A model generated the notes under the pieces. The model did no database searches and was not told the DNA's origin. It saw only the letters and a program-made list of their open reading frames with translations. From Clostridia bacterium (GTDB taxonomy: Bacteria > Bacillota > Peptococcia > Peptococcales > BICA1-8): a stretch of 39,607 nucleotides of DNA. Shown in pieces: positions 1-39,607 of the stretch; within the stretch, counting starts at the first letter, position 1, and every line of letters begins with the position of its first letter. The stretch covers positions 1 to 39,607 of the forward strand of contig JASKKI010000016.1 in NCBI GenBank assembly GCA_030154225.1. Direction: 5' to 3'. The position numbers were made by a program, and so were the translations under genes.

Positions 1-63
1 TTTGGACTGGACTTTCTTCTGGTTATATGCTTTTAAAATTCCCGGGATATTATGAATTTTCAT
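1..63 (-). CDS. flgM: FlgM-like anti-sigma factor, N-terminal fragment (runs off window)
   Basis: Only the first 21 codons are present (MKIHNIPGILKAYNQKKVQS...); the rest lies beyond base 1. FlgM binds the flagellar sigma factor SigD/FliA and holds back late flagellar genes until the hook is complete. The start matches the short FlgM N-terminus, and the gene lies directly downstream of yvyF, as in the Bacillus yvyF-flgM-flgN-flgK order. The ATG follows a good ribosome site (AAGGTGGTGG). A terminator separates it from yvyF, so it may have its own promoter: TTGATT (121-126) and TATAAG (98-103) are 17 bases apart. The assignment rests mainly on context because the fragment is short. Confidence 0.6.
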   Translation of the reverse strand, partial: MKIHNIPGILKAYNQKKVQSK

Positions 64-148
64 TAAAGACCACCACCTTGCAAAAATCTGTTAATAGCTT
101 ATAGTCAATAATTCATGGTAAATCAAAATTGCCACCACTGTCATTTAA

Positions 149-186
149 CTATTGGCTATTAACTATCAACTATCGACTATCGACTA
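149..186. repeat. Seven-base tandem repeat (CTATCGA-type)
   Basis: Five consecutive 7-base units, CTATTGG, CTATTAA, CTATCAA, CTATCGA, CTATCGA, then CTA, lie between yvyF and flgM. Similar heptamer arrays occur at 7058, 8881 and 11638. Confidence 0.7.
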
Positions 187-190
187 AAAT

Positions 191-226
191 AAAAAACACC
201 TTACCATATATATCGGTAGGTGTTCA
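191..226 (-). terminator. Terminator after yvyF
   Basis: On the minus strand, AACACCTACC and GGTAAGGTGTT form a stem with a one-base bulge, followed by a T-rich run into TTTTTTATTTT. It sits just downstream of the yvyF stop. Confidence 0.75.
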
Positions 227-245
227 AAATTCTTTAGATTAATTT

Positions 246-632
246 TTATTCTTTAATATGGAATTTTGCTTTTGTTCTAATAGAAGGCTCCTCCTCTTTT
301 TTAGTAAAGCTGGAAAAACCTCTGGCTAAGTCGTTAGAACACTGAGAACAATACCTACCATTAGGTATTGGCTTACCACATCTATCACAGGGGACTACTA
401 TGCCCGGAAAACTCTTGCCTTCAATTCTACCTTCCCTTACCCAGCGCACAATTTTACTTTCATCTACTTCCGTTGCCTCTGAAAGTTCAAGAATGCCTAT
501 TTTCGGATTTTGATATAAATAATCTTTTACTTTAATGAATTCCTCTTCTTCCTTTTGTCTACAAGCATGACACATATTAACAGTACTATATACAAAAACC
601 CGGCCACATTCCGGACAGTTTCTTAAATTCAT
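246..632 (-). CDS. yvyF: YvyF-like flagellar operon zinc-ribbon protein
   Basis: A 128-residue protein of the flagellar-operon YvyF family (TIGR03826 type). Three cysteine clusters are visible: CPEC at residues 6-9 with CHAC at 21-24, and CDRC near 82-85 with CSQC near 95-98, i.e. two zinc-ribbon-like knuckles. Between them is a helix-turn-helix-like stretch (ILELSEATEVDESKIVRWVREG, about residues 47-68) resembling a MerR-type or DNA-binding helix pair. In Bacillus the gene lies between comFC and flgM; here flgM also follows, but comFC is inverted and upstream. The start has a strong AAGGAGGGG ribosome site. The precise role is not established; expression with the flagellar and competence genes is inferred. 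Confidence 0.85.
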   Translation of the reverse strand: MNLRNCPECGRVFVYSTVNMCHACRQKEEEEFIKVKDYLYQNPKIGILELSEATEVDESKIVRWVREGRIEGKSFPGIVVPCDRCGKPIPNGRYCSQCSNDLARGFSSFTKKEEEPSIRTKAKFHIKE

Positions 633-722
633 TCCTTATCCCCTCCTTTTTTCTTTATATTCGACATATTCCGAATTTTTCCTGCCAAAATATCTAATAC
701 TAGTATATAATCCGAAGTTATC

Positions 723-899
723 TTATATGTTTTTCAAAATATTTACCATATTTCTGCTTTCACAAATGTTATACAACCAAGGGGAAGTACTTTTACAATA
801 AACTCCATTACTATCATGTATATTCTTTTCTAATATTTCACGAACCATTTTGTATAATATAAGCCTTTCCTGCATTTCTTTTATAGTCATTCGGGTCAT
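723..899 (-). CDS. Possible 58-residue protein of unknown function
   Basis: An open frame upstream of yvyF on the same strand starts MTRMTIKEMQERLILYKMVR and ends ...MVNILKNI. The ATG is preceded by AGAGGG at a good distance, the main support for expression. The N-terminal half could form an amphipathic helix; the C-terminal half has two cysteines and a tryptophan. I recognise no family. It could be a spurious frame in AT-rich DNA; the gap it fills (633-1096) would otherwise be empty. Confidence 0.4.
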   Translation of the reverse strand: MTRMTIKEMQERLILYKMVREILEKNIHDSNGVYCKSTSPWLYNICESRNMVNILKNI

Positions 900-1096
900 A
901 TTAATCCCTCTTAAATAACGTTGTTTATATTATTAAATTAACCAAATATCAACTAATTTAAACACACTTAATAGTTCGAATCCAAAGATAAATGTTTCAA
1001 TGGTTTATAGAAATAATTTCTTATTTTTGTTAGATTAGAAAGAGAACTGTTCCACTGTTCTACTTATCCACTCTTTACTAAAAATGGGGTGAGGCT

Positions 1097-1798
1097 GTGT
1101 CTGTAATATCAATTATTTCCGAGCTTATATTTCCCACACCCAAAATCTGTCCTCTTTGTTATACCAAGCTTGAAAAATTAGAAATTTGTACTACATGTAA
1201 TGATAAATTACAGTACATGAAAGTTCAGGCCGGGCAATGTCTGCGATGTGGAACTTTTGGTATACAGGGCAATATTTGTGATAATTGCCGCTCCTGGCCC
1301 CAATATATACATTTTAATGTTGCTGCTGTTCCTTATGAAAAAGAATATAGGGAAATTTTACATCTTTTAAAATTTAAAAAACAGGGCTGGATAATACCTG
1401 CACTTATCCAATTAATGAAAAATTCTCTTCCCCAAGAAAACTATGATTTAGTGATTCCCGTTCCTTTACATAAAAACCGTCTTAACCAACGGGGTTTCAA
1501 CCAGTCTGCCCTCCTTGCTCAAGCATTAGCTAAAGAATTAAAAATAAAATATATGGATAAAGTACTATTAAGAAAAATAGATACTCCCCATCAAACAAGT
1601 CTTCCCAGAAGTAAGCGTCACACAAATCTAATAAATGCTTTTACTGTATCTAATGAAAAGATAATAAAAAATAAGTCTATATTACTAGTAGATGATGTTA
1701 TTACTTCAGGGGCAACCCTCTGGGAGTGTGCTAAGACTTTACATAAAGCAGGTGCTAAAAAAATATATTGTACTACATTTGCCGCAGGGATTGTGTAA
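1097..1798 (+). CDS. comFC: ComF family phosphoribosyltransferase-like competence protein
   Basis: A 233-residue ComFC/GntX family protein, used in DNA uptake or processing of incoming single strands during transformation. The N-terminus carries a four-plus-four cysteine zinc ribbon (CPLC, CTTC, CLRC, CDNC within residues 18-64). The C-terminal half is a type I phosphoribosyltransferase fold with the PRPP loop ILLVDDVITSGATL at about residues 195-208. The start is GTG behind GGGGTGAGG. It is the only plus-strand gene of the window. It faces yvyF/flgM divergently and codY convergently, unlike Bacillus, where comFC is cotranscribed with yvyF and flgM. comFA is not in view. Confidence 0.9.
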   Translation: MSVISIISELIFPTPKICPLCYTKLEKLEICTTCNDKLQYMKVQAGQCLRCGTFGIQGNICDNCRSWPQYIHFNVAAVPYEKEYREILHLLKFKKQGWIIPALIQLMKNSLPQENYDLVIPVPLHKNRLNQRGFNQSALLAQALAKELKIKYMDKVLLRKIDTPHQTSLPRSKRHTNLINAFTVSNEKIIKNKSILLVDDVITSGATLWECAKTLHKAGAKKIYCTTFAAGIV

Positions 1799-1860
1799 TG
1801 AAGCGGGCTACACCTATTAGTGGCTACTAGGAGAATTTTTAAACGTAGATTAGTTAACAG

Positions 1861-1983
1861 TGACTGTTCAAAATGGATGGATAGCTAGGCAAATTCAAAG
1901 CCCAAGGCCGCAGTCGTATTGATAATACGTTAATGAGGACCCTTGGGCTTTGAATTAACAACACTAAACTCCATTTTCAGTCA
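1861..1983. repeat. Large imperfect palindrome with hairpin copy 1 of the AAGCCC family
   Basis: Outer arms TGACTG(TTC)AAAATGGA (1861-1877) and TCCATTTTCAGTCA (1970-1983) flank a perfect 16-bp stem, AATTCAAAGCCCAAGG (1892-1907) with CCTTGGGCTTTGAATT (1941-1956). Its head contains CCGCAGT-CGTAT...ATACG-TTAATGAGGAC. It sits between the convergent comFC and codY genes and could terminate both, although neither side has a proper T run. Related hairpins lie at 2870-2936 and 9125-9165. Confidence 0.75.
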
Positions 1984-1988
1984 CATAT

Positions 1989-2720
1989 TTACACTTGAGC
2001 CAGTTCTTCGTATAGGTAGTCATTTAAAACTTTAATATAAGTACCTTTCATACCTAAAGAACGAGCATCAATTACACCAGCACTTTCTAGCTTTCTTAGG
2101 GCATTGACAATTACTGAACGGGTTAACTTATATTGTTCAGCTAACTTACTAGCAACTAAGAAACCTTCACTGCCTTCAATTTCATTGAAGATATACTTAA
2201 CAGCTTCAAGTTCCGAGTAAGAAAGAACTTCCAAGGCTAGTTGTACAACTGTCTTTTTACGAGCTTCATTCTCGATTTTTTGATTGACAATACGCATGAT
2301 TTGCATACCAGCTACTGACGAACCATATTCTGATAAAATAACCTCTCCCGGATTAAAGGTCTGTCCTTTTCGGGCATAAACTAAAGTACCCAATCGCTCT
2401 CCACTACTTAAAACTGGTGCTAAAATCACATAATAATTACCTCTTTTAATATTAATCTCTGTTTGGGAAAAACTAAATATCCATTGGTTATATTCTTCGG
2501 AAAACTGCTTACCTTCCAAATCTTCCGGCCCAAACATACTGTCTACTTCAATTTCAGATTGACCTAGTAGTCTTCCTTTTCTTCCTACTATGTAGACATT
2601 ACAACCAATAACATCCCTTAGTTCATTGGCAATACTTTCAAAATCCAAGGCGTTACTGGCAGCTTTTTGTAATAATTGATGCATTACTCTTGTTTTTTCT
2701 AATAAGGTTTGAATTTCCAT
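1989..2720 (-). CDS. codY: GTP- and branched-chain-amino-acid-sensing repressor CodY
   Basis: A 243-residue CodY, slightly shorter than the 259 residues of Bacillus. The N-terminal GAF domain (to about residue 150) binds isoleucine/valine and, with GTP, sets DNA affinity. The C-terminal winged helix is very well conserved, with LTRSVIVNALRKLESAGVI and RSLGMKGTYIKVLN at about 193-235. CodY represses amino-acid uptake and biosynthesis, motility and competence in rich medium, so its targets could include glnHPQ and the comFC/flgM genes of this window. Here it is monocistronic instead of following xerC-clpQ-clpY. The ATG lies 13 bases after AGGAGG, a long spacing, and no better in-frame start is visible. 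Confidence 0.95.
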   Translation of the reverse strand: MEIQTLLEKTRVMHQLLQKAASNALDFESIANELRDVIGCNVYIVGRKGRLLGQSEIEVDSMFGPEDLEGKQFSEEYNQWIFSFSQTEINIKRGNYYVILAPVLSSGERLGTLVYARKGQTFNPGEVILSEYGSSVAGMQIMRIVNQKIENEARKKTVVQLALEVLSYSELEAVKYIFNEIEGSEGFLVASKLAEQYKLTRSVIVNALRKLESAGVIDARSLGMKGTYIKVLNDYLYEELAQV

Positions 2721-2869
2721 ACTAATTAAAATACCTCCTTATTTTTTTGGATTTGTTAGTAGTATTGCCAACAATTTGCAATTTATGCACTTTAAGTAAA
2801 TTTTTATTTGTGCAAAATTAATTTTTTCCAAATATTTAACCTATAGTTCCTAAATGGTATCTTAATATA

Positions 2870-2936
2870 GTAATTTTTAAGCCCTAGGCCACAGTCGTAT
2901 AAGTAATACGTCCTCAGGACCCAGGGCTTAAAATTA
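2870..2936. repeat. Hairpin copy 2 of the AAGCCC family
   Basis: Stem AATTTTTAAGCCCT with AGGGCTTAAAATT, head CCACAGT-CGTAT-AAGTA-ATACG-TCCTCAGGAC. It lies directly after dusB and before the codY promoter region. It shares its head with the hairpins at 1892 and 9125, but the middle of the stem differs with partial compensation. Confidence 0.75.
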
Positions 2937-2964
2937 ACAAAGTTAAAAGAAAGTTTTTCATAGG

Positions 2965-3927
2965 TTACATTTTATTTATATAGTTATACAACATCTCCTC
3001 GAGCTCTTTTAGAGTATTCACCTTATTGACAGTATCACGCATCTTAGCGGCATGGGGTAATCCTTTAAAATACCAGGCTATGTGTTTACGCATCTCTTTA
3101 ATAGCTACTTCTTCATTTTTATATTTTACTGCTAGTTGGGCATGCCTAATAGCTAACGAGATCTTATCATGAATATTTGGTTCAAAGAACTTTTTCTCTC
3201 CTTTTAATAAAGTGATAATCCCTTTAAAAATCCAGGGATTTCCCATGGCGCCTCTACCTACCATTACCCCATCACAATTAGTTTCTTTTAACATTCTTAA
3301 TGCATCTTCCGGGAAGAAAATATCGCCATTACCTAAAACAGGAATAGTCACTGCCTGTTTTACTTTCTTAATTATTTCCCAGTCGGCTTTACCCGAATAC
3401 ATTTGACATCTTGTTCTTCCATGAACGGCTATAGCCGAAGCCCCGCTAGCTTCCATCCTCTTAGCAAAATCAACAGCATTAATATTATTCTCATCCCATC
3501 CTTTACGGATTTTAACTGTAACCGGGATCTTTAAGCTCCGAACAAGTCTTTCTACAATTTTTGCAGCCAAATCCGGTTGTAACATTAAAGCAGAACCCTC
3601 TTGGTTTTTTACTACTTTAGGTACAGGGCAACCCATATTTATATCTATGATACTTGCTCCCTTTTCTTCTACTATTTTAGCTCCTTCAGCCATTATAGAT
3701 GGCTCCGAGCCAAATATTTGAACACTGATAGGTGGCATTTCACCTTCTAAATTAATTAATTCAAATGTTCGTTGATTCTTATAAGTAAGTGCCTTGGCAC
3801 TTACCATTTCTGTATAAACCAATCCACAGCCTTGTTCTTTTGCTAATATCCTAAAAGCCTTGTCTGTTACTCCTGCCATAGGGGCTAAAACAACAGGGTT
3901 ATCTATAACTACATTTCCTATTTGCAA
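2965..3927 (-). CDS. dusB: tRNA-dihydrouridine synthase
   Basis: A flavin-dependent tRNA-dihydrouridine synthase, reducing uridines in the D-loop with NADPH. The TIM barrel shows the FMN-site APMAGVTDKAFR near the N-terminus, MGCPVPKV with the catalytic cysteine at about residue 100, KIRKGWD, AVHGRTR, GNGDI and GVMVGRGAMGNPW. Length (about 320) is typical of DusB. The longest frame begins at a GTG (3936) lying inside the ribosome site GGGGTGAT, so I prefer TTG at 3927, six bases after it. It follows coaX by about 29 bases and probably shares a transcript with panT and coaX. Confidence 0.93.
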   Translation of the reverse strand: MQIGNVVIDNPVVLAPMAGVTDKAFRILAKEQGCGLVYTEMVSAKALTYKNQRTFELINLEGEMPPISVQIFGSEPSIMAEGAKIVEEKGASIIDINMGCPVPKVVKNQEGSALMLQPDLAAKIVERLVRSLKIPVTVKIRKGWDENNINAVDFAKRMEASGASAIAVHGRTRCQMYSGKADWEIIKKVKQAVTIPVLGNGDIFFPEDALRMLKETNCDGVMVGRGAMGNPWIFKGIITLLKGEKKFFEPNIHDKISLAIRHAQLAVKYKNEEVAIKEMRKHIAWYFKGLPHAAKMRDTVNKVNTLKELEEMLYNYINKM

Positions 3928-3956
3928 GAAAATCACCCCAATTTAGTGGTGGCTGA

Positions 3957-4724
3957 TTATCGATTTCTTTCATAAATTATTCTCAAACCTTCCAGAGTTA
4001 AGAGCTTGTCTACTTTATCAATAGTTTCCGTATCTTTTGCTATCAACTCTGCAATACCACCGGTAGCAATTACTTTAATATCACCAAAGCCTAATTCTCT
4101 CTTCATTCTTTTTACTATTCCATCAACTAATCCACAGTATCCATAAATAATACCCGATTGTATTGCATTAACAGTATTTTTCGCTATAACTTTTTTAGGG
4201 GTAATAAGCTCTACTTTGGGAAGCTTAGCTGTTTTCTGAAATAATGCTTCAGTAGCAATATTTATTCCTGGTGTAATAGAACCACCCAAGTATTCTCCTT
4301 TAGCAGAAATACAACAGAAGGTTGTTGCAGTACCAAAATCAACAATAATTAACGGTCCCCCATATTTTTCAAAACCAGCTACAGCATTCACAATCCTATC
4401 GGCACCAACTTCTCTGGGATTTTCATATAAAATGGCCACTCCTGTTTTAATACCAGGACCTACAATTAAAGGTTTTATATTAAAATATTTTCTTGCCATT
4501 TCTTCTAATGCTCCTATAATAGGTGGAACAACGGAAGAGAAAATAATATCAGTAACATCTTGAGGATTAACTTTATGGTAAAAAAATAAATTTTGTACAA
4601 GCATAGCGTATTCATCTGCTGTTTTTTGTTTATCAGTTGCTATCCTCCAATAAGTTATAAGTTCTTTATCTTTATATACACCTATAACCATATTGGAATT
4701 GCCTATATCAAAGGCTAAGAGCAT
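3957..4724 (-). CDS. coaX: Type III pantothenate kinase
   Basis: A 255-residue CoaX of the ASKHA fold, catalysing the first step of coenzyme A synthesis (pantothenate to 4'-phosphopantothenate, ATP-dependent, not inhibited by CoA). Visible motifs are FDIGNSN at residues 5-11, GADRIVNA at 107-114 with the catalytic-type aspartate D109, and VDFGTATT at 128-135. The gene begins 18 bases after the PanT-like transporter gene, so uptake and activation of the vitamin appear to be coexpressed. Confidence 0.95.
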
Positions 4725-4742
4725 TTAAATCACCTTCTTTCT

Positions 4743-5276
4743 CTAGTACGTCACCCGGTATTTCGTAAAGATTCTAACCAAAATAACAGTAATAATTGCT
4801 GCTAGTATGACTTCGAAAATAGCATGGCTTACTACAACCATATAAGCAACCTGAACCGGTATATATCCTATTAATACAGCCAAACCTAAAAAACCAATAG
4901 TATTTGTTAGTGTCCCTACAATAGCAGAAATAACTGAGGCTACTGTGACATTACGTTTAAATACCCAATAAGCATAGTAAGATGTAATACCAATTAATAT
5001 TCTGGGTAAAATCCTAACAAAAGGGTCAGCAGGTACTGCACCTGTGGGACTCAAAAAACTATACAAACCAAAAATAAGACCTGTGAAGGCACCAACAACC
5101 GGACCCTCTAAAATAGCAGCTAGGATTACAGGTATGTGCATTATAGTTGCCTTACCAACAGGAGTAGGTACAGGAATAAAACCCAATCCTGTGGCACCTA
5201 AAACTATAGCAACTCCACCTAACATCCCGGCAATTACCATCTTTCGTGTTCCTACTCTAATATTTACATTTTCCAT
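4743..5276 (-). CDS. ECF transporter S component, probably pantothenate-specific (PanT-like)
   Basis: A 177-residue integral membrane protein with about six hydrophobic helices; the conserved early segment (AGMLGGVAIVLGATGLGFIP) is typical of ECF substrate-binding S components. Such proteins need the shared EcfA/A'/T energising module, which is not in this window. Pantothenate is inferred as substrate because coaX follows immediately on the same strand. The open frame can start at 5294, but that codon overlaps the ribosome site; ATG 5276 follows GGAGGGTTAAAG properly. The fold is certain, the substrate is contextual. Confidence 0.82.
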   Translation of the reverse strand: MENVNIRVGTRKMVIAGMLGGVAIVLGATGLGFIPVPTPVGKATIMHIPVILAAILEGPVVGAFTGLIFGLYSFLSPTGAVPADPFVRILPRILIGITSYYAYWVFKRNVTVASVISAIVGTLTNTIGFLGLAVLIGYIPVQVAYMVVVSHAIFEVILAAIITVILVRIFTKYRVTY

Positions 5277-5360
5277 CTTTAACCCTCCAATCATTATACA
5301 AGTATCTGGTAAATCTAGACAAGTAATGATGTAAACACAACCAACAACTGGTAACTAAAT

Positions 5361-5398
5361 AAAAAGAGTTGGGGTTATAAATATTATCCCCAACTCTT
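5361..5398 (-). terminator. Terminator after bioY
   Basis: Arms AAGAGTTGGGG and CCCCAACTCTT pair perfectly over 11 bp, and on the minus strand are followed by TTTTTATTT. This separates bioY from the panT-coaX transcript. Confidence 0.85.
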
Positions 5399-5418
5399 AA
5401 AAATAACTACTACCTGGA

Positions 5419-5994
5419 TCAATTATATTGTAGACTGGTTACCTGTTTAGTTACTCTTTCGAATAATGTTTTTCCAACAATAGCTGCCAAGAGTGCCTTA
5501 ATTAAATCCAGGCCCATGTATAAACTCATCATGGTAATTATCTGCATAAAGGTAAAGGGTTTACCCAGGTAAAAATTAAATACTAAATACATCCAAGGTA
5601 ATCCAATTACATACATGACAATTGTACTTGTAAGCATTGCCGATAAAAATGTACCCCAACCCGGCTTTTCTTTTTTATGGACTAATAAACCAGCAATATA
5701 TGCACCTACAGCAAAACTTATTAAAAATCCGAAAGTAGGTTTTAGTATATAAGTAAATCCACCATAGGGAGGTGAAGCAAATACCGGAACCCCAATAAGT
5801 CCTACCAGAATATAAACCACAATACTTAGTGCACCCAATCGCGGTCCAATAATTACTCCTGCCAACATACTTAATAAGGGAAGTAAACTAAAGGGTACAA
5901 TATCAGGCGGCCAGATTTTTGAAATATAGGCACCTACAGCCATCAGGGCAGCAAAAAATGCTACTAACACCATATCACGAACTGATAATTTCAC
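5419..5994 (-). CDS. bioY: Biotin transporter S component BioY
   Basis: A 191-residue membrane protein with six predicted helices. It shows BioY signatures: the early PF(S)LLPLLSMLAGVIIGPRLG region, VPVFASPPYGGFTYILKPTFGFL, and a late DLIKALLAA segment. It captures biotin and works with the ECF module or possibly alone. The start is GTG at 5994, eight bases after GGAGG; the longer TTG start at 6009 overlaps the ribosome site. A BirA operator overlaps its promoter, which supports the biotin assignment independently of homology. It is monocistronic, closed by a terminator. Confidence 0.93.
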   Translation of the reverse strand: MKLSVRDMVLVAFFAALMAVGAYISKIWPPDIVPFSLLPLLSMLAGVIIGPRLGALSIVVYILVGLIGVPVFASPPYGGFTYILKPTFGFLISFAVGAYIAGLLVHKKEKPGWGTFLSAMLTSTIVMYVIGLPWMYLVFNFYLGKPFTFMQIITMMSLYMGLDLIKALLAAIVGKTLFERVTKQVTSLQYN

Positions 5995-6041
5995 TTTTTC
6001 ACCCTCCAAAAAAAATTTAGTAACTGTTTTTCGCTACCCTG

Positions 6042-6096
6042 ATTATACTAAAGGGATAATATGCTTGTCAACCTATTCAATTTTATTGGTTAACGA
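6042..6096 (-). promoter_or_regulatory. bioY promoter with overlapping BirA operator
   Basis: The promoter is TTGACA (6066-6071) and TATAAT (6042-6047), 18 bases apart. The dyad TTGTCAACC (6065-6073) and GGTTAACGA (6088-6096), separated by 14 bases, matches the Firmicutes biotin-repressor operator layout (TTGTnAACC-N14-16-GGTTnACAA). It covers the -35 element, so BirA carrying biotinyl-AMP should block transcription when biotin is plentiful. Confidence 0.85.
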
Positions 6097-6148
6097 TACT
6101 TTTTTATCCACCTCCACTTTTTTAGTCATAGTAAATGGTTTAAGATAC

Positions 6149-6183
6149 AAAAGGCCTTCTGGACACAAGAATCCAGAAGGCCT
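6149..6183 (-). terminator. Strong hairpin downstream of the DHPS-N-like gene
   Basis: Perfect 12-bp arms AGGCCTTCTGGA and TCCAGAAGGCCT with an eight-base loop, followed on the minus strand by TTTTG. It lies about 165 bases after the stop of the gene at 6349 and before the bioY promoter. The stretch 6184-6348 between them holds no gene that I can see. Confidence 0.7.
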
Positions 6184-6348
6184 ATTTATTTTCTTCATTT
6201 AACCTTCCGTCCCGGTCCAATCTGGATCCAAGCGGTCCCACATTTATTAAGTACTATTAATATTCATACAGGGCAGATTGCTCCCGTTGAATGCGAGTTA
6301 ATTCTATCATTACTTTGTCCCTAAAGCAAGCACCATTTTATATCATTA

Positions 6349-7011
6349 TTATTTAAAGATATAATTTGTTCTAAAAAAACCGACTAACAATTCCATCTCG
6401 TAATTTTTTGCATTTATTAATACTTTATACCCTTTACTTTGCAAAGATACAATGTATTGTTCCAGCAACCTAAAATCTTTTAATTTTTCTGTAACTAAGT
6501 GGATTATGGTATTACTCTGGGAAATATGATCAATTATAGGTAAATCCCTTACATCTTCTATTAAATCTCCCGTTGGGATTAGGGTAACTACATTTTTTTC
6601 CATCTGCTGATACTCATCTTTACTCAATTTTTTTGTTTCCTGTTTTTGAGCAAAAAGTATATTGTTAATAACTATTTTTATTTCCTGCCCTAATTCTTTA
6701 AGTTTCCAATGTTGAGCAGCTAATTTTTTTTGTAAAAGTTTGTAGTGTTTAAGGGTACCTAAAATTAGGACATCTCCAAATTCTTCTTTACAGTTAATGG
6801 CATATTTGTGAATGGCCACTTCTCCACCTAGGGATAACATTTCCTGTTTTAAAATATTGGCTGCCCCACAGTATATATTTTCAACATAAATAGGCAGTAT
6901 ACTGGCTTTCCGCTCCATTATGATTATACCACCCTCATCAGATTTTGTTTTTTCTAACCAGGGCCGGGCATCCCAAATAATCGGTCCACAATAAAACACA
7001 TTAAAGGGCAT
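6349..7011 (-). CDS. Stand-alone protein resembling the N-terminal domain of clostridial dihydropteroate synthase
   Basis: A 220-residue protein. Residues about 33-110 (ILPIYVENIYCGAANILKQE, MLSLGGEVAIHKYAINCKEE, then a DVLILGTLKHYKLL segment) strongly recall the accessory N-terminal domain of clostridial FolP, which typically reads AANILKQEMLALGGE...DVLLxGTLxQ. No pterin-binding TIM barrel follows, and folate-enzyme catalytic motifs are absent. Residues 140-220 instead look like an alternating strand/helix segment (TLIPTGDLIEDVRDLP..., TIIHLVTEKLKDFRLLEQYI) that I do not recognise. The ATG follows AGGTGA at normal spacing. It stands alone between the thioesterase and bioY, and no folate gene is nearby. 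It could be a degenerate FolP paralogue or an unrelated pterin- or corrinoid-binding accessory protein; function unknown. Confidence 0.6.
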   Translation of the reverse strand: MPFNVFYCGPIIWDARPWLEKTKSDEGGIIIMERKASILPIYVENIYCGAANILKQEMLSLGGEVAIHKYAINCKEEFGDVLILGTLKHYKLLQKKLAAQHWKLKELGQEIKIVINNILFAQKQETKKLSKDEYQQMEKNVVTLIPTGDLIEDVRDLPIIDHISQSNTIIHLVTEKLKDFRLLEQYIVSLQSKGYKVLINAKNYEMELLVGFFRTNYIFK

Positions 7012-7032
7012 AGATTCACCTCATTTAATAAG

Positions 7033-7056
7033 AAAAACTGAGCAAGCTCAGTTTTT
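7033..7056 (-). terminator. Terminator after the thioesterase gene
   Basis: ACTGAG-CAAG-CTCAGT flanked by A5 and T5; on the minus strand the tail reads GTTTTTCTTAT, shared with hairpins at 17649 and 19871. Confidence 0.8.
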
Positions 7057-7057
7057 G

Positions 7058-7085
7058 GTCGATAGTTAATAGTCAGTAGCTACAG
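7058..7085. repeat. Seven-base tandem repeat (GTCGATA-type)
   Basis: Units GTCGATA, GTTAATA, GTCAGTA, GCTACAG follow each other directly; this is the reverse-complement type of the array at 149-186. The rest of 7086-7197 repeats similar words without a gene. Confidence 0.55.
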
Positions 7086-7197
7086 AAAAAAATTTAAATA
7101 TTATATATTAGTAGACTATAGCCCATAGACTTATATCTTTTCCTGGGCACTGATCACCGGGAACTGGGTACTAGATACGAGAGACTGCCCCAAGAGT

Positions 7198-7611
7198 CTA
7201 GTCATCATTCACTTGGTTTTCTGCTTTTGATGCTGATCTTTGTAAGAATTTATCTACTTGAATAATATATCTGGTATGGTTTCCTTTCCCAATCATTTCT
7301 TTTTCATCGTAAGCTTGGACGGAAAAAGTTAGTTTTTTACCATCAATCTCTCTTAAAATTGCCTTGGCTCGTACGTTCATACCTATAGGTGTAGCTGCCA
7401 GGTGTTTAATATCCAAGTGTATACCCACTGTAGCAAATCCCTCAGGTAATTGAGGATCAACGGCCTTCAAACATGCATTTTCCATTAAACCTACCATAGC
7501 GGGAGTTGCATATACTTCAATACCACCACTACCATATTTTTTGGCCGTGTTCTCTTGAGTAACTAGCTCTTGAGCTTCACCTTCAAGACCAATAGATAGA
7601 TTGAAATTCAT
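7198..7611 (-). CDS. Hotdog-fold acyl-CoA thioesterase of the FlK type
   Basis: A 137-residue single hotdog domain. It resembles the fluoroacetyl-CoA thioesterase FlK family rather than YbgC. The FlK catalytic residues T42, E50 and H76 have equivalents here at T36 (YATPAMVG), E44 (LMENACLKA) and H70 (LDIKHLAATPIG), with exactly the same spacing of 8 and 26 residues. It begins five bases after the aminotransferase stop, so the two are cotranscribed. Real substrates of most such proteins are unknown; fluoroacetyl-CoA is unlikely, and a small acyl-CoA or a product of keto-acid breakdown is plausible. A short polar C-terminal tail follows the fold. Confidence 0.82.
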   Translation of the reverse strand: MNFNLSIGLEGEAQELVTQENTAKKYGSGGIEVYATPAMVGLMENACLKAVDPQLPEGFATVGIHLDIKHLAATPIGMNVRAKAILREIDGKKLTFSVQAYDEKEMIGKGNHTRYIIQVDKFLQRSASKAENQVNDD

Positions 7612-7616
7612 AAAAA

Positions 7617-8858
7617 TTAACCTCCCAGTAAATCTTTAGCTTCTTTAATTTTAGTAGCCATACCAGCTATTTTTTCAGATGGTATTGCACAAATGGCAAT
7701 ACGTAAACCTCTGGCTAAAGGTACTATAAATATGTTGTCATCTTGAAGTTTGAAAGCTATTTCATCAGATTTAGTTGTTGGTACGGTAATAAAGAAACCT
7801 GAATGATATGGGCAAACCTCTAAACCAACCTTTTTAGCTTCATCTAGGAAGGTTTTAGCCCTATCTTCCAAACTTAAGCGAAATTCTTCCCGCTCTTTTT
7901 TTACCTGATCCATAAGTTCAGGATTTTTCCATAATTCTACTAAACAACGCATACCTGAACGGGTCCCGTTTGACCAGGTACCCCGGTTAGAATATTGATT
8001 GACATTAAAGAATTCTTCAATTACCTCTTTATCCGAGCTTATACCTATCATACAACCTGTACGGTAACCATACATTGTGTATCCTTTAGACATACTAAAA
8101 GCAACGATAACCAGAAGATTAGCGGGCAGCTTACTAAATAGCTTAAAGAATTTGCGGCTACCCGGTGGAGTGAAATCCAAGTAGGCGATATCAACAAACA
8201 GGATAATATTGTTCTCATCCTTCTCAGCCAATTCTTTTAAACCAGCCACTAGCTGTTCCCATTCTTCAAATGTTAAGCTAAATCCCGTAGGATTATGGGC
8301 AGGTGAATTTATTATTAATAAAACATTCTTTTGTACTCTGGCCAGCTCCTGGACTTTTTCCAAACAGGCTTTTAAGTTAAAATTACCATTTTCATCAAAG
8401 GTAACAAAGGTATCAATTTTTCGACCCATCTCCCTGGCCATTGTCCGGTATGGCCCCCAATACCAGTCAGAGGTTAAATAGGTATCCCCAACTTCTGTGT
8501 AATTCCAGATAGCATGGTGAATAGCCCCTGAACCACCCGGTGTAGCAACACCATCTATATATGCATCAGGTTTAAACTCTGCAAATGTAACATCTATTGC
8601 TGCCTTAATAAAATCAGGTAACCCAGCAATAGGTGCATATGCTGCTACATCCTTAAAATCAAGACTATACATGGTTTTTTCAACGGTAGGCAAGGTTATC
8701 AGTTCACCATTAGCGTCTAAAAAAGCCCCTATTGAAGCATTAACAATATTTTCTTTACCAACCATTTTTGCCTTTTCATTGGCTGCGGCATTAACTCCAA
8801 ATATCTTATCAGGTTCATGCTTTCCTTGAGAGTGGCTTGCTACCAATGATTTGCTCAT
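7617..8858 (-). CDS. Pyridoxal-phosphate aminotransferase, class I, aspartate/aromatic type
   Basis: A 413-residue fold-type I aminotransferase. Visible landmarks are the PLP-phosphate region GGSGAIHHAIWN (about 108-119), DWYWGPYR, the SPAHNPTG motif near residue 185-192, FVDIAYLDF with the cofactor aspartate near 223, the Schiff-base lysine in SMSKGYTMYGYRTG (about residue 257), and the C-terminal carboxylate-binding arginine region RGLRIAIC. These place it with the aspartate/tyrosine-type (AspC/TyrB) enzymes. It probably transfers amino groups between an aromatic or acidic amino acid and 2-oxoglutarate. It leads a two-gene operon with an acyl-CoA thioesterase. The start ATG follows AGGAGG. 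The exact substrate cannot be read from sequence. Confidence 0.88.
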   Translation of the reverse strand: MSKSLVASHSQGKHEPDKIFGVNAAANEKAKMVGKENIVNASIGAFLDANGELITLPTVEKTMYSLDFKDVAAYAPIAGLPDFIKAAIDVTFAEFKPDAYIDGVATPGGSGAIHHAIWNYTEVGDTYLTSDWYWGPYRTMAREMGRKIDTFVTFDENGNFNLKACLEKVQELARVQKNVLLIINSPAHNPTGFSLTFEEWEQLVAGLKELAEKDENNIILFVDIAYLDFTPPGSRKFFKLFSKLPANLLVIVAFSMSKGYTMYGYRTGCMIGISSDKEVIEEFFNVNQYSNRGTWSNGTRSGMRCLVELWKNPELMDQVKKEREEFRLSLEDRAKTFLDEAKKVGLEVCPYHSGFFITVPTTKSDEIAFKLQDDNIFIVPLARGLRIAICAIPSEKIAGMATKIKEAKDLLGG

Positions 8859-8880
8859 TATATCGACCTCCTAATATTAG

Positions 8881-8923
8881 TGACTGGTGACTAGTAACTA
8901 GTGACTAGTGACTAGTGACTGGT
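8881..8923. repeat. Seven-base tandem repeat (GTGACTA-type)
   Basis: About six consecutive units of GTGACTA/GTAACTA/GTGACTG, immediately upstream of the aminotransferase ribosome site. The following 40 bases contain further scattered copies. Confidence 0.75.
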
Positions 8924-9124
8924 ATTAATTTACCTGACACTGGCACTGGTCACTAGGTACGCTTCAATAAAGTGTTTTGTTTTATGTTCGACAAATAATA
9001 AGCATTTCCTTTAATTAATCTTCTATATTAACTAAAAAATAACAAGTCACTGGGTAAAAAAAATTTTTTAACCCCTTGCTAATTATAATATACCTTAACA
9101 GTCAGAAAATTAACCAACTATATT

Positions 9125-9165
9125 AAAGCCCGAGACCACAAGCGTATATAATACGTCAAGGAATC
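9125..9165. repeat. Hairpin copy 3 of the AAGCCC family
   Basis: Stem AAAGCCCGAGA with TCTCGGGCTTT, head CCACAAG-CGTAT-ATA-ATACG-TCAAGGAA, just after ndk. The stem positions GAGA/TCTC replace AAGG/CCTT of copy 1, while the head is retained. Confidence 0.75.
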
Positions 9166-9212
9166 TCGGGCTTTTAAGACACACAGCTAAGGCGAAAATT
9201 TTAACATTTTAA

Positions 9213-9662
9213 CTATTCAAAAAGCCATGTAGCAGGTGCATAATTATATTCTAAGAGTTCATCCTGCTTAAAGTAGATGGAAATTTCTCTCTTTGCACTC
9301 TCCACACTATCCGAACCATGTATTACATTACGCCCTATGTCTTGGGCAAAGTCACCCCTTATTGTACCTGGTTGAGCATCTAGTGGATTAGTTGCACCAT
9401 TAATCTTTCTTACTTCAGAAACCGCATTTTTTCCTTCCACTACCATTACTACAACAGGAGCACTGGTAATATACTTTATTAATCCAGGATAAAAGGGTTT
9501 GCCTTTATGTTCTTGATAATGAAGACCAGCTAATTCTTCAGTAACTTTCATCAACTTTAAACCAACTATTTTAAAACCTTTTTTTTCAAACCTTGCCAGT
9601 ATCTCACCAACCAAACTCCGTTGCACTCCATCGGGTTTAATCATAACAAAGGTTTGTTCCAT
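9213..9662 (-). CDS. ndk: Nucleoside diphosphate kinase
   Basis: A 149-residue NDK that balances nucleoside triphosphate pools by a phosphohistidine ping-pong mechanism. The phosphorylated histidine is H115 in [13 protein letters not shown]; the N-terminal [10 protein letters not shown] and the [14 protein letters not shown] nucleotide-binding segment are intact. The ATG overlaps the ftsH stop by one base, so the two are translationally coupled. Confidence 0.97.
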
Positions 9663-11599
9663 TAGCTATCTCTCCTAAAAGTAATCTTAATTGTTGTATC
9701 TTCTGGACCTTCATCATCATTGTTAATTATATCTTCATCTGCTTTTATCGTCATTTGTGGAGTTCTTTCATCTTCATTGCGTTTAGGAGAATCTGTTACT
9801 TTTTTCATTAATTCAGCAAACTCTTCAGCTTCAATAACTTCTTTTTCCATTAATGTTTCTGCAATTAGATGAAGTTTATCAAGATTATCTCTCAATAATT
9901 TTTCTGCTTTTTGATAAGCTTCCTCCATTATCCTTCTTACTTCTTTATCTATAGCAAAAGCAACAGCCTCACTGTAATTGCGATCTCTGGCAATATCTCT
10001 ACCTAAAAATACCTGTTCTTGTTTATTGCCAAAAGTAATGGGACCTAGTTCATCAGACATACCCCATTCTGTTATCATTTTGCGAACCGTGCCGGTAGCC
10101 CGTTCTAAATCATTTTGTGCACCTGTACTAATTTCATTTAGAACAATCTGTTCAGCAACCCTACCGCCAAGCATCATAGTAATCTGGTCTAAAAGCTGGG
10201 ATCTGGTCATATAATTCCTATCCTCACGGGGCAACAATAAGGTATAGCCACCTGCCCTCCCCCTGGGAATAATAGAAACCTTGTGTAAGGGGTCACAATG
10301 GGGTAAAAGCTCAGCAACTAAAGCGTGGCCTGCTTCGTGATAAGAAACAATTTTCTTTTCAAACTCACTGATAACTCTGGATTTTTTCTCAGGTCCTGCG
10401 ATTACCCGTTCAATGGCTTGTTCCATTTCAGTCATAGAAATGGTTTTTTTGCCCCTTCTTGCTGCTAATAAAGCAGCTTCATTAACCAGGTTAGCCAAAT
10501 CAGCACCTGTAAAACCGGGAGTTCCCCTGGCTAAAACTGCTAGGTCAGTATTTTCCGCCAAAGGTTTTCCTCTTACATGTACTTTTAATATTTCTTCCCT
10601 ACCTTTAACATCAGGCCTGTCAACGGTTATCTGTCGGTCAAAACGTCCTGGGCGTAATAAAGCAGGGTCTAAGATATCAGGTCTGTTGGTAGCAGCAATA
10701 ATGATTATCCCTTCATTAACATTAAAACCGTCCATTTCTACCAGTAACTGGTTAAGGGTTTGCTCCCTCTCATCATGACCTCCACCGAGGCCGGCACCTC
10801 TCTGACGGCCAACGGCATCTATCTCATCGACAAATACAATACAAGGTGCATTTTTCTTGGCTTGTTCAAATAAATCTCTAACCCTGGAAGCACCTACACC
10901 AACAAACATTTCTACAAAATCAGAACCACTTATACTAAAAAACGGAACGCCTGCCTCACCAGCAACAGCTCTAGCTAATAAAGTTTTACCTGTGCCGGGA
11001 GGTCCAAATAATAATACACCTTTAGGTATTTTAGCTCCCAGTTCCGTAAACTTCTTGGGATATTTCAAAAATTCTACAACTTCCTCTAGTTCTTCCTTTA
11101 CTTCATCTGCACCTGCTACATCGGCAAAAGTAACCCTTGTTTTTTCATCGGTATGAAGGCGGGCTCTACTTTTACCAAATTGCATAACCCGGCTACCGCC
11201 ACCTTGGGTTTGTTGCATCATAAAGAAGAACACACCTATTAAAAGTAAAACTGGTAATAAAGTAGACAATACTCCGGTCCACCAAGGTGGTTGTGGAGTT
11301 TGTTCTTGGTCGTAAACAACATTGTTTGCCAATAATTTATCTATTAATTGAGGATAATTTTTAGGTGCTTCTAGTGTAAATTGTTTTCCGTCCGTTGTTA
11401 CACCTGAAATTACCTGATAGTTGTTTTCCGTAATAATATTCACCTTTTTCACTTTGCCCTTTTCCACTGCAGTTATGAATTCTGAAAAGTTTTCAAAGGG
11501 CATTTCCTGTTTTTCAGGTGCATTTGTCCAGCGTAAAATGGAAACTGCAATTAACACTATCAACATATAAATCGCTAAATTTTTAAAGATCCGGTTCAA
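9662..11599 (-). CDS. ftsH: ATP-dependent zinc metalloprotease FtsH
   Basis: A 645-residue membrane-anchored AAA+ protease for quality control and turnover of regulators, including those acting during sporulation. Two transmembrane helices (about 7-23 and 108-127) enclose an extracytoplasmic domain. Walker A GPPGTGKT is at 199-206, Walker [10 protein letters not shown] at 254-262, the SRH region follows, and the zinc site HEAGH is at 420-424. The acidic C-terminal tail is variable, as usual. It starts at TTG, seven bases after AGGAGG. The hpt gene that often lies between tilS and ftsH is missing here. Confidence 0.97.
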
Positions 11600-11637
11600 A
11601 AATTTACCTCCTCTCGAATGCCAATCAATAAAAAATA

Positions 11638-11678
11638 GTTACTAGTTACTGGCTGCTGGTTACTGTTACTAGTGACTA
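11638..11678. repeat. Seven-base tandem repeat (GTTACTA-type)
   Basis: Units GTTACTA, GTTACTG, GCTGCTG, GTTACTG, TTACTA, GTGACTA in the ftsH leader region, related to the array at 8881. One unit has lost a base. Confidence 0.65.
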
Positions 11679-11772
11679 AAATTAAAACCTATTTCTATCT
11701 GCTTAAAGGCACTATTACTTACACAAAATGTTTACTAATACCAATATACTTTACCATAATACGCCTATTTTT

Positions 11773-13182
11773 TCAAACATATTCACCCTTCACCAGCTCT
11801 AAGTTTAAATAACATTTTGTACCCGATGTTACTTTATATTTCTCATTCATAGTAATCCCCGGTAACCAAATTATTTCCCCCTCCCAACATATTACAGGAA
11901 TAGCATTTCTCTTTTCTTTTTCAATTTTTAAATCAATAAAAATGTCCTTAATTTTTTTGGTTCCCTGCATCCCAAGAGGCTGTATTCTATCACCCGGCTT
12001 TCTTTGTCTTACCACTAATGGAGAACTTATTTTGTGACCATCAAGAACTATTTTGGTAAAATCTTTGGGGATATTCCCCGGCATTATATCGGTACAATAG
12101 GCCTTTAATAAGATTCCTAATGTAGGGATAACTAGTTTCCCCGGTATTTGCCAGGTAAAACTGAATTCTTCCTGTTTACAAGGAGAAACTTTCTCTAAAT
12201 CCAGTATTTCTAGATATTCATATCCCTTTCTAACCAAAATATTATTAGGTAAATTGGAGTCTTTGGCCCCTTCCTTACTTTTTGAAATTTCAATGACTTT
12301 TTCAACATGAGTGTATCCAAGATTTTGTTCCCCGGGTTTTAGCAATTTATATAATTTTCTAATAAGCCTCCTCTGAACAGCAAGGTGTTGTTTAGTTAAT
12401 TCTTCTATACTTACTTTAAGTTTACCTCGTTCTTCTTTTATTAGAACTTTTTTTAGTATTTTCTCTACTTGCTCATCTAAATAATTGTTTTCTACAAAAA
12501 CAATATCTTCTAATTTATTAAGGGTTCCCACCATTCGTGGATTATATTCTTCTTTTAAATAGGGCAAAAGCTGGAGACGAATTTTATTACGTAGGTACAC
12601 AGCTTTTTGATTACTGGGATCTAGACAATAGGATAATTTATTTTCCACACAATAATTAATTATATCTTTCTTAGATACCTGAGCTAAAGGCCTAATTATC
12701 CAGTCATTTACTGGTGGCATACTGGCTAATCCATCCAATCCCGTACCCTGAATTAGATGAAGTAAAACAGTTTCGGCTCTATCATCAGCATGATGACCTA
12801 AAGCAAGCTTGGTAGCATCAAACTCTTGACGCAAGTCCGAAAAAATTTGTTTTCGTACCTGGTGTCCTGCATCTTGGGGAGATAAACCCTTTTTTTGCAT
12901 CAAAGCCGGAACATTTTTTTCAAAAATTCTGTAGTCTAATCCCCAACCTTGAGCTAATTTGGCAACAAATTCTGCTTCTATCTTTGCTTCGTCACCACGA
13001 AACATGTGATTGACGTGAACAACATATAGCTTTAAATTGTACAATAATCGTAATGAGTAGAGAATATGCAAGAGAGCGACAGAATCAGGCCCACCTGATA
13101 CCCCTACTAAAACAATATCATTAACTGCTAACATATTATATTTTTCAATAGTTTTCTTAACTTGTTCAAAAACTGAGGACAT
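11773..13182 (-). CDS. tilS: tRNA(Ile)-lysidine synthetase
   Basis: A 469-residue TilS. It converts cytidine-34 of the CAU-anticodon isoleucine tRNA to lysidine so that AUA is read as isoleucine; it is essential in most bacteria. The N-type ATP pyrophosphatase P-loop SGGPDS is at residues 29-34. GHHADDRAETVLL and the TGLDGLASM motif follow, and the C-terminal TilS domain contains RQRKPGDRIQPLG. The ATG lies just after GGGAGG. Confidence 0.95.
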   Translation of the reverse strand: MSSVFEQVKKTIEKYNMLAVNDIVLVGVSGGPDSVALLHILYSLRLLYNLKLYVVHVNHMFRGDEAKIEAEFVAKLAQGWGLDYRIFEKNVPALMQKKGLSPQDAGHQVRKQIFSDLRQEFDATKLALGHHADDRAETVLLHLIQGTGLDGLASMPPVNDWIIRPLAQVSKKDIINYCVENKLSYCLDPSNQKAVYLRNKIRLQLLPYLKEEYNPRMVGTLNKLEDIVFVENNYLDEQVEKILKKVLIKEERGKLKVSIEELTKQHLAVQRRLIRKLYKLLKPGEQNLGYTHVEKVIEISKSKEGAKDSNLPNNILVRKGYEYLEILDLEKVSPCKQEEFSFTWQIPGKLVIPTLGILLKAYCTDIMPGNIPKDFTKIVLDGHKISSPLVVRQRKPGDRIQPLGMQGTKKIKDIFIDLKIEKEKRNAIPVICWEGEIIWLPGITMNEKYKVTSGTKCYLNLELVKGEYV

Positions 13183-13223
13183 GAAAAACCTCCCGCAATT
13201 ATTTTCGTACTATTGAGATTAAT

Positions 13224-13252
13224 AAAGCCTACAGATTAATTCTGTAGGCTTT
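13224..13252 (-). terminator. Terminator after spoIIE
   Basis: Perfect 12-bp stem AAAGCCTACAGA with TCTGTAGGCTTT and a five-base loop. The T run is short, so it may only attenuate into tilS. Confidence 0.75.
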
Positions 13253-13279
13253 GTTAATCTCCTTCTAAATTCTTTCCAT

Positions 13280-15619
13280 TTATTCAGATCGATAATCTAT
13301 ACGAGCTACCAGAACGGTAAGGTCATCCCTGATCTGACCGTTTAAACTTTTGCGAGCCAGTTCTATTAAGTAATTAGCAATAGTCTGGGGCTCATCCTGT
13401 GGTAAAGCCTGGATAAATTTACACCAGTCTTCTATATTTCCATCCAACACTTCAAAAACCCCATCACTCATATTTATAATTAAATCTCCCACCTGAACAG
13501 GAAATATAAACTGTTCTGTTTCAACCTGGTTAAAGATACCAACAGGTAAAGATTTGGCTTTAACTGCTTGAACTTGGGTACGACGTTTTATGAAAGATGG
13601 CGCTGCACCAATTTTAATAAACTCTACAATAGCTGAAACCTCATTTATTACAGTTAAATCCACTGTCGTAAAAATTTCCTCTGCAGAACGTAAAAACAAA
13701 ACAGAGTTAACAGTATCAACAGCCATCTTATTACTTAAACCGGCCGCCAATAATTTTTCTAATAAGTTAATAGCGGTATTGCTTTCTTTAGAGGCCTCCG
13801 CCCCTGCACCCATACCATCACTTAAAATCATAACAAATTTCCGGTTAGGTAGGCTTACACAAGACCAGTTATCACCGGAAACATTACTACCGTCTTTAAT
13901 AGCCATAGCTACACCAGTAGTAACTGAATAGGTTTTACTCGGATTTAAATGATAGGTGCAGCTCTTATTACCAGCAGTAGGGCATCTAGCTTCTTTAACA
14001 GTATATGTCCTATCTAATAACTGAGAAATTTTAGGTGCAATAAAATGAGTACACCAATTTTGTTCTGGGCAAGCCTTTTGTACTATAACAATTTCTTTAT
14101 CACCTACAGGAGTCTCAATTACTTTAATGTTTTGAACCTTTATATTATCATCAATCAATTGTTCTTTCAAAAATTGGGCTAATTCTTCATCACTTGTTTC
14201 CCTCTGTTTTACTTCTTTGGAAAATCCTTTAACTAATTCAGCCACACCTGCCAGCTGTTTAGCAACAATCTGCTGGGAATTTAAAAGCTTTTCCTGGTAT
14301 TTTTTCTCCTGTTTATATAATTTTAATTGATATGTCAATGCTACACCAAGCTCTCTTAAACGCATACAGCGCCTTTGCAAATCAAGAGAAAAGTTTTGTT
14401 CGGTAACGCGTCCGTTAAACTCTGCCTTTGAACAAACCTCTATCATAGATCGGTATGTTTTATAAAACTCTTTATCCCAACATATAGAACGCAAAGAACA
14501 CCTATCACATACTTGTAAAGCCACTTCATTAAGAATTATAGTCAATGGATTATTCTCATCTTCCTTTTTTTCGAGAGTTGCAGAATGGGGAATAAAGGCT
14601 TTACTTAATTCAGTAAAGACCTTGGACATGCGTTCCAGTTTTTTTGAATTTTCTTCACTTATTTTAGTAGAATTATTAATAGTTTCTTTTTCTTCTATTT
14701 TATCCAAATATATACCAGGTATTACCAAAAAAACTACTCCAGCTAATGCTGTTTCAACTAGGGTCATAATTACCTGATTTTGTCCTGAAAAATACATAGA
14801 TAACATTAGGTTGCCTAAGGTAAACCCTACTAAAATACCTATCCGGCCTAATCCTTTAAATACTCCGCCTAATAAGCCTGACAAAGCATAAAATCCAATA
14901 CTAACCGTGCTTATATTTCCAGTCATACTGGGTACCAATCCTATCATTGTACCGATTGCTGCCCCACCACCCGGTCCACCAAATAACGCCGCAAATAATA
15001 TAGCTGTTCTAGAAATAAAACTTTGGATATTTATATGTAATATTTGTAAACCTTCCAAACCCAACAAAATACCCATACCGATAATAAAACAGCTGATTTT
15101 ATCCTCCAAAGCTAACTCTAAATTTCTTTTTTGTTTTTCCCAGGAGCCAAGAGAAGTAAGGACCACTAAAGTAAGTAACCCAGCAAAAAAACTTTCAAAT
15201 GTAATTGCCACCCAACCATAGAGAGAGCTTTGTCCAAATATAATAAAAACCCCTTTTGTAATGAAGATACTGGCTGTAACTAACGAAGGAACTGTTAACC
15301 ATTGCTGGCGATTAATTAGATATTGTTTATAAAGGGTTCCAAATATTAACAGTAAGATCATAATATTGGCCCAATTAAAATTTCCAGAGCCTGTAAGCCA
15401 TGTACCTAAGATGGTCCCGGTAAGAACCCACCAACGTTTTTGCTTGTCCCAAACGGAAATAGCACCTAAGATGGCCGGTCCAAAAGGTCTTATCTCACCT
15501 AATATTACTGATTGTGACAGGATATACCCTATTAAACCCAATAGTAAATTATCCCATCTCAGCCAATTGCTTAAGGTTATGCTAGTCTTCTGTTGTTTAG
15601 TTATACTTTTTCCTAACAC
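13280..15619 (-). CDS. spoIIE: Stage II sporulation protein E, serine phosphatase
   Basis: A ~779-residue SpoIIE. After asymmetric septation it dephosphorylates SpoIIAA and so frees sigma-F in the forespore; it also associates with FtsZ. The N-terminal third holds about ten hydrophobic helices, and a cysteine-bearing central region (CDRCSLRSICWDK; later CPEQNWC and CPTAGNKSC) precedes the C-terminal PP2C domain. The metal-binding motif ILSDGMGAGAEASKES has its aspartate near residue 600, followed by MSDGVFE and RDDLTVLVARI. The frame is open back to TTG 15640, but GTG 15619 has a spaced AAGGTG site, so I chose it. Confidence 0.95.
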   Translation of the reverse strand: MLGKSITKQQKTSITLSNWLRWDNLLLGLIGYILSQSVILGEIRPFGPAILGAISVWDKQKRWWVLTGTILGTWLTGSGNFNWANIMILLLIFGTLYKQYLINRQQWLTVPSLVTASIFITKGVFIIFGQSSLYGWVAITFESFFAGLLTLVVLTSLGSWEKQKRNLELALEDKISCFIIGMGILLGLEGLQILHINIQSFISRTAILFAALFGGPGGGAAIGTMIGLVPSMTGNISTVSIGFYALSGLLGGVFKGLGRIGILVGFTLGNLMLSMYFSGQNQVIMTLVETALAGVVFLVIPGIYLDKIEEKETINNSTKISEENSKKLERMSKVFTELSKAFIPHSATLEKKEDENNPLTIILNEVALQVCDRCSLRSICWDKEFYKTYRSMIEVCSKAEFNGRVTEQNFSLDLQRRCMRLRELGVALTYQLKLYKQEKKYQEKLLNSQQIVAKQLAGVAELVKGFSKEVKQRETSDEELAQFLKEQLIDDNIKVQNIKVIETPVGDKEIVIVQKACPEQNWCTHFIAPKISQLLDRTYTVKEARCPTAGNKSCTYHLNPSKTYSVTTGVAMAIKDGSNVSGDNWSCVSLPNRKFVMILSDGMGAGAEASKESNTAINLLEKLLAAGLSNKMAVDTVNSVLFLRSAEEIFTTVDLTVINEVSAIVEFIKIGAAPSFIKRRTQVQAVKAKSLPVGIFNQVETEQFIFPVQVGDLIINMSDGVFEVLDGNIEDWCKFIQALPQDEPQTIANYLIELARKSLNGQIRDDLTVLVARIDYRSE

Positions 15620-15657
15620 ACAAACACCTTCTTTTGCCAAAAATAGTGTTGGCTTTT

Positions 15658-15690
15658 ATTATAGTTTATTTAATTGGTAATATTTGTCAC
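15658..15690 (-). promoter_or_regulatory. Candidate Spo0A-dependent spoIIE promoter
   Basis: TATAAT (15658-15663) lies 21 bases from GTGACA (15685-15690). The long spacing is the hallmark of Spo0A-activated sigma-A promoters such as Bacillus spoIIE and spoIIG. TGACAAA over the -35 region differs by one base from the 0A box TGNCGAA. The rest of 15691-15965 contains no gene, only the terminator at 15895. Confidence 0.45.
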
Positions 15691-15894
15691 ATGTTGTAGC
15701 TCTAATTAATAAAATTTTCAACATATTATTACAGAAGCCGATTGCTTTTTAAAATAAATTTTTAATTAAGTATTACTAAACTTAAATAAAAAGAAGTCTT
15801 AATTATTTGGTATCACTTAAAGAAAAAATTACTTATTAAAGATAACAACTGACCAAAAAACTAGTAGTATCTCTAAGTTTTACTTTTTAACTAA

Positions 15895-15919
15895 AAAAAG
15901 GTACTCCAGGTACCTTTTT
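15895..15919 (-). terminator. Terminator after the DUF3794-like gene
   Basis: GGTAC-TCCAG-GTACC flanked by an A run and a T run, so it can act on either strand. It lies about 45 bases after the stop of the gene at 15966. Confidence 0.75.
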
Positions 15920-15965
15920 AAATGATAGTATAAAAATTATTAATTTATGTCGAAAGTTTTTTATA

Positions 15966-17243
15966 TTATTTTTTAAGTTTGCGCATATGTTTAGATAGTT
16001 TTGCCCTTTTTGACTCTCGTGATAGTACAACAATCTCTCCAGTTTCAATTCTGTTATTATTTTCCCAAGTTTCATAATCAGTTTCAACCTGATCTTTACA
16101 AATTTCAATATTATCTTCATCACTTTCAATTTTCTCTTCTGTATTTTCAACTACACCAATTGTTTCCAACGGAATTTCCTGGGTATTTTCACTAAAATCA
16201 ATTTTTTCCGTTTCGGACGTTTCTTTTTCAGGTAAATTATTTTCAGGTTTGATTTCAGGTTTTAATGGTTCTACCACTGGTTCTTTTGCGTTAACAACAA
16301 CTTCCCCCATAAATGGGGTTTGAATTATTTTTAGGATATAGTTCCCTTCAATTAAGACTTCTCTTTTATTGATTAAACTAGTTTTCAAGTTATCATTTAT
16401 TATTTCCATGGGCCCGATAAATTGCATCTCATCAGTTAACAAAATATTTTCTGTAAAAGATTCAAAATGCCTGGCTATAATAACCTTTTCTCCTGTAGTT
16501 CTTTCTCCTATATACATTAAACATATTTCTTTTAAACCACTTATAGTTAGTAAACCATCTTCCAACTTTTGATCAGAAATAATAAACCTAACTTGAGATG
16601 TCAACGGTTCTTTTATATCCGGTAGATCTTCATTAATTGTCATTAGACTGGCATTGGAAAATGTTTCTGTATACCCTTCTTCACGCCACGGAAAATAACC
16701 TAAACTGGTTAAAGCAATTACTGCTTCAATTAATACCCTCTGCAATCCCACCTGCCTGGCATGAATAAATTTAACTTGAGCATCTATTTCACCAACTTTT
16801 TGAGATTTTATTAAGGCCCGGTAAGGGATAATAAAGTTCAGAACTACGTTTTTATCATACACATCAATTTTATATTTATCTGTTATAGAACTAAATATAG
16901 TTTCTTCCTTGTTTTTAACATTTTTGTTATTTCTAAGCAACCTTTCCGATTTATCAAATTCCCGTTCCATCTTTTCTTCAACCAATTTCGCCTTATCCCA
17001 ATTAAATGGTTGGTAACTAAAATCAACAACTAGTTTTCCCATTACCACTTTAGGGGTAGTAGTCCAGGAAATACTTTCAATCATATTTTCCCCTTTTATA
17101 TTTATTATTTCTCCTATTTCTGGATTATTAAAAGGTAGTTTCACCATCGTTCTTAAAATAATAAAGGAAATGTCATTACCCATTAAACCTTCTGAGTTAT
17201 TCCAGACATAAGTAATATTTTGTGGATTAATAGTCCGATACAT
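15966..17243 (-). CDS. Probable spore-associated protein with SPOCS/DUF3794-like repeats
   Basis: A 425-residue protein I cannot name with certainty. Two or three divergent repeats of about 100-130 residues carry the pattern ending in an aromatic/valine strand plus a charged helix (VKLPFNNPEIGEIINIKGEN; LNFIIPYRALIKSQKVGEID; ICLMYIGERTTGEKVI followed by HFESFTENILLTD), reminiscent of the DUF3794 repeats of SipL/SpoVID-type spore-morphogenesis proteins. A proline/glutamate-rich acidic linker (about 300-395) leads to a basic tail RESKRAKLSKHMRKLKK. There is no LysM domain. GTG 17252 overlaps the ribosome site; ATG 17243 is eight bases after AGGAGG. It lies directly upstream of spoIIE, which supports a sporulation role. 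Confidence 0.5.
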   Translation of the reverse strand: MYRTINPQNITYVWNNSEGLMGNDISFIILRTMVKLPFNNPEIGEIINIKGENMIESISWTTTPKVVMGKLVVDFSYQPFNWDKAKLVEEKMEREFDKSERLLRNNKNVKNKEETIFSSITDKYKIDVYDKNVVLNFIIPYRALIKSQKVGEIDAQVKFIHARQVGLQRVLIEAVIALTSLGYFPWREEGYTETFSNASLMTINEDLPDIKEPLTSQVRFIISDQKLEDGLLTISGLKEICLMYIGERTTGEKVIIARHFESFTENILLTDEMQFIGPMEIINDNLKTSLINKREVLIEGNYILKIIQTPFMGEVVVNAKEPVVEPLKPEIKPENNLPEKETSETEKIDFSENTQEIPLETIGVVENTEEKIESDEDNIEICKDQVETDYETWENNNRIETGEIVVLSRESKRAKLSKHMRKLKK

Positions 17244-17525
17244 TATTTTCACCTCCTAATATTCCTTATTGTTTTTCTGCAAAATATAATATGAAACTGT
17301 TTTTAAATTGTGCAAACAAAAAGTCTCAAAAATTCTTTTTAAAAAACTTCACGGTTTTGACCTTCCTTAATAATAAAACCGAATTTTAAAATATGCCTAA
17401 AAATGTCTTCATTGTTATTTTTACGATTGTAACTTTTAGCATAGAACCAAAATTCATTGAAAAAGTTAATACTTTTACATAGTTTATGTTTCCTAAAACC
17501 ATCAGATTAATAGGAAAATCTACCC

Positions 17526-17610
17526 ATAAGAACAACCGACTTCGTCGGTCTTTCAGAACCTACAGTAGCTACAGTGCTACCGTGCTACAGGAAATAAAAG
17601 ATTAAGATTG
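17526..17610. repeat. Interspersed repeat, copy A (85 bp)
   Basis: Matches 19862-19938 nearly base for base, from ATAAGAA through the palindrome ACCGACTTCGTCGGT, TTTCAGAACCTACA, to GGAAATAAAAGATTAAGATT. It has an extra eight bases from a GCTAC duplication. No gene is inside. Confidence 0.85.
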
Positions 17611-17648
17611 AGGGTTAGCCCAAAAGTTATACTTTCTTTAAACATAAG

Positions 17649-17671
17649 AAAAACGGGCTTTGCCCGTTTTT
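17649..17671 (-). terminator. Terminator after the ppx / zinc-ribbon operon
   Basis: ACGGGC-TTT-GCCCGT flanked by A5 and T5. The minus-strand tail GTTTTTCTTATG is shared with other terminators here. Confidence 0.85.
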
Positions 17672-17766
17672 AGGTTTCGCTTCGCTAGGTTAAGGTTTCA
17701 CTTCACTTCATTCCGTTAGATAAAGTACTACCCGGCACTTAATGGTATATACAAGCGGTCCCAACA

Positions 17767-17922
17767 CTAATACCCTTCGTTGGAAGTATTGACTACCTCG
17801 CACTCTCCAGGCTTACAATGGTGGTGACAAAAAGGACATTCTCTATCCTTAGAAATATCAGTAAACATCATCCCACATTGGCTACACTTGTAGCTTTTTT
17901 CTACATTATCATGATTATGCAT
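17767..17922 (-). CDS. Small zinc-ribbon protein, 51 residues
   Basis: A short open frame starting MHNHDNVEKSYKCSQCGMMF. The knuckles CSQC (13-16) and CPFC (29-32), followed by HHHC and a further cysteine, form a rubredoxin-like or rubrerythrin-tail-like zinc site. A strong AGGAGG lies nine bases before the ATG, and the gene begins 15 bases after the ppx stop, so it is cotranscribed with ppx. The histidine-rich patches (HNH, HHH) suggest metal binding. The function is unknown. Confidence 0.7.
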   Translation of the reverse strand: MHNHDNVEKSYKCSQCGMMFTDISKDRECPFCHHHCKPGECEVVNTSNEGY

Positions 17923-17937
17923 AAAAAGATGCCTCCT

Positions 17938-18834
17938 TTAATATTTGTTAAAATTAGCATCCCCATCTTCAGTGGTAATTATCATCCCGTATAAAATATC
18001 TTTTTCACTTACCTTAATTTTTGTTACTCCCAATTTTTCCATTACTTTTTGTAATATAAAAATACCAAATAGTATTATATCTGCCCGCTCCGGTTGTAGA
18101 CCTTTAACCTTTTTTCTTTCATTTAAACTTAAACTTTGAAGCCAATTGTTGATCTCGTTTATTTCTTTAATATCTAATTCCTGTCCATGGACTAAATCAG
18201 GATCATATTCATCCAGTTCCAGCTTGATGGCAGCCAAAGTTGTTACTGTTCCACCAACACCAACTAATATAAAATCATTGGGCAAAAGACCTTCAACAAG
18301 TCCCATTAAAATATTCGATACTTCTTGTTTTAAAAGTATATTTTCTGACAGTCGAACAGCCCCCAAGTTAACACTTTTGTATTGAATACCTTGTGAACTG
18401 TAATATATAAGCTCAGTACTGCCACCACCAATATCTAAAACTACATATTTCTTTTTATCTCCAAAAAAATCACTTATGGCTCCCAGGTAACTAAGCTTTG
18501 CTTCTTTTTCACCAGTTAAAATTTCTAAATTCACACCAGTGTTTAAAAAAACTTCTTTTTTTACCAGGTCTTTATTTTCAGCATCCCGTACTGCACTTGT
18601 CGCAACAATTCTTATCCTGTTAACATTAAATTCATTACATTTATCAATATATTTTTTTAAACAATCTATAGTACGTTCCAAGGCTCGGGGCTTTATTATA
18701 CAGGAGTTTCCTATGCCCTCACCTATTCTAGTAGTTTGTAAGTCATTATAAAGGTGATAGATATTTCCTTGCCTGTAATCAGCAATTAAGATTCTCGTAC
18801 TATTGGTTCCGATATCAATAACAGCAATTTTCAT
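17938..18834 (-). CDS. ppx: Ppx/GppA family phosphatase
   Basis: A 298-residue single-domain member of the exopolyphosphatase / guanosine pentaphosphatase family (ASKHA fold). Motifs are DIGTNS at 7-12, the catalytic glutamate near E111 in TGEKEAKLSY, and DIGGGST at 134-140. It lacks the C-terminal domains of E. coli Ppx, as is usual for the short Firmicutes form found near divIC. It hydrolyses polyphosphate and/or pppGpp; which one cannot be read here. Confidence 0.88.
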   Translation of the reverse strand: MKIAVIDIGTNSTRILIADYRQGNIYHLYNDLQTTRIGEGIGNSCIIKPRALERTIDCLKKYIDKCNEFNVNRIRIVATSAVRDAENKDLVKKEVFLNTGVNLEILTGEKEAKLSYLGAISDFFGDKKKYVVLDIGGGSTELIYYSSQGIQYKSVNLGAVRLSENILLKQEVSNILMGLVEGLLPNDFILVGVGGTVTTLAAIKLELDEYDPDLVHGQELDIKEINEINNWLQSLSLNERKKVKGLQPERADIILFGIFILQKVMEKLGVTKIKVSEKDILYGMIITTEDGDANFNKY

Positions 18835-18876
18835 AACTTAACCTCCCAAAATTAAATAAGCACCCAGAGTTGGGTG

Positions 18877-19227
18877 CTAGTATCTATTTCCACTTTTTCT
18901 TTTAGAATTAATATTTTTATTTAGTGAAGCAATTCTTTCATCACTATCTTTTAAAAATTTAGTTAGCTTTTCTTCAAAAGAAATATCTGGTTTAGTTTTG
19001 GCTTGACGAATTGACAATCCAATCTTGCCATTATTGTCGATATTAATTACTTTTACTTTTACTTTATCCTGTTCTTTCAAAAAATCATTAACATCCTTAA
19101 CATAACTATCTGCTACTTCAGAAATATGAACTAAACCTGTAACTCCTCCCGGAAGCTCAATAAATGCTCCAAACTTTGTAATTCCTGTGACGACACCTTC
19201 AACTATTTGCCCTTTTGCTATGGACAT
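18877..19227 (-). CDS. yabR: S1-domain RNA-binding protein (YabR / general stress protein 13 family)
   Basis: A 116-residue protein: one S1 OB-fold domain (about residues 3-75: GQIVEGVVTGITKFGAFIEL, GLVHISEV, KVKVINIDNNGKIGLSIRQA) followed by a charged basic tail ending KSGNRY. It likely binds RNA or ribosomes. Its place directly after divIC is the conserved yabR position. The frame can be extended to 19293 with no ribosome site; ATG 19227 fits the S1 start, with GGAGG 13 bases upstream. Confidence 0.88.
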   Translation of the reverse strand: MSIAKGQIVEGVVTGITKFGAFIELPGGVTGLVHISEVADSYVKDVNDFLKEQDKVKVKVINIDNNGKIGLSIRQAKTKPDISFEEKLTKFLKDSDERIASLNKNINSKRKSGNRY

Positions 19228-19301
19228 ACTGAACTTAAATCCTCCCCTGTTTTCAGATAATTTATTATATCCACCTGAGCTTAAAAATGTCAAGAATAGA
19301 T

Positions 19302-19655
19302 TTATTGCTTAGCTTCTTTAGCTCGCAGGATTACAATCTCACCTGGTTTAATTAAACCCAATTTTTCCCTGGCAATTTTTTCAATAGCCTCAGGAGTTTG
19401 TATATATTCTAATTCTTCCAATAGTTTTTTATTCTCCTCTTCCAGTTTTACCAATTTACTTTGCAAAACTCTAATCTCCTTTTTCAGTTGGTGGGCTTGA
19501 TAAAAATTATGGGAAAAGGAAAATATTAAATAAACTAAAAAGGCCAGAAACAACCACTTAGATAATTTCCTAGGACTAATACGTCTTTTAACCTTTCTTA
19601 CTTTTTCTACTTGAGCTGTATGGGGATATTTATATTTTTTTTGAGGAACTGCCAT
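19302..19655 (-). CDS. divIC: Septum formation initiator (DivIC/FtsB family)
   Basis: A 117-residue bitopic membrane protein of the cell-division complex, partner of DivIB and FtsL. A basic cytoplasmic N-terminus (KKYKYPHTAQVEKVRKVKRR) precedes one membrane helix (WLFLAFLVYLIFSF, about 34-47). A leucine/glutamate coiled coil follows (about 60-90), and the typical TPEAIEKIAREKLGLIKPGE box ends it. The usual upstream neighbour yabQ is displaced by the glnHPQ insertion. No other gene is visible in 19656-19861. Confidence 0.93.
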   Translation of the reverse strand: MAVPQKKYKYPHTAQVEKVRKVKRRISPRKLSKWLFLAFLVYLIFSFSHNFYQAHQLKKEIRVLQSKLVKLEEENKKLLEELEYIQTPEAIEKIAREKLGLIKPGEIVILRAKEAKQ

Positions 19656-19861
19656 TATTCATCATCCTCCATAACTCCTAACCTCTTAATTCTATTTTCA
19701 TATCTATTCACCAGTTTTTGGTAATTATCCCCACGATTATCTATAATTTGTGGACAAATTTATTACAATATTTGTATTATCTAAGTTCTACTCCAATAAT
19801 GAAATTCCTTTTTTTAAATCTTTATCTTCAAATCAATTAATATGCTTGTTTCTACAAAATT

Positions 19862-19938
19862 ATAAGAAAAACCGACTTCGTCGGTCTTTCAGAACCTACA
19901 ATATCTACAGTACCACAGGAAATAAAAGATTAAGATTG
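19862..19938. repeat. Interspersed repeat, copy B (77 bp), ending at the glnQ stop
   Basis: Second copy of the repeat at 17526. Its palindrome ACCGAC-TTC-GTCGGT (19871-19885), followed on the minus strand by TTTTTC, can serve as the terminator of glnHPQ. The element ends two bases before the glnQ stop codon. Confidence 0.85.
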
Positions 19939-19939
19939 T

Positions 19940-20665
19940 TTACCAGATTTGGCTAAGAAAGTCTTGTGTCCTCTGCATTTTCGGCTCATCAAATATTTTA
20001 TTAGGACAGCCCTCTTCTACAATAATTCCATCATCCATATAAATGACCCGATCAGCTACTTCCCGGGCAAAACCCATTTCATGGGTAACAACCACCATAG
20101 TCATTCCTTCTTTTGCTAAATCTTTTATTACTGATAAAACCTCACCCACCAATTCAGGATCAAGAGCAGAAGTAGGTTCATCAAAAAGAATTACAGAAGG
20201 TTCCATGGCCAATGCTCTAGCTATAGCCACCCTTTGTTTTTGCCCGCCAGAAAGCATACTGGGATAACTATTTTCTTTTTCCAGCAAACCAACTTTCTCC
20301 AGATAATATCTGCCCATTTTTATTGCATCTTTTTTAGGTATCCCTTTCACTTGGGTCGGACCTTCAATAACATTTTGTAAAACGGTCATATGGGGAAAAA
20401 GATTAAAATGTTGAAAAACCATTCCTACATGAATTCTCATCTCATTAATCATTTTTTCATTATTTTTTTCAATAACTTTTCCATCAATTTCAACAGTTCC
20501 CTTTTGAAATTTCTCCAGAAAGTTGATACATCTTAGTAAAGTACTTTTACCCGAACCACTTGCCCCTATTATTACTACCACTTCCCTTGGATTTACATCC
20601 AAATTTATACCTTTCAACACATGTAAATTACCAAACCATTTCTCCAGCTCTCTTATTTTAATCAT
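19940..20665 (-). CDS. glnQ: Polar amino-acid ABC transporter ATP-binding protein
   Basis: A 241-residue ATPase of the polar amino acid uptake family (GlnQ/HisP). Walker [10 protein letters not shown] is at 34-42, followed by a Q-loop ([12 protein letters not shown]), the signature [10 protein letters not shown], Walker [14 protein letters not shown] and the H-loop VVTHEMGF. It powers uptake with the permease 11 bases upstream and the binding protein of the same operon. Substrate specificity is set by GlnH and cannot be fixed from the ATPase. Confidence 0.95.
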
Positions 20666-20676
20666 TTTCTCCCTCC

Positions 20677-21336
20677 TTACCGGCTACCGCTTACAGCCAA
20701 TTTGGTTTCAATTTTATTGAAAAGCCAGGTAAAAATACTTGTATAAAAGAGATAGAACATTGCTGCGATTGTTAACATTTCCATCATCCTATAGTTTGAT
20801 GAAGCCAGCTGTTGAGATTTCAATAATAACTCATTAATGGTTATAGCACTAGCTAACGAAGAATCTTTTAAAGCGATAATAAATTGGTTACCTAAAGGTG
20901 GAATTGCCCTTTTAAAAGCTTGCGGTAATATAATCCGACGCATAGCTTTATAGTAAGTCATCCCTAAAGAACGGGCTGCCTCCATCTGTCCTACGGCTAT
21001 TGATTGGATTGCACCTCTAAATATTTCAGCAATATAGGCACCGTTATGAATACCCAAACCTAAAGTAGCAGAAGTAAAAGCTTTAAAACCAAATACACTG
21101 CGCAAACCAAAATATATAAATAATAGTTGAAGTAAAAGAGGAGTTCCCCTGATTATATAAATATAAATTTTAGCCGGTATATTAAATAACGAATTTTCAG
21201 AAATCCGTGAAAAGGATGTTAATAATCCTAAAACAACTCCTAGCAAAATACCAACGACGGTCACCTGTATTGTCATCCAAGCAGCAGGTAAAAAGAACGG
21301 GAAATATTTGACTATAGCAGAAAAATCATAATACAT
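20677..21336 (-). CDS. glnP: Polar amino-acid ABC transporter permease
   Basis: A 219-residue membrane permease of the His/Glu/Gln/Arg family. About five transmembrane helices are visible. The cytoplasmic EAA loop reads [20 protein letters not shown] in the middle of the protein and docks on GlnQ. A single permease gene implies a homodimer. It starts at ATG after AAAGGAG. Confidence 0.93.
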
Positions 21337-21384
21337 CTCCTACACTCCTTTCAGTCATATCTCTAACCAGCATCTTCTAAAATA

Positions 21385-21401
21385 TTAGAAACGGTTTCTA
21401 A
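21385..21401. promoter_or_regulatory. Perfect 17-base palindrome before glnP
   Basis: TTAGAAAC-G-GTTTCTAA lies between glnH and glnP. It could be an RNA hairpin or an operator half-site pair; no assigned factor. Confidence 0.4.
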
Positions 21402-21431
21402 ATCTGTTCCCCATTTCTGCAAAACATATAA

Positions 21432-21454
21432 GCACAGCAGCTAGGCTGCTGTGC
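21432..21454 (-). terminator. Attenuating hairpin between glnH and glnP
   Basis: Perfect 10-bp stem GCACAGCAGC with GCTGCTGTGC and loop TAG, without a strong T run. Such hairpins commonly let the binding protein be made in excess over the permease. Confidence 0.7.
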
Positions 21455-21461
21455 AAAAAAA

Positions 21462-22253
21462 TTATTTCTTGGTAATATCTAAATTTAGCCATTTTTTGCT
21501 TAGTTTTGTTAAAGTCCCATCTTCATGCATTTCTTTTAAGATTTTATTAACAGCTTCCCTTAAAGAATCGTCATCTTGCCTAAAAGCAACTGCAATATCT
21601 TCACTACGTAATGGGTTTCCTAGCAATTCAATGTCAAATTTACCTTTATTCATGGCATTAACACCCACTACCCTATCAGTAATAACAGCATCTACAACAC
21701 CACTATCAAGTTCCATTAATGTCTGGTTATCATCTTTATATAGTTTAATCTCACCTGCCCCTAATTTCTTAGCATCATTTTCAAAGGTTGTTCCTGTTAC
21801 CAAACCAATAATTTTTCCATTTAAATCTTCAGGTTTTGTGAATTTGCTTCCTTTTTTAACAACCAATTGGGCTCCAGAATAATAATAGGGTGTTGAAAAA
21901 TCAACAACTTCTAATCTTTCTTTTGTAATAGCCATACTTCCCAGGATACCATCATAAGCACCAGATCTTAAACCTTCTATAATACCACTCCATTCGGTAG
22001 TAACTGGTTTAAAGTCCACACCTAATCTTTTGGCTACCTCTTTAGAGACATCTACATCAAAACCAACCAATTCATTTTTGTCATTGTAAAAGTTAAAGGG
22101 TGGATAACCTCCACTCATAGCAAAACTAATTTCTCCTGCTTTTTTCACTCTCGTTAAAGCATCTTCTTTTTTTTGCCCACATCCGGCCAAGATTAAGGTC
22201 AGAGCAAGTAAAATAATTAATCCCAGAGTTAACCAACGATTATTTTTAAACAC
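21462..22253 (-). CDS. glnH: Amino-acid ABC transporter substrate-binding lipoprotein
   Basis: A 263-residue extracellular solute-binding protein family 3 member. The signal peptide ends in the lipobox LILAGC with the lipidated cysteine at C25. The mature part shows the family landmarks GGYPPFNFYNDKNELVGFDV and EVAKRLG, then LRSGAYDGILGSMAITKER and LVTGTTFENDAKK, with a closing basic helix WLNLDITKK. The Arg in SMAITKER-type lobes binds the ligand carboxylate. It starts at GTG after GGGGG. The transcript begins at a distant promoter and passes through the structured leader at 22366-22634. Confidence 0.93.
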   Translation of the reverse strand: MFKNNRWLTLGLIILLALTLILAGCGQKKEDALTRVKKAGEISFAMSGGYPPFNFYNDKNELVGFDVDVSKEVAKRLGVDFKPVTTEWSGIIEGLRSGAYDGILGSMAITKERLEVVDFSTPYYYSGAQLVVKKGSKFTKPEDLNGKIIGLVTGTTFENDAKKLGAGEIKLYKDDNQTLMELDSGVVDAVITDRVVGVNAMNKGKFDIELLGNPLRSEDIAVAFRQDDDSLREAVNKILKEMHEDGTLTKLSKKWLNLDITKK

Positions 22254-22365
22254 TTATTTTTTCCCCCTAATAAATTTATTTAAAAGATACATTATTTACA
22301 AATTATTGATGAATCTACTAGACGACGAAAACACCTCCCCTATACTGAAAGTTAGAAATTAAAAC

Positions 22366-22634
22366 AAAAAACTCTAACCCTATCCATTTCTTCGGATAGA
22401 GTTAGAGTACTTGGATTTCGCCTCTCGACTCACCCTAAACCACATGTTTTCATGTAGTCTACCTTAGGTCCATCTGAACCTAAAGAAGTCCCAGCTCTAT
22501 AAAAGGGTTTTTCGGCACAAGTTTCGGATTAAGCTTCAAATTTCTATCCTTTTCAGTTCGAATTTAGCCTGCAATAGGCATGCTAAACCTTACCGAAGAA
22601 CCTACTACCTCGAACCTACTTCACACTCAAATTT
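22366..22634 (-). ncRNA. Structured leader RNA of the glnHPQ operon, class unknown
   Basis: About 270 nt from a predicted start near 22634 to a strong terminator. Helices seen: GUUCGA (22610-22615) with UCGAAC (22556-22561), enclosing UUUAGC/GCUAAA (22587-22582 / 22568-22563); a 10-bp hairpin CUUUAGGUUC-AGAU-GGACCUAAGG; an 11-bp hairpin UAGACUACAUG-AAAA-CAUGUGGUUUA; and the terminator CTCTAACTCTATCC / GGATAGGGTTAGAG (22394-22407 / 22372-22385) followed by T6. UUCUUC (22600-22595) and GGAUAG (22549-22544) can jointly pair with CUAUCCGAAGAA (22399-22388) of the terminator arm and loop, a candidate antiterminator. I find no T-box, SAM, lysine, cobalamin, c-di-AMP or glycine signature. A stand-alone RNA such as 6S remains possible. 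Confidence 0.6.
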
Positions 22635-22640
22635 AATAAA

Positions 22641-22669
22641 ATTATAGCAATAAATACCAATACTGTCAA
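22641..22669 (-). promoter_or_regulatory. Consensus sigma-A promoter of the leader RNA / glnHPQ
   Basis: A perfect TTGACA (22664-22669) and perfect TATAAT (22641-22646) are 17 bases apart. It ends just before the yabQ stop (22675). It is the strongest promoter seen in the window. Confidence 0.92.
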
Positions 22670-22674
22670 CAACC

Positions 22675-23187
22675 TCATATTTTATCTTTAGGTTGTCTGT
22701 TTTTAAACCCCTTTACTATTTTTTTAAAACCCGCCAAAACTTTTCTATATACTTTTTTTGCCAAATTTATACACGAGACAAAACCCGAAAACAGTAAGCC
22801 TAATGGTATGACAAAAACTTTAAAAATTATTCTAAGTGGCCAAATAATTACAATCCAGGTAAAATTGAGTAATTTTTTAATATAAATGAAAATTAGTCTG
22901 ATAAACTTTTGGGCCTTCTTAGTCAGATATTTAATATAGATATAATATCCCAATGCTATTCCGATGAATACATAAATCCTTATTTCTCCCCAGTTACCCA
23001 CCAATAACAAGATGAAAACCAAACAAGTCATTATTATCCAGAAAATTATGTCACCTATAAATGTTCCGATTTTTCGAGGCCTCCATAACCCTCTAAAAAC
23101 ACGGTAAATATCAAAAAGAAAACCGGCTAAAAAGCCGATACCGACAGTTACGATAAAAGCAAATAATTGATCATATATAGATTCCAT
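22675..23187 (-). CDS. yabQ: Spore cortex biosynthesis protein YabQ
   Basis: A 170-residue membrane protein of the YabQ family, needed for spore cortex formation in Bacillus. The N-terminus IGFLAGFLFDIYRVFRG at about 18-34 is the family signature; four to five hydrophobic segments follow, and the tail is strongly basic (KKIVKGFKNRQPKDKI). It follows yabP by 10 bases. In most relatives divIC comes next; here the leader RNA promoter begins within its last codons. Confidence 0.88.
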   Translation of the reverse strand: MESIYDQLFAFIVTVGIGFLAGFLFDIYRVFRGLWRPRKIGTFIGDIIFWIIMTCLVFILLLVGNWGEIRIYVFIGIALGYYIYIKYLTKKAQKFIRLIFIYIKKLLNFTWIVIIWPLRIIFKVFVIPLGLLFSGFVSCINLAKKVYRKVLAGFKKIVKGFKNRQPKDKI

Positions 23188-23197
23188 ATAAATTACC

Positions 23198-23482
23198 TTA
23201 CCTTAACAATTTTGACAATATACCCTTACTTTTATTCCGTAATTTTGTTCCTTTATCTTCTGCATATTCTAATTTAGCAACATAGCCATTAACAGTGAGT
23301 TTACCGTTTTCTAGATTTAGATTAGTTATGTGTAAGCCTTCACCTTTTACAACAAGGATTCCCAGTATTGTTTGAACAATTATTTCAATTTCATCATATG
23401 ATTCCACATTGATAACTCCGGTAATTTCTAGTTTTTCTCTATTTATTAAGTTAAGTAAGCTTTCACCACTTTTTTCTGGCAA
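23198..23482 (-). CDS. yabP: Spore protein YabP
   Basis: A 94-residue YabP/YqfC-family protein of spore cortex formation. Visible family core: LEITGVINVESYDEIEIIVQ then TILGILVVKGEGLHITNLNLENG, followed by VNGYVAKLEY. The start is TTG after GGGGG. It begins the yabP-yabQ pair, separated from the upstream spoIID-like gene by a terminator. Confidence 0.88.
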   Translation of the reverse strand: MPEKSGESLLNLINREKLEITGVINVESYDEIEIIVQTILGILVVKGEGLHITNLNLENGKLTVNGYVAKLEYAEDKGTKLRNKSKGILSKLLR

Positions 23483-23546
23483 GAAAATACCCCCAATCCA
23501 AAAACTCCTTTTCTAACATATATGCTAATTTTCAGATTTTAAGTAC

Positions 23547-23568
23547 AAAAAAACCGAGCAATGCCCGG
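23547..23568 (-). terminator. Terminator after the SpoIID-like gene
   Basis: On the minus strand CCGGGC-ATT-GCTCGG (one G-T pair) is followed by seven Ts. Confidence 0.82.
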
Positions 23569-23603
23569 CAACTCCTTTATATGATACTTTTGAAAGTCAT
23601 TTT

Positions 23604-24542
23604 TTATCTATATTCTTTAACTATTTCAATATCCCGAAAAAAATACTTCACTATCTCTTCAGGTTTTTTACCCTGTTCAGCTAAAGCCCTCGCCCCCCAT
23701 TGACTCATGCCAACACCATGTCCATATCCTTTACCCTGCATCACTAAGTTTCCATCTTTAATACTAATTCCTGTTAACATGGTTGATCGCATTTTGTCAT
23801 TACCCAAGGCAAGCCTTAAGCCAGGTGCACTAACTACTGTTTCACCTAATTTTATTTTGGTAGCTCGACCTGATGGACCCCTTTCCACAATTTCAGCACT
23901 GGTTATTGTTCCCGGATATTGACCTGTAGCTTGTTGGACTGCTTTTTGTACTACACCAATAGGAAAAGTAACTTGCCAATTTTTATTTTCGGGAGTTGTT
24001 ATATTTATTCCTGGGTCTTTAACGCTCTTTATATATGGAGTAGGTGTTTTAGTATAACCCAAACCTTCCTTAGCAGATGCGGAAGTTTTCCCTCCTCCAT
24101 CTGCAAAAAACCAAGCTTTAATATATTCACCTTTATATTTTGCTACTTCTCCTCTAGTCATCTGAACCGCTTCTTTCACACGGGAATTGACTTTATTAGG
24201 ATTATACGCTTGAAATTCTTCTATATTTGTTGAGGCATCCGTTCCCCGGGCTTTAACTCCACCTTCTTCTATTTTCTCTAAAGTAAAGGTCCGGGCTAAA
24301 ATTGCTTGAGCGGCCAGTGCTTCTAAAGGCCAGTCAGTTTCCATCTCGGCAGCTACAACACCTTCTAAATATTTTTCTAAGGCTATTTTTTTTATTTCTC
24401 CAGTTTCAGCAACATAAAGAGTAATTACCGGTTCTTTTTTGTTAGGTTCTACTTGGGGTTTTTTTTGCGGGGTTGTACAGGCTACACCGTAAAAAATCAA
24501 AAAAACAGTCATAAAAATGAAAATGAGACTTTTTTTGCCCAT
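23604..24542 (-). CDS. spoIID: SpoIID/LytB domain lipoprotein (lytic transglycosylase family)
   Basis: A 312-residue extracytoplasmic protein with an N-terminal membrane/signal segment and a possible lipidated cysteine at C22. The SpoIID domain opens with ALEKYLEGVVAAEMETDWPLEALAAQAILA (written here across residues 54-83); E66 is the likely equivalent of the catalytic glutamate. It closes with KGYGHGVGMSQWGARALAEQG. SpoIID degrades peptidoglycan during engulfment. Its usual cysteine-bearing GG(K)T loop reads WFFADGGGKTS here, without cysteine. Placement beside rqcP, yabP and yabQ is unusual for true spoIID, so the gene may be a SpoIID-like paralogue rather than the engulfment enzyme itself. 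Confidence 0.82.
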   Translation of the reverse strand: MGKKSLIFIFMTVFLIFYGVACTTPQKKPQVEPNKKEPVITLYVAETGEIKKIALEKYLEGVVAAEMETDWPLEALAAQAILARTFTLEKIEEGGVKARGTDASTNIEEFQAYNPNKVNSRVKEAVQMTRGEVAKYKGEYIKAWFFADGGGKTSASAKEGLGYTKTPTPYIKSVKDPGINITTPENKNWQVTFPIGVVQKAVQQATGQYPGTITSAEIVERGPSGRATKIKLGETVVSAPGLRLALGNDKMRSTMLTGISIKDGNLVMQGKGYGHGVGMSQWGARALAEQGKKPEEIVKYFFRDIEIVKEYR

Positions 24543-24664
24543 ATACTTGCCTCCTCGATTTTTTATTTTTTAGTATCAAACCTGAGGAGGAAAAATATAC
24601 AATAAGCTTTTTAACTATTTTAGAGGCCAGTGACGGCATCCGATGAAAGTTATCAAATCATAAA

Positions 24665-24904
24665 TCATAGTTCCCGATACAAATCCTTAGCTTTATCGGC
24701 TCTCACATTTTCTTCAACTTTTAGTATTTCATACCTTGATTGCCGTTCACCAAAACCTATTTCTATAATATCACCCGGTTTAACTATAGAACCTGCCTTA
24801 GCTATGTTCCCGTTGATTTTTACTCTTCCTCCATCACAAACCTCTTTAGCCAGTGTACGCCTTTTTATTATTCTGGAAACTTTAAGAAATTTATCTAAAC
24901 GCAT
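24665..24904 (-). CDS. rqcP: S4-domain ribosome quality-control protein RqcP (YabO)
   Basis: A 79-residue S4-fold RNA-binding protein (MRLDKFLKVSRIIKRRTLAK..., ...GGRVKINGNIAKAGSIVKPGD). RqcP binds stalled 50S subunits with RqcH to add alanine tails. Correct length and conserved position between hup and the yab sporulation genes. Confidence 0.93.
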   Translation of the reverse strand: MRLDKFLKVSRIIKRRTLAKEVCDGGRVKINGNIAKAGSIVKPGDIIEIGFGERQSRYEILKVEENVRADKAKDLYREL

Positions 24905-24960
24905 TTAATCCACCTCAATTATTTCAACAATTTTAAAGGAATATAAGTTCCGTTAATTAT

Positions 24961-24994
24961 AAAAAATCAGGTCCATAGTGAACCTGATTTTTTG
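24961..24994 (-). terminator. Terminator after hup
   Basis: ATCAGGT and ACCTGAT pair, flanked by A6 and T6, immediately downstream of the hup stop. Confidence 0.85.
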
Positions 24995-25002
24995 CTGTAT
25001 TA

Positions 25003-25278
25003 TTATTTTTCAACAGCGTCTTTTAAGCTTTTACCGGCCTTAAATGCAGGAACTTTTGCAGCTGGAATTTGAATTTCTTCACCGGTTTGTGGATTGCGTC
25101 CAGTACGAGCTTTACGATCTCTTACCTCGAAAGTACCGAATCCTACTAGTTGTACTTTTTCCCCTCTAGATAAAGCTTCTTCAATGGAAGCAAACAGGGC
25201 ATTAACAGCTTTTTCAGCATCTTTTTTAGTTAACTCGGATTTCTCAGCAACACTGCTAATAAGTTCAGTTTTATTCAT
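25003..25278 (-). CDS. hup: DNA-binding protein HU
   Basis: A 91-residue [22 protein letters not shown] begins the helical base; [21 protein letters not shown] is the DNA-inserting arm with the conserved proline. It bends and compacts DNA as a dimer. Length and sequence are textbook; it has its own terminator. Confidence 0.97.
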
Positions 25279-25383
25279 ATTTATTCCCTCCTACAAAATG
25301 TGTTTTCTCACGCTCACCATTATTCGTGGTATGATGGCTAAATTCCTGCAAAAAATACCAATTAGATAAAATTTTTTCCTATT

Positions 25384-26841
25384 TTACCGTATTTTTTTTG
25401 ATTGTTCCCACCATTTGTCAAGTTCTTCCAAAGAATAGTCTTTTATATTTTTACCATTTTCTTTAACTTTATCTTCTATAAACTTAAATCTGGTTCTAAA
25501 TTTTCTTATAGTAGCCAATAAAGCTTCCTCTGGATTTATTTTAAGAAATCTTGCAACATTTACAACTGCAAAAAGTACATCTCCCAGTTCATCATAAATT
25601 TTACCATTTTTTCCGACAGCATCTTCTAATTCATTGAGCTCTTCATAAACTTTCTCCCAGGCCCCTGAAATATGGGGCCAGTCAAAGCCGACTTTTGCTG
25701 CTTTTTCCTGGATTTTATAAGCATGCATTAGAGCAGGTAAATCTTTGGGAACAGAACCTAATAGGTCCTCAGACACCTCCTTACCTTTTTCCTGGGCTTT
25801 TATTGCTTCCCAGTTTTTTATAACATCCTGTGTTCCCGAAACTTTAACATCTGCAAAAACATGTGGGTGGCGTCTAACCATTTTTTCAGTTATTTCAATA
25901 ATAACGTCATTTATAGTAAATATGTCCTCTTGCGAAGCCAGTGCAGCATGAAATACTACCTGCAGTAATAAGTCTCCCAATTCTTCACAAAGTTTATACA
26001 TATTTCCTTCATCAATTGCTTCTAATACTTCATAAGTTTCTTCCAATAAATACCTTTTTAAGCTAATATGTGTCTGCTTCCGGTCCCATGGACAGCCATT
26101 AGGACTTAAAAGCTTGTTCATTACAACTACTAACGGATCTAAAGGATAATTACAAGAATGTAAAAAACCTGTCTCCAGAGGCGGAATATATACAGTTGTC
26201 AGATAGTCTATCCAATCAAGATGATCTAATTGATAAAGTGGTATTTCTTTAATTTTTTCTAATTCTTGAACTCCCGCTGCTCTAATAACTTTTATTTTAA
26301 ATTCATCAGGATAACTCTCCATTAGGGTAAGTTTAACTTCAGAAGCAATTAACTTATTATAAATCTGACAAATTAACACAGGTAATCTAGGATTTATCAA
26401 TGATAGATTTTTTACAGCATTTACTATTTGTAAACCATCCGTGGGATCCAGCTCTATTAAAGGATAGATAACATCTAAAAAGCTCAATGCAGGAGATACC
26501 TCAATTTCAATATTTTTTTCTTGACTTTTAATTTTTAATAATTCTACTGTATCTTCGGCAACCAGAGGACTTCCCGGCACTGCATAAACTATTTCTTCAT
26601 ATTTTTTTGCTTCACTTAATAAATGGTCACAGATCTGGTTATAAACATCTTCAAAATTGCTATGATGATAAAAATGATCTAAGGATTGAAAGCTTATATT
26701 CCACAATGGCAACTTTTCCACAATAGGATGCTTACATGTCCTTAAATAAACATGTTTACTTGTTTTTAATTTGTTAAGTGCTCCTAAGCTTATCCCTTCC
26801 ACGTGTCCCGGTCCCAAACCTACAATAACAATTTTAGCCAT
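25384..26841 (-). CDS. mazG: YabN/MazG nucleotide pyrophosphohydrolase with N-terminal methylase-like domain
   Basis: A 485-residue fusion. The N-terminus (about 1-215) is a tetrapyrrole-methylase-like fold (VGLGPGHVEGISLGAL, VYAVPGSPLVAEDTV). From C250 follow two MazG repeats with CPWDRKQTHISLKRYLLEE, EExxE at 267-271 and ExxxD at 286-290, then a second copy near EELNELEDAVGK...DELGDVLFAVV. It hydrolyses non-canonical and house-cleaning nucleoside triphosphates. It overlaps closely with the upstream flippase gene (one-base gap). Confidence 0.92.
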   Translation of the reverse strand: MAKIVIVGLGPGHVEGISLGALNKLKTSKHVYLRTCKHPIVEKLPLWNISFQSLDHFYHHSNFEDVYNQICDHLLSEAKKYEEIVYAVPGSPLVAEDTVELLKIKSQEKNIEIEVSPALSFLDVIYPLIELDPTDGLQIVNAVKNLSLINPRLPVLICQIYNKLIASEVKLTLMESYPDEFKIKVIRAAGVQELEKIKEIPLYQLDHLDWIDYLTTVYIPPLETGFLHSCNYPLDPLVVVMNKLLSPNGCPWDRKQTHISLKRYLLEETYEVLEAIDEGNMYKLCEELGDLLLQVVFHAALASQEDIFTINDVIIEITEKMVRRHPHVFADVKVSGTQDVIKNWEAIKAQEKGKEVSEDLLGSVPKDLPALMHAYKIQEKAAKVGFDWPHISGAWEKVYEELNELEDAVGKNGKIYDELGDVLFAVVNVARFLKINPEEALLATIRKFRTRFKFIEDKVKENGKNIKDYSLEELDKWWEQSKKIR

Positions 26842-26842
26842 C

Positions 26843-28450
26843 TCAATCCCTCGCTAATTTTAACTTATTAAGAATACTCGCTAATTTGTTCCCTATTCCG
26901 GGAACCCGTTTAATGTCCTGGGCTTTAATACCACCGATTAGAATTAAAACCAGAAAGTATACGCTTCCTCCGATAGCAATTGCTGTCAGGGTACTAATTT
27001 CTTCCTTAACTCCTATTGTTAAAAGCTTATTATAGCTAGCTAGTACAGAAAAACCCATAATTATTACAGATATAATGGGCTTTAGTAAATGGTCATTAAA
27101 TTTAAACCATTTAAAAGTAACCAGGTTGGTAACAATGTAAAGATTTCGTAAAGCAGCTACCATAAAACCTATAACTGTAGCCAATGCCGCACCTTTGATA
27201 CCCATACTAGGAATAGCTGTTAATACAAAGGTTAAGCCTCCTTTTATTAGAGCACCTATCAAAAGACTGATAACAGGAATAACGGGTTTTCCCAAGCCCT
27301 GTAATGTTCCCGTTGAAGTCTGATATATTCCTACCGCCAAAACAGCAGGTGCTAGCCAGGCCAAAGGTATTCCTGCTGCTGGTTCATCATAAAGTAATTG
27401 AGAAATTGGTTCAGCTAATACAAGAAGTCCTACGGTTGCTGGTAGAACAATTATTATAGCTAGTAACATAGCCGAACTAAACTGTCCCCTAATAGCGTTT
27501 TCCCTTCCCGAGGCCAAACTATCCGCTACCGCCGGTACTAAACTAGCTGCTAAAGCCGTAGTTATAATAAATGGTAAATTTATTATTGCACCGGCCATAC
27601 CGGATAATTGACCGTAAAGACCGGTTGCCTCTTGAGTTGTAAATCCTGCAGCCTGTAATCTTAAAGGAACCAAAAATGTGTCCATAGTCTGCATTAAAGG
27701 CAGTACCAATCCACCAATGGAAATAGGTATGGCTAAATAAATAATTTGTTTTATAATATCCCAACTGGTCTCCCTTGCAGATAAATTATCATTTCGTAAA
27801 TAAATATTATTTTTCTTCCTGTTATTCCAAATAAAAATTATCCATAAAAGAACTAGTCCGGCAAATCCTCCGCTAGCTGCTCCAAAAGTTGCTCCGGCTG
27901 CCGCATATTCAACACCCAGAGGTAGTAAATAAAAGGCAGCTAAAAAAACAGTTGTAACCCTAACCATTTGTTCAAAAACCTGGGATAAGGCTGTAGGTGT
28001 CATTGTCTGAAACCCCTGAAAATAACCCCTAAGTGTAGACATAGCAGATGTAAATAATATTGCAGGGGCTATAGCTTTCAAGCTTAGGGCAGCCCTTGGC
28101 TCTTTTAAAATATTAATAGCAATCACATCGGCACTATAATATAGGCCAAAGGAAGCCAAAGTTCCTGTAATTAAAAGCAAGGACATAGAAAGCCAAAATA
28201 CCCTTTTGATAGCATTTTCATCTTTTTGAAAATGGCGTTCTGCAACCAGTTTAGAAATGGCTAAAGGAATACCAGCTGTAGATACAGCTAAAATCATCGT
28301 ATAAAAAGGATATGCCATCTGGTATAGCCCAACCCCTTCATCTCCTACCAACCTGGCAAAGGGTATACGATAGATGGCTCCCAGTACTTTACTGATAATA
28401 CCTGCTATACTTAAAATTAAAGCTCCTCGAAAAAAAGATTTTTGTTCCAC
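26843..28450 (-). CDS. spoVB: SpoVB/MurJ-type polysaccharide flippase (YabM-like)
   Basis: A ~535-residue MOP-superfamily transporter with about fourteen transmembrane segments. The N-terminal GALILSIAGIISKVLGAIYR and the EQMVRVTTVFLAAFYLLP and LPAVADSLA regions are typical of the SpoVB/YabM group, which flips lipid-linked precursors. YabM occupies this position (between spoVT and mazG) in Bacillus. True SpoVB is also near, so the precise paralogue is uncertain. The start was moved to GTG 28450, spaced from AGGAG; the longer frame begins in front of that site. Confidence 0.9.
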   Translation of the reverse strand: MEQKSFFRGALILSIAGIISKVLGAIYRIPFARLVGDEGVGLYQMAYPFYTMILAVSTAGIPLAISKLVAERHFQKDENAIKRVFWLSMSLLLITGTLASFGLYYSADVIAINILKEPRAALSLKAIAPAILFTSAMSTLRGYFQGFQTMTPTALSQVFEQMVRVTTVFLAAFYLLPLGVEYAAAGATFGAASGGFAGLVLLWIIFIWNNRKKNNIYLRNDNLSARETSWDIIKQIIYLAIPISIGGLVLPLMQTMDTFLVPLRLQAAGFTTQEATGLYGQLSGMAGAIINLPFIITTALAASLVPAVADSLASGRENAIRGQFSSAMLLAIIIVLPATVGLLVLAEPISQLLYDEPAAGIPLAWLAPAVLAVGIYQTSTGTLQGLGKPVIPVISLLIGALIKGGLTFVLTAIPSMGIKGAALATVIGFMVAALRNLYIVTNLVTFKWFKFNDHLLKPIISVIIMGFSVLASYNKLLTIGVKEEISTLTAIAIGGSVYFLVLILIGGIKAQDIKRVPGIGNKLASILNKLKLARD

Positions 28451-28551
28451 TTGATTTCTCCTCACCTTTTATTTATCCCAAAAAAATTAATTATTTGATA
28501 AACTATATACTTAACATTATTATATTAGCTCACTATGTAATAAATGGCAAA

Positions 28552-28582
28552 TAAAAAGGTGGTGCCATTTCAACACCACCTG
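28552..28582 (-). terminator. Terminator after spoVT
   Basis: GGTGGTG and CACCACC pair and are followed on the minus strand by TTTTTATTT, directly at the spoVT stop. Confidence 0.85.
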
Positions 28583-28583
28583 A

Positions 28584-29147
28584 CTATTGTTCCATTTGTT
28601 TTGCCAAAAATGAAGCTGCTGTCTCTGCTAATTTTAATTCAAGATCAGACATCTTTACATTAGGTTCTTTTGTTCCTATAATAACTGCACCAATGGGATC
28701 ACCTTCAGCAATAATAGGAGCTATAACTTCGGCATTAAATTTTGATTCTATCCCTGTTTCTTCACCTTCAATACCTTTAAAATATGGATGGTTTTGTAAA
28801 TCATTAATGAGTACTGCTTTTCTTTCTTCCATTACTTTTTCAATTACAGAACCAATAGATCTATTTAAGTATTCTTTTTTGGGTCCCCCAGCTACAGCAA
28901 TAATTTGATCTCTATCAGCAATACATGCAATATGTCCCATTGCTTCATGTAATGAGTCCACATACTCTTTGGCAAATTCGCCTAATTCACCTATTGGGGA
29001 ATATTTTTTAAGTATTACTTCACCTTCTCGATCAACAAAGATTTCTAACGGATCGCCCTCACGAATACGTAGAGTTCTACGGATTTCTTTGGGTATTACT
29101 ACTCTTCCTAAGTCATCGATACGCCTTACAATTCCTGTTGCTTTCAT
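28584..29147 (-). CDS. spoVT: Stage V sporulation regulator SpoVT
   Basis: A 187-residue AbrB-type swapped-hairpin DNA-binding domain (MKATGIVRRIDDLGRVVIPK, then EIRRTLRIREGDPLEIF) with a C-terminal GAF domain. It tunes sigma-G-dependent forespore genes. The ORF can extend 26 codons upstream, but ATG 29147 follows a strong GGAGGGAAGG and gives the standard start. Confidence 0.95.
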   Translation of the reverse strand: MKATGIVRRIDDLGRVVIPKEIRRTLRIREGDPLEIFVDREGEVILKKYSPIGELGEFAKEYVDSLHEAMGHIACIADRDQIIAVAGGPKKEYLNRSIGSVIEKVMEERKAVLINDLQNHPYFKGIEGEETGIESKFNAEVIAPIIAEGDPIGAVIIGTKEPNVKMSDLELKLAETAASFLAKQMEQ

Positions 29148-29330
29148 GAATTTTTCCTTCCCTCCTTTTAGGTTGATGGGCAAGGTAAAACCTTTCAGTG
29201 ATAGTATATAGCCTAAGATAAACATTTATTCATTTTTTTCCCATGGTACATTATGAAAAGTTAACATTGCCCTGTAGTTGAAGTATTTGTTATTTTAGAA
29301 AAAATATACACTGGACTTTTTGGGGTAATA

Positions 29331-29365
29331 TAAAACCCCTGGTAGCTTGTACTTTCAGGGGTTTA
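29331..29365 (-). terminator. Terminator after prsA
   Basis: TAAACCCCTG and CAGGGGTTTA pair, followed on the minus strand by TTTTAT. Lies in the 146-base gap before spoVT. Confidence 0.7.
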
Positions 29366-29371
29366 AAGTTA

Positions 29372-30379
29372 TTACTTTGCATTATTTTCTTCTTTTTCTT
29401 CTTTTTTTACTTTTTCCTTTTCAGCTTCTATTTGTGCTTGTAATTTATTTTCAATTTTGGCCTTAGATTTTAAATCATCTAAAAACTTGGCAAAAGCTTC
29501 ACTTTTTTCTTCAAATATAAACCGTTCTTCCAATTCCGCTTTTACTTCATCAAAGGTGCGTTGTTTAGCTTCTAATCTATCTTCTACTCTAATTACATGC
29601 CAACCAAATGAAGTTTGCACAGGAGTTTTTGTTATTTCACCAACCTTAAGGGCAAAAGCCGCTTCTTCAAAAGGTTTAACCATCATTCCTCTTCCAAAAT
29701 AGCCTAAATCACCTTTCGTAGTTTTAGCTGCCGGTTCAATTGATTTTAAGGCAGCCAAATCTGCCATATCTTTATTTTCCTCTGTTATTTGTCTAATAAT
29801 CTCCTTTGCTTCTTCTTCGGTTTTCACCAGGATATGTCTGGCCTTAATCTGTTCTTCTTGATAAAACTCCTCTTTGTGCTCTTTATAGTATTGTTCTATA
29901 TTTGTATCTGTTGAGGTAATATCCTTAGTTACATCTTCATATAAAGCTTGAACAAGCAACTGATTTTCTATCACCTTTTTAATCTCTTCCTCATCCATTT
30001 TTAATTGTTCTTTAAAATAATTTCGAAATTCTTCTTCTGAATTAAACTGACCTTTGATTGAGGAAAGCTCAGAATCAATATCTTCCTTGTTTACTTTCAA
30101 TTCACGTACATTTCTAGCCTCGTTTTCTAATAATACTTCATCAATCATTCTATCTAAGATTTGAAGTTCAAACATTTGTTTATAAGCTGCAAATTGGGGA
30201 TCATCCAGATTAAAATTATTCATTGCCGCAGCTTGATTAACTCTTTTTTCAAATTCAGTTTTGGTAATTACCTGATCATTAATTTTGGCTACATATTCCG
30301 CATTTTCTTGTTTATTACAACCAACTGCTGTTAAAATAAACACTATCAATAACATTAAAACAATTATTTTTTTTGGCAT
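29372..30379 (-). CDS. prsA: PrsA-like foldase lipoprotein with parvulin domain
   Basis: A 335-residue protein with a lipobox (TAVGC, C21). The N-terminal SurA-type helical domain (about 25-160) and the parvulin domain (ARHILVKTEEEAKEII, LGYFGRGMMVKPFEEAAFAL, TSFGWHVIRVE) are complete, and a lysine/glutamate-rich tail follows. It catalyses prolyl isomerisation of secreted proteins at the outer membrane face. Upstream of it is mfd, as in several Clostridia. Confidence 0.92.
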   Translation of the reverse strand: MPKKIIVLMLLIVFILTAVGCNKQENAEYVAKINDQVITKTEFEKRVNQAAAMNNFNLDDPQFAAYKQMFELQILDRMIDEVLLENEARNVRELKVNKEDIDSELSSIKGQFNSEEEFRNYFKEQLKMDEEEIKKVIENQLLVQALYEDVTKDITSTDTNIEQYYKEHKEEFYQEEQIKARHILVKTEEEAKEIIRQITEENKDMADLAALKSIEPAAKTTKGDLGYFGRGMMVKPFEEAAFALKVGEITKTPVQTSFGWHVIRVEDRLEAKQRTFDEVKAELEERFIFEEKSEAFAKFLDDLKSKAKIENKLQAQIEAEKEKVKKEEKEENNAK

Positions 30380-30416
30380 GAGATCGCTCCCCTACTATTA
30401 ATAGATAACAGGCATA

Positions 30417-33400
30417 TTATAACAAACTTATCTTATTAGAAACAAGGGTTGATATTTCCATAAGTATTTTTTCCAGCAATACCAGACATTCATCAGTACT
30501 TAATCGAGAAACATTTATTTTTATGACTAGGTTGTTATCTGCTGAAAATGAAAGCTTACGGCGGAATTTTTGTGCTAATCCCAGTAACTCTTGTCCTGTT
30601 AAACCAGGATCACTAGCAAAACTTAGGTTAACCAAATTTTCTTTTTGCTTTACTGATTTAATCTTGCAGTTAGTTGCTAAAACTTTTAACCTAGCTAGAT
30701 ATAATAAGTTTCTGGTTTCAGTAGGTAAATCTCCAAAACGGTCTTCTAGTTCTTCCTCAATATCACTAACCCTTTTTAAGGTGTTTACCAAACGAATTTT
30801 TTGATAAAATTCTAATTTAACGGAAGTATCTGTAATATAATATTCCGGTATAAAAGAGCTAACCTGTAAATCGATTTCTACTTCAACGGTTTCTGCCGGT
30901 TTTTCTCCTTTTAATTCACGAACTGCTTCTTCTAATAGTCGGCAATACATATCAAAACCTACAGAAGCTACATGCCCGTGTTGTTCCGGTCCTAGTAAGT
31001 TACCGGCGCCCCTGATTTCCAGATCACGCATGGCAATCTTAAAACCTGAACCTAATTCGGTAAATTCCCTAATAGCGTGTAACCTTTTTTCGGCTAAAGG
31101 ACTTAAAATTTTATCTTTCTTATATGTCAAATAGGCATAGGCTACTCGATTTGTCCTGCCAACCCTTCCCCTTAACTGATAAAGCTGAGCCAGCCCCATT
31201 TTATCTGCTTCGTCAATAATTAATGTATTAACATTGGATATATCTAAACCTGTTTCAATGATTGTGGTACAGACTAGTACATCCAGTTCCTGTTCCATAA
31301 ACTGCATCATTACCCGTTCCAATAACTCTTCCTTCATTTTCCCGTGACCAATACCGACCCGGGCTTCAGGTACTAAAAGTCGAATATCTTCAGCCACTTT
31401 TTCTATATCTTCCACCCGGTTATGAACATAAAAAACCTGTCCACCCCTTCCCATTTCCCTCCTGATGGCATCCTTGATCAACTCCGGACTATGTTCAACA
31501 ACATAAGTCTGGATTGGATAACGATCTTCCGGTGGTGTTTCAATTACACTCATATCCCTTATACCTACCAGGGACATATGCAGGGTTCTGGGAATAGGAG
31601 TAGCAGATAGTGTTAGGACATCTACCTGTGTTTTTAATCTTTTTAATTTTTCTTTATGACTCACTCCAAAGCGCTGTTCTTCGTCTATTATTAATAAACC
31701 TAAATCTTTAAATATGACATCTTTTGATAACAACCTGTGCGTACCAATGATAATATCTACAGTTCCTTTTTTTACTCCTTCCAGTATTTTCTTCTGTTCA
31801 CCGGTGCTTTTAAATCTACTTACTACTTCTATTGTTACCGGGTAGTTAGTAAACCTTTCACGAAAAGTATTATAATGTTGTTGAGCTAGTACAGTAGTTG
31901 GAACCAAAATAGCAACTTGTTTACCGTCATTAACTGCTTTAAAAGCGGCCCTAATGGCCACCTCTGTTTTCCCATAACCTACATCACCACAGATTAGGCG
32001 GTCCATCGGAATACTTTTTTGCATATCATTTTTAACTTCTTCAATAGCACGTAACTGGTCTGGTGTTTCTTTATAAGGAAAAGCATCTTCGAATTCCCTT
32101 TGCCAGTGATCGTCAGGGCTAAAAGCATTTCCGGGGATACCCTGTCTTTTGGCATATAATTCCAATAAACCTTCTGCCAATTTTTTAACGGAATTAGTAA
32201 CCTTAAGTTTAGTTTTCTGCCATTCAGTGCCACCAAGCTTATGGATCTTAGGAGCACTACCTTCCCCGGCAATATATTTTTGTAATAACTCTACCTGGTC
32301 GGTAGGTACATATAAACGGTCTTCTCCCGCATATTTAATTATTAAATAATCCCTTTCTATATTGCCTACCTTTAACCTTTCCACTCCTAAATACCGCCCA
32401 ATTCCATGACTAGAATGGACAACATAATCACCAATCTTTAAATCATCCAGTCTTGTTATATGCTGGCCGTTCTGTTGAAACATTTTTTTAGGTGGTCTCT
32501 TTTTAGGCTGTTGAAAAATTTCATTTTCAGAAACAATAACCAACTGTGCTTTAATAAATTCTACACCAGAACTTAGATTACCCTGAGCAATAAAAACCTG
32601 GCCAGGCGCCGGTTCATAATTTTCCCCCACCCAGGGAGCTTCTACACCACAATCATTCAATGCCTGTTGTAGCCTTTGAGCCTTGGTTTCTGAAGTAAGT
32701 AAAACAATTATTGCATATTTTTTTCTTTTCCATTCCTTTATTTCATCAGCCAAAAGTCTAATTTTCGCAAAAAAAGGTGGTAAAGATTTGGTTTCTACAC
32801 CGATAACGTTCTCAACAGTTCCAGGTAAACCTTTCTTGGGTAATAAAGATAAATAAATCCTTTTTCTTTTCTCCAGTGAATTTAAAATAGAGGTGAATTC
32901 AAAAAAAAAGTCACTTTGGCCCGGTAATACCGAACCACTGGTTAATAATTCGGTAAAACTGGTGTTTCGCTCCCTTTCCCTATACTCTAGAGCTTCTTTT
33001 AGCCTAATAGGTTCATCCAAACAAAAAATACTTCCCTCAGGAAAATAATCAATTAGTATTCCTTGTTGCGAATAAAAAAACGGTTGAAATTGCTCTAATC
33101 CCGGGAAATATAATTTATTATTAACCTTTTCAATAACTTCATTTACTTTAATGCTTAATTTATCAACTGCATTACGGTTTTTCTTTTTTTCCAGCCGCTG
33201 CTTTTGTAATTCATATTCTTTTTTAATCATTGATAAACCATTTTGAGTGTTTTCCGCTAATAAAAAGAACTCTCGGGCCGGAACTAGTTTTATATGATTT
33301 GTTTTATCTAAAGACCGCTGTGTTTCCAAATTAAAGAACCGAATGGAATCTACTTCATCATCAAAAAATTCAATTCTAATGGGTTTATCATATATAACAG

Positions 33401-33962
33401 AGTAAATATCCAGTATTCCACCTCGTAAACTAAATTGTCCGAAGCCTTCAACTTGTTCTACCCGTTCATAACCATATTGAATTAAATATTCAATTAATTC
33501 ATGCAAATCAACCTGCTCACCGACTTTAATATTTCTTATTGACTGCTTAAAAAACTCTAATGGAATTAAAGCTTTAGCTATGGCCTCTATGGGACAAACT
33601 ACCACTGATTTCCTGCCTTGAGCTAAACTTGCTAAAACCTGTAGCCTTTGCCGTTGAATTTCCATACTTTGGGCCAATACTTCAAAGGGTATAATTTCTA
33701 AAGGGGGAAAGTATAAAACATTAAAGTGTGGTAATAAAAAATTTAAATCATCCCAAACTTCTTTAGCTCGTTTAGGACTTTCACAAATAATTAACATGGA
33801 TTTATTTTGTTCATTGGCTATAGTAGCCGAAATTATGGTTTTCTGAATTCCTGTTAGTCCATAAAGCAGATGTTCGTCTTTTGTTTCCAAGGATTTTAAT
33901 ATCAAATTTATGTCATGTGCTCTACTTAGTGTTTTCAAAATAGGTGGTATTTTCTGCAGCAT
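30417..33962 (-). CDS. mfd: Transcription-repair coupling factor
   Basis: A 1181-residue Mfd, displacing stalled RNA polymerase and recruiting UvrA. UvrB-homology modules occupy the N-terminus, the RNA-polymerase interaction domain lies near 500-560 (VHSSHGIGRYLGVERLKVGN), and the SF2 motor follows with Walker A GDVGYGKTE (K665), DEEQ at 760-763 and LSATPIPRTLHMS. The TRCF C-terminal domain is intact. Its start codon lies just after the stop of the frameshifted upstream gene, and AGGAGG is inside the end of that reading frame. Confidence 0.97.
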   Translation of the reverse strand: MLQKIPPILKTLSRAHDINLILKSLETKDEHLLYGLTGIQKTIISATIANEQNKSMLIICESPKRAKEVWDDLNFLLPHFNVLYFPPLEIIPFEVLAQSMEIQRQRLQVLASLAQGRKSVVVCPIEAIAKALIPLEFFKQSIRNIKVGEQVDLHELIEYLIQYGYERVEQVEGFGQFSLRGGILDIYSVIYDKPIRIEFFDDEVDSIRFFNLETQRSLDKTNHIKLVPAREFFLLAENTQNGLSMIKKEYELQKQRLEKKKNRNAVDKLSIKVNEVIEKVNNKLYFPGLEQFQPFFYSQQGILIDYFPEGSIFCLDEPIRLKEALEYRERERNTSFTELLTSGSVLPGQSDFFFEFTSILNSLEKRKRIYLSLLPKKGLPGTVENVIGVETKSLPPFFAKIRLLADEIKEWKRKKYAIIVLLTSETKAQRLQQALNDCGVEAPWVGENYEPAPGQVFIAQGNLSSGVEFIKAQLVIVSENEIFQQPKKRPPKKMFQQNGQHITRLDDLKIGDYVVHSSHGIGRYLGVERLKVGNIERDYLIIKYAGEDRLYVPTDQVELLQKYIAGEGSAPKIHKLGGTEWQKTKLKVTNSVKKLAEGLLELYAKRQGIPGNAFSPDDHWQREFEDAFPYKETPDQLRAIEEVKNDMQKSIPMDRLICGDVGYGKTEVAIRAAFKAVNDGKQVAILVPTTVLAQQHYNTFRERFTNYPVTIEVVSRFKSTGEQKKILEGVKKGTVDIIIGTHRLLSKDVIFKDLGLLIIDEEQRFGVSHKEKLKRLKTQVDVLTLSATPIPRTLHMSLVGIRDMSVIETPPEDRYPIQTYVVEHSPELIKDAIRREMGRGGQVFYVHNRVEDIEKVAEDIRLLVPEARVGIGHGKMKEELLERVMMQFMEQELDVLVCTTIIETGLDISNVNTLIIDEADKMGLAQLYQLRGRVGRTNRVAYAYLTYKKDKILSPLAEKRLHAIREFTELGSGFKIAMRDLEIRGAGNLLGPEQHGHVASVGFDMYCRLLEEAVRELKGEKPAETVEVEIDLQVSSFIPEYYITDTSVKLEFYQKIRLVNTLKRVSDIEEELEDRFGDLPTETRNLLYLARLKVLATNCKIKSVKQKENLVNLSFASDPGLTGQELLGLAQKFRRKLSFSADNNLVIKINVSRLSTDECLVLLEKILMEISTLVSNKISLL

Positions 33963-33963
33963 G

Positions 33964-34315
33964 CTATCCTCCTCTTTTACCTAAAAGCCACAAAGTGGAC
34001 GTCCCGAAGGACCTCCACACATAGTTAATGTATGTGTTACATTTCATTACTTCTTTTAATAATATAACTGTTCCACCAGATATGGCAGATATACTTACTA
34101 TTATACCTAAACTAACATATCCTGTTAAATTATACAAATACCAGGTTATTCCTCCAAAAAAACTATGGGTTAATAAACCTAATATTCCAGGTTTTAATCC
34201 TCTGATATTTGTTTTTATATCCCAAATGCCTTCAATTATTCCAAAAATTAAGTAGGTGTAAAAAATAGAAGAATTTAAGTAAAGGGCTAAAGATGTTTTT
34301 AAGATTTATTAACAT
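33964..34315 (-). pseudogene. Frameshifted small membrane-protein gene between pth and mfd
   Basis: From ATG 34315 (after AAGGGG) the frame reads MLINLKNIFSPLLKFFYF and would stop soon. Shifting frame at the T6 run (34260-34265) opens a continuation YTYLIFGIIEGIWDIKTNIR and onward to TAG at 33964-33966, about 116 residues in all. With one T fewer the whole is a single frame. The continuation holds three hydrophobic segments (GILGLLTHSFFGGITWYLYN and VSLGIIVSISAISGGTVIL being the clearest). Its end overlaps the mfd ribosome site, suggesting former coupling. I recognise no family. Explanations are a pseudogene, a sequencing error in a homopolymer, or a slippery site. Confidence 0.5.
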
Positions 34316-34448
34316 TATATTCCCCTTTTCTTTAAACAATATTAATTAGTTATTAACATTAGAAGTTTAATATATAAATGTAATTAGTTGGGTTTACCCA
34401 AACTTCCAACCACCTTTTTACAACTTAGTTTTTAGAACCCTAGTTTTT

Positions 34449-35006
34449 TTAATTGAAATTATTCATCGCTTTTTCTATACCTTCAGTAATCCACATTTTA
34501 ATACCTAAAACGGCATTATTTATTCCTTCTTCAACATTCACTTTTTCCTCTTTAGTAAAGGTTGTTAAAACATAATCTTTTACTTCTGAATTATTAGATG
34601 GTCTACCAATACCGATTTTTAGCCTATCAAACTCCTGGGAATTTAAGTATTGAATTATGGATTTCAAGCCATTGTGCCCACCGGTACCTCCACCTGTTTT
34701 AAAACGTAATTTACCAACGGGCAAATCCAAATCATCATGGATAATAATAAAATCATCAATCTGTTCCTGATAAAAATTAATTAGTTGCAAAACAGATTGT
34801 CCACTTAAATTCATATAAGTTTGGGGTTTTACCAGCAAAATTTTTTTGCCATCCCAGAAGGTTGACTGAACCAAAGCCTGGGCTTGTTTTTTATCAATCT
34901 TTATATTTAAGATTTCAGCAATTTTATCCACAACCCAAAAACCAACATTATGCCTGGTATTTTCATACTTTTGTCCTGGATTGCCCAGACCTACTATCAT
35001 TAACAC
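34449..35006 (-). CDS. pth: Peptidyl-tRNA hydrolase
   Basis: A 185-residue Pth, releasing tRNA from dropped-off peptides. GLGNPGQKYENTRHNVGFWV contains N9 and the catalytic H19; IIHDDLDLPVGKLRFKTGGG and HNGLKSII are also intact. It starts at GTG, nine bases after GGAGG. It sits in the conserved ctc-pth-mfd order, although Bacillus has fin (yabK) between pth and mfd. Confidence 0.96.
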   Translation of the reverse strand: MLMIVGLGNPGQKYENTRHNVGFWVVDKIAEILNIKIDKKQAQALVQSTFWDGKKILLVKPQTYMNLSGQSVLQLINFYQEQIDDFIIIHDDLDLPVGKLRFKTGGGTGGHNGLKSIIQYLNSQEFDRLKIGIGRPSNNSEVKDYVLTTFTKEEKVNVEEGINNAVLGIKMWITEGIEKAMNNFN

Positions 35007-35233
35007 CTGTAATTACCTCCCCAAACCTAAACTAGTTCATAACTAATAGTTAAAATCTATTAGCTATATTTAGGCTTTATTTTGCTTTATTTATTAGTTT
35101 CTATCATGCTCACTAGTCTCAATCGAGGTTCTTATACTTTTTTGCATGCTATTTAGACCAGTAAACCAGTTTATCAATACTGACTGGCCCACTCGCCTTT
35201 GTGATCATACTTATTAAATAATTATAATATTAT
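35007..35233. other. Gap between ctc and pth
   Basis: 227 bases without an accepted gene. A short frame from a GTG near 35177 (MGQSVLINWFTGLNSMQKSI and 12 more residues) and weak inverted repeats (CCAGT / ACTGG) are present. No good ribosome site precedes the frame, so I leave it unassigned. Confidence 0.4.
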
Positions 35234-35863
35234 TTATTCTTTCCCTGCTACCTCCGGCTTTTCTTCACCAGTTTCATCTACTTTATCTACTTCTTCATCC
35301 TCATCGTCCATTACAGGTGGTATAACACTTATTAAAATTTGTTCAGGCTCTGAAAGTATTTTAACATTATTTTCAGTTTTAATATCTCCAACAGTTAACT
35401 TATCACCTATTTTTAATTTACTAATATCCATTGTAAAGCTTCCGGGGATGTCCTCGGGAAGACATTCTATTTCTACCGTTGTATCACCGTATTGAATTAT
35501 ACCTCCCTCTTTTATTCCCTGGGGTTCTCCAGTAAAGTTTATCTGTACCTCTGTTCTAATTTCTTGATCCAAAGAAATTTCTGCAAAGTCAACATGCCAG
35601 TAATGTCCTGTAACCGGGTGACTTTGGATTTCCTTAATCATAGCTTGAATGGGTTTACCGGCAATTATTAGATTTAAAATAGCATTAGTCCCATGATTAT
35701 TTAAGATACCGATTAAATCTTTTTTTACTACACTTACAGGTACAGTTCCAACCTTTTTCCCATAAACTACAGCCGGTAATACACCTTCCTTTCTCATTCT
35801 ATTTAGAGCACCCTTTCCTAAGGAGGTATTCCTTTTTGTAAGCTCTAAATTAATTGATTTCAT
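35234..35863 (-). CDS. ctc: General stress ribosomal protein L25 (Ctc/TL5)
   Basis: A 209-residue two-domain L25: the N-terminal 5S-rRNA-binding part (VVYGKKVGTVPVSVVKKD, HPVTGHYWHVDFAEISLDQE) and the C-terminal TL5 domain (IIQYGDTTVEIECLPEDIPG), then an acidic glutamate/aspartate tail. It stabilises the 5S region of the ribosome under stress. Confidence 0.94.
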   Translation of the reverse strand: MKSINLELTKRNTSLGKGALNRMRKEGVLPAVVYGKKVGTVPVSVVKKDLIGILNNHGTNAILNLIIAGKPIQAMIKEIQSHPVTGHYWHVDFAEISLDQEIRTEVQINFTGEPQGIKEGGIIQYGDTTVEIECLPEDIPGSFTMDISKLKIGDKLTVGDIKTENNVKILSEPEQILISVIPPVMDDEDEEVDKVDETGEEKPEVAGKE

Positions 35864-35926
35864 AATTTTCCAACTCCTTTCATTTAATTATTATACCCAA
35901 GTAGAGAAGAAGGAAAACATTTTATT

Positions 35927-36874
35927 CTAATCAAATAATTTACTTACTGATAAATCTTCATGGATACGAATTATTGCTTCTCCCATTATTGGTGCTACGG
36001 AAAGGACTTTAATCTTATCCAATTTTTTATCCTTACTTAATGGTATAGTATTGGTTGTAACGAGCTCAGCTATAGGAGATTTATCAAGCCTTGTTATAGC
36101 CGGGCCGGAAAGTACTGCATGGGTACAGCAAGCATATACATTTTTCGCTCCTCGTTCTAATAAGGCTTCGGCTCCATTAGTAATAGTCCCAGCTGTATCA
36201 ATAATATCATCGGTCATAATGACATTTTTACCCTTAACATCTCCAATAAGATTCATCACTTCAGAAACATTAGGCATAGGTCTTCTCTTATCAATAATAG
36301 CCAGTGGTGCACCAATACGCTCCGCTAAATTTCTAGCTCGAGTAACCCCGCCCATATCTGGTGAAACTACAACTACGTCTTCTAAGCCTTTATTTTTATA
36401 ATATTCTGCTAAGATAGGAACACCCAGTAAGTGGTCAACAGGAATGTCAAAAAATCCTTGAATTTGACCGGCATGTAAATCCATAGTTAATACTCTTCTA
36501 GCACCAGCTTGTACAATTAGATTAGCTACTAATTTTGCTGTTATAGGATCACGGGCTCTTGCTTTTCTGTCCTGTCTTGCATAACCATAATAAGGTAATA
36601 CTGCAGTAATTCTTCGGGCTGATGCCCTTCGTACAGCATCAATCATAATTAGAAGTTCCATAAGATTATCATTAACTGGAGTACAGGTTGGTTGAATGAT
36701 AAAAACATCTGCCCCCCTGACACTTTCATCAATAGTAACATTTATTTCACCATCACTAAACCGAGCTACCTTACTACTACCTAATTCCATTCCCAGGTAC
36801 TCAGCAATTTCTTCTGCCAACTGTACATTAGCATTTCCTGTTAAGACCTTTAAGTTTTTAAACCTTCTTGACAT
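35927..36874 (-). CDS. prs: Ribose-phosphate pyrophosphokinase
   Basis: A 315-residue PRPP synthase, supplying purine, pyrimidine, histidine and NAD pathways. Landmarks: [38 protein letters not shown], the flexible [11 protein letters not shown] region and the PRPP loop [16 protein letters not shown]. The upstream ATG 36892 lies within the ribosome site; ATG 36874 gives the canonical [10 protein letters not shown] start. Confidence 0.96.
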
Positions 36875-36893
36875 GGTGTAATGACCTCCCATT

Positions 36894-38255
36894 TTAATCC
36901 TTCTTCCCTTTTTGCCAACCAGGGATATTTTTTTGTCTTTGCCTAGCTATACCCAGAGCATTTTCCGGAACGTCCTGAGTAATAGTTGATCCGGCACCTA
37001 TGACAGCATTTTTACCAATACTTACTGGTGCTACAAGATTAGTGTTGCTACCTATAAATGCTTTATCATCTATCTTTGTAACATGCTTATTTTCACCATC
37101 AAAATTACATGTTATTGTACCACAACCAATATTTACATTTTCCCCTACAAAGGCATCTCCTATATAAGACAAATGAGGAACCTTACTACCTTTACCAATT
37201 TTAGATTTCTTTATTTCCACAAAATCTCCAACCTTGACATTGTCTTCCAAAAATGTGCCTGGTCTTAAATAAGCAAAGGGGCCAATTTGACAATTGTTAC
37301 CTATTTGACTCTCCAAAATTACAGAATTTTGCACATAAGAATTGTTGCCAATAATACTTGCTACAACTCTCGTTGCAGGACCTATAATACAATCTTCACC
37401 AATGATGGTATTTCCTTCTAAATAGGTGCCTGGATAAACGACTGTATCTGAACCTATTTTTACACCAGCCTCAATATAAGTTGCCTGCGGATCAATGATA
37501 GTAACCCCTGATAACATCAGTTTTTCCATAGTTCTAAACCGTAATATCTTTTCGGCCTGGGCAAGTTGTACCCTATTATTAATTCCAAGGCTTTCTTTTA
37601 TATCCTCAAGTATAAAGGATTCTACCCTTAATCCTTCTTGTGCAGCCAATTTAACCAAATCAGTAAGGTAATACTCCTTTTGTACATTATTATTTGTTAA
37701 TTTTTCTAGAAACTCCTTTAAAAAAGCACCATCAAAACAATAAGTACCGGTATTTATCTCCTTTACTATTTTCTCAACATCTGAAGCGTCTTTTTCTTCA
37801 ACAATGGCTTTTATTCCTTTATCATCCCGTATTATTCTACCATACCCTTGGGGGTCGTCAATAACTGCTGTTAATACAGTTATAACCGCATTGCTACTAT
37901 GATGCTTTTCTTCCAATTTATTTATTGTTTCTGATTTTAATAAAGGTGTATCTCCACATAAAACTAAAATAGTTTTATCTGAAACATTTAGCAAATCATT
38001 TGCTTGCATTACCGCATGGCCAGTACCTAGTTGTTCCCGCTGGTATACAATTTCTATTTCATCATCTAGTGCCTTTTCTATTAATTCAGCTCCATGCCCC
38101 AAAATGATAATTTTACGATTTACATCCGCTTTTCTTAAAGTATCTAGAACATGTTCTAACATTGAAATACCTGCAACTTTATGAAGAACTTTTGGTATTT
38201 TTGATTTCATTCGGGTTCCTTGACCGGCGGCCAATATTATCGCAGTATTAATCAT
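36894..38255 (-). CDS. glmU: Bifunctional UDP-N-acetylglucosamine pyrophosphorylase / glucosamine-1-phosphate acetyltransferase
   Basis: A 453-residue GlmU. The N-terminal nucleotidyltransferase has [19 protein letters not shown] and LCGDTPLL; the C-terminal half is a left-handed parallel beta-helix of hexapeptide repeats ([20 protein letters not shown]...) with the acetyltransferase HLSYIGDA motif. It makes UDP-GlcNAc for the wall. The frame opens at 38279, but ATG 38255 follows GGGGGG at proper spacing. Confidence 0.96.
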
Positions 38256-38344
38256 ATAAATTGCCCCCCCATTACCCATTTTTCAACTATTAATAGTTAT
38301 ATCACAAATTTGAAACAAAAGTACATATTTTTTTAAAACACAAA

Positions 38345-38373
38345 AAAAAGGAGCCACTTTTTTCGCTCCTTTT
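38345..38373 (-). terminator. Terminator after spoVG
   Basis: AAAAAGGAGC and GCTCCTTTTT pair around a ten-base loop, followed by T8 on the minus strand. Confidence 0.85.
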
Positions 38374-38390
38374 TAGTCTAAGAACCTTGA

Positions 38391-38645
38391 CTATATTGCT
38401 TCTTCATAAGCTTTTAAGACTGCACTTTGAATAACATCTCTTGCAGATGAAGAAATCGGATGGGCAATGTCCCTAAATTCGCCATCTGGCATTTTTTTAC
38501 TAGGCATAGCTACAAATAACCCCTTTTGACCTTCAACTACCTTAACATCATGAACTACGAAGGCATCATCGAAAGTAACGGAAACTATCGCCTTCATTCT
38601 ACCGTCCATATTTATCTTTCTTATCCGTACATCCGTAATGTTCAT
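38391..38645 (-). CDS. spoVG: Stage V sporulation protein G, RNA-binding regulator
   Basis: An 84-residue Spo[22 protein letters not shown], then [17 protein letters not shown] and [20 protein letters not shown] (the conserved RNA/DNA-binding loop). It affects septation, cortex and virulence-type functions. A sigma-H promoter lies upstream. Confidence 0.97.
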
Positions 38646-38695
38646 TGCTTCACCACCCTTCCTGATATGCGGAACATTTTGACATCAATGACCAT

Positions 38696-38720
38696 ATTCG
38701 GCAATAATTTGGAAAATCCT
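38696..38720 (-). promoter_or_regulatory. Sigma-H promoter of spoVG
   Basis: AGGATTT (38714-38720) and GCCGAAT (38696-38702) are 11 bases apart on the minus strand, matching RnAGGAwwW-N11-12-RnnGAAT. In Bacillus spoVG is a classic sigma-H gene. Confidence 0.75.
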
Positions 38721-38756
38721 TCTTTAGTATAAGAAAATTACCAATAATAATGTTTT

Positions 38757-39590
38757 TTATACATGGGAATAATATTTTTTTGAATTAATAACTACTTTTT
38801 CATTCTTTTCATCTAATTCCACTAATTCTAATAGCCCTAAATAATTTTCAACCAGCTTATTTTGTGGCTCTTTAGTATCAACCAATACACCCAACCCTAG
38901 TACTTCTGACTTAAATTCCTTCATTAAATCAATCATACCTTTCGCTGTCCCACCGGCCTTCATAAAATCATCAATGATTATAACTTTCGCACCAGGATCT
39001 AAGGCTCTTCTGGCTAGAGACATCGTTCCAATTTTCCTGGTAGAACCTGAAACATAGTTGATACTTACCGCTGAGCCTTCTGTAACCCTACTGTCATCCC
39101 TGATAATAACCAGGGGTACATTAAAAGCTCTTGCTGTCATTAGGGCTATCGGAATACCCTTTGTTTCAACAGTTACAATACAATCTGGTTCTTTACCTAT
39201 AAATCTGTGAGCAAAAATAGTTCCGATTTTAGCTACAATTGAGGGGTCGTATATTATATCAGTCATATATAAGTATCCACCAGGTAAGATTCTTGTAGGA
39301 TCAGAAAGTTTTCGAGCCAAATTATCTAAAAATTCTTTCTCTATTTCCAGGCTATTATATGGTAAAAACTTTACCCCTCCAGCCGCCCCTGAAACAGTTT
39401 CAAGTTTGCCTTGCCCGGTTTGTTGTAAGGTTTCTTTAATAATAGTTAAATCTTCACTAATGCTTGATTTTGCTGATTGGAAAATTTCCGCAAAATATCC
39501 CAGGGTAAATAACTGATGTGGATTTTCTAGAAGTATTTTAGTCATTAGCACCATTCGTTCACTTCTACGCCATTTTTCCAATGATTTCAC
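38757..39590 (-). CDS. purR: Purine operon repressor PurR
   Basis: A 277-residue Firmicutes PurR: winged-helix N-terminus (RRSERMVLMTKILLENP..., SISEDLTIIKETLQQTGQGK) joined to a phosphoribosyltransferase-like domain whose PRPP loop is VIIIDDFMKAGGTAKG. PRPP relieves repression of purine genes. The start is GTG 39590 or TTG 39581, both near GGGGGG. Confidence 0.95.
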   Translation of the reverse strand: MKSLEKWRRSERMVLMTKILLENPHQLFTLGYFAEIFQSAKSSISEDLTIIKETLQQTGQGKLETVSGAAGGVKFLPYNSLEIEKEFLDNLARKLSDPTRILPGGYLYMTDIIYDPSIVAKIGTIFAHRFIGKEPDCIVTVETKGIPIALMTARAFNVPLVIIRDDSRVTEGSAVSINYVSGSTRKIGTMSLARRALDPGAKVIIIDDFMKAGGTAKGMIDLMKEFKSEVLGLGVLVDTKEPQNKLVENYLGLLELVELDEKNEKVVINSKKYYSHV

Positions 39591-39607
39591 CCCCCAATAG
39601 CTATCAT

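Follow-up and report, generated by a model that had tools for sequence, protein, structure and literature searches.

Upstream of the glnHPQ-type amino-acid transporter genes in the window, the whole stretch of 39,607 nucleotides that was analysed, lies a long RNA with its own promoter and terminator, and the question is what this RNA is and what it controls. The original prediction, made from the letters of the window, described a riboswitch-like leader of no known class and left room for a free small RNA. We consider it probable that the RNA at 22634-22364 (minus strand) represents an uncatalogued class of cis-acting leaders, most likely a riboswitch class, which controls the uptake or synthesis of osmoprotectants by transcription attenuation. 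The reading is based on a fold that is conserved and supported by covariation, on a terminator that shares a strand with helix P3 and on the association with one functional class of genes. The connection to osmolytes is revealed only by the relatives of the RNA.

Results

Promoter, transcript and terminator

The minus strand from 22669 to 22361 comprises a promoter, an RNA of about 270 nt and a strong intrinsic terminator (Table 1). The promoter had been called a perfect sigma-A-type promoter and indeed agrees with the consensus at 12 of 12 positions (TTGACA-17-TGcTATAAT); TTGACA..TATAAT is found in the equivalent position in the closest relative (genome G004). The high degree of structure expected for the transcript was confirmed by a minimum free energy of −86 kcal/mol versus a shuffle mean of −65 kcal/mol (z = −4.7), with 0 of 200 shuffles equally low. 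A terminator is present ahead of glnHPQ as proposed, with the stem being 15–16 bp long instead of the 14 bp given originally, and the distance from the U-tract to the GTG start codon of glnH at 22253 is ~107 nt, in good agreement with the ~110 bases originally stated.

The RNA and the glnHPQ cassette are located between yabQ-type and divIC-type genes in the window (19302-23187), in G004 and at locus L092. In the other loci of the set L032, L184, L188, L189 and L092, divIC-type genes are at least found downstream of it. This position within a sporulation/division cluster seems to be ancient. Elsewhere in the window, a pan motif RNA (RF01749, 53.6 bits) is encoded at 6203-6290 on the minus strand; according to translations read by eye only, it is followed by ECF-transporter substrate component-like genes at 5419-6009 (BioY-like) and 4743-5294 and by a coaX-type pantothenate kinase gene at 3957-4724.

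Table 1 Features of the leader RNA and of the genes behind it; positions are those of the window.
Feature	Position	Strand	Remarks
Promoter	22641..22669	minus	TTGACA 22669-22664, 17 nt, TATAAT 22646-22641, TG before -10
Conserved 5' segment GUGAAGUA	22617..22624	minus	near-invariant in relatives
P1 5' strand GGUUCGAG	22609..22616	minus	strand-swap test
P2 (P2a, 2x2 loop, P2b, P2c hairpin)	22552..22597	minus	6-2-8-1 geometry recurs
P2a UUCGGU/ACUGAA	within 22552..22597	minus	6 bp
P2b GGUUUAGC/GCUAAA(U)UC	within 22552..22597	minus	
P1 3' strand CUUGUGCC	22514..22521	minus	strand-swap test
Conserved GAAAAAYC	22513-22506	minus	after P1 3' strand
P3 5' strand AUAGAG-C-UGGG-ACUU	22486..22500	minus	closes four-way junction; antiterminator strand
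Pb hairpin UAGGUUC/GGACCUA	22465..22482	minus	covariation
Pc hairpin UAGACUACAU/AUGUGGUUUA	22436..22461	minus	covariation at 8-10 of 10 pairs
Pd hairpin GGGU-GA-GUC/GGC-GAA-AUCC	22413..22435	minus	conserved GA/GAA internal loop
P3 3' strand AAGU-A-CUCUA-A-CUCUAU	22396..22412	minus	terminator 5' arm
Intrinsic terminator stem-loop	22371..22408	minus	15-16 bp stem
Terminator U-tract	22371-22361	minus	
glnH-type amino-acid ABC transporter substrate-binding lipoprotein	21462..22253	minus	first gene controlled; family level only
glnP-type permease	20677..21336	minus	
glnQ-type ATP-binding protein	19940..20665	minus	from translation

Relatives of the RNA

A blastn search in 60 relatives yielded four clear homologues (G004, G054 and two copies in G055), that of G004 with 76% identity and the same synteny as in the window. 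The covariance models that had been suggested as a check could be built from such relatives. R1, a model of the 3' half constructed from 7 sequences, matched in 30 of 398 genomes of the phylum and recovered both G055a and G055b, which had been left out of its construction. R3 was based on 35 sequences and included the P3 pairs; it matched in 31 of 398 genomes, gaining G203 and G375 and losing one false positive in a coding sequence. At least 28 of the 31 genomes are credible carriers of the RNA; among the 31, the match in G068 is probably false and that in G152 truncated. The members are spread over about twenty genera, and several genomes contain two copies, each ahead of a different osmolyte operon.

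A loose DNA pattern scan added the Bacillota MAG members L043, L059, L092, L093, L103 and L151, and model R2, applied to the pattern matches, identified six true members among the 118 loci listed, all in Bacillota MAGs. With matches that were mostly due to chance and only six true members among those listed, the pattern search is hardly informative on other phyla; the systematic search covered the genomes of this one phylum. The plasmid collection contained no match to the RNA. Two weak matches were dismissed, namely L208 (G173), which is situated inside a coding gene and disappears with R3, and L209 (G068), which precedes a phosphoribosyltransferase gene. L209 shares GAACUGGGGCUU and GCACUCUAACUCUAU with the RNA family at 658-753; it is probably a chance match and possibly a degenerate relative. 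L207 (G152), located before an OpuC-type gene, is a possible truncated member and was left out of the count.

Conserved fold

Covariation is present in all helices of the RNA family, with permutation statistics that are inflated by kinship among the sequences. The strands of P1 pair with −9.1 kcal/mol in their own sequence versus −4.4 kcal/mol in cross-sequence swaps, and 0 of 10000 permutations were as good. P1 encloses P2, whose geometry is fixed: 6 bp, a 2x2 GA/AA loop, 8 bp, an A.G mismatch and a variable hairpin. For the 22 members fitting this geometry, the swap tests of P2a and P2b gave 0 of 20000 each, with z-values of −6.5 and −10.1, respectively. The 2x2 loop is GA/AA in most other members and reversed in the window and in G004 (L032), where AA forms the 5' side and GA the 3' side.

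In the 3' hairpins Pb, Pc and Pd, standard pairs occupy 95.3% of the cells in an alignment of 37 sequences that was fitted to those same pairs, and both sides have changed at 21 of the 24 pairs. The corresponding values were 82.6% and 10 double-change pairs in shuffles and 30–48% paired cells after sliding, and none of 500 shuffles was as good. The leader is a conserved complex structure backed by covariation, a hallmark of riboswitches. A further pairing of UUUAGGGUG with CACUCUAA was rejected (z = 0.1, covariation no better than in swaps); the bases of both segments already belong to Pc and Pd.

P3 and the terminator

Helix P3 closes the junction from which Pb, Pc and Pd emanate. Its inner part is paired in 97.6% of cells, with compensatory changes from G-C to A-U and from C-G to U-A, and this value is not biased by the alignment because P3 was absent from the alignment's model. 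In the outer part, own pairs beat swapped pairs, with 53 of 20000 permutations doing as well; the covariation is modest there since one arm is rich in purines and the other in pyrimidines. Of 54 windows along the RNA, outer P3 nevertheless pairs best with the terminator arm, whether judged by energy or by z. When folding is predicted without the 3' arm of the terminator, the P3 strands pair with each other in 33 of 34 members (mean of 9.3 expected strand pairs); for L201, the junction is not predicted even then. Compensating variants are found in L194, with GAGGCUGGGG opposite CUCUACCCUC, and in L195, with AUAGAACUGUGG opposite CUCUAAUUCUAU.

The 3' strand of P3 doubles as the terminator's 5' arm. 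Junction and terminator are therefore mutually exclusive, and the double role of the terminator arm explains its conservation in sequence. By prediction and covariation, the expression platform is thus excluded by a helix of the putative aptamer itself, as in riboswitches. In the ablA members L035, L200 and L212, a second helix competes with the terminator, whose stem there includes part of the Pd 3' strand (ACCCGGGC...GCCCGGGU).

The conserved complex fold together with a mutually exclusive antiterminator agrees with the riboswitch-like logic that had been anticipated for this leader, but the antiterminator is not the one that was proposed. In the original prediction, the terminator arm and loop are sequestered jointly by UUCUUC and GGAUAG, one on either side of a hairpin. 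The complementarity as such exists in the window, where UUCUUC (22600-22595) and GGAUAG (22549-22544) match the 12 bases of CUAUCCGAAGAA (22399-22388); shuffling of the upstream RNA gave some such match in 79 of 5000 cases (1.6%). When conservation of these bases was checked as suggested, an equivalent of the pairing was found in 0 of 33 relatives, and neither CUAUCC nor GAAGAA occurs in the terminator of any of them. Moreover, UUCUUC overlaps a conserved strand of P2a. We regard a regulatory role of this alternative fold as hardly credible and refuted as a conserved feature; the separate, conserved antiterminator is P3.

Genes behind the RNA

All 38 of 38 well-supported members examined are followed in the same direction by osmoprotectant-type genes. 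The first of these encode GlnHPQ-type amino-acid ABC transporters (16 members), AblA/KamA-type aminomutases with AblB next in most cases (10 members), ProV-led transporters of betaine, proline or choline (ProVWX, 8 members), BCCT (betaine) carriers (2 members), an ectoine transporter whose EhuB scores above the NCBIfam cut-off (1 member) and an OpuC-type operon with a binding protein closest to OsmF (1 member). AblA and AblB make the osmolyte N-acetyl-beta-lysine, and at L203 both lysine 2,3-aminomutase and AblB score above the NCBIfam cut-off; assignments that were not scored against NCBIfam models come from reading translations. The members found last, in G375 (BCCT carrier) and G203 (aminomutase), fit the pattern, which was in effect a blind test. 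The occurrence of a single functional class of genes in cis in 38 of 38 cases supports the view of a riboswitch-like leader. This count has a weak link in the GlnHPQ-type transporters, the commonest target, whose role in osmolyte uptake is presumptive. The GlnH-type binding protein lies below every NCBIfam cut-off and is assigned at the family level only. Glutamine and glutamate serve as osmolytes in some bacteria (PMC2412884).

Discussion

Proposed mechanism and signal

Riboswitches in which a helix of the aptamer directly blocks the terminator are usually ON switches. Judging from its anatomy, the candidate switch described here is probably of the ON type as well: binding of a ligand would stabilise the four-way junction of P3, Pb, Pc and Pd, in which P3 would hold the terminator arm so that the polymerase reads through. 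Due to the fact that the target genes handle different solutes, a general osmotic cue appears likelier as the signal than a single osmolyte, and the best candidates for this cue would be the monovalent cations K+ and Na+ and the ionic strength.

The RNA could also be an alternative class of c-di-AMP riboswitch, with high c-di-AMP, as a sign that osmotic stress is absent, turning the osmolyte genes off. The gene set is the same as that under c-di-AMP control, and in G249 the established c-di-AMP riboswitch, RF00379, takes the place ahead of ablA and of a ProV-type gene that the new RNA occupies in relatives. Diadenylate cyclase was found in 23 of 25 RNA-bearing genomes searched, among them the genome of the window (G000), and RF00379 is missing from 14 of the 25. 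However, RF00379 coexists with the RNA in the other 11 of these 25 genomes, and control by c-di-AMP calls for an OFF switch, whereas the anatomy points to one that binding turns ON. Furthermore, G058, G141 and G203 (94–98% completeness) have the RNA before ablA-type genes at L204, L206 and L250, and no diadenylate cyclase domain (PF02457) was detected in them. These three genomes, all of one family, make c-di-AMP less likely as the ligand, though the argument has limited weight because their RNA members are divergent. Taken as a whole, we judge a c-di-AMP riboswitch to be unlikely.

We rate slightly lower still the chance that the RNA is the binding site of a regulatory protein acting as antiterminator or attenuator and not the aptamer of a ligand. 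The mutual exclusion of terminator and antiterminator would look identical in that case. Protein-controlled leaders such as the PyrR or LicT sites are, however, typically short and simple, whereas in the RNA the conserved structure comprises several helices over about 200 nt and many of the unpaired positions are invariant, and no regulator gene is consistently linked to it. Highly improbable is a free, 6S-like small RNA that is encoded upstream of glnHPQ by chance, as the original prediction had allowed. A short terminated RNA is to be expected from the promoter and the strong terminator of the leader, but all 38 members lie in cis before osmoprotectant-type genes of several unrelated families, the two copies in several genomes each precede a different osmolyte operon and Rfam gives no 6S match. 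The idea of a free RNA is left without support since the place before osmolyte genes is kept while the genes themselves change.

Given the objections to c-di-AMP and the absence of the Na+-I riboswitch from 25 of 26 RNA-bearing genomes, we favour, with moderate confidence, ionic strength or a monovalent cation as the signal for a putative ligand-binding leader. In its most specific form, our hypothesis is that of a riboswitch class of ~200 nt with a four-way junction closed by the antiterminator P3. It would directly sense intracellular K+ (alternatively Na+ or the ionic strength) and switch on transporters and synthases of several chemically unrelated osmoprotectants, also in bacteria that lack c-di-AMP; this we put forward tentatively, as a serious possibility.

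Riboswitch candidates of this size that combine clean covariation with coherent targets have become rare, and our knowledge of how osmotic stress is sensed for gene control in bacteria is incomplete. If our reading holds true, an RNA governing several osmoprotectant systems in many families would offer a direct handle on osmotic sensing. Its reach would include bacteria without a detectable c-di-AMP synthase, and the RNA might itself be the sensor of ionic strength or K+. The covariance models, the set of members and a switch helix defined well enough for mutation are provided by this study.

Comparison with known RNA classes

In agreement with the lack of a known RNA signature noted originally, the Rfam search suggested as a check gave no credible match. 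With Rfam 15, the RNA of the window had no match at the gathering thresholds and none but noise at E<10, and 20 members searched at permissive thresholds returned only nearby T-boxes and hairpin noise of miRNA models on terminators. No covariance-model match of the window RNA to RF00379, RF03071, 6S or RF00230 was obtained. A description of the RNA was found nowhere in the searched literature; a 2017 catalogue of 224 motifs was outside its scope, but Rfam contains most motifs of this kind.

T-box leaders (RF00230) resemble the RNA in being large transcriptional leaders with terminator and antiterminator in anaerobic Gram-positive-type bacteria, but RF00230 does not match the new RNA. True T-boxes occur near two members in the related genomes G100 and G295 (L159:2335-2686 and L158:2991-3097), and their detection indicates that the sensitivity of the T-box search was adequate.

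The c-di-AMP riboswitch (ydaO-yuaA, RF00379) shares the kinds of target genes; in contrast, its fold is another one, it matches no member even at permissive thresholds and it is absent from G000. In G249 (L238, L242) and G225 (L219), RF00379 is found before ablA, before a ProV-type gene and before a betaine-type binding protein with proV. RF00379 and the new RNA thus fill equivalent positions in different genomes. The Na+-I riboswitch (DUF1646 motif, RF03071) is associated with osmotic-stress and ablA-type genes and acts as an ON-type switch by transcription termination (PMC9337991). The new RNA is similar to it in its osmotic-stress and ablA-type targets, in the proposed control by termination and in the ON type suggested by its anatomy. 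RF03071 differs in that it is a two-stem motif of 55 positions without a match at the RNA; only 1 of 26 RNA-bearing genomes contains it, elsewhere in the genome, and G000 has none.

Two candidate motifs can be compared by their published descriptions only. The proX motif of Spiribacter, with 17 representatives, is described as controlling translation through occlusion of the ribosome-binding site (PMC8632094). Like the new RNA, it precedes transporter genes, in its case for glycine betaine/proline betaine, whereas the new RNA is a transcriptional leader of ~260 nt in another phylum. The opuB motif of Enterobacteriaceae overlaps the Shine-Dalgarno sequence, and its ligand is reported to be connected with shikimate/aromatic metabolism (PMC11109978); it is likewise a complex RNA ahead of a compatible-solute-type ABC transporter gene and differs in taxon and mechanism. 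We place the RNA as a putative new class among the riboswitch-like transcriptional leaders, set apart from proX and opuB by the descriptions of these motifs.
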